49,481 nt of DNA. Source: Dyella acidisoli (GTDB taxonomy: Bacteria; Pseudomonadota; Gammaproteobacteria; Xanthomonadales; Rhodanobacteraceae). Of the stretch, positions 1-49,481 are shown in pieces (position 1 is the stretch's first letter; each line of letters starts with the position of its first letter). Where the stretch lies: the NCBI RefSeq assembly GCF_030160295.1, contig NZ_BSOB01000002.1, forward strand, positions 1 to 49,481. Direction: 5' to 3'. The position numbers and the translations under genes were made by a program. The notes beneath the pieces were generated by a model that worked only from the letters and a program-made list of their open reading frames with translations, did no database searches and was not told where the DNA came from.

Positions 1-265
1 CCGTGAGGATCTGCAACGGAATCGGCACCTGCTCCATCTGTTGCGTGCGGCTTTGTGCCGTCACGGTGATGTTGCCTAGCTGCTTGGCTTGGCTGGCGTC
101 GGGCGCCTGCTGGCCGGCTGCGGACTTTTTCGTCGCTGCATTGTTATTCGTGTCCTGCCCTGCTCCATCAGCCATCGCGGGCAATGCTGCAAACAACAGC
201 AACACAGCACCACCGTAAAGCGCCTGACGCAGACACGTGGACAACCTATGTGGACGCATGTACAT
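1..265 (-). CDS. TonB-dependent receptor, N-terminal part (cut by window edge)
   Basis: The gene starts at ATG 265 and runs off the left edge, so only about 88 residues are visible. They show a signal peptide with a hydrophobic stretch ending in LLFAALPAMA, a low-complexity Asn/Ala/Gln-rich linker, and then GNITVTAQSRTQQMEQVPIP, typical of the region just before the plug domain of TonB-dependent outer-membrane receptors. A GGGGAG Shine-Dalgarno sequence lies about 6 bases before the ATG; a second in-frame ATG follows two codons later. It is the last visible gene of the minus-strand operon that begins with the FGGY kinase, 50 bases after the MFS transporter gene. By context it would carry the operon's substrate across the outer membrane. 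The family call is firm; the substrate is unknown. Confidence 0.85.
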   Translation of the reverse strand, partial: MYMRPHRLSTCLRQALYGGAVLLLFAALPAMADGAGQDTNNNAATKKSAAGQQAPDASQAKQLGNITVTAQSRTQQMEQVPIPLQILT

Positions 266-315
266 GCCAATCTCCCCTCAAGTCACAACATCGCAGTTAG
301 CGCGATGCGTATCGT

Positions 316-1503
316 CTATTTGACTTCCCCCTCACCCGATAAAGCTGCGTGTGACCTCTGCCTGGACAGAGCACCGAGCTTCACCCCCATCACTGCAACA
401 ACCACGCATGCCGAAAATCCCGCGGCCAACAACGGGACGTGGTGCACGTCATTGCCATGCACAGTCAACGACGTCACCAACGGCCCAAAACCGGTGCCAA
501 CCAACTGTGCCGGCGGCACAAGCATGGCGATACGCCCGCGCGGATCGATATCGAACGCCAAGCGGATATGGAACGGCATCTGGAACAGCCACAGAAAGCC
601 GAATGCCACGCATAACGCGGCGAAAACCGAGGAACTGTGCGGCGCCAGCTGATACATGGTGATACCGATGGCAGCGAACGCCAGCGCACTGATCACTACG
701 GCCTGCAACAGTTTCCATCGACGCACCATCAGGGCCGCGGCGCCGCCACCCACGATCTGCATGACCAGCACGAGTGCAGCGAGTGCGTTGATCGAAATGC
801 CGATGCCGGCAGCATTCACCACGGGCTCGAGATAAGCCCAAAGCGCACCCATCGCACTCATGTGCAGAAACGGTACCAGCAGCGCGAAAAATCCGGTCCA
901 TGAAACGACGGACGGATGAATCTCTTCCGTATGCGTACCCAATTGCACGGGCAGGCGCGACGCCACCAGCAGCGGCAGCGAACAAAGTACGGCAAGCAGG
1001 ACGAAGGCTTCGCTCCAGCCGAGCGAGGCGATCGAGATCTTGGCAAGCAGCAAGGCGGCGGATGCCTGCACCGCTGTCTGCACTGTGAGGAAAATACCGG
1101 CCAGGCGATCCGGTTGCGGCGAGCGGATGATGATCATCGTCGCGATCCAGAACAGGCACGCTTCGGCAAGCCCTGCCGCCACGCGCCACGCCACACAGAC
1201 CAGATCGCCATGGGCCGTCAGCGTCAGCAGATTGATAGCCACCAGCAACAGACTCGCCACCACGGCAACATTGCGCAGGCGATTCAAAGGCATCCACTTC
1301 TCGGCGAGGATGGTGCCGATACCCAACGCGAAGATTTCACCCATGGCGACGATGCCGACGCCTTCCATCGAAATACGCTGCTGGTCCACCAGGCTTCCCA
1401 GCAATGCCGGTTGCAAACCGAGCACGAGCAGCGCCACGCAACCGGCTGCCAATGCGGCAACGGTTTCGGAAGGTTTGAAATGCACCGCAACCGATGTATT
1501 CAT
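316..1503 (-). CDS. MFS transporter
   Basis: A 395-residue, very hydrophobic protein with about twelve predicted membrane segments, the usual size for a major facilitator permease of the inner membrane. The frame stays open upstream to 1713, but that extension is rich in Arg and Cys, overlaps the preceding gene, and has no membrane character. The chosen start is ATG 1503 (protein begins MNTSVAVHF), preceded by GGAAG. The charged loop between segments 2 and 3 is short and the classical MFS signature is weak, so the substrate cannot be read from sequence. It lies between the aldolase-like gene and the TonB receptor gene, so it probably moves the operon's substrate from periplasm to cytoplasm. 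Confidence 0.82.
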   Translation of the reverse strand: MNTSVAVHFKPSETVAALAAGCVALLVLGLQPALLGSLVDQQRISMEGVGIVAMGEIFALGIGTILAEKWMPLNRLRNVAVVASLLLVAINLLTLTAHGDLVCVAWRVAAGLAEACLFWIATMIIIRSPQPDRLAGIFLTVQTAVQASAALLLAKISIASLGWSEAFVLLAVLCSLPLLVASRLPVQLGTHTEEIHPSVVSWTGFFALLVPFLHMSAMGALWAYLEPVVNAAGIGISINALAALVLVMQIVGGGAAALMVRRWKLLQAVVISALAFAAIGITMYQLAPHSSSVFAALCVAFGFLWLFQMPFHIRLAFDIDPRGRIAMLVPPAQLVGTGFGPLVTSLTVHGNDVHHVPLLAAGFSACVVVAVMGVKLGALSRQRSHAALSGEGEVK

Positions 1504-1550
1504 GGACGTCTTCCGTAAAGGCGTGTTTGGCGCTGCGACATGATGCCCCC

Positions 1551-2183
1551 TCAGTAACCTTTCACTTCTTCCGGCAGCAATCCTTGTGCGAAACGTTGCA
1601 CCGCACGCTTCTGATCTTTCTTCAAGCGTCCATTGGCAATGCGGCAAACCCACCATGGCAGCGTGTGCAGCCGCGCACCTGTTGCCAAGGCAAGCACATA
1701 GGCCTTGGCGCACTTCTCCAACAGCTCGGCATTAAGCACGAGACGATGCACGGTAGTGCCGAATACCAACACGTTATGTTCGCTGGCCCACACATTCCCG
1801 CCCGTCGCGAGACATCGCCGCGCGTCTGCCTGCAAATCGTCAGAGTGACCGGGCATCGGTACGGCAGCAGCGCCAAGATGCCTGGCTTGTTCGTCAAACG
1901 ATTGCGGCAGATGGCCGCCAAAACTGCCGAGTGTTCGCCCGAAAGCGCCACCGCCCAGCGCAATCGCCCCCACATCGGGGCGTACGGCGTATACAACGAT
2001 ATGCTGCGCCAGTTCGCTATTCGGTTTGGCAGATAGCGACACACGCAGCGGTTCGGCGCCGAGCGTGGCGATCAGCAAATCCTGCGTGCCAGGCAGACGC
2101 ACGGAAACGCTGCCGCCTTCGCCAAGCAGATGCTTGTCATCCAGGCGTTGCATGGCATCGAGAAGAATGGACGCGAGCGTCAT
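1551..2183 (-). CDS. Class II aldolase/adducin-fold protein lacking the metal site
   Basis: A 210-residue protein that aligns by eye with the true class II aldolase encoded two genes upstream (3657-4322). The Gly-rich loop (GEGGSVSVR), a Glu and His spaced as in the active enzyme (E57 and H61), and a later His (H136, in SEHNVL) are recognisable. The zinc-binding His-x-His of the family (H95 and H97 in the neighbour) is replaced by Ala-Leu-Gly (residues 75-77). Aldolase or epimerase chemistry that depends on the metal is therefore unlikely. It might be a partner or regulator of the active aldolase, or have a different reaction. It starts 4 bases after the aminotransferase stop, so it is almost certainly co-transcribed. 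Family assignment is moderate; function unknown. Confidence 0.7.
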   Translation of the reverse strand: MTLASILLDAMQRLDDKHLLGEGGSVSVRLPGTQDLLIATLGAEPLRVSLSAKPNSELAQHIVVYAVRPDVGAIALGGGAFGRTLGSFGGHLPQSFDEQARHLGAAAVPMPGHSDDLQADARRCLATGGNVWASEHNVLVFGTTVHRLVLNAELLEKCAKAYVLALATGARLHTLPWWVCRIANGRLKKDQKRAVQRFAQGLLPEEVKGY

Positions 2184-2187
2184 AGCA

Positions 2188-3660
2188 TCACACCAGTTTC
2201 AGTACGTCTTCGAAACGGTTGAGCGCATCGTCGATCACCTCGTCAGTGTCCGCGAGGCTGGTGTAGATGCGGCTTCCCGCCAAGGTGATGATTCCATGCG
2301 CGGTATAGGCCGCGCCCATTTCCTCCATCATGTGCTTGCGCTCTTTGGCTTCGTTCTTCACGCGAATGAGCTTGAGCAGGTTGCTGGTATCCAGCAGCAT
2401 CACGCCGGACGTCTGCAGATGCACGATCGAGCCCATGTTGTATGCGACATAGGGCAAACCGAGGCGTTCGATGATCTGCTCCAGGCCTTGCCGCAAGCGA
2501 TCGCCAGCACGGCCTGCCTTCACTGCAGCTTGCGTGCGCTGCATTTCGAGCAAGGCAAAGTAGCCTGCCGCGCAGGACAAGGGATTGGCCGTAAGCGTGC
2601 CGCCAACGAACGCGCGCTTGGTGGTAGTGCCGATGCCGCCAACCAGCATCATCATGATGTCGCGCCGACCGCCAATGCCACCTGCCATCGGGTAGCCACC
2701 GGTAAGGCATTTGCCGAGGATGGTCAGGTCGGGCTTGATGCCGAAATAGCCCTGCGCACCGCCCATGCCCGCGCGAAAACCTGTTACCACTTCATCGAAG
2801 ATCAGCAACGCGTCGAATTCATCGCATAGCTTGCGCAAGCCGGCGTTGAAATCTCGCGTTACCGGCCGGGTGCCGCTTTCAGGCCCGAACGGCTCAACGA
2901 TAACGGCAGCGGTACCGCCGCGCAGGCGATTCCACATCAGCTTGCGACGTATGGCTTCGAGATCGTTCGGCAAGCTTTCCTGCGTGGTGGCAGTCGCACC
3001 GCGCGGAATGCCTATGGCTTCCATGCGGCCCGTGTTCGGCAAGCGCATGCCGTACACCATCTGATCGCTCCATCCGTGGTAACCACCGCCGATCTTGATC
3101 ACGCGCTTCTTGCCGGTGTACGCACGCGCCAGACGAATCGCACCCATCACCGCTTCCGTGCCGGAGCCCATCATGCGCAGCATGTCGACGCCTGGCATGA
3201 CCTGGCAAACCAACTCCGCCAGTTTTACTTCGTATTCGTGCAACAAGCCGGTGATTGGCCCGCACTCGTTCAACAGCACCTGCACCTGCACGAGTACGGC
3301 CGGATAGTTGGAGCCCAGCAAGGTGGGTCCGCCGGCCTGCAGAAAATCGATATAGCGATTGCCGTCCACGTCCGTCATATGCGCGTCGTGCGCTTCGCGG
3401 ATCGCCAACGGAAACGGATAGTTGAATGCGAGGTTGTGCTGCACGCCGCCTGGAATGACCTGCTTGGCTTGTTCGGACAAGCGCTTGGAGCCCTGGCAGC
3501 GTGTTTCGAAGTAATCGAGCACCTTGGCCATCGCATCGCGGCGGATGGGCCGGATGGGCTGCTTTACCAGTGCATCGAAACGCCGATAAAGCGCATCGGT
3601 ATCCGGCCATTGAGAGATCGCGCTGACGGTGGTATCGACGGACGTGTCGTGGAAGTTCAT
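2188..3660 (-). CDS. Class III PLP-dependent aminotransferase (glutamate-1-semialdehyde aminomutase-like)
   Basis: A 490-residue fold-type I PLP enzyme. Visible landmarks are the PLP phosphate-binding GSGTEAVMGAIRLAR near residue 166, IFDEVVTGFR with the ring-nitrogen Asp at 289, and ILGKCLTGGYPMAG with the Schiff-base Lys at 317. The overall pattern resembles glutamate-1-semialdehyde 2,1-aminomutase. A roughly 60-residue N-terminal extension and the operon context argue against a haem-biosynthesis role. Its start overlaps the aldolase stop by 4 bases (ATGA), implying translational coupling. In the cytoplasm it would transaminate an aldehyde, or move an amino group, on the operon's substrate or on an aldol cleavage product. 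The substrate is not determinable from sequence. Confidence 0.87.
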   Translation of the reverse strand: MNFHDTSVDTTVSAISQWPDTDALYRRFDALVKQPIRPIRRDAMAKVLDYFETRCQGSKRLSEQAKQVIPGGVQHNLAFNYPFPLAIREAHDAHMTDVDGNRYIDFLQAGGPTLLGSNYPAVLVQVQVLLNECGPITGLLHEYEVKLAELVCQVMPGVDMLRMMGSGTEAVMGAIRLARAYTGKKRVIKIGGGYHGWSDQMVYGMRLPNTGRMEAIGIPRGATATTQESLPNDLEAIRRKLMWNRLRGGTAAVIVEPFGPESGTRPVTRDFNAGLRKLCDEFDALLIFDEVVTGFRAGMGGAQGYFGIKPDLTILGKCLTGGYPMAGGIGGRRDIMMMLVGGIGTTTKRAFVGGTLTANPLSCAAGYFALLEMQRTQAAVKAGRAGDRLRQGLEQIIERLGLPYVAYNMGSIVHLQTSGVMLLDTSNLLKLIRVKNEAKERKHMMEEMGAAYTAHGIITLAGSRIYTSLADTDEVIDDALNRFEDVLKLV

Positions 3661-4322
3661 ACGACCATTTCCTGGATGGGTTGAGCATCAAGTGTTGCCA
3701 GCAAACGCTGTAACGCGGCTTGTTGCGGTGATGCTTGCGCCGCGCGTGCCGTGATGCGTTCGCGCAGATAATCGAGGGTCAATCTTTCGAGCGCGGAGAT
3801 GGCGCGCAGTGCACGCTCTGCGCTGGTACCGCAGCAAATGGCACCATGCGTGCGCAGCAAATAGGCATTGGCATCGGGCAGCACAGCCTTGGCCAGCTTG
3901 CTCGACAACCAGGACGTACCCGACGGTGCATACCCCACCACGCGCACTTCATCACCAAGCAAGGCACGGTCTTCGGCGCGAAGGACCGGCACAGGCTTCC
4001 CGAGCAGCGTGCACGCGCTCGCAATCGGTTGATGCGTATGAATACTGGCGCGGCAATCCGTACGAATGCTCAGCAACTTGGCGTGCATGCCGGCTTCCAC
4101 GGTCGGCTTGCGATCGCCATCAATCTTGGCGAGATCGCGCAACCTAAGTACGCAGGCATCCGCCGCCGTCATCTCGTAGTAATCCATGGCCGATGGCGTG
4201 ACGACGATGTGTTCATCATCGACTTTCAACGCCAGATTGCCGCCGGTCGCGGCAAAATAACCGTGATCGGCCAGCAGCACGCTCATCTCGACCACTTGCT
4301 GGCGAGCGCTTTGAAATTTCAT
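3657..4322 (-). CDS. Class II aldolase (L-fuculose/L-ribulose-phosphate type)
   Basis: A 221-residue member of the class II aldolase/adducin family, the usual length. The expected zinc ligands are present: HTH at residues 95-97 and THG with His 159. A catalytic Glu sits at position 76 (VEAGMH), and TGGNLALK near residue 26 is the phosphate-binding loop. Family members cleave ketose 1-phosphates retro-aldol or epimerise ribulose 5-phosphate. Gene order suggests that it acts after the FGGY kinase, whose stop it overlaps by 4 bases. Its own stop overlaps the aminotransferase start in the same way. It may equally be an erythronate/threonate-type 4-phosphate decarboxylase, since that subfamily has the same motif set. 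Confidence 0.88.
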   Translation of the reverse strand: MKFQSARQQVVEMSVLLADHGYFAATGGNLALKVDDEHIVVTPSAMDYYEMTAADACVLRLRDLAKIDGDRKPTVEAGMHAKLLSIRTDCRASIHTHQPIASACTLLGKPVPVLRAEDRALLGDEVRVVGYAPSGTSWLSSKLAKAVLPDANAYLLRTHGAICCGTSAERALRAISALERLTLDYLRERITARAAQASPQQAALQRLLATLDAQPIQEMVV

Positions 4323-5947
4323 CGCGGCGTACTCCGATGCTGATTAATGCGACGGTAAAGCGGCGCGAGGCGCCGATGCAGTTCCTTGAACGTGCCGAAG
4401 CGATCGTCGTAGAGGCCTCGCAAGGTTTCGCGCGGCTCGAATCGCCGCTGGCTCGGACATAGTGCCGGCACATCATCGAACGACAACTCGCCCAAACCGA
4501 CGCCCGCAATGAACGCGGCGCCCAACGCATTGGCCTGAATCGGTGCAATGGGCTGCTCCACTACCATCCCGGTGACGTCGGCGATCATCTGGCACCACAC
4601 TTGCGATTGCCCACCGCCGCCGACCACCGTCATCGACGCTCCCTTGCTGCTGCCGACGAAGTTCAGCATGGGCTCCAGCATCCAGCGTGTGTTCAAGGCC
4701 ACGCCTTCGAGAAACGCGCGGATCATGTCTTCGCGCGTATGTTCCAGCGAAAGATTGAACAAACCCGCGCGCAGATGGCGATCGTCCACCGGCGTGCGCT
4801 CGCCTTGCAGCCATGGGAGGTAAATCAGTCCGCGCGATCCGGCGGGCACGCGGTCGGCGATGCTGTCGAGCAGCGGGTAGACATCGGGCCGAGAGTTGTC
4901 GCTCATCAGCTCGTCCGGATGGAACAGGATGCGATCGCGCAGCATCGTCAGATTGCTGCACGCGGCCGATTGCATGGCTATCGCCAAGTAGCGATTGTTT
5001 CGGGCGCAGGGAATCGACGCGATGTACGCGCTGAGATGAGTGCGCTTTTCTGGAACGTGGGCGCCGATCCACGACGACGTGCCGAGATAAAGATGAAGCT
5101 CGCGATCGCGCACGGTGCCAGCGCCGATCGCCGCAGCAGAAGTATCCACCATGCCGGCAACAACACGTGTAGCCGGGGAAAGTCCAAGCGTCTCGGCCAC
5201 CATTGGCGTGAGGTGACCAAGTACCTCGGTGGATGGAAGCAGCTCAGGCAGACGCTCGCGATCGACGCCCAGCATGCGCAACAACCGGTCGTCGTAGCGC
5301 ACACGAGAGAGGTCTCGATTGTCGGTCACCCAGGTCGTGAGGGCGGAATCGTAGGTGGAACAGAAACGTCCCGTGAGCCGGAGATTCAGGAAGTCGAGCG
5401 GCCCCAGAAACTTGTATGTGCGCTCGAACAGCGATGCATCGTGATCACGCAACCATGCAATATGTCCCGCCTGATCTTTGCCGGACAAAGACGGTGCACC
5501 GCCTGTGAGCCGCAGCCAGCGTGCCAGCTTCAGGGGCCCATAGCCCTGGATATTCAGCCATCCACTGCGCGCTCGTCGACGAATGGCATCAGCGCCGCGC
5601 ATGTCCAGCCACAACATCGCGCGCGAAAGCGCCTTTCCCTGTCTATCCACTGGTACCGTGCATTCATGAAGCGCGGAACAGCAGACGGCAATCACTTGCC
5701 TGCAAAGTTGAGCGTTATCTGCCAGCAATTCCTGCGCCGCACCGAGAAACGCCTGCCACCAATCCTCGGCATCCTGCTCTACGCCATGCTCGCCAACCAG
5801 ATGCATGGGAACGGACCGGAATGCCCATGACCGCACGCTTCCGTCCAGCCCTACCAGCGCGCATTTGCAGCCCGACGTGCCCAGATCGACCGCCAGGATC
5901 AGGCGCTCGTTGCTGGAGGACACTGTGGCCTGCTCGGCGTTCGGCAT
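4319..5947 (-). CDS. FGGY-family carbohydrate kinase
   Basis: About 542 residues from ATG 5947 (MPNAEQ). An in-frame TTG at 5962 would add five residues, but it is the poorer choice. The ATP-binding phosphate-1 motif LAVDLGTSGCKCALVG lies near the N-terminus. The adenosine-binding region VGGGGQSQVWCQMIADVTG and the following ANALGAAFIAG lie near residue 450, as in xylulokinase and related kinases. It would phosphorylate a sugar or polyol imported by the MFS and TonB proteins and pass it to the class II aldolase. It is the first gene of the minus-strand operon, directly downstream of the palindromic operator, and divergent from the TetR-type gene. The substrate within FGGY (xylulose, ribulose, fuculose, erythritol and others) is not resolved. 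Confidence 0.88.
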   Translation of the reverse strand: MPNAEQATVSSSNERLILAVDLGTSGCKCALVGLDGSVRSWAFRSVPMHLVGEHGVEQDAEDWWQAFLGAAQELLADNAQLCRQVIAVCCSALHECTVPVDRQGKALSRAMLWLDMRGADAIRRRARSGWLNIQGYGPLKLARWLRLTGGAPSLSGKDQAGHIAWLRDHDASLFERTYKFLGPLDFLNLRLTGRFCSTYDSALTTWVTDNRDLSRVRYDDRLLRMLGVDRERLPELLPSTEVLGHLTPMVAETLGLSPATRVVAGMVDTSAAAIGAGTVRDRELHLYLGTSSWIGAHVPEKRTHLSAYIASIPCARNNRYLAIAMQSAACSNLTMLRDRILFHPDELMSDNSRPDVYPLLDSIADRVPAGSRGLIYLPWLQGERTPVDDRHLRAGLFNLSLEHTREDMIRAFLEGVALNTRWMLEPMLNFVGSSKGASMTVVGGGGQSQVWCQMIADVTGMVVEQPIAPIQANALGAAFIAGVGLGELSFDDVPALCPSQRRFEPRETLRGLYDDRFGTFKELHRRLAPLYRRINQHRSTPR

Positions 5948-5963
5948 CGTCGACTTACCCAAA

Positions 5964-6007
5964 AGCTAGTTTTAGCTACAATATAGTTATAGCTATAATC
6001 GGCGCAA
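5964..6007. promoter_or_regulatory. Divergent promoters with palindromic operator
   Basis: This AT-rich island lies between the FGGY operon and the TetR-type gene. It holds the perfect palindrome TATAGCTATA (5988-5997) and another TAGCTA palindrome at 5973-5978, 17 bases apart start to start. For the minus-strand operon, TTGCGC (6007-6002) and TATATT (5985-5980) with a 16-base spacer make a plausible sigma-70 promoter, with the 10-mer palindrome inside the spacer. For the plus strand, TATAAT at 5994-5999 overlaps the same palindrome and would serve the regulator gene; its -35 is poor. Binding by the regulator would block both promoters. The palindrome is seen directly; promoter roles and regulator binding are inferred. 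Confidence 0.6.
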
Positions 6008-6032
6008 GCCCTCCCCCGCCGGACCGCACCCC

Positions 6033-6704
6033 GTGCCCTCCCAGCCCAACCGAACCCGCCGCACAGCTAAACGTCCCAAGCTCGCCCTGAGCCCCAAAGT
6101 GGTGCCGGCGCAGTCGCGCGCCGCGGAAACCTACGAGCACCTGCTTACCGTTACAGCACAGGTACTTGCCGACGTCGGTTTCGAATTGCTCACCACCAAC
6201 CTGGTGTGCGAGCGAGCGAAGTTGTCGCCGCCGGCGTTGTACCGCTACTTTCCCAATAAGTACGCCATGCTGCACGAGCTCGGACTGCGTTTGATGCAGA
6301 AGCAGAATGCACTGATCCCGCAATGGCTGACGCCTGCTGCGTTCAAGTCAGCGAAGAAGCTGGAGGATGCAATCACGGGACTTTTGCTCGAAACCTACAA
6401 AGTCACGCGTGAAACCACCGGCGGCATTTGGATCATGCGTGCATTGCGCGCGATACCGATGCTTCAAGATGTACGGCTCGAATCGGCCAAGGTGGTTGCT
6501 TCGCAGGTCACCGCGCGACTCAGCGAGGCATTTCCGAAGAGTGCGCAAGAAGATCTGGAACTCATCAGCCGTGTGGCCGACAGCATGTCCTACGCTGCGC
6601 TGGAGATGTTGTTCGACGATCCGTTGCTGGATTCGTCGGCGGTCATGCGCCTGGTTGCTGCGAGCCTTGCGAGCCATGTGGCACGCCTGAAGGGAAAGGC
6701 ATAA
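6033..6704 (+). CDS. TetR/AcrR-family transcriptional regulator
   Basis: A 223-residue protein with an N-terminal helix-turn-helix (LLTTNLVCERAKLSPPALYR followed by YFPNKYAMLHE, residues ~50-80), characteristic of TetR repressors, and a divergent C-terminal ligand-binding part. It starts at GTG 6033; no Shine-Dalgarno is evident, so a slightly later start is possible. The first 30 residues are a basic, Pro-rich tail. It is transcribed away from the sugar-catabolism operon across the palindromic island at 5964-6007, the classic arrangement for a local autoregulated repressor released by a pathway metabolite. Confidence 0.88.
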   Translation: MPSQPNRTRRTAKRPKLALSPKVVPAQSRAAETYEHLLTVTAQVLADVGFELLTTNLVCERAKLSPPALYRYFPNKYAMLHELGLRLMQKQNALIPQWLTPAAFKSAKKLEDAITGLLLETYKVTRETTGGIWIMRALRAIPMLQDVRLESAKVVASQVTARLSEAFPKSAQEDLELISRVADSMSYAALEMLFDDPLLDSSAVMRLVAASLASHVARLKGKA

Positions 6705-6719
6705 TTGAGTCGGGGGCAC

Positions 6720-7312
6720 GCCTCTCTCTCTTTGGAACCTGATTAGCCTCTGGTCTCAGCTGGGGATGTCGTGGTGTTGGGGGATTGCCTGCGGCGCTTT
6801 CGGAGCTTTCGGACCCTAAAGGGCCCGAGTCACTTTTCTTTGCTGGCCCAAAGAAAAGTAACCCAAAGAAATGGCCTGAAGAGCTCGTGGCATTGCATAG
6901 GTTACAAGCCTGATGGATGTCGCCTTGCTTTGATCATTGGCGGGCCAAGCTTCCACCGCGCCGCTATACCGCGAGGCGTCGAAGCGCTGAGGACTTAAGG
7001 CAGATCGGGCAGACCTCGGCAAAGCTCAGCTTCTGGGCAGGCGCGCTTTAAGCCCTCAGTGCTTCGACGCCTCGCGGTATAGCGGGGACGTTGAACCATA
7101 GGCGACCAACCACCTATCTAGCCATACACGTTCAGGCTTTTACCCTACCCATGCTGTGAGCCTTTTAGGCCATTTCTTTGGGTTACTTTTCTTTGGGCCA
7201 GCAAAGAAAAGTGACCCGGTCGCTTCGCGACCGGAAGCGCCGCAGGCAATGCCACAACAACACAACATACACAGCCGAAGCGAGACGCTAATCAGGCCGA
7301 AGCGAGAGGAGC
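6720..7312. repeat. Large nested palindromic repeat element, copy 1
   Basis: This roughly 590-bp gene-free element is almost wholly built from inverted repeats. The perfect 49-bp outer arms are 6829-6877 and 7167-7215; they extend outward imperfectly for about 100 bp to each end. The inner arms, 38 bp and nearly identical, are 6961-6998 and 7048-7085. They enclose a non-palindromic core, 6999-7047. The spacers between outer and inner arms are unique and unrelated to each other. A second full copy lies at 24565-25105 and a third, partial one at 49320-49433. The core orientation differs between copies 1 and 2. The right end abuts the stop codon of the epimerase gene. No transposase is present, and short open frames within it look fortuitous. 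Confidence 0.9.
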
Positions 7313-8362
7313 TTAAGCAACTGCTGCGCGCTGCGCGACCCAACTAAGATAGTGATCACGCAACGTTTCCTCGATCGGCCGATAAACGATCCCGAGTTCG
7401 CTCACGCTGCGCTGGTTGTCCACCTTGAAGCGGATACCAAGGTGCTTACGGATGTAATCCTGCGTTAGTCCGAAGAACGGCCCGATCATTTTGACCACCG
7501 CATCCGGAATCTGATGCCTCGGCAGCAGATACGGGCGCTTGTGGTTCTTGCGAACAATCCTGGATATTTCGACGAAGGAAATCATGTCCTTCTCGGCCAG
7601 AATGTAGCGCCCGTGTGCCTGGGGCAAACGCGCGGCCTGGACATGCGCCTTGGCCACTTCGCGCACATCCACAGTGGTCAGGCTCAAATCGGGCATCCCG
7701 TAGAAGAAATAGCCTTTGAACATCTCATCCAGCAAAAACAGGCTGCCGGAATCCGACGCGGGCGTAAGCGACGGCCCAAGGATCATGCCTGGATTGATGG
7801 TGACCAGCGTCCAGCGGCTTTGCGCCTCGCACAGTCGCCATGCTTCTTTTTCGGCCTCGACCTTGGCGTAGTGATAAGGATTGTTTTCGATCGTGCTGCT
7901 GGTGTTGAAGTAGGTTTCAGAAAGCGTCTGATCCTTCATGCTCAACACATCGATGTAGTCGCCGAAGATGGCGCCTACTGTCGATGTCATCACTACGCGT
8001 TGAACGTCCTTAGCCTTGTCCGCGCTCGCAAGCACGTTCTGCGTACCGCGCAACGCCGGCTCCAGCATCTGTCGCTGCCCGTCCTTAATCTTTTCGGGCA
8101 GAAGAAAAGGCGATGCGACGTGATGCACCACCGCGCAACCGTCCATGGCTTCATCAAACGAACCCGACGTGAGCAAATCTGCCTCGAACAATCGCAACTG
8201 CTGGGGATATTGCTGTTGCAGCAACGTCAAGGGTCGAAGCTTGGATTCGTTCGCCAGGCTGCGCACCGTGGCATGCACCTGATGCCCATCCTGCAGTAAC
8301 TGTTGCACCACATGACAACCCACGAAACCGCTACCGCCGGTCACCAGCGCCGTTTCTTTCAC
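7313..8362 (-). CDS. NAD(P)-dependent epimerase/dehydratase (dihydroflavonol-4-reductase-like)
   Basis: A 349-residue extended short-chain dehydrogenase/reductase. The Rossmann NAD(P)-binding motif TGGSGFVG starts near residue 8, and the catalytic pair lies in YHYAKVEAEK (Tyr-x3-Lys). TSTVGAIFG supplies the conserved Ser/Thr region. The pattern matches DFR/cinnamoyl-CoA-reductase-like enzymes, which reduce ketones or aldehydes or act on nucleotide sugars. The frame is open to 8473, but that extension covers a small palindromic repeat and has no protein character. GTG 8362, with a G-rich sequence just before it, places the Rossmann motif at the expected distance from the N-terminus. Its neighbours give no pathway hint; the substrate is unknown. 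Confidence 0.83.
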   Translation of the reverse strand: MKETALVTGGSGFVGCHVVQQLLQDGHQVHATVRSLANESKLRPLTLLQQQYPQQLRLFEADLLTSGSFDEAMDGCAVVHHVASPFLLPEKIKDGQRQMLEPALRGTQNVLASADKAKDVQRVVMTSTVGAIFGDYIDVLSMKDQTLSETYFNTSSTIENNPYHYAKVEAEKEAWRLCEAQSRWTLVTINPGMILGPSLTPASDSGSLFLLDEMFKGYFFYGMPDLSLTTVDVREVAKAHVQAARLPQAHGRYILAEKDMISFVEISRIVRKNHKRPYLLPRHQIPDAVVKMIGPFFGLTQDYIRKHLGIRFKVDNQRSVSELGIVYRPIEETLRDHYLSWVAQRAAVA

Positions 8363-8413
8363 AAAGCCCCCGAATAGACAGCCCTCGCTCAGAAGTATAG
8401 TTTTTACTATCAA

Positions 8414-8441
8414 GCAGGTTGGGGTGTAAACCCCAACCTGC
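8414..8441. repeat. Short palindromic repeat (GGTTGGGGT family)
   Basis: Perfect 12-bp arms GCAGGTTGGGGT and ACCCCAACCTGC flank a 4-base loop. The same hairpin family recurs at 24482-24555 and 34575-34602, so it is a dispersed intergenic repeat, not a gene-specific site. It lies upstream of the epimerase start and downstream of the YCII gene on the minus strand, and might work as a terminator for the latter. Confidence 0.8.
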
Positions 8442-8479
8442 GGCGTCCTGCAATCACCCACAGGTCTTGCCATGCGCCA

Positions 8480-8848
8480 TCATTGCTGTGCGACGCATTC
8501 CTCGTGCGTCATCAACTGGCGCACTTCGCATTCGACGGTCCACTCGTCCCCATGCACACGCAGAAAACGCTTGGTGAGTTCGATGGCTTCTTCCTTGGAC
8601 GCCGCTTCCAGCAAGGCATAACCGCCGATCACTTCTTTGGCTTCGGTGAATGGACCATCCTTCACACTCAATTTGCCGCCGGACAACCTGACGCGCGTAC
8701 CTTGAGCGGTGGGAACAAGGCCAGCTGTGTTGATCAGTTTTCCTTCCCGGGTCATCTCCTCCATCAACTTACCCATGTCGGCCATCAGCTGGGGGCTCGG
8801 CTGCAGGCCCGAGTTCTCGTTGATCCGTACCATCGATAGAAAGCGCAT
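8480..8848 (-). CDS. YCII-related (DGPF) domain protein
   Basis: A 122-residue protein that begins MRFLSMVRINE and contains VKDGPFTEAKEVIGGYALLE, the signature of the YCII/DGPF family. Members are small cytoplasmic alpha-beta barrel proteins often encoded beside ECF sigma factors; none lies directly here. Start ATG 8848 is backed by GGAG eight bases upstream. The frame stays open upstream to 9109, but that part has no similarity. Biochemical role unknown. Confidence 0.85.
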   Translation of the reverse strand: MRFLSMVRINENSGLQPSPQLMADMGKLMEEMTREGKLINTAGLVPTAQGTRVRLSGGKLSVKDGPFTEAKEVIGGYALLEAASKEEAIELTKRFLRVHGDEWTVECEVRQLMTHEECVAQQ

Positions 8849-9508
8849 TGTCGTATCTCCGTGAATAAATGACGGAGCTGGGTTGCCGTGAAAGCCGGCT
8901 TGTGTAACCCCTCTCCTGTTCGTTCGACGAAGCAGGTTTGCGCAAATCGACAAGCACGGTGCGGGGTGCAATCCCCCCTTCTGCTTGCCGCGCAGTTCGG
9001 CGTCGAATCTGACGTCTACCGGGCTCGCACCTGACGCCGGATTCAGCACGTGTGTTGACGAGATCACGGCGATTTTACGGAGCGAATTTTTGCGTATGCA
9101 GCACGACATAATCCGCGATAAATATGGATCGATCTAATTCCCTTGCTGTTGTGCAATATCAAGAAGCCGACGAATTACTTACGCATCAACAAGATATTCA
9201 AATTTGAATCGATATAAATGCCTATTGACATCGACTTGTCTCTGTCCTATTGATTGGCCCGCTCGGGACAGTCAGTCCAACGTTGTCACGAAAATTTGGA
9301 TCGATTAAAAGCAATACCCAGGGGAGCTGGGGGAAAGACGCGGCACGGTAGTTATTTCGCTCGTAGCACGTCTTGGTAATTGGGTCGGTTGCACATCTTT
9401 GAAGAGCAGTCACGGAGGGTCATGGAAATCCATGGCTCATGGGCGGGTTTGTGTCCAAAAAACCGCGAACGCGGGGCACGACAACAAACAAAGGTAGGGG
9501 AGGAAGGA
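8849..9508. promoter_or_regulatory. Long intergenic region with palindrome and GATCGAT repeats, upstream of the Oar-like receptor
   Basis: These 660 bases separate divergent genes and hold no convincing gene. Towards the right they become AT-rich and contain a perfect 14-bp palindrome, ATTCAAATTTGAAT (9196-9209). Three related octamers of form GRATCGAT lie near 9126, 9206 and 9298. A consensus -35 TTGACA sits at 9225-9230 with a weak -10 TATTGA at 9248-9253, 17 bases apart. An ATG at 9422 with its own GGAGG is in frame with the receptor, but the better start (signal peptide, GGGGAGGAAGG) is 9509. The remaining bases show only a small CCGCG hairpin near 9462. Regulatory roles are guesses. Confidence 0.35.
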
Positions 9509-12500
9509 ATGAGCAAGTACCAGTTTCGCTTGGGCAGCAGCCTGCAGGCCTGCATACGCATCGGCCTATGGGCTACCGCACTCGCTAGCGGTCCGTTGTT
9601 TGCGCAGAGCATTACCGGCGGCGTCTACGGCAATTTGCCTGCGGGCACAGACGTCGTTGCAGAAGTCACCAACCCGGCGACGGGTTACGACAGCACCGTG
9701 CGCGCCGATTCCAACGGCCACTACACCGTCACCGGACTGATGCCCGGCAATTACGTCGTCAAACTGTTGCGCGGTGGCCAAGTGGTCGATCAGCGCAATG
9801 TGGTTGTTCAGGCCGGTTCCAACAGTCCCGCGATCTTCAGCGCAGCGGCGGCAGCCGGCAACGTGAAAGAGCTGAATTCGGTCACCGTTACCGCCTCGCA
9901 GCCGTCGGTTAACGCGATCGACGTGACGACGAGCCAGCAGGTTCAGACGTGGAATTCAAAAGACATCAATCGTCTGCCGTTGATCAATCCAGATCTGCTC
10001 ACGATCGCCTCGATGCAGTCGAACGTGACATCCATTACCAGTTCGCACGGCAACGCCCCACAGTTCAACGGCGCGTCGGGTACCGAGAACCGCTACTTCC
10101 TCAACGAATTCAACGTCACCGACATGCAGCAGGGCGCGGTGCCGGACAAGATTCCGAACGAGGCCCTCGCCACTGTCTCCACCATCGACGGCGGCATGGA
10201 TGCCAAATACGGCAGCGCCATGGGCGGCGTCGTTGCCGGCACGATCAAACAAGGCTCGAATGACTTCAAGGCCGGTGTGGATTTGGCGTTCACGCCTGCC
10301 ACGGGCACGCTCAATGAAAACCCCAGGAACGTCTACAACTACAACGGTCAGCTGAGTACCGCCAATCAGCTGAACCACTGGTCGCCGAGCCTGCTGCAGG
10401 ACTACTGGGCATCCGGCGCGATCTTGAAGGACAAACTGTTCTACTACGTGCTCGCCGAAATTGAGCCGAACAACTATGGCCAAGGTGTACAGGGCGTCAA
10501 CCCGACCACGACCTACAGCTCCGGCACCAAGACCCTCAACGAAAACCGCAACAAGCAGTTCCTCGGCAACTTCACCTGGAACATCGCTGACGGCCACTCG
10601 CTGAACATCTTCATCGACCGTCAGAGCAATCTTCAGACGCAATCGCAGTATGCGCTGGCGACGCCGTACACCCCCTCCAGCGCGGCCCCTACACTGGACA
10701 ACTGGAGTGGTAACGCCTGGCACGACACCATGGCGGTGGCCAACTACCACGGCCAGATCACCGATACGCTGTCTGTCTCGGCGATGGCGGGTACCTCGCA
10801 GCAGTACTTCACTTCGTATAACCAGTACGGCATCGGCGTTCCGTACATCCAGTACTACAACCCGGACACGAAGCAGTACACGCAGCCGCCCGCTAACGGT
10901 ACCAGCAGCCTGTACTACCTGAAGTACCGCATGATGGGTGCGCGCATCGACTTCACTTGGAACGTGACCGACAACCACGAAGTGACCTTCGGCGGCGAGC
11001 GTTACAGCCCGACCATGTCGCAGGCCAATATCCCGAACCCGAACTCCTGGACCTACAGCTACTGCAGCACGTCGCTGGGACCGAACGAGCCTTGCACCAT
11101 CAACGGCCAGTCCGTCGCGCCGGGATCGAAGTACGTCCAGTTGTCCTATGCACCGCGCATCTACTACAACAGCTCGCCCACGTACGGCTTCTATCTGGGT
11201 GATAGCTGGCATTTCGCGCAGAACTGGACCGCGTATGTCGGCGGGCGTTACGACAATTACGCCATGACCGACAACGCCAACATCAAGTTTTACAGCAAGG
11301 GCAATTTCCTGCCTCGCGTGGGTGTGGCATGGGACGTCCATGGTGATTCAACGCTGAAGGTCGGCGCCACAGCGGGTGAGTACTCCGAAGGCATTCCGCT
11401 TTACTTCAATGCTTACGGTGGCACGCCGGGTCAGGGCTACATCCACACCACCACCACTTACACGTATACCGGCGTGACAGGCAATGGCGTTCCGACCGGT
11501 CTGACGCAAGTGGGGCCTGTGCAAGGCAGTTCCGGTAGCGGCCTGCATTACCTGACGCCCGGACAATTCATTTCGAGCACGACGCAAAACGCCAAGCTGA
11601 AGCAATTCTCGATTTATGCACAACAAAAACTTGGCGACAGCTGGACCGCAGGCGCCACGTTCTTCACCAGCAAGCTCACCGGGCTGCCGAACATCTACAA
11701 CAACATCGACCAGCTGAAGGCATACCTGACCAACAAGGGCTACCCGAATGCAGTGTTCCTCGGCCAGTACCTGATCACGCCGGGCAAGGACATCAACATT
11801 CCGGTGCAATTGAACGGCGCCAACAGCCCGCTCACGATGGTCAACTTCCCAAACAGCTACATCGGTTTTCCGTCGCTGCGGCGCAAGATCTATCAGCTCA
11901 GCCTGACCATGGATCACGCCTACTCCGAGGAAGAACCGTACTACCTGAGCGCGTCCTACACGTGGCGTCATGAATTCGGCAACACGGATGGCACCACCAG
12001 CTATGCCGGCGGCACCGGCAACACCGGTGCGACCGGCTATGACGGCGGCTTGAATGCCCCGGGCTTCCTGCAGGGTGCCGCAGGTAATCTGGGCAACGAT
12101 ATCCCGAACACGGTCAAGGTGTTCGGTTACTACAAGTTTGCCCATCAGGACAACTTGCTGAAGGGTCTGCGTGTGGGTGGGGCACTCACGTACTACGAGG
12201 GTGGTCCGGTCGATTGCAATTCTCAGTATCCGAACAACGGAACCCTGGCGATCGGCAGCAACCAGCTCGGCAACAACAACGCGTATTACTGCAACACGTT
12301 GTCGAACGTATTGGCTGGCCAGTCTCCGATCTCGAACAGCATCATCTACACCCGCGGCAGCTACGGTCGCCTTCCGTCGTACAAACAAGTGGACCTGGAT
12401 ATTGGCTACGACTGGGCATACGGCAAGAACGCCTTCTCGTTGGATTTGAAGGTGCTCAATCTGTTCAACAGCAACACCGTTACCTCGTACGTCACCAACA

Positions 12501-12601
12501 TCAGCAACGGCAACGGGCAGTTCAATCCCAACTTCATGCAGCCCAATACGTTCCAGCAGCCGCGGACAGGCCAGTTGGTGTTCCGCTGGCAGTACGACTG
12601 A
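9509..12601 (+). CDS. Oar-like TonB-dependent receptor with carboxypeptidase-regulatory N-terminal domain
   Basis: A 1030-residue outer-membrane protein. A signal peptide ends near ASGPLFAQ. A carboxypeptidase-regulatory-like beta-sandwich follows (SITGGVYGNLPAGTDVVAEV to NVVVQAG, about residues 33-110), then the linker LNSVTVTASQ. The plug domain has FLNEFNVTDMQQGAVPDKIP and GGMDAKYGSAMGGVV, and a long beta-barrel rich in Tyr/Asn/Gly ends in an aromatic residue near the C-terminus (LVFRWQYD). This is the Oar subgroup, used for large or unusual ligands including proteins. Start ATG 9509 has a strong GGGGAGGAAGG. A hairpin follows the stop, then a TPR-sulfotransferase gene 83 bases on, an adjacency I recall as recurrent in Xanthomonadales. 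Ligand unknown. Confidence 0.9.
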   Translation: MSKYQFRLGSSLQACIRIGLWATALASGPLFAQSITGGVYGNLPAGTDVVAEVTNPATGYDSTVRADSNGHYTVTGLMPGNYVVKLLRGGQVVDQRNVVVQAGSNSPAIFSAAAAAGNVKELNSVTVTASQPSVNAIDVTTSQQVQTWNSKDINRLPLINPDLLTIASMQSNVTSITSSHGNAPQFNGASGTENRYFLNEFNVTDMQQGAVPDKIPNEALATVSTIDGGMDAKYGSAMGGVVAGTIKQGSNDFKAGVDLAFTPATGTLNENPRNVYNYNGQLSTANQLNHWSPSLLQDYWASGAILKDKLFYYVLAEIEPNNYGQGVQGVNPTTTYSSGTKTLNENRNKQFLGNFTWNIADGHSLNIFIDRQSNLQTQSQYALATPYTPSSAAPTLDNWSGNAWHDTMAVANYHGQITDTLSVSAMAGTSQQYFTSYNQYGIGVPYIQYYNPDTKQYTQPPANGTSSLYYLKYRMMGARIDFTWNVTDNHEVTFGGERYSPTMSQANIPNPNSWTYSYCSTSLGPNEPCTINGQSVAPGSKYVQLSYAPRIYYNSSPTYGFYLGDSWHFAQNWTAYVGGRYDNYAMTDNANIKFYSKGNFLPRVGVAWDVHGDSTLKVGATAGEYSEGIPLYFNAYGGTPGQGYIHTTTTYTYTGVTGNGVPTGLTQVGPVQGSSGSGLHYLTPGQFISSTTQNAKLKQFSIYAQQKLGDSWTAGATFFTSKLTGLPNIYNNIDQLKAYLTNKGYPNAVFLGQYLITPGKDINIPVQLNGANSPLTMVNFPNSYIGFPSLRRKIYQLSLTMDHAYSEEEPYYLSASYTWRHEFGNTDGTTSYAGGTGNTGATGYDGGLNAPGFLQGAAGNLGNDIPNTVKVFGYYKFAHQDNLLKGLRVGGALTYYEGGPVDCNSQYPNNGTLAIGSNQLGNNNAYYCNTLSNVLAGQSPISNSIIYTRGSYGRLPSYKQVDLDIGYDWAYGKNAFSLDLKVLNLFNSNTVTSYVTNISNGNGQFNPNFMQPNTFQQPRTGQLVFRWQYD

Positions 12602-12628
12602 GCGTGACGTTGTACTTGCGTTGACATC

Positions 12629-12662
12629 GATGCCTCCATGTCTATCCAAGCATGGAGGCATC
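12629..12662 (+). terminator. Intergenic hairpin between receptor and sulfotransferase
   Basis: Perfect 12-bp arms, GATGCCTCCATG and CATGGAGGCATC, enclose a 10-base loop. No T-run follows, so it may be an mRNA 3'-end or processing structure instead of a strict rho-independent terminator. It covers the ATG at 12652, the first in-frame ATG of the next frame, which argues that translation starts later, at 12685. Confidence 0.6.
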
Positions 12663-12684
12663 CTTGCCCACCTTGAGAGATTGC

Positions 12685-14283
12685 ATGCAATCGAACGCAA
12701 TGCTTTCGGAGACGAATTTGAATCCGCTACTGCAAGGCCTGGACCCTGTTGCGGCGAATCGAGTCATCGCCGCGGAACAGGCACTGGCGATGAATCGCCC
12801 TGATCAGGCCGTCGGCCAATTAGGTCCGGCGCTGGCCAGTCATCCGGATCATCCTGAAGTCTTGCGTCTGCACGCGAGTCTTCTGAGCCTGCGCGGGGAA
12901 CACAGATCCGCGTTGGGCGACATGCGTCGCGCGCTGGATCAACGCCCGCACGAGGCTCTTTATCACAATGCATTTGCCCTCTTCCTCGCGGAGGCAGGCG
13001 AACTCGATCAGGCAATCGAATTTCTGCGTCGCGCCTGCGAACTTCAGCCAACTTTTGTCTTGGCCTGGTACAACCTCGGCCTGTTTCTGACCCGTAGCGC
13101 GCGCTTTGACGAAGCGCGGGATGCGCTGCGGCGCGCAGTCAGGTTGGCACCTGACTACACGGCGGCACGAGCGCAACTTGCGGATCTATTGCGCATGGAC
13201 AATTCCCGCGACGAAGCCATCGCCGAATATCGAAAGCTACTTGCCGAACAGCCATGGACTGGCATGGCGTGGTGGGGCTTGGCGGAAATCAAAACGTTGC
13301 GCCTGGACGAAGAGGATAGCGATGCCATTCGACGCGCGCTCATGCATCCACGCGCCACCGACGGCGATCGCATCGCCATGGGATTTGCCCTGGCCAAGGC
13401 ACTGGATGATCAAGGTCGTTATGCCGAGTCCATGCAGGCATTGGCGACGGCAAACGATATCGCCCGAAAGCATCGGACTTGGAACGCGGCAGGATTTACC
13501 GCGACGATCGAGTCGATCAACGCTGCGGCCCGTACCGCCGATGCTGGGCAAGGTCTCGGGTCGGAAGTGATTTTCATCGTGGGCATGCCGCGTTCGGGAT
13601 CGACCCTGATCGAACAAATTCTCGCTTCGCATTCCAAGGTCGAAGGTACGGCGGAGCTGACTGACCTGCCCCTGATCATCGGAGAAGAGTCGGCGAGGCG
13701 CAAAAAGCCCTACCCCAAGTGGCTTCCGGAGATGAGTGCCGATGATTGGCGTCAACTGGGGCAGCGTTATTTGGAGCGAACCGCACGCTGGCGCAAGCGT
13801 CACCCGATATTTACCGACAAGCTTCCCAACAACTGGATGCACATCGGCATGATCCGCGCGATGCTTCCGGGCGCGAAGATCGTCATCAGTCGCCGCGATG
13901 CACTCGAAACCTGTTTCTCGTGTTACAGGCAGTATTTCCCCGGAAACGACTACACGCGAACGTTTCCCGACCTCGCCGCGTACTGGCGAAACTTCGATAC
14001 CGCTGTGAGTTATTGGGCACAGAAAGAGCCGGCGCACGTTTACCAAAGCGTGTACGAAGACTTGCTCAAAAATCCTGAAAATCAAATTCGTGAGCTACTT
14101 ACCTTCTGCGGCCTGCCCTTCGAGGAGGCATGCCTGCGTTTCAACGAAACACAACGTGCCATCGGCACGCCAAGCGCCATGCAAGTACGGCAACCGTTGC
14201 GCGCTGATACGGCGCGCGCACCACGTTACGGCGAATTATTGAATCCGTTGCGCCAAGCGCTTGGTCTTCCGGTGGCTTCGTAG
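12685..14283 (+). CDS. TPR-repeat sulfotransferase family protein
   Basis: A 532-residue fusion. The first ~250 residues are tetratricopeptide helices (for example LYHNAFALFLAEAGELDQAI and AWYNLGLFLTRSARFDEA). A sulfotransferase domain begins at FIVGMPRSGSTLIEQILASH (near residue 300), whose RSGST loop binds the 5'-phosphosulfate of PAPS. KIVISRRDALETCFSCY is the 3'-phosphate-binding part. The enzyme would move sulfate from PAPS to an acceptor, perhaps a protein or glycan held by the TPRs. Start ATG 12685 is preceded by GAGAG; an ATG 33 bases earlier lies inside a hairpin. It follows the Oar-like receptor gene, so the acceptor may be the receptor, its ligand or a surface polymer. The acceptor is unproven. 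Confidence 0.87.
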   Translation: MQSNAMLSETNLNPLLQGLDPVAANRVIAAEQALAMNRPDQAVGQLGPALASHPDHPEVLRLHASLLSLRGEHRSALGDMRRALDQRPHEALYHNAFALFLAEAGELDQAIEFLRRACELQPTFVLAWYNLGLFLTRSARFDEARDALRRAVRLAPDYTAARAQLADLLRMDNSRDEAIAEYRKLLAEQPWTGMAWWGLAEIKTLRLDEEDSDAIRRALMHPRATDGDRIAMGFALAKALDDQGRYAESMQALATANDIARKHRTWNAAGFTATIESINAAARTADAGQGLGSEVIFIVGMPRSGSTLIEQILASHSKVEGTAELTDLPLIIGEESARRKKPYPKWLPEMSADDWRQLGQRYLERTARWRKRHPIFTDKLPNNWMHIGMIRAMLPGAKIVISRRDALETCFSCYRQYFPGNDYTRTFPDLAAYWRNFDTAVSYWAQKEPAHVYQSVYEDLLKNPENQIRELLTFCGLPFEEACLRFNETQRAIGTPSAMQVRQPLRADTARAPRYGELLNPLRQALGLPVAS

Positions 14284-14314
14284 GGTTCTGTGAAAGACAT
14301 GCTACCCCCTCATG

Positions 14315-14396
14315 GTCGTCATTCCCGCGAAAGCGGGAATCCATTTGCTTCGATGCAAAAGCAAAGATGGATTCCCGCTTTCGCGGGAATGACGAC
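14315..14396. repeat. Dispersed inverted repeat (GTCATTCCCGCGAAAGCGGG type), copy A
   Basis: Two perfect 30-bp arms face each other across a short loop. Each arm contains the internal palindrome ATTCCCGCGAAAGCGGGAAT. The same unit occurs at 41462-41540 and 45185-45274, with a diverged version at 42622-42738. It resembles REP or dRS3-like intergenic repeats and can fold into a long hairpin downstream of the sulfotransferase gene. Confidence 0.88.
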
Positions 14397-14474
14397 CCTT
14401 GGGGTGACTTTCATCACGACGGGTACCGTGGGAGCGTAAGTCCCAACCTATATGCTTAAAAACAGAGGGGATAC

Positions 14475-14540
14475 ATGTACCGCAAGACCGTGTTATCCGC
14501 AGCCATCGTTGCAACATCAGTGATTGGTGGCTCGTATTGA
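14475..14540 (+). CDS. Possible 21-residue peptide, signal-peptide-like
   Basis: ATG 14475 is preceded by a good GAGGGG at 5 bases. The frame encodes MYRKTVLSAAIVATSVIGGS plus Tyr, then TGA. Two basic residues followed by a hydrophobic run look exactly like the first half of a secretion signal. It may be a leader peptide, a small membrane protein, or the remnant of a gene whose 3' part is gone. An imperfect 14-bp hairpin (14553-14591) starts 12 bases after the stop. Existence as a translated product is uncertain. Confidence 0.3.
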   Translation: MYRKTVLSAAIVATSVIGGSY

Positions 14541-14552
14541 AGTTCCAAGCCG

Positions 14553-14591
14553 AAGGGTGCTGCGGCAAACCCCTCATGCCGCCGCACCCTT
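14553..14591 (+). terminator. Hairpin downstream of the small peptide
   Basis: Arms 14553-14566 (AAGGGTGCTGCGGC) and 14578-14591 (GCCGCCGCACCCTT) pair with one mismatch around an 11-base loop. There is no T-run. It lies between the 21-codon frame and the chitinase-like gene, so it could be a terminator or part of a leader. The rest of the 14284-14702 gap shows only this, the small frame and repeat copy A. Confidence 0.4.
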
Positions 14592-14702
14592 CGCAATCTT
14601 GCCTCTCAGCAGCGCCGAATGCCTATGGCCGCGCAGTCTGTTGTATTGGGCATGTATGGCAATCAGCGCGTTTCCGTTCCATTCCTATTGGAGAACGTGT
14701 CC

Positions 14703-16685
14703 ATGAAGCATACGAAGGTTCAGTATTCACGGCTGCAGCGCACGTCGTCGCTGCTGCTTGTTGTTTCGGCTCTCGCATTCGCGTGTGGAAGCGCGCATGC
14801 GCAGAGCACGGGTTATACCGGCATCTATGGTGGCGGCCCGATGTACAAACACGTGGCGAGCAATATCTCCGAGATCGAAAACTCCGGTTTCACGGAAGTT
14901 ATTGTGTGGAGTGTCGAGGTAAATTCCGCGGGCGATCTCAACCTCAATGGTGAATTCCCGTTGACCTCCGGTGGCAGCTATGTGGGCAACAACACATGGC
15001 CGTCGTTCGCGGCCGACCTGGTGACCATGAAACAAGGGACGCCCAAGCGCATCACCCTCAGCATCGGCTCTTCGAACGTGGGTGATTTCCAAGACATCAA
15101 GGCCTTGGTCAATGCACAAGGTACGGGATCGAGCAGCATCCTCTACAAGGACTTCCAGGCGCTCAAAGCCGCGTTGCCGTCGGTGGACGCCATCGACTTT
15201 GATGACGAGAACAGCTACGACTCGGCCTCGACCGTGGCCTTTGCGGTGATGCTCGGCAACCTCGGTTACCACGTGACGATTTCCCCATACACCAACGCTT
15301 CCTATTGGACATCGGTGGTGTCACAGATCAACAGCCAGCTTCCCGGCACGGTCGATGGCGTGCACCTGCAAGCCTATTCCGGCGGGGCGGGTAACAGCCC
15401 ATGCTCGGGTTGGAGTTTCGGTAGCGTGCCGGTTTATCCCGGACTGTGGGACAGCGACGACACACCCCCGCAGATGCAAAGCCAGATGAGCAGCTGGCAC
15501 TCGCAATGCGCGATCACCGGCGGCTTCCTGTGGTTGTACGACGACATCGTCGGCAAGACTTACAACGGCGGAAACGAAACGGCCGCTTACGCCAGCGCCA
15601 TTAATAACGGAGTTGGGGGAGGCACGACGACATCCGGCGTGTATGGCATCTATAGCGATGGAACGGCGTTCACCACCGGCGGGCTGGACGGCAATGGTTA
15701 CGCCTACTCGGCTAATTTGCTCGGTAGCTCGAAGACTTGGAATGGCAACACCTTCAGCTTCGGTGCCGCCAATACCGCAAATGCTTTGAGCGGTAGCACC
15801 ATCACCCTTACGCAAGGCCAGTACAGCGAGCTCAGCATGCTTGCGACAGGTCTCAATGGCAGCCAGGCGGCGCAGACCTTCATGGTCAACTACACCGACG
15901 GCACCAGCACGGTCATCAGCCAGAGCTTGAGCGACTGGTTCAGCCCGCAAAGCTACCCAGGTGAATCGGATGCGGTAACGATGGCCTATCGCGACACCAG
16001 CAGCGGCGGCACGGACAACCGCACGTTCTACTTGTATGGCTATGCGTTCCTAATCGACAGCACCAAGACCGTCAAAAACGTCGTGCTGCCGAACAACCGC
16101 AATGTGGCCGTGCTGTCTTATACGTTGGGCAACCCGACCATCAATGCTTCGCCGGTCAGCCTTGCGTCGTCCTTCAACCGGACTGCCATCTACAACGACG
16201 GAGCCACTTTCTCGTCCACTGGCGGCGTGGACAACGTGGGCGATGCGTACTCGGCGCAACTGCTGGGTTCGTCACTGGAGTTCAATGATGTGCTGTATCA
16301 CTTCGGCAGTGCCAATGCCACCAATGACGTAAGCACGTCAGGACAGACGATCACCCTGCCTTCCGGTCAGTTCTCCGGCCTGCAATTTCTAGCTGCCGCG
16401 ATGAACGGAAGCCAGACCTCGCAAACCTTTACTGTCACCTACACCGATGGCACCAAGTCGACCTTCACCCAGAGCATCAGCGATTGGTTCAGTCCGCAGA
16501 GCTATGCCGGTGAATTGCAGGCCGCCAAGCTGCCGTATCGCGACACCTACTCCGGCGGCCGCGATAGTCGCACGTTCTATCTCTACAACTACAAATTTAG
16601 CTTGAACAACGCGAAGACGGTTAAGAGCATCCAGCTGCCGAACAATACCAATGTGCAGATCATGGCTATGACTCTGGTGCAGTAG
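14703..16685 (+). CDS. Secreted GH18-like glycosidase with two tandem C-terminal modules
   Basis: A 660-residue exported protein with a signal peptide ending ACGSAHA. The first ~300 residues form a TIM-barrel-like domain; DAIDFDDE (residues 162-169) fits the glycoside hydrolase 18 signature DxxDxDxE, whose last Glu is the acid catalyst in chitinases. Two copies of a ~160-residue module follow (about 315-490 and 490-660), each with SDWFSPQSY, a Gly-Glu, YRDT, and RTFYLY. They are probably beta-sandwich carbohydrate-binding domains. Start ATG 14703 has GGAG upstream. The distance from textbook GH18 enzymes is large, so chitin is only one candidate substrate. A clear terminator follows. Confidence 0.75.
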   Translation: MKHTKVQYSRLQRTSSLLLVVSALAFACGSAHAQSTGYTGIYGGGPMYKHVASNISEIENSGFTEVIVWSVEVNSAGDLNLNGEFPLTSGGSYVGNNTWPSFAADLVTMKQGTPKRITLSIGSSNVGDFQDIKALVNAQGTGSSSILYKDFQALKAALPSVDAIDFDDENSYDSASTVAFAVMLGNLGYHVTISPYTNASYWTSVVSQINSQLPGTVDGVHLQAYSGGAGNSPCSGWSFGSVPVYPGLWDSDDTPPQMQSQMSSWHSQCAITGGFLWLYDDIVGKTYNGGNETAAYASAINNGVGGGTTTSGVYGIYSDGTAFTTGGLDGNGYAYSANLLGSSKTWNGNTFSFGAANTANALSGSTITLTQGQYSELSMLATGLNGSQAAQTFMVNYTDGTSTVISQSLSDWFSPQSYPGESDAVTMAYRDTSSGGTDNRTFYLYGYAFLIDSTKTVKNVVLPNNRNVAVLSYTLGNPTINASPVSLASSFNRTAIYNDGATFSSTGGVDNVGDAYSAQLLGSSLEFNDVLYHFGSANATNDVSTSGQTITLPSGQFSGLQFLAAAMNGSQTSQTFTVTYTDGTKSTFTQSISDWFSPQSYAGELQAAKLPYRDTYSGGRDSRTFYLYNYKFSLNNAKTVKSIQLPNNTNVQIMAMTLVQ

Positions 16686-16765
16686 TCCAACCTTCCTGCT
16701 CCAGGCGAGCGCCACGCGGTGGCGTTCAGATCGAGTTGAATCCCCGGTAATCCACCTGTTGGTGA

Positions 16766-16797
16766 ACCAGCGAAGGTTTCTTCGCTGGTCTTTTTTT
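16766..16797 (+). terminator. Rho-independent terminator after the GH18-like gene
   Basis: The stem ACCAGCGAA / TTCGCTGGT with a 6-base loop is followed by CTTTTTTT, 80 bases after the stop codon. Confidence 0.9.
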
Positions 16798-16866
16798 GTG
16801 GCCATCATTTAACCCCATCCGGTAGATTCCGGCGAATACGTCTACAAACCCGACGAGGAAGGACCC

Positions 16867-17559
16867 ATGCCCGGTAACGATGCCCTGACATATACCTGGC
16901 CTCCCAGTTGCATCGACGCGATCGGTTTTCTGCATGTGCAGTGGCCATGGCTCGCACGCGATAAGGCGTCGCCCTCCCGATCGCAGCTAAGCTCATTGAC
17001 GGATGAGGCGTGCATGCGTGCGTACCAGGATGGCGACGACCGCGCTTTCCATGCGCTCTATGTGCGCTATCGAGACAAGCTTTATCGCTACACGCTCCGA
17101 CTGGCGACACGCCAAGACGAAGCGGAGGAAGTGTTTCAAGAGGTGTGGCTGGCTGTGGTGCGAGGCAAGAGCGGTTATTCGTCTGGTGCGTCGTTTGCTT
17201 CGTGGTTGTTTGCCATCGCGCATCGGCGTGCAGCCGATCGCTGGCGAGTACTCGGCCGCCACGCGCCTGATGGAGTGCACCCGGCCGATCAAACGGCGAC
17301 GGAGCACATGGAGCAAGAGATGCCTACCACCTCGCTTTCACCCGAGGGGCAGGCACACAACGATTCGTTGGGCCAGGCGCTGCTCGATGCCGTTGGCAAA
17401 CTACCGCTGCCACAACGGGAGGCCTTTCTAATGAAAGCCGAGGGCGGCCTGGCTTTGAAGGAAATCGCCGAGGCAACCGGCGTATCGTACGAAACCGTCA
17501 AGAGCCGACTGCGCTACGCACAACAGCGCCTGCGTGATGCCTTGGAGCCCTGGCTATGA
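16867..17559 (+). CDS. ECF-type RNA polymerase sigma factor
   Basis: A 230-residue sigma-70-family protein with region 2 (residues ~55-120: DRAFHALYVRYRDKLYRYTL, then DEAEEVFQEVWLAVV and the SFASWLFAIAHRRAADRWR helix) and region 4 (~170-225: KLPLPQREAFLMKAEGGLAL and the helix-turn-helix KEIAEATGVSYETVKSRLR). No region 1 or 3, hence ECF. The ~45-residue N-terminal tail is longer than usual, but start ATG 16867 has GAGGAAGG. Its last codons overlap the next gene by 4 bases (ATGA). It probably senses an envelope signal through that gene's product. Its regulon is unknown. Confidence 0.92.
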   Translation: MPGNDALTYTWPPSCIDAIGFLHVQWPWLARDKASPSRSQLSSLTDEACMRAYQDGDDRAFHALYVRYRDKLYRYTLRLATRQDEAEEVFQEVWLAVVRGKSGYSSGASFASWLFAIAHRRAADRWRVLGRHAPDGVHPADQTATEHMEQEMPTTSLSPEGQAHNDSLGQALLDAVGKLPLPQREAFLMKAEGGLALKEIAEATGVSYETVKSRLRYAQQRLRDALEPWL

Positions 17560-17915
17560 ACGACGAAATATTGGATGAGCTGGTCGCGCTATATCACCAG
17601 AATGCTCGCGAAGTAGCGCCTGGCCGTTTGAATGCCCGCGTGCTGATGGCAACCGAACACGTTGCCCGGAAACGTCGCTTCAGGCTCGTATGGCCGTGGC
17701 TTGGTCTGGCGATGGCCGCAAGTGTCTTTATCTGCCTGACCCTTTATCGCGCCACGCCACCTCCTGCGCCAGTACCAAGTAACCGTCTCACTCAAAACTA
17801 TCTGCTGCACATGGACGTCGAACCGTCAGGTTCGCCGGTTACTGCTTATTTGCTGAGCAACAACGAACGTGCCTACGCCCTTCTGGCCGCAGCAAACACC
17901 AAGGAAACCCCATGA
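17556..17915 (+). CDS. Probable anti-sigma factor, single membrane segment
   Basis: A 119-residue protein: a ~45-residue cytoplasmic N-terminal part, one transmembrane segment (WPWLGLAMAASVFICLTLY, residues ~47-65), and a ~50-residue periplasmic tail. Size, topology and position right after an ECF sigma gene, with 4-base overlaps on both sides (17556 and 17912), fit an anti-sigma factor. No ZAS zinc motif (HxxxCxxC) is present, so the call rests on context. Confidence 0.65.
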   Translation: MNDEILDELVALYHQNAREVAPGRLNARVLMATEHVARKRRFRLVWPWLGLAMAASVFICLTLYRATPPPAPVPSNRLTQNYLLHMDVEPSGSPVTAYLLSNNERAYALLAAANTKETP

Positions 17916-18475
17916 TCAAACGCCTGCCCCTCATCCTGGTCGCTCTCCTGCTGACCTGCCAGGTCCATGCATCCATACCAAAGGGTTGGATCGTCGCCGG
18001 CACCGCACGCGAAGCTTATGACGTAGGCACCCAAGCGGGTGATCGCCACCCTGGCGATCGCAATGCCTTCCTACGCGCAAAATCAAGCAGCAATGGCTTT
18101 GGCACGCTCATGCAGAGCATCAGCGCGGATGCCTACATCGGCAAGCGTGTGCGTCTGTCTGGTTTTCTGCGCACGCAGGATGTCATCAGCGCAGCCATGT
18201 GGATGCGTATCGACGGATCAACGGGTGTCGTAGGTTTCGACAACATGGATTCGCGCCCCTTACGCGGCACCTTGGATTGGCAGCGTTATGAAATCGTGCT
18301 GGACGTGCCGGCCAACGCGAACGCCATCGCCTTCGGGTTCCTGCTTGAAGGTAACAAGGGTCAAGTACTGGCCGACGACTTCAAGCTCGAAGTGGTGGGC
18401 AAAGAAGTACCGTTGACCGGTATCGGACGCCCTGTTTTCCCTTCTGCGCCGATAAACCTCAATTTCGAGCAGTGA
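17912..18475 (+). CDS. Secreted protein of unknown function, beta-sandwich-like
   Basis: A 187-residue protein with a cleavable signal peptide (LPLILVALLLTCQVHA). The mature part holds GFGTLMQSISADAYIGKRVR, LDWQRYEIVLDVPANANAIA and GQVLADDFKLEV. This pattern, which I recall from carbohydrate-binding-like domains also found fused to some transcriptional regulators, suggests a jelly-roll fold binding a ligand. It overlaps the anti-sigma gene by 4 bases, so it belongs to the sigma operon and could supply the periplasmic signal. Confidence 0.6.
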   Translation: MIKRLPLILVALLLTCQVHASIPKGWIVAGTAREAYDVGTQAGDRHPGDRNAFLRAKSSSNGFGTLMQSISADAYIGKRVRLSGFLRTQDVISAAMWMRIDGSTGVVGFDNMDSRPLRGTLDWQRYEIVLDVPANANAIAFGFLLEGNKGQVLADDFKLEVVGKEVPLTGIGRPVFPSAPINLNFEQ

Positions 18476-18491
18476 CCCAGGAGCAAACTCT

Positions 18492-18692
18492 ATGAAATCA
18501 AATGGCCAGCGCCTCTTAATGATCTACGCAGGTGTGCTAACCGTCGTACTTGCTGCGGCCGCGGTGAGCGGCTTCGTGCAGGCGTCAAGATCAATGACTC
18601 TTAAGCAGTTTGACGTTCAGCGAATCAACATGCACGAGCCCAATGCCATCACGCCGCTCCTCATTTCCATCCGTGTTGAGGTAGCGATATAG
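18492..18692 (+). pseudogene. Truncated small membrane protein, fourth gene of the sigma operon
   Basis: Sixty-six codons: one N-terminal membrane segment (LLMIYAGVLTVVLAAAAVSG) and then SMTLKQFDVQRINMHEPN. I recall longer proteins with this opening, in which the RIN-x-x-EP stretch continues into a ~100-residue soluble part. Here the frame drifts and stops at TAG 18690. The start has GGAG. It lies 16 bases after the secreted-protein gene. It may be a decayed gene or a genuinely short protein; I lean to decay. Bases 18693-18810 beyond it hold nothing recognisable. Confidence 0.45.
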
Positions 18693-18810
18693 CGACGGCA
18701 CGCAGGAAATTTCACGCCACTTCAGCAACAAGCATCGCTACCACACCGGATAGCGAAGGGCTCAACGCCAGCGCGATCGTCGCCTTCGCTTCGTTCACTG
18801 GCAAAATCAT

Positions 18811-19605
18811 TCATGCATGACCCCTGGCCACTTTCTGTGCTTCATCTTGGCTCCAACGCGCTATCAAGTCGCCGATCAGCACCGTGCGCTGATGATTGAG
18901 GTAGAAATGGTCGCCTTCGAAGCTGCGGCAGGTAAAACCAGGCATCGCCCAGCGCTCCCAGGCCAGTATGCGTGTCGGTGTGATATGTGTATCGGTGGTA
19001 CCGGCATAAGCAGTGATCGGGAGTTGGAACGCGCTGCCTTCCGGTACCACGTAGCTGTCGATGAGATTGAAGTCCGCGCGCAGGACCGACAGCACCATCT
19101 GCAGGTATTCGGGATGTCCGAGGATCTCTTTTGGCGTGGCGGCAAAACTGTCCAGTGTTCGCAACAGTTCGGCATCGCTCAGGGTGGCACGTGATTTTTC
19201 CCGCCGGCACAGTTGCGGCGCTGGGCACGCCGATACAAAGAGCCGCTGCGGCAGAGGCAAGCGGCGTTCGTGCAACTGTCGCGCCACTTCGAAGGCGGTC
19301 ACGCCGCCCAAGCTATGGCCGAAGAAGGCGAATGGCAGGTCCAGCGGCATCGCATCGACCAGCATCATGGCCAGCGTGTCCAGCCGATAGAGCGGCCGTT
19401 CGGCGACGCGTGTTTCTCGACCGGGAATCGCCACTGCCCACACTTCGGTATGGGGCGCAACATGCTTGGGCCACTCCCAGAACAGCGAGGGACCACCGCC
19501 TGCGTGGTGGAAGCAGATCAAGCGGCGGCGGGCACCTGCGCTCGCGCCGAAGCGCCGGAACCAGCGTCCCGGATCGACTGCGCTTGCCCGCGTGCTTACT
19601 ACCAT
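18811..19605 (-). CDS. Type II thioesterase (GrsT-like alpha/beta hydrolase)
   Basis: A 264-residue alpha/beta hydrolase with LICFHHAGGGPSLFWEWPKH near the N-terminus, the nucleophile elbow FFGHSLGG (about residue 97) and the catalytic His in FEGDHFYLNHQ near residue 232. This is the pattern of type II thioesterases that clear stalled acyl groups from carrier proteins of non-ribosomal peptide or polyketide synthases. Start ATG 19605 has a GGGAAGGGAGAGG leader. No synthetase, carrier protein or phosphopantetheinyl transferase is in the window, so its partner must be elsewhere or it acts alone. Confidence 0.87.
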   Translation of the reverse strand: MVVSTRASAVDPGRWFRRFGASAGARRRLICFHHAGGGPSLFWEWPKHVAPHTEVWAVAIPGRETRVAERPLYRLDTLAMMLVDAMPLDLPFAFFGHSLGGVTAFEVARQLHERRLPLPQRLFVSACPAPQLCRREKSRATLSDAELLRTLDSFAATPKEILGHPEYLQMVLSVLRADFNLIDSYVVPEGSAFQLPITAYAGTTDTHITPTRILAWERWAMPGFTCRSFEGDHFYLNHQRTVLIGDLIARWSQDEAQKVARGHA

Positions 19606-19838
19606 GCCCCTCTCCCTTCCCTAACGTCTTCTTGGGTTGTCCCGATCGATTCCGCCTAATCGCGTAGCTGAGATGTTAATCGTAGGCAGGGACAAAACCC
19701 AATATAGGGAAGACGCTAGCTTGTCCGGGACCTCATCCAAACCCGCTCGCCACAGGCGTAATTTACGTTGCGGCCAAGACGACGCCTCTTTCTCCGCCCA
19801 CTCGGCAAGGTCCTTCCCCCTGACCACTTCACCCCAAC
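19606..19838. other. Intergenic stretch, nothing firm
   Basis: The 233 bases lie between the histidine kinase stop and the thioesterase start, both on the minus strand. A GTG-started minus-strand frame of 68 codons (19827-19621) has a reasonable residue mix with several Trp, but no family and no good ribosome site. No terminator hairpin was seen. Confidence 0.3.
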
Positions 19839-21581
19839 TTACGCCGCTCGTTCGCCGCGCCTGACCGGAATCATCACCGTGAACGTCGTTCCGTGGCCGG
19901 GTCGACTTTCGACATCAATGCGTCCGCGGTGATGCTCGATGATGCCGTGAGAAATCGACAGGCCCAATCCCGTGCCTTGCCCGATCGGCTTGGTGGTAAA
20001 GAAGGGATCGAAAATCCTTCTCATGACATCTTCGGCGATACCGGCGCCGGTGTCGGCAATGGAGACCGTTGCGATATCACCCCAGCATGCCGTTTTGACA
20101 GTAATCGTGCCCTGGCCCTTGATGGCTTGCGCGGCGTTCACCAGAAGATTCATGAAAACCTGGTTGAGTTGGGCTGCATTGCATTCGATGGGCGGTAGCT
20201 CTCCGTAATCACGTACGATATTCGCTTTATATTTGATCTCATTGTGCACAACGTTCAGCGTGCTCTCCAATCCCGCGTGCAGATCTGACAACGCCCATTC
20301 GTCACCACTAGGCCTGGAGAAGTCGCGCAAGTCGCGCACGATCTGGCGCACACGCATCGCTCCTTCGATTGATTCATCGATAAGCATCATGATGTCGTTG
20401 CGCACATAGTCGAGATCGAGATCGACCGCTATCTTTGCAACCGGCCTGAGCATGTCCGCAGCAGGCACGCCGGTGGCCGCTTCTTGCGCGACGATCACTG
20501 CCAGCAGCTGTCTGACCCAGCTCTTCAAGGTGTTGAGATTGGCGTTGACAAAGCTGATCGGATTGTTGATTTCATGCGCCACGCCTGCTGCCAGCTGGCC
20601 GATCGATGCCAATTTTTCAGATTGAAGAAGTTGCTTGCCAGCTTCTTCCAGCATGTGAATCAACCGGTGCTGCTCTTCCTTCTCGATAATGAGTCGATAC
20701 AGAGTCGCCTTGCGTTGTTCGATCTCCTCCTCCATCCGTCGGCGTGTCTGCTCGAGGACACGCGTCGTCTGCTCGTATTGGCGTAGCGCCCCTTCGAGCT
20801 CACCCGTTCGTTTTCTGACTTGTTCTTCAAGTGTGTCGTTCATGCCGCGCAGAAAAGCAGTACGCGCATCAAAGCGGGACACGACGAGCGTGGCACTCAG
20901 AATGGTGGCAGTAACCACTGCGATGGTGCCACCCAGCCACGGCCCACGGATGCCATTGACAGTGGTGCAAATGGCATTGACCTGAAAGTGTGCAGACGCC
21001 ATGCCTGTGTAATGCATGCCGGCGATGGCAATGCCCATGACGCTGGCCGCACCGATACGCTTCATGATGACGTGCGACTTGTCTTCCATGCTGAGCCGAT
21101 GCGCCAACCAAAGTGCGATGGTCGAGGTCACGATGGCGATGGCAACCGAAGCGATGAACAGCAACGGGTCATAATCGATCGGTGGGTCCATCTGCAAAGC
21201 CGTCATGCCCACATAGTGCATGCCGGCGATGCCAAGCCCCATCAGCACGCCGCCTGCAGCGAGTCTTTCCGGCTTCAATACGGGTCGCGTGACCGCATTG
21301 AGTGCAAAGTAGGAGACGAACATGGCAATGGCCAGCGAAAGGAACGTCTCGCGAAAGTCGTACCCCAGCGGAACGGACAGGGAAAAAGCGAGCATGCCGA
21401 TGAAGTGCATGGCCCAGATGCCGATGCCCATGGAAGCCGCGCCCGCAGCCAGCCATCCAAGTCGCAAGCGTGGCTTGCCGATCAGCGAAATAAGGCTGCT
21501 CAAATCCAGTGCTGTATAGGACGCCAGCGTTGCAATAGCGAGAGAGAGCGCAACGAGCGAAGGGCTGTACGTTCCGTTCAT
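19839..21581 (-). CDS. MHYT-domain sensor histidine kinase
   Basis: A 580-residue membrane kinase. Seven membrane helices carry three MHYT-type motifs: MHFIGM (58-63), MHYVGM (121-126) and MHYTGM (189-194). In this family they are proposed to bind copper and sense O2, CO or NO. A coiled coil (~245-315) leads to the phospho-acceptor His 336 (AAGVAHEINNPISF). The ATPase domain has the N box (NQVFMNLLVNAAQAI), DTGAGI, FDPFFTTKP and GTGLGLSIS. Start ATG 21581 follows GGGG; the frame upstream to 21701 overlaps the regulator and is not needed. It lies 19 bases after the response regulator gene, an evident operon and signalling pair. Confidence 0.9.
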   Translation of the reverse strand: MNGTYSPSLVALSLAIATLASYTALDLSSLISLIGKPRLRLGWLAAGAASMGIGIWAMHFIGMLAFSLSVPLGYDFRETFLSLAIAMFVSYFALNAVTRPVLKPERLAAGGVLMGLGIAGMHYVGMTALQMDPPIDYDPLLFIASVAIAIVTSTIALWLAHRLSMEDKSHVIMKRIGAASVMGIAIAGMHYTGMASAHFQVNAICTTVNGIRGPWLGGTIAVVTATILSATLVVSRFDARTAFLRGMNDTLEEQVRKRTGELEGALRQYEQTTRVLEQTRRRMEEEIEQRKATLYRLIIEKEEQHRLIHMLEEAGKQLLQSEKLASIGQLAAGVAHEINNPISFVNANLNTLKSWVRQLLAVIVAQEAATGVPAADMLRPVAKIAVDLDLDYVRNDIMMLIDESIEGAMRVRQIVRDLRDFSRPSGDEWALSDLHAGLESTLNVVHNEIKYKANIVRDYGELPPIECNAAQLNQVFMNLLVNAAQAIKGQGTITVKTACWGDIATVSIADTGAGIAEDVMRRIFDPFFTTKPIGQGTGLGLSISHGIIEHHRGRIDVESRPGHGTTFTVMIPVRRGERAA

Positions 21582-21600
21582 GAGTACCCCTAACCAACAC

Positions 21601-23025
21601 TCACACGGCTTGCGCAACGCAATCGGAATCTTCTGGTGGAGCCTGGACCAGAATGGTGAGCGGTGTTTCTTCCTGCGCCTCGTAACGCCGGACAATCGCA
21701 ACCTGGTAGTCGGACACTACGCTCCCTTTCGTCATGAGCAGCACGCCACGGCGGGTACGCAGATCATCGGCCAGGTGCATGCCAGCGGCCAGTTGCGCAC
21801 CGGCAATCTGTACATAAGGCATCGCACCATCCAACTTGGATGAGTCTTTTAGCAATGCAAGGAAATGCTCAACTACCCGAGGGTCGTAGCGCAGATTGGC
21901 CTGCAGCTTAATAAGCTCGACCGCCTGCTCTGGCAGCATGCGCTCTCTCGCCAGCGCTCCGCTTTGCAGTCCTTCGTAATCACGCACCACAGCAAGAATC
22001 CGCGAACCGATGGGAATGTGTTCACCAAGCAGACCATCCGGCGTACCCCGTCCGTTAAAGCGCTCGTACTGATGCCGAATGATGTGCGCCACATGGGTAA
22101 GCTGGGCAACGGGTGTAAGCAGCATTTGCGCGCGCAGCGGGTGCTGGTGATAGAGATGACTTTCCGCTGGCGTCATCCGATCGACGGACTGGTGCAGCAA
22201 ATCGTCAGGCAGAGACAGCTTGCCAACGCCGTGTAATAACCCGGCAAAATAGAGATCTTGCGCGTCGAGACCATCCAAGCCGAGTGCGAGCGCCAGTTGC
22301 TTCGCCAATTGACCAACGCGATGGGATTCGCCGCCGATCGCACCGCAACGCAGCTCGATCATGCTGGCGCCAACTTGCACCATGGTCATGAAGTTGCGCT
22401 TCAGATCCTTCTGGGCATCTTCCAGGAACATCACGGTTTGCCGGATTTCCTCGGTCCTTGCTTTTACCTTCGCTTCAAGCGCGGTATTGAAGCAGGCAAG
22501 CTGCTCGTTCTGCTGTTGCGTAAGAATCAACAGCCTGGCCGTCTCCTTGCGCAGCCGTTGCTGCTCGAGCGCCTGCTTGATGGTGAGAAGCAGATCGTGC
22601 TCATCCCAGGGTTTGCTCAGATAACGGTAAACCCCTCCTTCATTGATCGCTCGCACCACCGATTCGAGTTCCGAATAGCCGGTGAGCAGAATGCGCATGG
22701 TTTCCGGATAGAGCGCCTGCGCTTGCGACAGCAGATCCGCGCCGGACATGCCCGGCATGCGCATATCGGAAATGATCAGGTCCACCTCGTTGGCACCGAG
22801 CACATCCAGTGCAGCGGCACCGCTCGCCGCCGTAAGGACTCGATAGGATGCCGTGGCCAGCAGACGCCTGAGCGCGGACAGAATGTTTGGCTCGTCGTCG
22901 ACGACAAGAACCGTAGGTGTTCTTGTCGCGTCTTCGCGCACGGCAGAGACAGGTGCCTGTGTGGATGCTTCCAGCACGGCAGACAAAATCTTTTCGTCTG
23001 ATGGATTCACGAGAAGTCGCCTCAT
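21601..23025 (-). CDS. Response regulator with degenerate HD-GYP domain
   Basis: A 474-residue protein. The receiver domain (~38-155) is complete: acidic pair D43-D44, phospho-acceptor D87 (DLIISDMRMPG), Lys in YLSKPW. A coiled linker leads to an HD-GYP-like domain (~205-375). Active phosphodiesterases have HDxGK and a GYP motif; here they read HGVGK (residue 266 is Gly, not Asp) and GTP (327-329). The usual double His before the second motif is also changed (IIRHQYERFNGRG). Cyclic-di-GMP hydrolysis is therefore unlikely. It may bind the nucleotide or partner proteins instead. It is the first gene of a two-gene unit with the MHYT kinase. RpfG is the familiar Xanthomonas relative with an intact site. 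Confidence 0.88.
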   Translation of the reverse strand: MRRLLVNPSDEKILSAVLEASTQAPVSAVREDATRTPTVLVVDDEPNILSALRRLLATASYRVLTAASGAAALDVLGANEVDLIISDMRMPGMSGADLLSQAQALYPETMRILLTGYSELESVVRAINEGGVYRYLSKPWDEHDLLLTIKQALEQQRLRKETARLLILTQQQNEQLACFNTALEAKVKARTEEIRQTVMFLEDAQKDLKRNFMTMVQVGASMIELRCGAIGGESHRVGQLAKQLALALGLDGLDAQDLYFAGLLHGVGKLSLPDDLLHQSVDRMTPAESHLYHQHPLRAQMLLTPVAQLTHVAHIIRHQYERFNGRGTPDGLLGEHIPIGSRILAVVRDYEGLQSGALARERMLPEQAVELIKLQANLRYDPRVVEHFLALLKDSSKLDGAMPYVQIAGAQLAAGMHLADDLRTRRGVLLMTKGSVVSDYQVAIVRRYEAQEETPLTILVQAPPEDSDCVAQAV

Positions 23026-23226
23026 GCGTGACTCGATGAGGTTATCGACGACAGATCAGGGAATCTTTAGGTAGGAACTGCTTCGCAGATGCATGTAAAT
23101 CGTGAAGACAATGTCTACATACTGTGAGCGAAAACATCATTTCACATTTTCGCTTTCACAGGTGGATGACGAATCTTAGCCTCGCAGTAAAAAACATGCT
23201 GTACACATAAAATCAGGGGGCAATTC

Positions 23227-24423
23227 ATGAACATCAAGTCCGCGCCGAAAGGTGCGCAGGGGAAGGTCGTTCCCATTCCCGGCCGTTTACGCCGTTTCGG
23301 TCTCACTTCGCGCGACAGATTTTTGACGGTCATCGCAGCGTCTTTGGCCCTGGCTGGCGCAGCGATGCCTGCATCCGCCACCAACTGGTGGACGGCAACG
23401 CCGACCATTTCGATCGGCCCCACCGTACTCAATGTCCGCAACTTTGGCGCCATGGGTAACGGCGCGACGGACGACACCGCTGCATTCCAAGCGGCCATCA
23501 ATGCCCTGCCCGCCAGTGGCGGTACGGTCGTGGTGCCGGACGGCACATACATGATCAACGCACTCAAGGCCATCAATCTGCGCTCGCATGTGCGCCTGTC
23601 GATGTGGGGCAATGCATATCTGCAGGCTATTCCAAACAACGCCAGCCGCTACTGGGTGGTGAAGGTGTGGAACGTGAACAACGTCGAGATCGTTGGCGGC
23701 CACGTCATCGGGGAGCGCAGCACGCATCAGGGCACCAGCGGCGAGTGGGGTTATGACATCAGCGTCTCCGGCTCAAGCAACGTCTACGTGCACGACATCA
23801 AGCTCGCCGACTCCTGGGGTGACGGCATCCTGATCGGCGCGATCGGCTCGGGCACGTCAGCCGTACTGTCGACTAACGTAACGCTCAACCGCGTCACCTC
23901 CGACAACAACCGCCGCCAGGCCCTGACCATTGCACCGGCCACCTAGGTGTACGTGGTGAACAGCACTTTCACAGGCTCCAACGGCACCGCACCGCAAGCT
24001 GGCATCGACATCGAGCCGATGACACAAGGCACCACGCAACACATACGACTGGAGAACACCATGCTGGCGAACAATGCCGGCAATGGCCTGGAAATTCACG
24101 ACTACGTGTCGGACCTGACGGTGAACAAGGTCACGTCCGAGAACAATAAAGGTTACGGTGTGTTCGCCAACAGCCCCAATGGCGTGGCGATCACGAACAG
24201 TACGCTTACGGAGAACTACCTGTTCGGCGTGGACATCGGCGGCGTCACCAGCAATGTGCAGCTTGTCGGCAACACGATCAACTACAACGGCGCCGCGTGG
24301 TTTGTTGCGCACAACGTGTCGGTCTTCACGTCGGGTTGGGTGCCGCGCGACATCACGATTTCGAGCACGGCTACGAACGTTACGCAGTTCAATAACATCG
24401 TTTCGCCGCTGCGTACAAAGTAA
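23227..24423 (+). pseudogene. Secreted right-handed beta-helix (pectate-lyase-3-like) protein, interrupted by an in-frame TAG
   Basis: The first part (23227-23943, 239 codons) has a signal peptide ending AAMPASA and VRNFGAMGNGATDDTAAFQA, the hallmark start of pectate-lyase-3/GH28-like beta-helices. Reading continues in the same frame after TAG 23944-23946 for another 158 codons to TAA 24423, with clear beta-helix rungs (ITNSTLTENYLFGVDIGG). There is no frameshift and no compositional break: one base change would restore a single 398-codon gene. GTG follows the TAG directly, but no ribosome site precedes it. Start ATG 23227 has GGGGG. It is most simply a recent nonsense mutation or a sequencing error; readthrough is less likely. 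A terminator follows. Confidence 0.8.
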
Positions 24424-24450
24424 TCTCGGCGATTCGATCGTCTGCAAGCC

Positions 24451-24481
24451 AAAGCCCTCTCCTTCGCGAGGGGGCTTTTTT
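24451..24481 (+). terminator. Terminator after the beta-helix gene
   Basis: AAAGCCCTC and GAGGGGGCTTT form a stem around TCCTTCGC, followed by a T-run ending at 24481, about 28 bases after the stop. Confidence 0.8.
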
Positions 24482-24555
24482 GTAGGGTGGGGTGTAAACC
24501 CCAACATCGCGATGCATGTGTGCATGGCAATGTTGGGGTTGTAGCCCCAACCTAC
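24482..24555. repeat. Nested double palindrome of the GGTTGGGGT family
   Basis: Two units of the hairpin family seen at 8414 and 34575 are combined. The inner arms ACCCCAACAT and ATGTTGGGGT enclose a 22-base loop, and outer arms GTAGGGTGGGGT and GCCCCAACCTAC pair around them. The whole can fold as one long hairpin or as two small ones. Confidence 0.7.
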
Positions 24556-24564
24556 ACGAACTTC

Positions 24565-25105
24565 AGGTCGGCATGTCGCGAGTTTCGCCATTGCCTGCGG
24601 CGCTTTCGGACCCTAAAGTGCCCGAGTCACTTTTCTTTGCTGGCCAAAGAAAAGTAACCCAAAGAAATGGCCTGAAGAGCTCACAGCATTGCATGGGTTA
24701 CAAGCCTGAAGGATGTCGCCTTGCTTTGATCGTTGGCGGGCCAAGCTTCCACCACCCCGCTATAACGCGAGGCGTCGAAGCATTGCGGGCTTAAAGCGCG
24801 CCCTCCGCAGGTTGAGCTTGGCTGAGATCTGCCCGATCTGCTTTAAGTCCTCAGCGCTTCGACGCCTCGCGGTATAGCGGGGGCGTCGAACCATGGGCGA
24901 CCAACCACCTATCTAGCCATACACGTTCAGGCTTTTCCCTTCCGCATGCTGTGAGCCGTTTAGGCCATTTCTTTGGGTTACTTTTCTTTGGGCCAGCAAA
25001 GAAAAGTGACCCGGTCGCTTCGCGACCGGAAGCGCCGCAGGCAATGGTCCAACCCACGAAATACCCAGCTGAGGCGAGACGCTAACCAGGCCCAAAGGGA
25101 ACAGG
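24565..25105. repeat. Large nested palindromic repeat element, copy 2
   Basis: Same architecture as copy 1. Outer arms: 24626-24673 (one base shorter) and 24962-25010. Inner 38-bp arms: 24757-24794 and 24843-24880. Core: 24795-24842. The two spacers between outer and inner arms match copy 1 in the same orientation at roughly 90% identity by eye. The core matches copy 1 only as its reverse complement (about 80%). The element fills the gap between the beta-helix gene and the polyphosphate kinase gene, and ends about 70 bases before the kinase start. Together with 24424-24564 it accounts for the whole 750-base gap. Confidence 0.9.
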
Positions 25106-25173
25106 CGATCACGCATCGCGCATTACAAAACGTTGAACGCCTTCTTACAAACAGCATATGCGCGGCGCTGTTC

Positions 25174-27345
25174 ATGAGTAAGAATGTGCGGATGCCGCGC
25201 CGTCAAGCTACCCAACCCGTCGTCAACAACGAAACCTCCCAGCCCGAGCTGTTCCTGAGCCGCGAGCTGGCCACTCTCGAATTCAATTTCCGGGTCCTCG
25301 CACAAGCGCGCGATACCAGCATTCCGCTGCTGGAACGCCTGCGTTACCTGAGCATCGTGGCAAACAACCTCGACGAATTCTTCGAGGTGCGTGTGGCGAT
25401 GCTCAAACATCATCACCAGTTCGGCTCCGCAGCGCCCGGGCCCGACGGTATTTCTTCCGGCGAGCTGCTGGCGCGCATCCGCGAGCGGGTGCTCGACTTG
25501 GTAAGCGCGCAGTACACCACCTGGCAGGACGAGCTCGGCCCTGCGCTAGTCGCGGAGGACATCCACTTTCTCACTCGCAAGCAATGGACGCCGCGCCAGC
25601 GCCGCTGGCTGCACGGCTACTTCGAAAACGAAGTGCTGCCGGTACTCTCGCCGCTGGGCCTGGATCCCGCGCATCCTTTCCCGCGCATCCTCAACAAGAC
25701 GTTGAACATCGCGGTAGTGCTGCAAGGCCGCGACGCATTCGGCCACGAAGGTCATATGGCGCTAGTGCGCGCACCGCGCTCGTTGCCGCGTATCATCCGC
25801 ATTCCGAACGAAGTCAGTGGCTCGGGGGATCACTATGTGTTCCTGGCTGAGCTGCTGCAGGCGTTCGTCGACATGATGTTCCCCGGCTTCAAGGTGGCCG
25901 GCTCGTATCAGTTCCGCGTCACTCGCAACAGCGAGCTGATCGTGGAAGAGGAAGAAGTCGAAAATCTTGCACGGGCACTGGCAGAAGAGCTGCATGGCCG
26001 CGGCTATGCACGTCCAGTGCGGCTGGAGATCGGTGCCGATTGCCCGCAATCGATCGTATCGATGCTTATCAGCAATTTCGAGCTGGAAGAAACCGACGTC
26101 TACCGATGCAACGGTCCGGTCAACATCATCCGCGCCGGACTGGTCTATGACGAACTCGATCGGCCGGTATTGAAGTTCCCGCGTTTCACCTCTGCCCTGC
26201 CCGCTGCACTGAGCACTGGCCGCAAGATTTTCGAAGTACTCGGCCAGCGCGACATCCTGCTGCATCATCCCTACGAATCGTTCAACGCGGTCGTGGATCT
26301 GCTGCGCGAAACCGTGCAGGACCCGGACGTACTGGCGATCAAGCAAACCCTTTACCGCGCCGGCAAAGACACGCCATTGGTGGATCTGCTGGTGGAAGCG
26401 GCGCGCAACGGCAAGGACGTCACCGTGGTGATCGAGCTGCGCGCGCGGTTCGACGAGGAAGCCAACATCCGCTTCGCCACGCGCCTGCAGGAAGCCGGCG
26501 TGCAAGTGGTGTACGGCGTGGTGGGCTTCAAGACGCACGCCAAGATGATGCTGATCGTGCGGCGCGAGAACGGCCACCTGCGGCGCTACGTGCATCTTTC
26601 CACCGGCAACTATCACCAGACCAACAGCCGTCTCTACACCGACATCGGCCTGATGACGGCCAATCCAGAAATCGGCGAAGACCTGCACAAGATCTTCCAG
26701 CAACTCTCCGGCCTGGGCCCGGTGATCAATCTCAAGCGACTGCTGCATTCGCCCTTCACGCTGTACAAAAGCGTGGTGGAGAAAATCGAACGCGAAACCG
26801 CGCACGCACGCGACGGCAAGCCCGCACGCATCGTCGCCAAGCTCAACGCGATGAACGAGTCGCACGTGATCGAAGCCCTGTACGCCGCGGCGCAGGCTGG
26901 CGTGGAGATCGACTTGATCGTGCGCGGCGCCTGCACCTTGCGGCCCGGATTACCGGGCGTGTCCGAACGCATTCGCGTGCGCTCGATCGTCGGCCGCTTC
27001 CTTGAACACAGCCGCGTGTACTGGTTTGCGAACGATGGCGCGCCGGAAATCTACTGCGCCAGTGCGGACTGGATGGAGCGCAACTTGATGCGGCGTATCG
27101 AAGTTGCGTTTCCGATTCTCGATCCGCAATTGGCTGAGCGCGTCTACGAGGAAACACTGGCCAACTATCTCGCCGATAACACACAGGCCTGGTTGCTGGA
27201 CGGCAACGGGCAGTACACGCGCGCCACGCCGGGTGACGACAAGCCGCATTCGGCGCAGGAGGCCTTGCTGGTGAAGCTGTGCAGCGCGTCGGCAGTTGCG
27301 CCCACGCGCATGTCCACTCCTTCCACGCTCCGTGACAGTGAGTAG
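25174..27345 (+). CDS. ppk1: Polyphosphate kinase 1
   Basis: A 723-residue enzyme that polymerises the gamma-phosphate of ATP into polyphosphate. Landmarks: the N-terminal domain LFLSRELATLEFNFRVL, then LRYLSIVANNLDEFFEVRV, the catalytic stretch DPDVLAIKQTLYRAG, and the two His motifs GFKTHAKMMLIVRREN and RYVHLSTGNYHQ, the first holding the autophosphorylated His of the family. The length is normal. Several starts are possible: ATG 25174 (MSKNVRMPRR) was chosen because the frame upstream runs into the palindromic repeat, while ATG 25192 is also plausible. Neither has a strong ribosome site. The exopolyphosphatase gene follows at once, a common pairing. Confidence 0.95.
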   Translation: MSKNVRMPRRQATQPVVNNETSQPELFLSRELATLEFNFRVLAQARDTSIPLLERLRYLSIVANNLDEFFEVRVAMLKHHHQFGSAAPGPDGISSGELLARIRERVLDLVSAQYTTWQDELGPALVAEDIHFLTRKQWTPRQRRWLHGYFENEVLPVLSPLGLDPAHPFPRILNKTLNIAVVLQGRDAFGHEGHMALVRAPRSLPRIIRIPNEVSGSGDHYVFLAELLQAFVDMMFPGFKVAGSYQFRVTRNSELIVEEEEVENLARALAEELHGRGYARPVRLEIGADCPQSIVSMLISNFELEETDVYRCNGPVNIIRAGLVYDELDRPVLKFPRFTSALPAALSTGRKIFEVLGQRDILLHHPYESFNAVVDLLRETVQDPDVLAIKQTLYRAGKDTPLVDLLVEAARNGKDVTVVIELRARFDEEANIRFATRLQEAGVQVVYGVVGFKTHAKMMLIVRRENGHLRRYVHLSTGNYHQTNSRLYTDIGLMTANPEIGEDLHKIFQQLSGLGPVINLKRLLHSPFTLYKSVVEKIERETAHARDGKPARIVAKLNAMNESHVIEALYAAAQAGVEIDLIVRGACTLRPGLPGVSERIRVRSIVGRFLEHSRVYWFANDGAPEIYCASADWMERNLMRRIEVAFPILDPQLAERVYEETLANYLADNTQAWLLDGNGQYTRATPGDDKPHSAQEALLVKLCSASAVAPTRMSTPSTLRDSE

Positions 27346-27430
27346 GTTGGGATGAGTCCCGACTCAACGCGCAGGGTTGATGATGTAGCTATCCATGCGA
27401 GAATCCCCGCAGTTCGAACAGGAGTCCCGC

Positions 27431-28948
27431 GTGAGCCTCGGTGACCAGATGCAGATCAAGGATGGCGAGCTCATGGCCGCCGTCGACATCGGCTCAAACA
27501 GTTTCCACATGGTGGTAGCGCGCATGGAGCACGGCGAACCGCGCGTGATCGACCGTCTGCGCGAAACCGTACGCATGGCCGCTGGCTTGCGCGCCGATGG
27601 CACCCTCGATGCAGAGCATCGCGCCCGCGCACTGAACTGCCTGGCCCGCTTCGGACAACGCATCGCTGGCATTCCCACCGCTCGCGTCCGTGCCGTGGCC
27701 ACCAACACGGTGCGTCGCCTTGCATCGCCGCAGGCGTTCCTCACCGCCGCAGAAGCAGCGCTTGGCAATCCGGTGGAAGTCGTCTCAGGCCGCGAGGAAG
27801 GCCGCCTGATCTTTCTCGGCGTATCGCACGATCTGCCCACCTCGCGCGAGCCGCGCCTGGTGATCGACATTGGCGGCGGCAGTACCGAATTCATCATCGG
27901 CCGTGGCCTGGCGCCGCTGCATACCGAAAGCGTGCAGGTCGGCTGCATCGCCACCACGCAGCGCTTCTTTCCCGGCGGCAAGCTCACACGCAAGCGCTGG
28001 CAGAAGGCACGCGGCGAGATCGGCGTGTTACTGCAACAGTTCTCGGAGGAATACCTGGAAGCCGGCTGGACAGATGCCTTCGGCTCCTCTGGCAGCGCCA
28101 AGGCGATCGGCGCCGTGGTGCAAGCCATGAAGCTTTCCGATCATGGCGTTACCCCCACATCGCTGGCCATGTTGCGCGATGCGCTGCTCGAACAGGGTCA
28201 GATCACCACGCTTAAGCTGCCAGGCCTGTCGGACGAGCGCGCGCCGGTGTTTGCAGGCGCCCTAGTGATCTTCGAAGCGGCGTTCGCCGCACTCGGCATC
28301 GAACGCCTGCGCGTGTGCGAGAGTTCGATGCGCGAAGGCCTGCTGTGGGATCTGATCGGCCGCGCCGGCGGCACCGATCCACGCACATCCAGCATCGATG
28401 CATTGGCCAACCGCTACGGCGTGGACCGCGCACAGGCGCGCCGCGTGGAATCCACCGCACTAGCGCTGTTCGACCAAGCCGCCCCGAGCTGGAAGCTGGA
28501 TGGCGAAGCGCGCGAGTGGCTGTCGTGGGCCACGCGCGTGCACGAAATCGGCCTGGCCATCGCACACAGCCAGTATCACCAACACGGCGCCTATATCATG
28601 CGCAATGCGGACTTGGCCGGCTTCTCCAAGCAGGAACAGCATCTGCTAGCGGCCATCGTGCAGGCGCATCGACGCAAACCCGACAAAACCACCTTCGCAG
28701 CCTTACCGCAACGCTACCGCCAACTGGCCAAGCACATCACCGCGCTGCTGCGGCTGGCCGTGCTGTTACGCCGCGCGCGCAGGCCGGAATCCATGCCGCC
28801 GCTGCGCCTCAGCACAACCGCACAACGCCTTGGATTGCGCCTGCCGGCGGCGTGGCTGGAGCAACATCCGCTGACCCAGGCCGACCTGGAGCAGGAAATC
28901 ACGCCGATGGCGGAGCTGGGTTTGACGTTGTCGATCGGGACCGAGTGA
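27431..28948 (+). CDS. ppx: Exopolyphosphatase (Ppx/GppA family)
   Basis: A 505-residue member of the ASKHA phosphatase family, removing terminal phosphates from polyphosphate and possibly from pppGpp. Motifs: AAVDIGSNSFHMVVARME (phosphate-1), VRAVATNTVRRL, EVVSGREEGRLIFLG, and VIDIGGGSTEFIIG (phosphate-2). A C-terminal HD-like helical region contains HEIGLAIAHSQYHQHGAYI. The frame is open from ATG 27395, but GTG 27431 has AGGAG six bases before it, while the ATG has none. Located 85 bases after ppk1, across a short GGTTGGGA hairpin. Confidence 0.93.
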   Translation: MSLGDQMQIKDGELMAAVDIGSNSFHMVVARMEHGEPRVIDRLRETVRMAAGLRADGTLDAEHRARALNCLARFGQRIAGIPTARVRAVATNTVRRLASPQAFLTAAEAALGNPVEVVSGREEGRLIFLGVSHDLPTSREPRLVIDIGGGSTEFIIGRGLAPLHTESVQVGCIATTQRFFPGGKLTRKRWQKARGEIGVLLQQFSEEYLEAGWTDAFGSSGSAKAIGAVVQAMKLSDHGVTPTSLAMLRDALLEQGQITTLKLPGLSDERAPVFAGALVIFEAAFAALGIERLRVCESSMREGLLWDLIGRAGGTDPRTSSIDALANRYGVDRAQARRVESTALALFDQAAPSWKLDGEAREWLSWATRVHEIGLAIAHSQYHQHGAYIMRNADLAGFSKQEQHLLAAIVQAHRRKPDKTTFAALPQRYRQLAKHITALLRLAVLLRRARRPESMPPLRLSTTAQRLGLRLPAAWLEQHPLTQADLEQEITPMAELGLTLSIGTE

Positions 28949-28955
28949 TGAAGCC

Positions 28956-28976
28956 CCTCTCTCAAAGGGAGAGAGG
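28956..28976. terminator. Short hairpin after ppx
   Basis: CCTCTCTC and GAGAGAGG pair across five bases just after the ppx stop. No T-run; perhaps an mRNA end or a fragment of the CCCTCTCC repeat family seen at 33826 and 47152. Confidence 0.4.
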
Positions 28977-29055
28977 CGTGTCGGCACCAATCAGCCATAA
29001 GCAGGCTCCACCCGCGTATGATGCGCGGATATTTCAGCCGTACCGCTCCCTCATC

Positions 29056-29727
29056 ATGCCAAAGTACCTGCTGACCGCCCTCTTCCTCATCGCTCCGCTC
29101 GCCGTTGCGCAGACCACCAAGCCAGCCGCCGCACCCACTGCGCCGGCAGCGGCCAATCCCACGGTGATCCTGCATACCTCCCAAGGTGACATCACGCTGG
29201 AGCTGTACGCGGACAAATCACCCAAGAGTGTCGCGAACTTCCTGCGCTACGCGCATGAAGGCTTCTATGCCGGCACCGTCTTCCACCGCGTAATTCCCGG
29301 CTACCTCATCCAAGGCGGCCTCTACACAGCGGAACTGCAGCCACGTCGCACGCATTCGCCCGTAGCCAGCGAAGCAGACAATGGCCTTTCCAATCTGCGC
29401 GGCACCGTTGCGGTTGCGCGCGGTGCGGACCCCAATTCCGGCACATCGCAGTTCTTCATCAACCTGGTGGACGATCGCCGCCTCGACTATGTCGGCAACC
29501 AGAATGGCCTCACCTGGGGCTACACCGTCTTCGGCAAAGTGGTCAAAGGCATGGAAGTGGTCGACAAGATGGCCAGCCTGCCTACGCGTGCACAAGGCCC
29601 CTTCGCTGCCGACGTGCCCAACCCGCTGGTGGTGATCCAAAGCGTGAACATCGAAGGTGAAGAAGCGCCCGCCGCGCCAGCCTCCGCCGCAAAGCCTGTC
29701 GCCACTGCGCCACGCAAGTCGAAATGA
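29056..29727 (+). CDS. Periplasmic cyclophilin-type peptidyl-prolyl isomerase
   Basis: A 223-residue cyclophilin. A signal peptide (LLTALFLIAPLAVAQ) and an Ala/Pro-rich linker precede the domain (~34-200): VILHTSQGDITLELYADKSP, GTVFHRVIPGYLIQGG and NSGTSQFFINLVDD carry the usual active-site Arg, Phe and Gln. An Ala/Pro-rich tail ends in Lys. It would assist proline isomerisation in exported proteins. Start ATG 29056; the frame upstream is open but overlaps ppx. Its stop overlaps the lpxH start by 4 bases (ATGA). Confidence 0.93.
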   Translation: MPKYLLTALFLIAPLAVAQTTKPAAAPTAPAAANPTVILHTSQGDITLELYADKSPKSVANFLRYAHEGFYAGTVFHRVIPGYLIQGGLYTAELQPRRTHSPVASEADNGLSNLRGTVAVARGADPNSGTSQFFINLVDDRRLDYVGNQNGLTWGYTVFGKVVKGMEVVDKMASLPTRAQGPFAADVPNPLVVIQSVNIEGEEAPAAPASAAKPVATAPRKSK

Positions 29728-30443
29728 GCACGCTCTTCATCTCGGACCTGCACCTCGACGATAGCCGCCCGCACATCACCACGCTGTTCGAACATTATCT
29801 GGCCAGCGACGAAGTACGCAGGGCCGATGCGCTGTACATCCTTGGCGATCTGGTCGAAGCATGGGTTGGCGATGATGACGATGCGGAGCTGCCGCAACGC
29901 ATTGCACGCGCCACCCATGCGGTGCGCGATGCGGGCGTGCCGGTGTATTTCATCGTAGGCAATCGTGACTTCCTACTCGGTGAAGCGTATGCCGCGCGCG
30001 CGGGCCTCGCATTGATCGAAGACGGAACAGTGCACGATCTCTACGGCACGCCCACTTTGCTGATGCATGGCGACGTGCTCTGCACCGACGACGTGGCATA
30101 TCAGCAGTTCCGCCGCCAAGTGCGTTCGCCGGAATGGAGGGCACAGGTGCTGTCGATGCCACTGGACGCACGCCGCGCGTTGGCCGCGAAAGCCCGCGCC
30201 GAAAGTCGCAGCCACACCAGCAGCACTATGGAAACCCTGATGGACGTCAATGCCGATGCCGTAGCGCAAGCCATGCGCCATGCGGGCGTGACGCATCTGA
30301 TCCACGGGCACACGCATCGTCCCGCCATCCATCGTTTCGAATTGGATGGCCAAACCGCCGAACGCATCGTGCTGGGCGATTGGTATGAGCAAGGTTCGGT
30401 GCTGCGGGTGACGCCAGAAGGGCGCGAGTTGCGCGCCATCTAA
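29724..30443 (+). CDS. lpxH: UDP-2,3-diacylglucosamine diphosphatase
   Basis: A 239-residue calcineurin-like metallophosphoesterase. Metal motifs appear in order: FISDLHLDD (residue 5 on), ILGDLVEAWVGDDD, IVGNRDFLLG, MHGDVLCTDD, and the C-terminal HGHTHRPAIHRF. The set and length match LpxH, which cleaves UDP-2,3-diacylglucosamine to lipid X at the inner membrane in lipid A synthesis. It is translationally coupled to the cyclophilin gene by a 4-base overlap, a pairing I recall from related genomes. A strong bidirectional terminator follows. Confidence 0.95.
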   Translation: MSTLFISDLHLDDSRPHITTLFEHYLASDEVRRADALYILGDLVEAWVGDDDDAELPQRIARATHAVRDAGVPVYFIVGNRDFLLGEAYAARAGLALIEDGTVHDLYGTPTLLMHGDVLCTDDVAYQQFRRQVRSPEWRAQVLSMPLDARRALAAKARAESRSHTSSTMETLMDVNADAVAQAMRHAGVTHLIHGHTHRPAIHRFELDGQTAERIVLGDWYEQGSVLRVTPEGRELRAI

Positions 30444-30465
30444 CTAAGGCAACGCTTCTCATAAA

Positions 30466-30499
30466 ACAAAACGGCCATCCTTGCAGATGGCCGTTTTGT
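30466..30499. terminator. Bidirectional terminator between lpxH and mdh
   Basis: Perfect 14-bp arms, ACAAAACGGCCATC and GATGGCCGTTTTGT, flank a 6-base loop, with T-rich sequence on either strand. It serves both convergent genes. Confidence 0.92.
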
Positions 30500-30519
30500 T
30501 TCTTACCGAAAACCGCGGA

Positions 30520-31506
30520 TTACTTCTTCGCAAACAAATGCTCGACACCCGCGCGCTCTTCGCGCAGTTCCTTGTCAGTAGCATCCATACGTGCACGCGA
30601 GAAATCGTTGATTTCCAGGCCCTGCACGATTTCGTACTTGCCGTTCTTCACCGTCACCGGGTAGCCGTAGATCACGCCCGGCTGGATGCCGTAGGAACCA
30701 TCGGACGGAATGCCCATCGACACCCAGTCACCTTCAGCAGTGCCAAGCGCCCAGGTGCGCATGTGATCGATGGCGGCTGAAGCGGCTGAAGCCGCCGACG
30801 AAGCACCGCGCGCCTTGATGATCGCTGCGCCGCGCTGCTGCACGGTGGGGATGAAATCCTTCTCGTACCAGGTCTGGTCGACCAGGCTCAGCGCCGGCTT
30901 GCCGCCCACAACGGCGTGGTGCAGATCCGGGTACTGCGTGGAGCTGTGATTGCCCCAGATGGTGACTTTCTTGATGTCGGTGGTGTGCTTGCCGGTCTTT
31001 TCGGCGAGCTGCGACAGCGCACGGTTGTGATCCAGGCGCACCATCGCGGTGAAGCACTTCGGATCGAGGTCAGGTGCGTTCTGCTGCGCGATCAGCGAAT
31101 TGGTGTTGGCCGGGTTGCCGACCACCAGCACGCGCACGTCGCGCTTGGCGTGATCGTTCAGCGCCTTGCCCTGCGGAGCGAAGATGGCGCCGTTGGCTTC
31201 CAGCAGATCCTTGCGCTCCATGCCCGGACCGCGCGGACGTGCACCGACCAGCAACGCGTAATCGACGTCCTTGAAGGCGACGTTGACGTCGTCAGTGGCG
31301 ACCACGCCAGCGAGCAGCGGGAACGCGCAATCGTTGAGCTCCATCACCACACCTTGCAGCGCGGGCAGCGCCGGCGTGATTTCGAGCAGATGCAGGATCA
31401 CCGGCTGATCCGGACCGAGCATGTCGCCGGCGGCGATGCGGAACAGCAGGGCGTAACCGATCTGGCCGGCTGCGCCGGTCACGGCAACACGAACGGGGGC
31501 TTTCAT
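30520..31506 (-). CDS. mdh: Malate dehydrogenase
   Basis: A 328-residue NAD-dependent malate dehydrogenase of the type common in Xanthomonadales and Burkholderia (MalDH group 2). Motifs: [17 protein letters not shown] (nucleotide binding), [16 protein letters not shown] (substrate Arg loop), [13 protein letters not shown], and the catalytic His in [13 protein letters not shown]. It interconverts malate and oxaloacetate in the citric acid cycle. Start ATG 31506 has AGGAG at 7 bases. Upstream, a frame open to 31548 is only the terminator region. Confidence 0.97.
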
Positions 31507-31540
31507 CGTGGCAACTCCTTCAGGTGCATAAAACGACAAA

Positions 31541-31563
31541 GCCGGCATCCTAACGATGCCGGC
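31541..31563 (-). terminator. Hairpin between aminotransferase and mdh
   Basis: GCCGGCATC and GATGCCGGC pair around five bases. An A-run lies on the plus-strand right side, so T-richness on the minus strand comes before the stem. It is probably the 3' end of the aminotransferase transcript. Confidence 0.6.
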
Positions 31564-31575
31564 CGTAAAAAAAGA

Positions 31576-32775
31576 TCAACTCAGTTCGGCGAAGAATTCG
31601 GCGATGCGGGCAAGGCCAGGTTCGAGCTGAGCGGTGGGACAGGTGTAGGAAATGCGCATGGCACGCGGCTCGCCAAAGGCCGAGCCCGGCACGCAGGCCA
31701 CGCCCTTGGCACCCAGCAACGCGGCGCAGAAATCCACGTCGGTCTCGATGCGTGTGCCGTTGTGGCTCTTGCCAAACGCCACCGAGATATCCGGGAACGC
31801 ATAGAACGCGCCCTGCGGACGCGGGCACACCACACCTGGAATCTTCGCCAGCGCAGCCAGCACCACATCGCGCTTCTGCGCGAATTCCTTGCACTTGGCC
31901 TGCGGCACGTCCTGCGGACCGCTGAAGGCTGCAATGGCCGCGGCAGCGATTACTTCCGGCACGCTGGTGATGTGGTTGGAATTGAGCGTAGTGATCGCTT
32001 TGGCGACGTTTTCCGGTCCGGCGATCAGACCCACGCGCCAACCCGGCATGCCGTAGGTCTTGGAAACGGAATCGACGAAGATCAACCGATCGCGCAGCTC
32101 CGGCCGTGCGAACACGAAGTTGTGATAGCCGATGCCATCAAACACCATCGAGTTGTAGATGTCGTCGGTGATGATCCACGTGTCCGGGTATTGCGCCAGC
32201 ACGTCCGCCAGCGCGGCGATTTCCTCGCGCGTGTAGACCATGCCGCTGGGGTTGGACGGATTGTTGAACAGGAACACTTTCGGCTTGCGCGCCAGCGCCG
32301 TTTCCAGTTGCTGCGGCGTGAGCTTGTAGTTCTGATCAGGGCCGCAATGCAGCACGTTGGCTTTCGCGCCCACGATGTCGGCGATGTCGTGATAGGTGGT
32401 CCAGTACGGCGCCGGGAAACAGATTTCGTCGCCTTCGTTGAGCAGCGCCTCGGCCAGGTTGTACAGCACCTGCTTGGCGCCGATGCCCACCGACAGGTTC
32501 AGGCGTCCGTAGCCTTTGAAACCCAGGGCTTCGATGTGCTTGAGGAAGGCATCCAGCAGTGCATCGGAGCCGCGATTGCTGCCGTACTGACCGCTATCGT
32601 GCGACAGCGCTTCGCGTGCGGCGGCATACACATGTTCGCCAGGCAGAAAGTTCGGTACGCCGATGGAGAAGCTGATGATGTCGCGGCCGGAGGCCTTGAG
32701 TTGCTTGGCCGTTTCGGCGATGACCATGATCGCGCTGGGTTTCGCGCGGCCAATACGCTGGGCGAGCTGGGGCAT
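31576..32775 (-). CDS. Pyridoxal-phosphate aminotransferase, aspartate-aminotransferase type (class I)
   Basis: A 399-residue fold-type I aminotransferase. Visible: PLP-stacking region PYWTTYHDIADIVG, the NNPSNPSGMVYTREE loop, ITDDIYNSMVFDG (ring-nitrogen Asp and Tyr), the Schiff-base Lys in VDSVSKTYGMPGWRVGLI, and the carboxylate-binding Arg in RISYTCP. This fits the 1-gamma aspartate/prephenate aminotransferase subgroup, giving oxaloacetate and glutamate. Start ATG 32775 is preceded by AGGAAG; the longer frame to 32952 is non-coding in character. It lies 69 bases upstream of mdh on the same strand, so oxaloacetate links the two. Confidence 0.92.
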   Translation of the reverse strand: MPQLAQRIGRAKPSAIMVIAETAKQLKASGRDIISFSIGVPNFLPGEHVYAAAREALSHDSGQYGSNRGSDALLDAFLKHIEALGFKGYGRLNLSVGIGAKQVLYNLAEALLNEGDEICFPAPYWTTYHDIADIVGAKANVLHCGPDQNYKLTPQQLETALARKPKVFLFNNPSNPSGMVYTREEIAALADVLAQYPDTWIITDDIYNSMVFDGIGYHNFVFARPELRDRLIFVDSVSKTYGMPGWRVGLIAGPENVAKAITTLNSNHITSVPEVIAAAAIAAFSGPQDVPQAKCKEFAQKRDVVLAALAKIPGVVCPRPQGAFYAFPDISVAFGKSHNGTRIETDVDFCAALLGAKGVACVPGSAFGEPRAMRISYTCPTAQLEPGLARIAEFFAELS

Positions 32776-32975
32776 GGCTTCCTCGTGAGTGCGGGACAGC
32801 AAACTTGGCGATTTTAGCATGCGGCGTTGCGGCAACCCGAGAGGCTGATGCGACAGACCCAGAAAATTCCTATTGCTCCGTAACGGTGCGCTGGCATGAT
32901 GTGGCCGGACCGCTGCAAGACCGGGCGGAGGGGGTGTCACGCCATCAACCAAGGCTCAGACGCAAGGGGAAGTCC

Positions 32976-33230
32976 ATGTTCCATATCATCTGGTCCATCA
33001 TCGTCGGTTTCATCGTTGGCCTTATCGCACGTTGGATCGTGCCGGGTGCCGAGCACTATGGGTTCATCATGACCACCGTGGTGGGCATCGTGGGCTCCGT
33101 CATCGGCGGCTTTATCGGCACGCTGTTCAGTAAGCCGCAGCCCGGTCAGAAATTTCATACGGCCGGTTTTTTGCTTTCGATCGTCGGCGCAGTCATCCTG
33201 GTGTACTTGCTGCGCTTCATCCAGCACTGA
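32976..33230 (+). CDS. GlsB/YeaQ/YmgE family small membrane protein
   Basis: An 84-residue protein with three short membrane segments: IIWSIIVGFIVGLIARWIVP, TVVGIVGSVIGGFIGTLF and LLSIVGAVILVYLLRF. This is the transglycosylase-associated/GlsB family, small inner-membrane proteins linked to stress in several bacteria but without a defined reaction. Start ATG 32976 has AAGGGGAAG. A strong terminator follows. The frame reaches back to 32805, but that part lacks membrane character. Confidence 0.9.
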   Translation: MFHIIWSIIVGFIVGLIARWIVPGAEHYGFIMTTVVGIVGSVIGGFIGTLFSKPQPGQKFHTAGFLLSIVGAVILVYLLRFIQH

Positions 33231-33251
33231 AGTCCCGGCATCGACCGGTAC

Positions 33252-33292
33252 AAAAAAAAGCACGGCGGGTTCTCCCCACCGTGCTTTTTTTA
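33252..33292. terminator. Bidirectional terminator
   Basis: An AAAAAAAGCACGGCGGG arm pairs with CCCACCGTGCTTTTTTT across a 5-base loop (one bulge), ending both the GlsB-type gene (plus) and the YidB-type gene (minus). Confidence 0.93.
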
Positions 33293-33302
33293 TGGATGAC
33301 GC

Positions 33303-33737
33303 TTAGGCCGTCTTTGCGGCCAGCAGCTTTTCGGCCAGGCCACCGAGCATTGACAGATCGAAGCCTCCGCCACCATTCGAAGGCACTTGGCCGTCCGGGG
33401 TGACGTGATCCACCGCATGCGGCAGCACTTGCGCGAGCTGGCCGATCAACTGGCTGGGATCCACACCAAGCTTGCCGGCCGCGTTATTCACCACCGAATC
33501 AAGGCCACTCTTCTGCAGCACCTGATTGAGCTGGTCGCCAGAAATGGCCTGGTTTGCACCCGTACCGATCCACGATTGCACCGCATCGCCGAGGCCATGC
33601 TGCTGCAATGTGCTGGCCAGACCCTGCACACCGCCTGCCTGCTGGATCAACTGCCCGGCTACCGAGATCAGCGAACCGCCGCCCTCGCCCTGATTATTAC
33701 CGCCCAACAGACTGCCCAAGCTATCGAGTAACGACAT
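33303..33737 (-). CDS. YidB-family (DUF937) protein
   Basis: A 144-residue protein. The N-terminus MSLLDSLGSLLGG, a Gly/Gln-rich stretch, HGLGDAVQSWIGTGANQAIS, and LGVDPSQLIGQLAQVLPHAV are characteristic of the YidB/DUF937 family. Its members are soluble helical proteins whose function is not established. Start ATG 33737 has AGGAG. It is monocistronic by appearance, with its own terminator at 33252-33292. Confidence 0.92.
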   Translation of the reverse strand: MSLLDSLGSLLGGNNQGEGGGSLISVAGQLIQQAGGVQGLASTLQQHGLGDAVQSWIGTGANQAISGDQLNQVLQKSGLDSVVNNAAGKLGVDPSQLIGQLAQVLPHAVDHVTPDGQVPSNGGGGFDLSMLGGLAEKLLAAKTA

Positions 33738-33825
33738 GGCTGTGCTCCTTTGAGAAAGATCCAAGCTCGACGATTCTATGTCGACGTCGGCTACACGGTC
33801 GTAACAGTGGCGTGAAGAACGCTAC

Positions 33826-33962
33826 TCCCTCTCCCCTTCGTGGAGAGGGTTGGGGTGAGGGGCAAACCTCGCGACGAACTTCACTAAAACACCTCGTCGC
33901 AAAATCAATCTCCACGCTAACGTGTCCCCTCACCCTAGCCCTCTCCCCGGAGGGGAGAGGGA
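33826..33962. repeat. Dispersed inverted repeat (CCCTCTCC family), copy 1
   Basis: The left hairpin is CCCTCTCC / GGAGAGGG (33827-33849) and the right one CCCTCTCCCC / GGGGAGAGGG (33939-33961). Their flanks (TTGGGGTGAGGGG and CCCCTCACCCTAG) are also inverted, so the whole unit can pair end to end. A second copy lies at 47152-47310. Confidence 0.85.
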
Positions 33963-33977
33963 ACAAAGAGCAATAGA

Positions 33978-34487
33978 TCAACCGCGCTGATCGAGCACCG
34001 TGTTCCATTCCTTGACACGCTCGGCCTGAGCGGCCAGCAGCGCATCCACATCGCCTTCCACCGTGACCTTCTCGATCGCGTCGCCCTGCTTGATCGCATT
34101 GACCACCTTCTGGTCTTCCGCACTGACCACTTCGCCGAACACGCTGTGCTTGCCATCCAGCCAGGGCGTGGCGCCATGGGTGATGAAGAACTGGCTGCCG
34201 TTGGTGCGGGGGCCGGCGTTGGCCATGGACAGAATGCCCGGCTTGTCGTGCTTCAGCGAAGGATTGAACTCGTCTTCGAAGCGATAGCCCGGACCGCCGC
34301 GGCCGCTACCTTCAGGGCAGCCGCCCTGGATCATGAAGTCGGCAATCACACGATGGAACGACAGGCCATCGTAATAGCCGCGACGCGCGAGATTGACGAA
34401 GCTCGCCACCGTCACCGGGGTTTTGTCGTCATGCAAACGCAGGTGGATCGGGCCGCGGTTGGTGGTGATCGTAACGTTGATGGCCAT
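33978..34487 (-). CDS. Cytoplasmic cyclophilin-type peptidyl-prolyl isomerase
   Basis: A 169-residue cyclophilin without signal peptide: [40 protein letters not shown] (active-site Arg and Phe), [20 protein letters not shown] and [13 protein letters not shown]. It matches PpiB-like bacterial cyclophilins. Start ATG 34487 is preceded by AAGGAA; the frame open to 34547 has no similarity. It is the second such enzyme in the window, the other being exported. Confidence 0.94.
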
Positions 34488-34574
34488 GGAGATTCCTTGT
34501 GGTATTGAACGAACGTGCGCCCAGGAAACGTAGGGCGCCGAACTCACAAGAATACCCCTAGAACGGACTCAGGC

Positions 34575-34602
34575 GTAGGTCGGGGTTTGCACCCCGACCT
34601 AC
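34575..34602. repeat. Short palindromic repeat (GGTTGGGGT family)
   Basis: Perfect 12-bp arms, GTAGGTCGGGGT and ACCCCGACCTAC, with a TTGC loop. The right arm overlaps the stop codon (TAG, 34601-34599) of the oligomer hydrolase, so the repeat was inserted at, or provides, the 3' end of that gene. Confidence 0.85.
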
Positions 34603-36431
34603 ATGCCGAGCATGCTCGCCTGCAGCACACCTGCACCACGTGCTGTCCCGGCCGGCGTCGGCAGGTCCTCCGGCCACGGCTGCGCCTGGAAAAGATGCGC
34701 CCACACCCGATCCAGCGCGGTATAGCCGTAAGGTAGCAACGGCAAATGCTTGTCGCCGAAGCCCGGCAGCGCGAGGAAAGCGTCGAAGTGCTGCGCATGC
34801 GGCACCTTCCAATACAGCGGTCGGCGCCCTTCGGCATGCAGCCATGCGATGTACGGTTCCGACGTGAAGGCGGTGGGCAGCAAACCATCATCCGCGCCGT
34901 GCAGTACCCACATCGGTAAATCCTTGCGCGGCAATTTTGCCGCCAGCGCGTGCACCGATGCATGCAAAGCACGCCCATCCGCATCATCGCCTGTCCACAA
35001 CGCGCGCAGACAGGCGATGCCGGCGAGTTGCGGATCGGCGCTTTCATCCGTGCCGCCGAACAAACCGATACCGTTACCGGGTGGAATGCCTGCGCCATCC
35101 GCCCACCAGCTCGCACGCGTAGCTTCGTCTGCTACGCCTGGTTTACCGTTGACGACGACGTTGTAGTGATAACCACATGGCATGTTGTCCGCGTCACGAC
35201 GCAGATACGCCGAGGCATACGCGGCGGCGATGACGCGCCACAAATCCAGCGCGGTCGACGATGCCGCTGTCGCCATCGCCTGGTCAGTCCAACCGGTACT
35301 GCGCAGATGTTCATACGCCTCTGCTGCTTGTTGCTCGGGCGTGGCGGCTTTCAGCAAACCCTGCGCATGCAGGCTCGCGCAACGCGCTGCCCACGCGGCA
35401 TGTGGCGCACCCTTCGCATCACGCGCAAACGGTGTCGATGCAAAGCGTGCATCCATCAATGCGCACGGCAGCCACATAGCCGCCTCGGTCGCATAGTCAT
35501 ATAACGCGCGCCCGCGCTGGGGGGTATGTACATTCGGTTCGAGCGCGACTACACCGGCAAGCAGGTGATGCTCGTCCAACCCCGCCGCCTGCAGCACGGC
35601 ACCGCCTCCGTTCGACAAGCCGGTCGCGATGATCTTGGTGTTCTGCGGCGTAAACGGCGCTTGCTCCGGAAACGCACGATCCAGCATCGCCAGACCGAAT
35701 TGCGCCGCCTGCAACACATGCTGTCCCCACTCGGCTTCCGGGTTGTCTCCCGAGTGCGCATGCTTGAAAGCGATGCCCTCGCCCTTCGACGCCGCGGGTT
35801 CGAATTCCAGCATCGCCGTGCCACGCACGGCACGTTCGCCGTTCAACGCGACGCCGCTGTTATCGGCGTAGTCGAAATAGCCGGAACCCGTGCCTTTATC
35901 GGTGTACGCCACGGCGCAACCTTTTGGCAGCCCCCATGCACCCGCCAATGCAATAGCACCATAGATGCCACGCGAACCGGATGACGCCGTCACGACGAGG
36001 CAGCGATGCGCCTGATCGAAGTGATCGGGCACTTGCACCAGCACGCGATGCGGCTGATGCGCGCCGGGATTTTTTGCGAACGCTTGGTATTCACGCCCAG
36101 GCACCGCGGGAACGGCACCGTAGATCGTGCCGTATCCACCCAACGGGCCGAGATCGGCAATGCCCTTCCAGCTTGTTTGGATGGCACGCTGCCGCAATTC
36201 CTGCACGGTGGGTTTCGCCGGGTTCGCAAAGGGAGATGGCGCTCCCTTCAAACCATCCAGGCCAAGCCCCGCGCTGAGCAGGTCGTCATGATCGCGGTGC
36301 GTGGCGACGCTCACCTCACCCTGCACGAAATCGATCCCTTGTTGCATCGATGGCTCCTTCGCAAACGCCTGCATCGCACAGGCAAATAGTGCCAGTGGAG
36401 CGATACCTGCCAAAGGGTGCCGGATGTTCAT
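34599..36431 (-). CDS. D-(-)-3-hydroxybutyrate oligomer hydrolase
   Basis: A 610-residue exported esterase. A signal peptide (GIAPLALFACAMQAFA) precedes a body matching the 3HB-oligomer hydrolase family, which splits PHB breakdown oligomers to monomer. The nucleophile is in IIATGLSNGGGAVLQAAGLD (Ser 273, a lipase-box variant GLSNG); VLHGADDGLLPTAF and PHAQHFDAFLALPGFG near the C-terminus hold the likely Asp and His. Start ATG 36431 lies only six bases after a TAGGGT -10-like hexamer. It diverges from the CrbR-like gene, with the shared GTAC-N4-GTAC site between them. It is the second enzyme of the proposed PHB pathway. Confidence 0.9.
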   Translation of the reverse strand: MNIRHPLAGIAPLALFACAMQAFAKEPSMQQGIDFVQGEVSVATHRDHDDLLSAGLGLDGLKGAPSPFANPAKPTVQELRQRAIQTSWKGIADLGPLGGYGTIYGAVPAVPGREYQAFAKNPGAHQPHRVLVQVPDHFDQAHRCLVVTASSGSRGIYGAIALAGAWGLPKGCAVAYTDKGTGSGYFDYADNSGVALNGERAVRGTAMLEFEPAASKGEGIAFKHAHSGDNPEAEWGQHVLQAAQFGLAMLDRAFPEQAPFTPQNTKIIATGLSNGGGAVLQAAGLDEHHLLAGVVALEPNVHTPQRGRALYDYATEAAMWLPCALMDARFASTPFARDAKGAPHAAWAARCASLHAQGLLKAATPEQQAAEAYEHLRSTGWTDQAMATAASSTALDLWRVIAAAYASAYLRRDADNMPCGYHYNVVVNGKPGVADEATRASWWADGAGIPPGNGIGLFGGTDESADPQLAGIACLRALWTGDDADGRALHASVHALAAKLPRKDLPMWVLHGADDGLLPTAFTSEPYIAWLHAEGRRPLYWKVPHAQHFDAFLALPGFGDKHLPLLPYGYTALDRVWAHLFQAQPWPEDLPTPAGTARGAGVLQASMLGM

Positions 36432-36465
36432 CCGCCCACCCTAGCAAGTCCACGCCCGCCAGCCA

Positions 36466-36533
36466 TCGTACGAAAGTACAACATGCCACTTCGCATCTCG
36501 ACGTGACCGCTTACCGCAGCTATGGTCCGCGTC
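36466..36533. promoter_or_regulatory. Divergent promoter region with GTAC-N4-GTAC site
   Basis: The palindrome GTACGAAAGTAC is at 36468-36479. On the minus strand, 24 bases separate it from TAGGGT, six bases before the hydrolase ATG. The same core (GTACCTTCGTAC) lies at 45090-45101, 25 bases from TATGCT in front of the TonB receptor gene. On the plus strand TCGACG and TATGGT (36521-36526), 17 bases apart, could be the promoter of the regulator gene. The site is seen; its use by the local LuxR-type regulator is inferred. Confidence 0.55.
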
Positions 36534-37238
36534 ATGCCGCGACTTCTTATCGCCGACGACCACCCTCTCTTCCGTGCTGCGCTGCGCCATGCCGCCAGCG
36601 AGCACCTGGATGATTGCAGCGTGCTCGAAGCTTGCGATCTGCAAGGCGTGCTCAATGCACTGGCAACCGATCCGGATATCGACCTGGTACTGCTCGATCT
36701 GCACATGCCGGGCAGCCAGGGCCTCTCTGGCCTTGCTACCTTGCGGGGACAATACCCTGCTGTGGCGGTGCTGGTGGTGTCGGCGCATGATGAACCGCAC
36801 GTCGTGCGGCGCGTACTCGACCACGGTGCAGCGGGTTTCATCCCCAAAAGCGCTAACCCCAACGAAATCAGTGAAGCCGTGCATGCTGTGCTGAACTGCG
36901 ACAACTGGCTGCCACCCAATTTAGCGCGTGGCGTTGCCGCCCTGCCGAGTACCCCCGCCGACGCGGATCTCGCCGCACGCTTAGCGCGCCTGACCGACCA
37001 GCAATATCGCGTACTGGCCTTGCTGGCGGAAGGTTTACTCAACAAGCAGATCGCAGATCGACTGGGTATCCAAGAGCGCACGGTGAAAGCCCATGCCACG
37101 GCGATTTTTGAAAAGCTGGGTGTGCGCAATCGCACGCAGGCAGGTGTACTGTTACACATGCTCGATCTGGGCGAACCAGGTGCCTCCGCCGCAGCCTCGG
37201 GGGCTAGGATGAATTCCCAGCTTTCTGACGTGCGCTGA
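36534..37238 (+). CDS. LuxR/NarL-family response regulator (CrbR-like)
   Basis: About 234 residues. The receiver domain has the acidic pair in LIADDHP, phospho-acceptor Asp 55 (LVLLDLHMPGSQG) and Lys in FIPKSA. A NarL-type helix-turn-helix lies at the C-terminus (LTDQQYRVLALLAEGLLNKQ then IADRLGIQERTVKAHATAIF). Start: ATG 36534 (MPRLLIADD) was taken over ATG 36522, because the latter falls inside the TATGGT hexamer. The likely partner is the transporter-kinase encoded at 38115-41432. Such pairs (CrbS/CrbR and relatives) control acetate and short-chain acid use in other gammaproteobacteria. Here it probably activates PHB and 3HB genes. Confidence 0.85.
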   Translation: MPRLLIADDHPLFRAALRHAASEHLDDCSVLEACDLQGVLNALATDPDIDLVLLDLHMPGSQGLSGLATLRGQYPAVAVLVVSAHDEPHVVRRVLDHGAAGFIPKSANPNEISEAVHAVLNCDNWLPPNLARGVAALPSTPADADLAARLARLTDQQYRVLALLAEGLLNKQIADRLGIQERTVKAHATAIFEKLGVRNRTQAGVLLHMLDLGEPGASAAASGARMNSQLSDVR

Positions 37239-37383
37239 TACCAAGGTTCCGTTCCCGCGTACCTGCTTGCGAAGACAGTTCCAAACCTGCATCACATTTC
37301 AGTAGATAGGCTGACCGGAGCGTCAACCACGGATGAGTCAGTCCGTTTAGGCCACTGAGTAGCCGTTAAAGATTGGTGTTCCG

Positions 37384-37989
37384 ATGACACGCGCCGCGCC
37401 GTTAGGCTTTGAAGTGGAGCAGGGACAGCCTCGAGACATTTTCTTTTTTATGACCGAAGTGGTGTCCGGTTCCTGGCATGCGCACTTCGGCAGTCAGTTC
37501 AGATCGCTGCCGATCACAGAGAAGGAATTCGGAACACGGTGCGCCAAGGCCATTTTGGAAAGTATTTTCCCGTTTTGGCATACCGCGACACAGCGGCAGT
37601 TCGTGGTGATTCGTCACCAGAACGAGGTCGTCGGGGCCGCCTTGAGTTACCTCATTCCTGATCAAGCTGCCCATCCGCGGACATGTATCGAAGTGGTTGT
37701 AGTGGCCAGGCGATGGCGCCAGCAAGGTATCGGTCGGGCACTTGTCGTCTATTTTCAAAAGCACACGCCACCAGAAGGATTGCTAGAGTGCTATTGCGCA
37801 CCTCAATCACGAACCATGGCCCGTTTGATCAAGCACTTGGGTTTCGTGCGCACACACAAGGTCACCAAGGTCGCGATGCAGCATGGACGCTACATGCAGT
37901 TGCCGGAACGGTGGGAATGGCAAGCCCGACCTGCCCGCCCGCCTATTGAGCCAGCGCAGCACAAGATAGTCGAAGAGACCAGGGTATAA
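37384..37989 (+). CDS. GNAT-family acetyltransferase
   Basis: A 201-residue protein with the acetyl-CoA loop RRWRQQGIGRALVVYFQKH (motif A, about residue 110) following the beta strand CIEVVVVA, and the later SRTMARLIKHLGFVRTHKVT (motif B). It is cytoplasmic. The substrate, whether protein, antibiotic or small amine, cannot be told. It is transcribed as a single gene after the response regulator, 145 bases downstream, with no obvious promoter or strong ribosome site. A start at ATG 37450 is possible. Bases 37990-38114 after it show nothing. Confidence 0.75.
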   Translation: MTRAAPLGFEVEQGQPRDIFFFMTEVVSGSWHAHFGSQFRSLPITEKEFGTRCAKAILESIFPFWHTATQRQFVVIRHQNEVVGAALSYLIPDQAAHPRTCIEVVVVARRWRQQGIGRALVVYFQKHTPPEGLLECYCAPQSRTMARLIKHLGFVRTHKVTKVAMQHGRYMQLPERWEWQARPARPPIEPAQHKIVEETRV

Positions 37990-38114
37990 GCGTCTGGAGC
38001 TTGTCGCTTGCCGTCAGCTCCGTCCCCTGCTGCACCCTCTCATGCAAGCAGAAGGTACAGTGTTTCGCGGTGATCGAGGTGTGCGCTTAAGTAAGCGCCA
38101 TTCGGTTGTAACTC

Positions 38115-41100
38115 CTACATTGTCTCTTTTCCCACCATCACCTTCTGCATCACCTGCCGCATCGCCAACGGCTTGAGCGGTTTGTAGAGCACCACCACAC
38201 CCGCTTCGTGCAAACGCTGCCGCAACTGACCATCGCGATCGGCAGTAAGAATGACGCCAGGCACATCCGGATACGCGCGGCGCAATGCCAACAGCGCGTC
38301 CCATCCGGTCTGGCCTCGATCGAGGTGATAATCGAACACACACAGATCCGGCCGCCACGGCGCTGCCAGCACCTGCTCCGCATGCGCGGCGGCATGCACC
38401 TCCCATCCCCAGCTATGCAGCAACGCACCGAGTGCAGCGAGTGCGGACGGCTCGTTGTCCAGAATCAGCGCGCGTCCCGCTGCCAGTGGCCGCACGTCCG
38501 CAGCGGTGGGTGCGGTGATGTGATACGCCGTCGTCGCCCGTGGCACATCGACGTAGAACATGCTGCCCTGTCCGAGCCACGAACGCAGCCCTAGCGGATG
38601 ATCCAGCAGCACAGCTACGCGCTGCGCAATCGCCAAACCCAACCCAAGCCCTTGGCCGCCCACGGTGCTGCCGCGACGAAACTCTTCAAAAATCAGACCG
38701 CGCTCATCTTCCGCAATGCCCGGCCCGGTGTCCCACACTTCCAGCCGCAAACCGCCCGCGCGCCGACGCACACCCAGCAACACGCGTCCACGCTCGCTAT
38801 AACGCAAAGCGTTGGAGAGAAAATTCTGCAGTACGCGCCGCAACAGCAGCGGATCGGAATGCACCCAGACGTGGCTGTCGACTACGCTAAGTCGCACGCC
38901 ACGATCGCGCGCCAACGCACGACACTCCGCCGCCAGCGGCTCCCACACTTCCGCCAGCGGAAAATCGCGCGGCTGCGGATGCAGTCGACCGCCCTCCAAA
39001 CGCGCGATATCCAGCAAGCCTGCGAGCAGACCTTCCGTAGCCGCGAGCGAATCACTGAGATGTCGCACATTGGCAGCATCGTAGCCACGCTCTGCCAACG
39101 CATGCGCGAACAATTGCGCGGCATGCAGCGGCTGCATCAGGTCATGGCTCACCGCGGCAAGAAAATGGCTCTTCGCTTCATTCGCGCGATGCGCTTGCGC
39201 ACTCGCTCGCGCCAATTCCCATGTACGTTCCGCTACCCGCAATTCCAGCGTCTCGTTGCTGAGCGTCAGCTCATGCTCGGCCTCGCGAAATGCCGTCACA
39301 TCGGTAAACGTCGCTACGTAACCACCGCCAGGCATCGGATGGCCGCGTATCTCCACCACTGTGCCATCGGGAAAACGACGTTCCGAAATCAGTTCGGTAC
39401 CGGCTCGCATATGCGCAAGCCGTCGTCGCACTCGCCCTTCCACGTCACCCGGGCCGATGATGCCTGCGACGATATTGCGACGAATCAGATCCGCCACCGG
39501 CCGACCGACCTGCAACAATTCGGGCGGGTAACCAAACAGCGCCACATAGCGGCTATTCCATGCGACCAGGCGCAGTTCCGAATCCACCACGCAGATGCCC
39601 TGGCTCATGTTCTGCAGCGCCGCTTCCAGCACGCGTTGACTGAAGTGCAGATCCTGCGCGGCCTCGCCGACGATCGCCGCAACGGTATCGAACTCAGCGC
39701 GACCTTGGCGATGCACCACCTCTAGCAACAAGCGTGCAGAAGCTGCACCAATCACCGCGGCCAGTTCGTGTTCCACCTCTGCGACGCGCGCATTGCCCGC
39801 CGGCCCCTGCCCTTGCACCGCGGTACCGACAAACAAGCGTTTCACGCGTTCGATCGGCAGAAAGCGCTCAGACAGCGCGCGCAGCTCCGCCACGGAGACA
39901 TTGCTCACACCCACTCGCCACCGTCGGCGGCCGTAACGCGTATTGGCGATCGCCAGCATCGCCAGCACATTCGCCACCAGACTCAACACCACCGCACGCG
40001 CAAGCCGGCTCCAATCATCCAGCCCCAGGAAACCGTCCGGCGTCAGCCAGCGCAAACCGAACGGCCCTTGCTCCAGCCAATCCGGTTGATGCGCCATGCC
40101 TGCCGGCAACAGCACGTACAACCACACCAAGGTGCCGACAGCGAGTCCCCACATCACCGCGCGCGGCCCCAACTGCGGCCGATACACCGCCGCCAACAGC
40201 GCCGGCGCCAACCCGGCCAGCGCGGAAAACGAAATCGCACCGATATCCGCCAGTGCATCATTACGCGCCAACAAGCGGCTATACACCCACGCCAGCAGAA
40301 TCACCGCGAGAATCGCTGCGCGACGCTGGTTCAATACTTCGCCACGCAGATCGCCCTGCTCGTCACGCCCCCAGCCAGCACGCACACGCAACGGTGCGAT
40401 GAAGTGGTTTACCACCATCAAGCTCAAGGCCAGCGTCGCCACCACCACCATGCTCGTCGCCGCACTGAGTCCGCCGAGAAAAGCCAGCAGCGCAAGGCCA
40501 TCCTGGTTGCGTGCGAGCGGCAAAGCGAGCACGTAGAGGTCCGACGGCACACCACTCGGCGCCAACCACGCATCGCCCAGTCTCGCGAGTGGCAGGATCG
40601 GTAAAGCGATCAGCAACATATACAGCGGAAACAACCAACGTGCAGTACGCACGTGCGAGCTGTCGCGGCACTCCACCACGCCCGCGTGGAACTGGTGCGG
40701 CAACGTGAACATCGCCAGCGCGCCGAGCAGGATCAGTGCGGGGAAGCCGCTGCTGTCGTGCGGCGGCGACGCACCGATCGCAGCACCCGCCGGCAACGGT
40801 GTAAACAACAAGGTGCCCAACGCAAGCATCGCACCGAGCTTGAACAGCGACTCGAACGCCATCGCCAGCACCAGTCCACGGTTATGCGCCATCGCTGATG
40901 CACGACGCGTACCGAACAACATGGCGAACAGCGCCATCAACAATGCCACGTACAACGCACTGTCATGCCACGGCGCTGACTCCGTCAGCTCGCCACGGCG
41001 CAGCAGTGTGTAGCTCATCGCCACCGCTTTGAGCTGCAATGCGATGTAAGGAACAATGCCGAGCAACACGACACTCGTCACCAACGCCGCCAGCCCGGCA

Positions 41101-41432
41101 TGCCGCCCTAGTCGCACCACGATCAAATCGGCAATCGAACCCGCGTTGTATTCGCGCGCAAGCTGCACCAGCCGTCGCAGCACCGAGACCGCGAACAAAT
41201 ACATCAGAATCGCACCTACGAACGTTGGAGGCAGCCACCAACCCGATCGGCTCGCCTGCGTGACCGTGCCGTAGAACGTCCACGACGTGCAATGGATCGC
41301 GAGCGACAATGCATAGACGATCGCCCAGCGCTTTTCGAACAGATGTGGATGGCGTTCACCGGTGAGTGCGACGCCGAAGAGCAGGCCGAGCCATACCAGC
41401 GCGGCAGTGGCGATGAGGCCGGTGCTCAGCAT
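38115..41432 (-). CDS. Hybrid histidine kinase with sodium/solute-symporter-like sensor domain (CrbS-like)
   Basis: An 1105-residue membrane protein. The first ~490 residues have about thirteen membrane helices of the sodium:solute symporter (SLC5) fold. A PAS domain (~595-720) follows, then the dimerisation helix with FLAAVSHDLMQPLHAAQLFA (phospho-His), an ATPase domain (RRVLQNFLSNALRYSERGR, DTGPGI, GLGLGLAIAQRV), and a C-terminal receiver (LCVFDYHLDRG, YKPLKP). The order matches CrbS/MxtR-type kinases, which couple transport-like sensing of acetate or related acids to a LuxR-type regulator. The ATG is at 41432 with no strong ribosome site. It lies downstream of the PHB depolymerase on the same strand, separated by repeat copy B. 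Confidence 0.9.
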   Translation of the reverse strand: MLSTGLIATAALVWLGLLFGVALTGERHPHLFEKRWAIVYALSLAIHCTSWTFYGTVTQASRSGWWLPPTFVGAILMYLFAVSVLRRLVQLAREYNAGSIADLIVVRLGRHAGLAALVTSVVLLGIVPYIALQLKAVAMSYTLLRRGELTESAPWHDSALYVALLMALFAMLFGTRRASAMAHNRGLVLAMAFESLFKLGAMLALGTLLFTPLPAGAAIGASPPHDSSGFPALILLGALAMFTLPHQFHAGVVECRDSSHVRTARWLFPLYMLLIALPILPLARLGDAWLAPSGVPSDLYVLALPLARNQDGLALLAFLGGLSAATSMVVVATLALSLMVVNHFIAPLRVRAGWGRDEQGDLRGEVLNQRRAAILAVILLAWVYSRLLARNDALADIGAISFSALAGLAPALLAAVYRPQLGPRAVMWGLAVGTLVWLYVLLPAGMAHQPDWLEQGPFGLRWLTPDGFLGLDDWSRLARAVVLSLVANVLAMLAIANTRYGRRRWRVGVSNVSVAELRALSERFLPIERVKRLFVGTAVQGQGPAGNARVAEVEHELAAVIGAASARLLLEVVHRQGRAEFDTVAAIVGEAAQDLHFSQRVLEAALQNMSQGICVVDSELRLVAWNSRYVALFGYPPELLQVGRPVADLIRRNIVAGIIGPGDVEGRVRRRLAHMRAGTELISERRFPDGTVVEIRGHPMPGGGYVATFTDVTAFREAEHELTLSNETLELRVAERTWELARASAQAHRANEAKSHFLAAVSHDLMQPLHAAQLFAHALAERGYDAANVRHLSDSLAATEGLLAGLLDIARLEGGRLHPQPRDFPLAEVWEPLAAECRALARDRGVRLSVVDSHVWVHSDPLLLRRVLQNFLSNALRYSERGRVLLGVRRRAGGLRLEVWDTGPGIAEDERGLIFEEFRRGSTVGGQGLGLGLAIAQRVAVLLDHPLGLRSWLGQGSMFYVDVPRATTAYHITAPTAADVRPLAAGRALILDNEPSALAALGALLHSWGWEVHAAAHAEQVLAAPWRPDLCVFDYHLDRGQTGWDALLALRRAYPDVPGVILTADRDGQLRQRLHEAGVVVLYKPLKPLAMRQVMQKVMVGKETM

Positions 41433-41461
41433 ATCTTGGCCTGCACCTGTAACCCCTTAGC

Positions 41462-41540
41462 CGTCATTCCCGCGAAAGCGCGAATCCATCTTGCTCTTAG
41501 CGAAAAGCGACAGTGGATTCCCGCTTTCGCGGGAATGAAG
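41462..41540. repeat. Dispersed inverted repeat (GTCATTCCCGCGAAAGCG type), copy B
   Basis: Same unit as at 14315 and 45185, with one base altered in the left arm (GCGCGAAT instead of GCGGGAAT). It sits between the PHB depolymerase stop and the kinase start. Confidence 0.87.
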
Positions 41541-41559
41541 GCCATAAGGGGATCGCTTA

Positions 41560-42585
41560 TCAATGGTGTACAGGCAACCCCAACGTTTTCACCGCATTGA
41601 CCACCCACCGCAGTTGCACCCCCTGCCGCGTGTCGTAATTGCCACCCGAATAACCCCACCAATCCCAGCATGCCTGCGGATTCAACGGCGCGAAACTCGC
41701 TCGTGTCTGAGGATACAGGATGACCACGTCGTACACGTCGGCCCAGCGGTTGAAGCCGGCATCCTTCACGAACGCCTGCCCCACCGCATCGGCATTCTGC
41801 TTGCAGCCATGGAACGCCACCATCAAGCCGCAACGCTTGCCTGCTGCACAATCCGGCGGCACATACAGATAACCGGTGGAAGCCAGCAACGCGTCGGTGC
41901 CATCGGGCTTCAAGGCATCCTGGTCGAAGCGTTGCAATTGACCTCGCGCATCGCCCGCCGCGTGCGGTGCTGAACCATACAGATGTGCGAAGACCTCACC
42001 TGCTGCATCGAACCCGCAATGTCCGAGATAAGGCGATACAGACTTGTCGCAATCATCACCTTTAGCAGCCACTGGAAGGTTGTGCGCAAATGCTCGCTGG
42101 CCATCGTCAACCACTTGCAGACCCGACATGCCTGGCTCGCTGCGCAATGTCTCGTAGAAATGCGTGGCAGCTCCCGCCACCACCGGCGCGACCACGTTGT
42201 CCTGTGTGCCATGCAACAGATACACACGTCCGTGCGAAAGATCCTTCAGCGATCCGATCTGTTGATTCACCGCGCGCTGTTTTGTTGCGGCTATCAGTGC
42301 CGCGACATCCGGCGTTGGATCGCCTTTCATGCATGCACTCAATGCTGTCTGGAGCTTGCCTTCCGCGCAGCCATAAGGGCCGCCTGCTATCAGTGCGGCC
42401 TTGGGAAACAGTTCTGGATAAGCGATCTGCATCTGGGTGGCCATATAGGCGCCGGATGAGAGACCTGTGACGGCGACGCGTGTGGGGTCCAGCTTTAAAT
42501 GAGGCAGCGGCTGCATTGCATCGTCGGCGTGCACTGCATCGGCGATCAATAACAAACCCATACACAGTTTGGCGATCAAACGCAT
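41560..42585 (-). CDS. Secreted poly(3-hydroxybutyrate) depolymerase, type-2 catalytic domain order
   Basis: A 341-residue esterase with signal peptide (KLCMGLLLIADAVHA). The lipase box VAVTGLSSGAYM (Ser 43) is close to the N-terminus, and the oxyanion motif FHGCKQNADAVG lies near residue 265. In extracellular PHB depolymerases, lipase box before oxyanion site is the type-2 order. VYLLHGTQDNVVAP is the likely Asp region. No substrate-binding or linker domain follows, which is unusual for enzymes that attack native extracellular granules. Start ATG 42585 has AAGGA; ATG 42594 is too close to it. The gene lies between the TonB receptor and the kinase, all on the minus strand. Confidence 0.85.
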   Translation of the reverse strand: MRLIAKLCMGLLLIADAVHADDAMQPLPHLKLDPTRVAVTGLSSGAYMATQMQIAYPELFPKAALIAGGPYGCAEGKLQTALSACMKGDPTPDVAALIAATKQRAVNQQIGSLKDLSHGRVYLLHGTQDNVVAPVVAGAATHFYETLRSEPGMSGLQVVDDGQRAFAHNLPVAAKGDDCDKSVSPYLGHCGFDAAGEVFAHLYGSAPHAAGDARGQLQRFDQDALKPDGTDALLASTGYLYVPPDCAAGKRCGLMVAFHGCKQNADAVGQAFVKDAGFNRWADVYDVVILYPQTRASFAPLNPQACWDWWGYSGGNYDTRQGVQLRWVVNAVKTLGLPVHH

Positions 42586-42621
42586 GGTGACCATCCTTCC
42601 AACAGGCAGTTCAAACCTCAG

Positions 42622-42738
42622 CGTCATTCCGGCGAAGGCCGGAATCCAGTTCAAATATGCGTCCAAAGGACACACAATCGATTTCGAGTGCTTCGCACGG
42701 CGTATTGAAACTGGATTTCGGCCTTCGCCGGAATGACG
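42622..42738. repeat. Dispersed inverted repeat (GTCATTCCGGCGAAGGCCGG variant)
   Basis: The arms CGTCATTCCGGCGAAGGCCG (with GAATCCAG following) and the inverted CTGGATTTCGGCCTTCGCCG (with GAATGACG following) enclose a ~60-base loop. It is a diverged relative of copies A to C, between the TonB receptor and depolymerase genes. Confidence 0.82.
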
Positions 42739-42780
42739 GTGAGGTAAGGATTAACGTCGAGGCAAGAATATTGCCTTTGG

Positions 42781-45009
42781 TCAAAACGCATACTTCGCCG
42801 ACAACGTCACCATCCGCGGTGGCCCATAGAACCCCGTCACGATGCCCAGCGCGGCGATGTTATACCCGGTGGTGCGATACGCCTTGTTCCCCAGATTCGT
42901 ACCTTGCAAGCTGATCGACCACGGCTGATCGATCTGCCAGATCAATCCAGCATTGAGCAAACCATACGAGCCCTGCTTGATGAGCGGCGACAAGGTCGTC
43001 TCCGGCCATACCGAAGTCTGGTACTGGTAATTGAGGCGCGCACTCAGATCACCGTGCTCACCCAGCGAAAAATTACGCTGCAGCGTCAAACCACCCGACC
43101 ACTTCGGCGCATTGGTGAAGAACTGCGTGTTGGCGATGTTGACGCCGCTGCTAAAAAATTCGGTGTATTTGGTATGCAGGTAGGCGAAGTTGCCGCTGAG
43201 CGTCCACGCCTGCGACGGATACCAGGCGAATTCTTCTTCCACGCCATCGATATGTCCTCTGCCGGCGTTGGTGAAATCGCCAAAGAACCCCTTGGTGCCG
43301 TTCGGCAACGTGTATGACGTGAATACCGAAAGCTGGATGTTCGAATAGTTATTGTGGAACAGCGCCGTGTTCATCATCAGGCTGTTGTCGAAGAAGCTCA
43401 TCTTGCTGCCCAGTTCGAACGACTGCACTTTCTCGTCCTGGATCGGGCGACAGGATTCCGGGATCGCCGCACAATTGGCGCGAATGTTGTAGCCGCCGGA
43501 GTGGAAGCCTTCGCTGTAGCTTCCATAGAGCTTGATCTGCTCGTTGACGGTGTAATCCAGCGATACTTTCGGCGACGTGTTGTGCGACGTATGCGAGCCG
43601 GTGAAATTGGCTAGCACGCCGATCGGCGTACTGAAAGTGGCGTCCGAATAGACGTAGTTCTGGATGGTCGCGGTCTTCTTTTCGTCGGTAATGCGTGCAC
43701 CGACATCCAGGCTCCAGGAAGGACTGATGTCCCAGGTGAAATCGCCATAAGCGGCATAGCTGCGCGTACCCATGCTGCCGCCGGTGCTGCCGTATTCGGA
43801 AAAGCCCAGCGTGCTGTACGGCGGCGAGCCGAGGAAGATGTTGTGGATTTCGCCGGCCGCTGAGCCGTTGAAGTAATACAGGCCCATCACGCCATGCACT
43901 GCACCGCCCGAATCATAGTTGGCCTGTAGTTCCTGGCTGAATTGATGATCCTTGTAGATGGCCGATACATCCGCCACCGCCACCGGCAAGGTATCGAAGT
44001 CGATATTGCTGTCGGTCTTGGAGGTGCGATACGCGGTGATCGACTTCAACGTCCAATCCTGACTCACGATCCAATTCAGCGTGAGCGCCGCGCCTTTCAT
44101 CTTGGTCCAGTTGACCTGGGGCATGCCACTTTGCGTGTTGTAGTTGCTGGACAGCGGCTGATACAGCGGGTAGAACGAGTTGGGCTCCAGCAGCTTCGCA
44201 CCGCGCGGGTTGGAGTTGTCGTGCAGGCCGTCGATCTCCAACTGCACGTTGAAGTTCTGCGTAGGAAAGAAACCCAGCGTGCCACGCGCTGCATTGGTGT
44301 TCTTGTTGCCGTTGCGGCTGCCGGTAAGGATGTCGCTGCCGAAACCGTTGTCGTGCTCGCTCGCCACGGCGATGCGTCCGCGCCACACGCCATCCGCCGA
44401 CGCGCCGCCCACTGCGGCTTTCACATCTTTCTCGCCATGCGTACCGGTGGTCACTTCCACCGAGCCCTCTGTCTTGGTCGGCAATGGTTTGGACACGTAT
44501 TTGATCGCGCCCCCGATCGTGTTCTTGCCGTACAGCGTGCCTTGCGGACCACGCAGCACTTCGATGCGCTCGACGTCGAACACATCCAGCAGCGTGCCCT
44601 GCGGGCGGGCCATGTAGACGTCATCGAGGTAGATGCCCACCGCAGGATCGAAACCCCACGTTGGATCAGCCTGACCCAAGCCACGGATGTAAGCAGTGAG
44701 CGTGGTGTTTGAACCGCGCGCGGCATAAACCTGCAGATCCGGCACCTTGCCTTGCAGATCGCCCAGATTCTGCACGTTCTGGTTATAGAGCGATTGCGCG
44801 GTGAATGCGCTCACCGCAATCGGCACGTCCTGCAGTGTTTCCTCGCGCTTGCGAGCGGTGACGGTGATCTGGTCGAGCTTCTTGGCATTGACCGGGCTCG
44901 CCTGCGTGTTGTCGGCTGTGGTGTTGTTATTGCCGGTTTGTTGCGCGTACAGCGGCGCGGCACAGGCCAAACTCAAACCAACGGCCAAACTCAAATGGCT
45001 ACGCTTCAT
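42781..45009 (-). CDS. TonB-dependent receptor (PHB locus)
   Basis: A 742-residue outer-membrane receptor. Signal peptide ends CAAPLYAQ. The linker and TonB-box region LDQITVTARKREETLQDVPI is followed by a plug domain (GIYLDDVYMARPQGTLLDVF, then IEVLRGPQGTLYGKNTIGGA), and a beta-barrel ending in ...SAKYAF with the terminal Phe expected for outer-membrane insertion. No N-terminal signalling domain. Start ATG 45009 has GGGGAGAC. The promoter region carries the GTAC-N4-GTAC site shared with the oligomer-hydrolase promoter. By context it may import PHB oligomers or another depolymerisation product; the ligand is not shown by sequence. Confidence 0.9.
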   Translation of the reverse strand: MKRSHLSLAVGLSLACAAPLYAQQTGNNNTTADNTQASPVNAKKLDQITVTARKREETLQDVPIAVSAFTAQSLYNQNVQNLGDLQGKVPDLQVYAARGSNTTLTAYIRGLGQADPTWGFDPAVGIYLDDVYMARPQGTLLDVFDVERIEVLRGPQGTLYGKNTIGGAIKYVSKPLPTKTEGSVEVTTGTHGEKDVKAAVGGASADGVWRGRIAVASEHDNGFGSDILTGSRNGNKNTNAARGTLGFFPTQNFNVQLEIDGLHDNSNPRGAKLLEPNSFYPLYQPLSSNYNTQSGMPQVNWTKMKGAALTLNWIVSQDWTLKSITAYRTSKTDSNIDFDTLPVAVADVSAIYKDHQFSQELQANYDSGGAVHGVMGLYYFNGSAAGEIHNIFLGSPPYSTLGFSEYGSTGGSMGTRSYAAYGDFTWDISPSWSLDVGARITDEKKTATIQNYVYSDATFSTPIGVLANFTGSHTSHNTSPKVSLDYTVNEQIKLYGSYSEGFHSGGYNIRANCAAIPESCRPIQDEKVQSFELGSKMSFFDNSLMMNTALFHNNYSNIQLSVFTSYTLPNGTKGFFGDFTNAGRGHIDGVEEEFAWYPSQAWTLSGNFAYLHTKYTEFFSSGVNIANTQFFTNAPKWSGGLTLQRNFSLGEHGDLSARLNYQYQTSVWPETTLSPLIKQGSYGLLNAGLIWQIDQPWSISLQGTNLGNKAYRTTGYNIAALGIVTGFYGPPRMVTLSAKYAF

Positions 45010-45069
45010 GTCTCCCCTCGCATTGGCGTGCACCCGCCCACGGATGCCGATGTTGCGCAGCATAGGCAA

Positions 45070-45102
45070 GCGATATCAGGGGAGCACTTGTACCTTCGTA
45101 CA
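45070..45102 (-). promoter_or_regulatory. GTAC-N4-GTAC site upstream of the TonB receptor
   Basis: The palindrome TGTACCTTCGTACA (45089-45102) sits about 80 bases before the receptor ATG. Reading toward the gene, 25 bases lie between the GTAC core and a TATGCT hexamer, against 24 in the oligomer hydrolase promoter. That puts the site near -43, typical of an activator touching RNA polymerase. TACYNMT-like halves fit what is known of NarL-family binding. Regulator identity is inferred. Confidence 0.55.
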
Positions 45103-45184
45103 GTGCCGTTGTGTGTAGAGGTGCCGGGATACTGATCGCAACTGTCGCCCCATGAACCTAAGCCTGGCGAGACGCGGCCCTCCC

Positions 45185-45274
45185 CTCGCCGTCATTCCCG
45201 CGAAAGCGGGAATCCATTTGCTCTGATGCAAGAAGCGAAGATGGATTCCCGCTTTCGCGGGAATGACGGCGAGG
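45185..45274. repeat. Dispersed inverted repeat (GTCATTCCCGCGAAAGCGGG type), copy C
   Basis: Arms from CCTCGCCGTCATTCCC to its complement GGGAATGACGGCGAGG pair over more than 30 bp around a short loop. It lies in the 366-base divergent gap between the TonB receptor and permease genes. The other parts of that gap are the receptor promoter (left) and about 100 bases before the permease with no recognised promoter. Confidence 0.88.
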
Positions 45275-45375
45275 AACATAAGCCCCGTACGGCCAGTTGC
45301 GGAAATATCCTGCTCATGGGGAAGAGCAAGTTCTGCATGATTGTGTTTCGGGATCGACGAACAAGGATTAACGGA

Positions 45376-46773
45376 ATGGCTTTTCTCATCGTGCTAGCAG
45401 CACTGTGCTTTCTCATGCTGGCAGCCTACCGCGGCTACAGCGTGATCCTGTTCGCGCCCATCGCTGCACTCGGTGCGGTGCTGCTGACTGATCCCACGCT
45501 GGTCGCGCCGATGTTCACTGGGCTTTTCATGGACAAGATGGTGGGCTTTCTCAAGCTCTACTTTCCGGTGTTCATGCTTGGCGCGGTGTTCGGCAAGGTG
45601 ATCGAGCTGTCGGGATTCTCAAAGGCGATCGTCGCATCCACCATCGGTCTGGTCGGACGCAGCCGCGCCATGCTTTCCATTGTGCTGGTGTGCGCACTGC
45701 TGACCTACGGCGGCGTGTCGCTGTTCGTGGTGGTGTTCGCGGTGTATCCGTTTGCCGTGGAGCTGTTTCGCGAATCGAACATTCCCAAGCGCCTGATCCC
45801 CGGCACGATCGCACTGGGCGCATTCACCTTCACCATGGATTCGCTGCCGGGCACGCCGCAGATCCAGAACATTATTCCCGCTTCGTTTTTCGGTACCACC
45901 GCATGGGCAGCACCTTGGCTCGGCACATTGGGCGCGCTGTTTATCCTGGTCGTCGGCATGCTGTATCTGGAATCGCGCCGGCGCAAAGCCGCTGCAGCGG
46001 GAGAAGGCTATGGCGAAAATCTGATCAACGAACCTGCGCCTTTCGATGGCAGCAAGCTGGCGCACCCACTAATTGCACTGCTGCCGTTGGTGCTGGTCGG
46101 CATCGCCAATCTTGCCTTCACGCATGGCATTCCGCGTTTCTACGGCCACACTCAATCCTTCGTACCGGCGGTGATCGGCGACCCGCCGCCGGTGGTGCAG
46201 GAGGTGTCGAAAGTGGCTGCGATTTGGGCCGTCGAAGGTGCATTGCTGCTCGGTATTCTGTGCGTGCTGCTGTTTGCCTGGCGCCCGGTCACGAAACACT
46301 TCGCCGAAGGCAGCAAAGCTGCCGTGAGCGGTGCCTTGCTTGCTTCAATGAATACCGCCTCCGAATACGGCTTCGGCGCGGTGATCGCCGCCCTGCCCGG
46401 TTTTCGCGTGGTGGCGGATGCCTTGCGCGCCGTGCCCAATCCGCTGATCAACGAAGCCGTATCGGTGACGTCGTTGGCAGGCATCACAGGATCGGCCTCA
46501 GGCGGCATGAGCATTGCGCTGGCGGCGATGGCTGACACCTTCGTGCAGAACGCGAAGGCGGCAGGCATTCCGATGGACGTACTGCATCGCATCGCTGCGA
46601 TGGCTTCGGGCGGCATGGATACGCTGCCACACAATGGCGCGGTCATTACGTTGCTGGCGGTAACCGGCCTGACACATCGGCAGTCGTATCGTGATGTGTT
46701 TGCGGTGACTTTGATCAAGACAGTGGCGGTATTCGTGGTGATCGGCGTGTTTTATGTGACCGGCCTGGTGTGA
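45376..46773 (+). CDS. GntP-family permease, probably for D-3-hydroxybutyrate
   Basis: A 465-residue inner-membrane transporter with about 12-14 membrane segments. FTFTMDSLPGTPQIQNIIPA, the STASGG-like GITGSASGGMSIAL and MASGGMDTLPHNGAVITLL are the conserved substrate-site loops of the GntP (gluconate/hydroxybutyrate:H+ symporter) family. The MDSLPGTPQIQN and DTLPHNG forms are those I associate with 3-hydroxybutyrate-type members, not gluconate ones. Start ATG 45376 has AAGGA. It diverges from the TonB receptor gene. Uptake of monomer made by the depolymerase and oligomer hydrolase is the natural role. Confidence 0.88.
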   Translation: MAFLIVLAALCFLMLAAYRGYSVILFAPIAALGAVLLTDPTLVAPMFTGLFMDKMVGFLKLYFPVFMLGAVFGKVIELSGFSKAIVASTIGLVGRSRAMLSIVLVCALLTYGGVSLFVVVFAVYPFAVELFRESNIPKRLIPGTIALGAFTFTMDSLPGTPQIQNIIPASFFGTTAWAAPWLGTLGALFILVVGMLYLESRRRKAAAAGEGYGENLINEPAPFDGSKLAHPLIALLPLVLVGIANLAFTHGIPRFYGHTQSFVPAVIGDPPPVVQEVSKVAAIWAVEGALLLGILCVLLFAWRPVTKHFAEGSKAAVSGALLASMNTASEYGFGAVIAALPGFRVVADALRAVPNPLINEAVSVTSLAGITGSASGGMSIALAAMADTFVQNAKAAGIPMDVLHRIAAMASGGMDTLPHNGAVITLLAVTGLTHRQSYRDVFAVTLIKTVAVFVVIGVFYVTGLV

Positions 46774-46846
46774 ACATCGATCGATCGCGCTTGCGATCGT
46801 CATGCACGCCGGGCAAGCTTGCTCGTTTTCACCACGCGGAGCTGTC

Positions 46847-47122
46847 ATGTCCAAGCAAACGAATATCCTGCAGATCCTTCCCGCCAATGGCTGGGTCGCC
46901 GTCTACGACGAAAGTGGCGACGAAAGCGCCGCAACGCTTGTCTGCTTCGCCTTGGTGGAAACGCTCGACAACGGCGTCAAGCAGCAAGCAGTACGCCCGA
47001 TGTGCGCCGATGGCAAGCACATCGTCTTCGCCGACGAAGCCGCCAACTTCCTGCGCGTGGAAGAGCTGGCTGAGTTCTCGGAAGACGAAGAGGATGAGGA
47101 AGAAGAAGACGCTGAGGCTTGA
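46847..47122 (+). CDS. Small conserved protein with acidic tail
   Basis: A 91-residue protein. The front, ILQILPANGWVAVYDESGDE and LVCFALVETLDNGVKQ, looks like a small beta-rich domain; the last ~20 residues are almost all Glu and Asp. I recall similar short proteins in Xanthomonadales without a known function. Start ATG 46847 has GGAG. It lies 73 bases after the permease stop. An acidic tail can suggest a DNA-mimic or a partner of basic proteins, but nothing else supports that. Confidence 0.75.
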   Translation: MSKQTNILQILPANGWVAVYDESGDESAATLVCFALVETLDNGVKQQAVRPMCADGKHIVFADEAANFLRVEELAEFSEDEEDEEEEDAEA

Positions 47123-47151
47123 TGGCCTCTAGCGAGCTTGTCGCAAGATTG

Positions 47152-47310
47152 ACTCACCCCGCCCCAGCCCTCCCCTGCAAGCAGGGGAGGGAGCAAAGCG
47201 GCCGTAAGCACTACGCCCAACGGCGCCTCCGCTTTCACGGGAACGACCGCAATGTGAGTTCTCGCGAGGTTGGCCCCTCACCCCAACCCTCTCCCCGGAG
47301 GGGAGAGGGA
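47152..47310. repeat. Dispersed inverted repeat (CCCTCTCC family), copy 2
   Basis: The left hairpin CCCTCCCCTGC / GCAGGGGAGGG (47168-47191) and right hairpin CCCTCTCCCC / GGGGAGAGGG (47287-47309), with CACCCC-type flanks, match the arrangement at 33826. It fills most of the gap before typA. Confidence 0.83.
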
Positions 47311-47344
47311 GTTCAATGAGCAAGCAACCAGTCACATAACCCCG

Positions 47345-47350
47345 TATAAT
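47345..47350 (+). promoter_or_regulatory. Probable -10 of typA
   Basis: A perfect TATAAT lies 64 bases before the typA ATG. No good -35 is found 16-18 bases upstream, where the CCCTCTCC repeat ends, so the assignment is tentative. Confidence 0.45.
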
Positions 47351-47413
47351 CCACAGGTTAACCCTGACCTAACTCATCGCGGCAGCCTTACAGCTCGCCC
47401 AAGTCCGGCACTC

Positions 47414-49246
47414 ATGTCCATCGAAAACCTGCGCAATATCGCCATCGTCGCTCACGTCGACCATGGCAAAACCACCCTCGTCGACCAGCTGCTGAAGCAG
47501 TCGGGCACCCTGTCCGAGCGCACCGTGCTGGCCGAACGCGTGATGGACAGCAACGACCAGGAAAAGGAACGCGGCATCACCATCCTGGCCAAGAACACGG
47601 CGATCACCTGGAAGGGCAACCGCATCAATATCGTCGACACCCCAGGCCACGCCGACTTCGGCGGCGAGGTGGAGCGCGTGCTGTCGATGGTGGACACCGT
47701 GCTGATCCTGGTTGACGCGATGGACGGCCCGATGCCGCAGACCCGCTTCGTGACCCAGAAGGCGTTTGCGATGGGTTTCAAGCCGATCGTCGTCGTCAAC
47801 AAGGTCGACCGCCCCGGCTCCCGTCCGGAGTGGGTCGTCGAGCAGGTGTGGGATCTGTTCGATCGCTTGGGCGCCACGCCGGAGCAGATGGAGTTCCCGA
47901 TCGTCTACGCATCCGCGCTGAACGGCTACGCCTCGCTCGACCAGGACACCCGCGAAGGCGACATGACTCCGCTGTACCAGGCCATCATGGACCACGCGCC
48001 GAAGCCGGAAGTGGATCCGGAAGGCCCGTTCCAGATGCGCATCAGCCAGCTGGACTACAACAACTTCGTCGGCGTCATCGGCATCGGCCGCATCCAGCGC
48101 GGCACGCTGAAGAAGAACATGCCGGTCGCGGTGATCAACCGCGAAGGCAAGAAGCGCCAGGGCAAGGTGCTGCAGGTGCTGGGCTTCATGGGCCTGGAAC
48201 GCATCGAACAGGACACCGCCGAGGCGGGTGACATCGTCGCCATCTCCGGCATCCAGGATTTGACCATCTCCGACACCGTCTGCGCGCTGGACACCCCGGA
48301 AGCGCTGCCGGCACTGACCGTCGACGAACCGACGATCAGCATGACCTTCCAGGTGAACAACTCGCCGTTCGCTGGCAACAAGGATCTCTCCGGCGGCAAG
48401 TTCCTCACCAGCCGCCAGCTCAAGGACCGCCTTGACCGTGAGCAGGTGCACAACGTGGCACTGAAGGTCGAGCAGGGCTCTGACGCGGACAAGTTCCTCG
48501 TCTCCGGCCGTGGCGAACTGCATCTGTCGGTGCTGATCGAGAATATGCGCCGCGAAGGCTATGAGCTCGCCGTGTCGCGCCCGGAAGTGATCATCAAGGA
48601 CATCGACGGCCAGAAGATGGAGCCGATCGAGCAGTTGGTGGTCGACGTCGAGGAAACTCACCAGGGTCCGGTGATGGAGCGCCTCGGCGTCCGCAAGGGC
48701 CAGCTGAAGAACATGGAGCCGGACGGCAAGGGCCGCGTACGTCTCGAATACATGATCCCGGCGCGTGGCCTGATCGGCTTCCAGAACCAGTTCAAGACCC
48801 TCACCCAGGGTTCCGGCCTGCTGTTCCACGTGTTCGACCACTATGGTCCGAAGGAAGAAGGCCAGATCGCCAAGCGCCTCAACGGTGTGATGATCGCCAA
48901 CGCCGCCGGCACCACGCCTGCTTACTCGCTGGGGCCGTTGCAGGAACGCGGCAAGCTGTTCGCGGCGGAAGGCGACTCGATCTATGAAGGCCAGCTCGTC
49001 GGCATCCACGCCAAGGACAACGACCTCACCGTCAACGCGATCAAGCCCAAGCCGCTGACCAACATGCGCGCCTCGGGCAAGGACGATGCGATCCAGCTGA
49101 CCCCGGCGACCAAGTTCTCGCTGGAACAGGCACTGGACTTCATCGACGACGATGAATTGGTCGAAGTCACGCCGAAGGAAATCCGCCTGCGCAAGAAGCA
49201 CCTTACCGAGAACGATCGCAAGAAGGCTTCGCGCAGCGCTGGTTGA
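47414..49246 (+). CDS. typA: Translational GTPase TypA (BipA)
   Basis: A 610-residue ribosome-associated GTPase of the EF-G family. G1 [15 protein letters not shown] near residue 10, G2 [11 protein letters not shown]3 [14 protein letters not shown] and G4 [12 protein letters not shown] are all intact. Domain II ([18 protein letters not shown]), the domain III-like [20 protein letters not shown], domain V and the specific C-terminal domain ([20 protein letters not shown], then MRASGKDD) are in the right order. It acts in ribosome assembly and stress adaptation. ATG 47414 ([10 protein letters not shown]) is chosen; the frame open to 47270 runs through a repeat. A strong terminator follows. Confidence 0.97.
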
Positions 49247-49267
49247 TTGGCGTTGGTGAGTTGAATG

Positions 49268-49294
49268 AAAGGCCGCCGCAGGGCGGCCTTTTTT
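49268..49294 (+). terminator. Rho-independent terminator after typA
   Basis: The stem AAAGGCCGCC / GGGCGGCCTTT with a short loop is followed by TTTTT. Confidence 0.93.
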
Positions 49295-49319
49295 TATGGG
49301 CTTTATTGCATAACTCCCC

Positions 49320-49433
49320 TCTCCCTTCGGGACCCGATTAGCGTCGAGCTTCAGCTGGGCATGTCGTGCGTTGTGACATTGCCTGCGGCGCTTCCGGTCG
49401 CGAAGCGACCGGGTCACTTTTCTTTGCTGGCCC
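49320..49433. repeat. Large palindromic repeat element, partial copy 3
   Basis: This matches the outer part of the arms of copies 1 and 2, best as the reverse complement of the right-hand arm of copy 2 (with the CCGGTCGC / GCGACCGG hairpin). It runs through TCTTTGCTGGCCC and then departs from the repeat at about 49433, where AAAGAAAAG is expected. Only an arm is present before the window ends. Confidence 0.85.
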
Positions 49434-49481
49434 CAGTACTGTCCGGTTAATCGGCAAATAAAATCAATTGGTTAGCGTCAC
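49434..49481. other. Unrelated sequence breaking the third palindrome
   Basis: Forty-eight bases beginning CAGTACTGTCCGGTTAATCG are unlike the palindrome and AT-rich. This is what the end of an inserted mobile element could look like, but too little is visible to name one. Confidence 0.3.

Follow-up and report, generated by a model that had tools for sequence, protein, structure and literature searches.

The core of a nested palindromic element that is dispersed in the genome of Dyella acidisoli is found in both directions relative to the spacers on its two sides, and small differences at the ends of its arms turn together with it. At least one real inversion is required to explain this arrangement. 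We consider it rather probable that the core was turned by rare inversion across the inner arms, through template switching or homologous exchange and probably more than once, and that the turned and unturned cores were then reshuffled among the copies.

Structure and location of the element

The window, i.e. the whole stretch of 49,481 nucleotides that was analysed, is contig C2 of a draft genome of 5.34 Mb in 64 contigs. Two full copies of the element were confirmed where a preliminary description of this DNA had placed them (copy 1 and copy 2). The element, apparently non-coding, is a dispersed nested palindrome of the Rhodanobacteraceae. It consists of a nest of inverted repeats, from the outside to the inside outermost arms, outer arms carrying the AAAGAAAAGTAACCC motif, unequal spacers, inner arms and the core. 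The features are as follows, none of them being assigned to a strand:

6720–7312: copy 1 of the nested palindromic element, absent between the same gene pair in two relatives
6738–6803: copy 1, left outermost arm, partner 7231–7296, 82% complementary
7231–7296: copy 1, right outermost arm, partner 6738–6803
6819–6893: copy 1, left outer arm with AAAGAAAAGTAACCC motif, partner 7151–7225, 88% complementary
7151–7225: copy 1, right outer arm, partner 6819–6893
6890–6960: copy 1, left spacer, fixes the orientation of the element
7086–7165: copy 1, right spacer, fixes the orientation of the element
6961–6984: copy 1, left inner arm, 24 bp, consensus identical to right arm
7062–7085: copy 1, right inner arm, 24 bp, inverted
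6985–7061: copy 1, core and arm ends, the unit occurring in either orientation, state F
24565–25105: copy 2 of the nested palindromic element, located upstream of the polyphosphate kinase gene
24644–24689: copy 2, left outer arm, partner 24946–24991, 93% complementary
24946–24991: copy 2, right outer arm, partner 24644–24689
24757–24780: copy 2, left inner arm, one change versus the arm consensus
24857–24880: copy 2, right inner arm
24781–24856: copy 2, core and arm ends, reverse to copy 1, state R
49316–49481: third copy, partial, continuing into an insertion-sequence end and the end of the contig (L126)

The inner arms are near-perfect. Over 24 bp the left and right consensus of 31 copies from the same genome are identical, the two arms of a copy differ by 0.71 mismatches on average and they are exactly equal in 17 of the 31. 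Copy 1 has a strong hairpin, with z values of −11.1 and −9.8 for its two strands as RNA and −10.2 and −9.5 as DNA. The spacing of the inner-arm motif (e.g. 6972–7074) is mostly 81, 90 or 99 bp in the copies of this genome; spacings of 81 and 90 bp occur in both core orientations and 99 bp in R copies only, as if the core had gained or lost a unit of 9 bp. No Rfam family reached the gathering score within the window, the element had no match on plasmids, and a name for it was absent from the literature found in narrow searches.

A search of the genome with copy 1 yielded at least 86 matches, both strands counted; 40 of the 74 candidates were scored and further copies may exist beyond these. In the family, some match to the element was present in 141 of 233 genomes, with two candidates scored per genome, and long versions were found in several genomes of Dyella as well as in another genus. 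With the polyphosphate kinases of Dyella choica and D. flagellata that of the window shares 92% identity. The complete genomes G048 and G063, which belong to another genus, were sampled in 20 stretches; a strict arm-motif test detected the two-sided element in none of these, and 14 were without any arm motif. The matches listed for these two genomes (L324–L343) were many and mostly covered one end of the query.

Copy 1 is located between a TetR-type gene (6033–6704) and an epimerase-type gene (7313–8473, minus strand). The same gene pair is found without copy 1 in two relatives, the gap being 114 bp in G078 and 82 bp in G073 versus about 650 in the window. Copy 1 was therefore either inserted in the genome of the window or lost in the relatives. 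Among 18 copies with enough flanking sequence 9 lie between tandem, 5 between convergent and 4 between divergent genes, according to a crude longest-open-frame rule that miscalls copy 2.

Copy 2 adjoins ppk1 and its Pfam-supported neighbours are both on the plus strand. Gene order beside ppk1 is broken at this copy (24423–25155): in D. choica and others the gene adjoining ppk1, as judged by eye, differs from that of the window, so that these loci provided no clean empty site for copy 2. The gene that by eye usually precedes ppk1 in these genomes, which from its motifs we take to be of kinase type, is located at G000:C34:180-1427, beside a copy at a contig end. The break is due either to a wrong join or to a rearrangement at the element; the reading of the core is untouched by it, as another 19 distinct copies are in the state of copy 2. 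At 80 ppk1 loci of differing length in relatives a match to the element, a partial one, was present only in L036, where it lies 3.4 kb downstream of ppk1. D. flagellata carries a different long palindromic insertion upstream of ppk1 (L031, about 9690–9970), by eye unrelated to the element.

The outer arm harbours insertion-sequence ends, which is why contigs often end in the element. Besides the end of the window (49316–49481) this was seen at L020, L021, L024, L026, L027, L110, L112–L114, L120, L121 and L123 in the same genome and at L161, L163, L164 and L178–L185 in the relative G070. Several types of insertion-sequence ends share an insertion point that has a 3-bp repeat on either side; these insertion sequences are presumably IS30-like. 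Another end type (L024, L027, L112, L126) lies a few bases from the shared point.

Orientation of the core in the genome and in relatives

For scoring, the spacers set the orientation of each element and the core was then compared in both directions, using copies with both inner arms. The flanks of copies 1 and 2 match on the same strand (149/161 for the left and 154/161 for the right 160 bp) and the core between them is inverted, as the preliminary description had it: 6985–7061 matches copy 2 at 66/78 as reverse complement versus 54/85 direct, and for the loop alone the values are 37/46 versus 28/53. When the scoring was carried out genome-wide, 11 of 31 distinct copies had the core direction of copy 1 (F) and 20 that of copy 2 (R), so that the copies beyond the first two do not share one fixed orientation. 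Partial copies missing an inner arm owing to contig ends, gaps or insertion sequences are excluded from these numbers, as is L110, the centre of which is identical to L026 at the opposite end of the same contig. An alternative scoring including L110 and without L002 assigned 10 of 31 copies to F and 21 to R. The orientation calls are not due to chance: the smallest score difference among the 31 copies was 24, the largest among 3100 shuffled cores 17. For one R copy (L112) the spacers barely fix the orientation of the element (147 versus 124).

Differences at the inner ends of the arms had been described as switching sides with the core between copies 1 and 2. Genome-wide this holds for 28 of the 29 copies readable at both ends, namely 10 of 11 F copies and all 18 readable R copies; two more R copies are readable on one side only. 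The sole exception, L007, combines an F core with arm ends of the R type, reflecting either a conversion of its arm ends or an exchange within the few bases that separate the marker from the core. As the arm-end markers travel with the core, the exchange is located in the 24-bp block 6961–6984/7062–7085. A reason at the RNA level for the asymmetric arm ends (G-U wobbles on one strand, A-C on the other) was rejected, the two wobble types being near balance outside the arm ends, with counts of 92 and 96 in F and 161 and 170 in R copies of this genome and 52 and 74 in G070.

We then turn to the relatives, for which the reference copies are included in the counts. In the Dyella relative G070 all seven copies are R (L162 by a narrow margin, 20 versus 11), and in the Dyella relative G073 five of six are F and one is unscorable. 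In G045 and G046, belonging to another genus, 41 of 41 copies share one direction despite greatly differing cores; 40 of 55 and 40 of 49 candidates were scored in the searches of these two genomes and 44 loci were examined, 3 of which yielded no new copy, and in L250 the spacers are less distinct. Exchange is thus not frequent everywhere such arms occur. In G071 four of five copies, the reference copy being one of the four, point the same way (two weakly, at 20 versus 14 and 13), and the fifth is unscorable. G076 has one F-like copy (L197, 26 versus 14) and one unscorable copy, and the single scored copy of G077 (L189) combines an R-like core (24 versus 14) with F-type arm ends. In three copies of G072 (L191, L198, L200) the core is replaced by an unrelated hairpin repeat of ~100 bp, by eye in one direction. 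A small inverted repeat resembling this hairpin core is located beside copy 2 in the window (24481–24556).

At an orthologous locus with shared flanks, L009 of this genome and L202 of G073 are both F. L028 and L164 of G070, which have only one flank in common, are both R, and in a third orthologous pair (L111 and L200 of G072) the cores are unrelated. Orthologous pairs with scorable cores, two loci only, thus have the same orientation at both positions. The arm ends in G045 and G046 are nearly all F-like among the copies listed, with L247 having G on both sides; this suggests that the F orientation is ancestral, with the homology of left and right spacers across the genera judged by eye. The preliminary description had held that the segment flips or has flipped. 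The latter is supported, as the two states require the segment to have inverted across the inner arms at least once and the arm-end markers turned too. A standing flipping is not supported: the scored copies of the relatives have one direction and both scorable orthologous pairs agree. An active switch is not indicated.

Exchange between copies and number of inversions

In 27 copies the distances of the left and right spacers correlated at 0.05 (p 0.33), and core distances correlated with those of the left spacer at 0.17 (p 0.07) and of the right spacer at 0.08 (p 0.19). The halves within one spacer correlated at 0.17 and 0.12 only. Spacers and core are weakly linked across the copies, which implies that copies swap pieces, and this shuffling points to ectopic exchange. 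Pairs of copies illustrate it directly: L008 (F) and L028 (R) have identical right stretches of 87 bp and opposite cores, and the same is true for L015 (F) and L115 (R), a less secure pair as each begins at a contig end and the two have a prefix of 104 bp in common. L005 (F) and L020 (R) differ in their cores by 1 mismatch in 77. Stem markers of the outer arms (left/right, 31 copies) were TG in 5, GT in 5, TT in 3 and GG in 1 copy; the remaining 17 are incomplete or show a third type. The right spacer of L112 appeared by eye to be of the left type in its inner part, which is less secure in this contig-end copy.

Orientation is nevertheless not spread at random over the copies. Its correlation with core sequence is weak (r 0.19, p 0.0095), as is that with the inner left spacer (r 0.17, p 0.012). 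The core tree requires at least 5 orientation changes, which 0 to 1 of 500 shuffles (mean 9.3) equal or undercut; no branch of this tree is starred, and starred branches force 1 change. The spacer tree has 10 changes for F and R, where the shuffled means are 12.5 and 13.6 and 31 and 15 of 500 shuffles are as low; here starred branches force 3–4 changes, and the clustering of orientation is weaker than on the core tree. For the copies of this genome the spacer tree gives at least 8 orientation changes. A single F clade was rejected by the AU test on cores (p 0.0145; 0.0545 without L005, an omission chosen after the tree had been seen) and on the spacers of this genome (p 0.018), but these tests assume no recombination, which the spacer and core correlations contradict. 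Because copies recombine, the numbers of changes on the trees are not counts of flips: when modules are exchanged, a turned core need not have turned in place but can come from another copy. Two or three inversions are likely, with L005 and L007 looking like reversals. Repeated flips are not proven.

According to the explanation we favour, the inner 24-bp arms and likewise the outer inverted arms would be sites where one arm pairs with its partner or serves as its template. A rare exchange across the inner arms would turn the segment of ~77 bp, probably more than once, by polymerase template switching on a hairpin or a sister strand or by homologous recombination. Conversion among the many copies would then reshuffle spacers and cores, so that both core directions became spread over one genome. 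We infer the molecular route and the number of in-place inversions; the homogenisation of arms, in L112 only, was read by eye. A near alternative to template switching, inseparable from it here, is homologous exchange among sister copies or dispersed ones. In the part of PMC8604942 consulted, template switching at short imperfect inverted repeats is described to homogenise the arms and to invert the spacer, reversibly, and earlier work of the same group is cited there as suggesting that such switching is common in proteobacteria. Against this explanation, the inverted spacers in the rows of PMC8604942 that we considered measure 3–5 bp, partly ascribed by its authors to selection in coding genes, and are thus far shorter than the present core.

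A narrower version of this explanation is that a single old inversion founded an R subfamily, that both subfamilies multiplied and that conversion spread the R cores, with no repeated turning in place. We regard this as possible, if clearly the less probable of the two. The uniformity of G070, of the scorable copies of G073 and of G045 and G046 agrees with it, as do the reshuffling of modules among copies, the clustering on the core tree and the weak correlation of orientation with core and inner left spacer. It is at odds with the finding that the F cores do not form one group in the AU test, recombination being ignored there, and with single copies that mix the two states, i.e. the F core of L005 one mismatch away from an R core, the R-type arm ends of L007 and the R-like core with F-type arm ends in L189 of G077.

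Two readings involving a dedicated activity appear improbable to us. The inner arms could be sites for an enzyme acting in trans or for a dedicated hairpin-processing pathway, making the copies dispersed miniature cassettes that are invertible and exchangeable and have been lost or inactivated in the relatives with one direction; we give this little weight. Slightly less still is to be said for a site-specific recombinase that acts in trans on the 24-bp inner arms and inverts the core, the copies then being a family of tiny invertons. The inverted orientation of the arms, their suitable length and their conservation among copies and Dyella species would fit such an enzyme, as would the inclusion of the arm ends in the inverted unit. 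However, the outer arms exchange too, so that the inner arms are not special, copies in several relatives are uniform in direction, and the core of 77 bp is too small to carry a gene. A domain scan of ten proteins of the window, including neighbours of both copies, detected no recombinase domain (one of the ten was without any family), which leaves room for an enzyme acting in trans.

The lowest probability we assign to an artefact in which the draft assembler attached cores to the wrong arms. The 64 contigs, the many contig ends inside the element and the position of copy 2 at a gene-order break, with the usual ppk1 neighbour at a contig end beside another copy, would be compatible with such errors. 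Yet both states are found in complete copies within contigs (e.g. F: L001, L003, L004, L005, L008; R: L006, L011, L013, L016), and independent assemblies of relatives hold each state, G070 R only and G073 F only. Furthermore, arms of 24–38 bp should be shorter than a usual sequencing read. Misassembly, which the preliminary description had named as a reason to abandon the inversion, is therefore unlikely.

Relation to known systems

We file the element as a further case of a known process, inversion at inverted arms. Small inversions at hairpin loops are found in plastid genomes, where a hairpin loop likewise occurs in both directions between relatives; those are single organelle loci, whereas the element is a repeat family. 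In bacterial invertons, which depend on site-specific recombinases, short inverted arms also flank a segment in two directions. The element differs from them in the lack of a recombinase domain in the ten window proteins, in that no gene is shown to be controlled by it and in the single direction of the scored relatives.

With template-switch mutation as described in the consulted part of PMC8604942 the element shares the inverted arms, the inverted intervening segment and the suggested recurrence, and here the segment is inverted exactly between inverted arms; homogenisation may likewise have occurred in one related copy at a contig end (L112, by eye). The cases described there concern yeast genes, each a single locus with a spacer of a few bases, in contrast to a unit of ~77 bp that recurs in dozens of copies dispersed in a bacterium, with exchange among them. 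REP, BIME, REPIN and other intergenic palindromic repeats are likewise intergenic, palindromic, multicopy and targeted by insertion sequences, a property known for REP sequences (PMC1525189), but the element is much longer, nested and variable in its core. As for a MITE or another mobile intergenic palindrome, presence and absence were found at an orthologous site (copy 1, absent in G078 and G073); no clear target-site duplication was visible by eye at the element ends examined.

The location of the element at many contig ends, as an insertion-sequence target and at a break in gene order means that its behaviour matters for reading these genomes. Bacterial records of the behaviour of inverted arms usually come from single loci or reporters. 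With about thirty copies in one genome, in which the core points either way, spacers are mixed and outer markers have been swapped, the element is a natural record of interactions between inverted arms over time.
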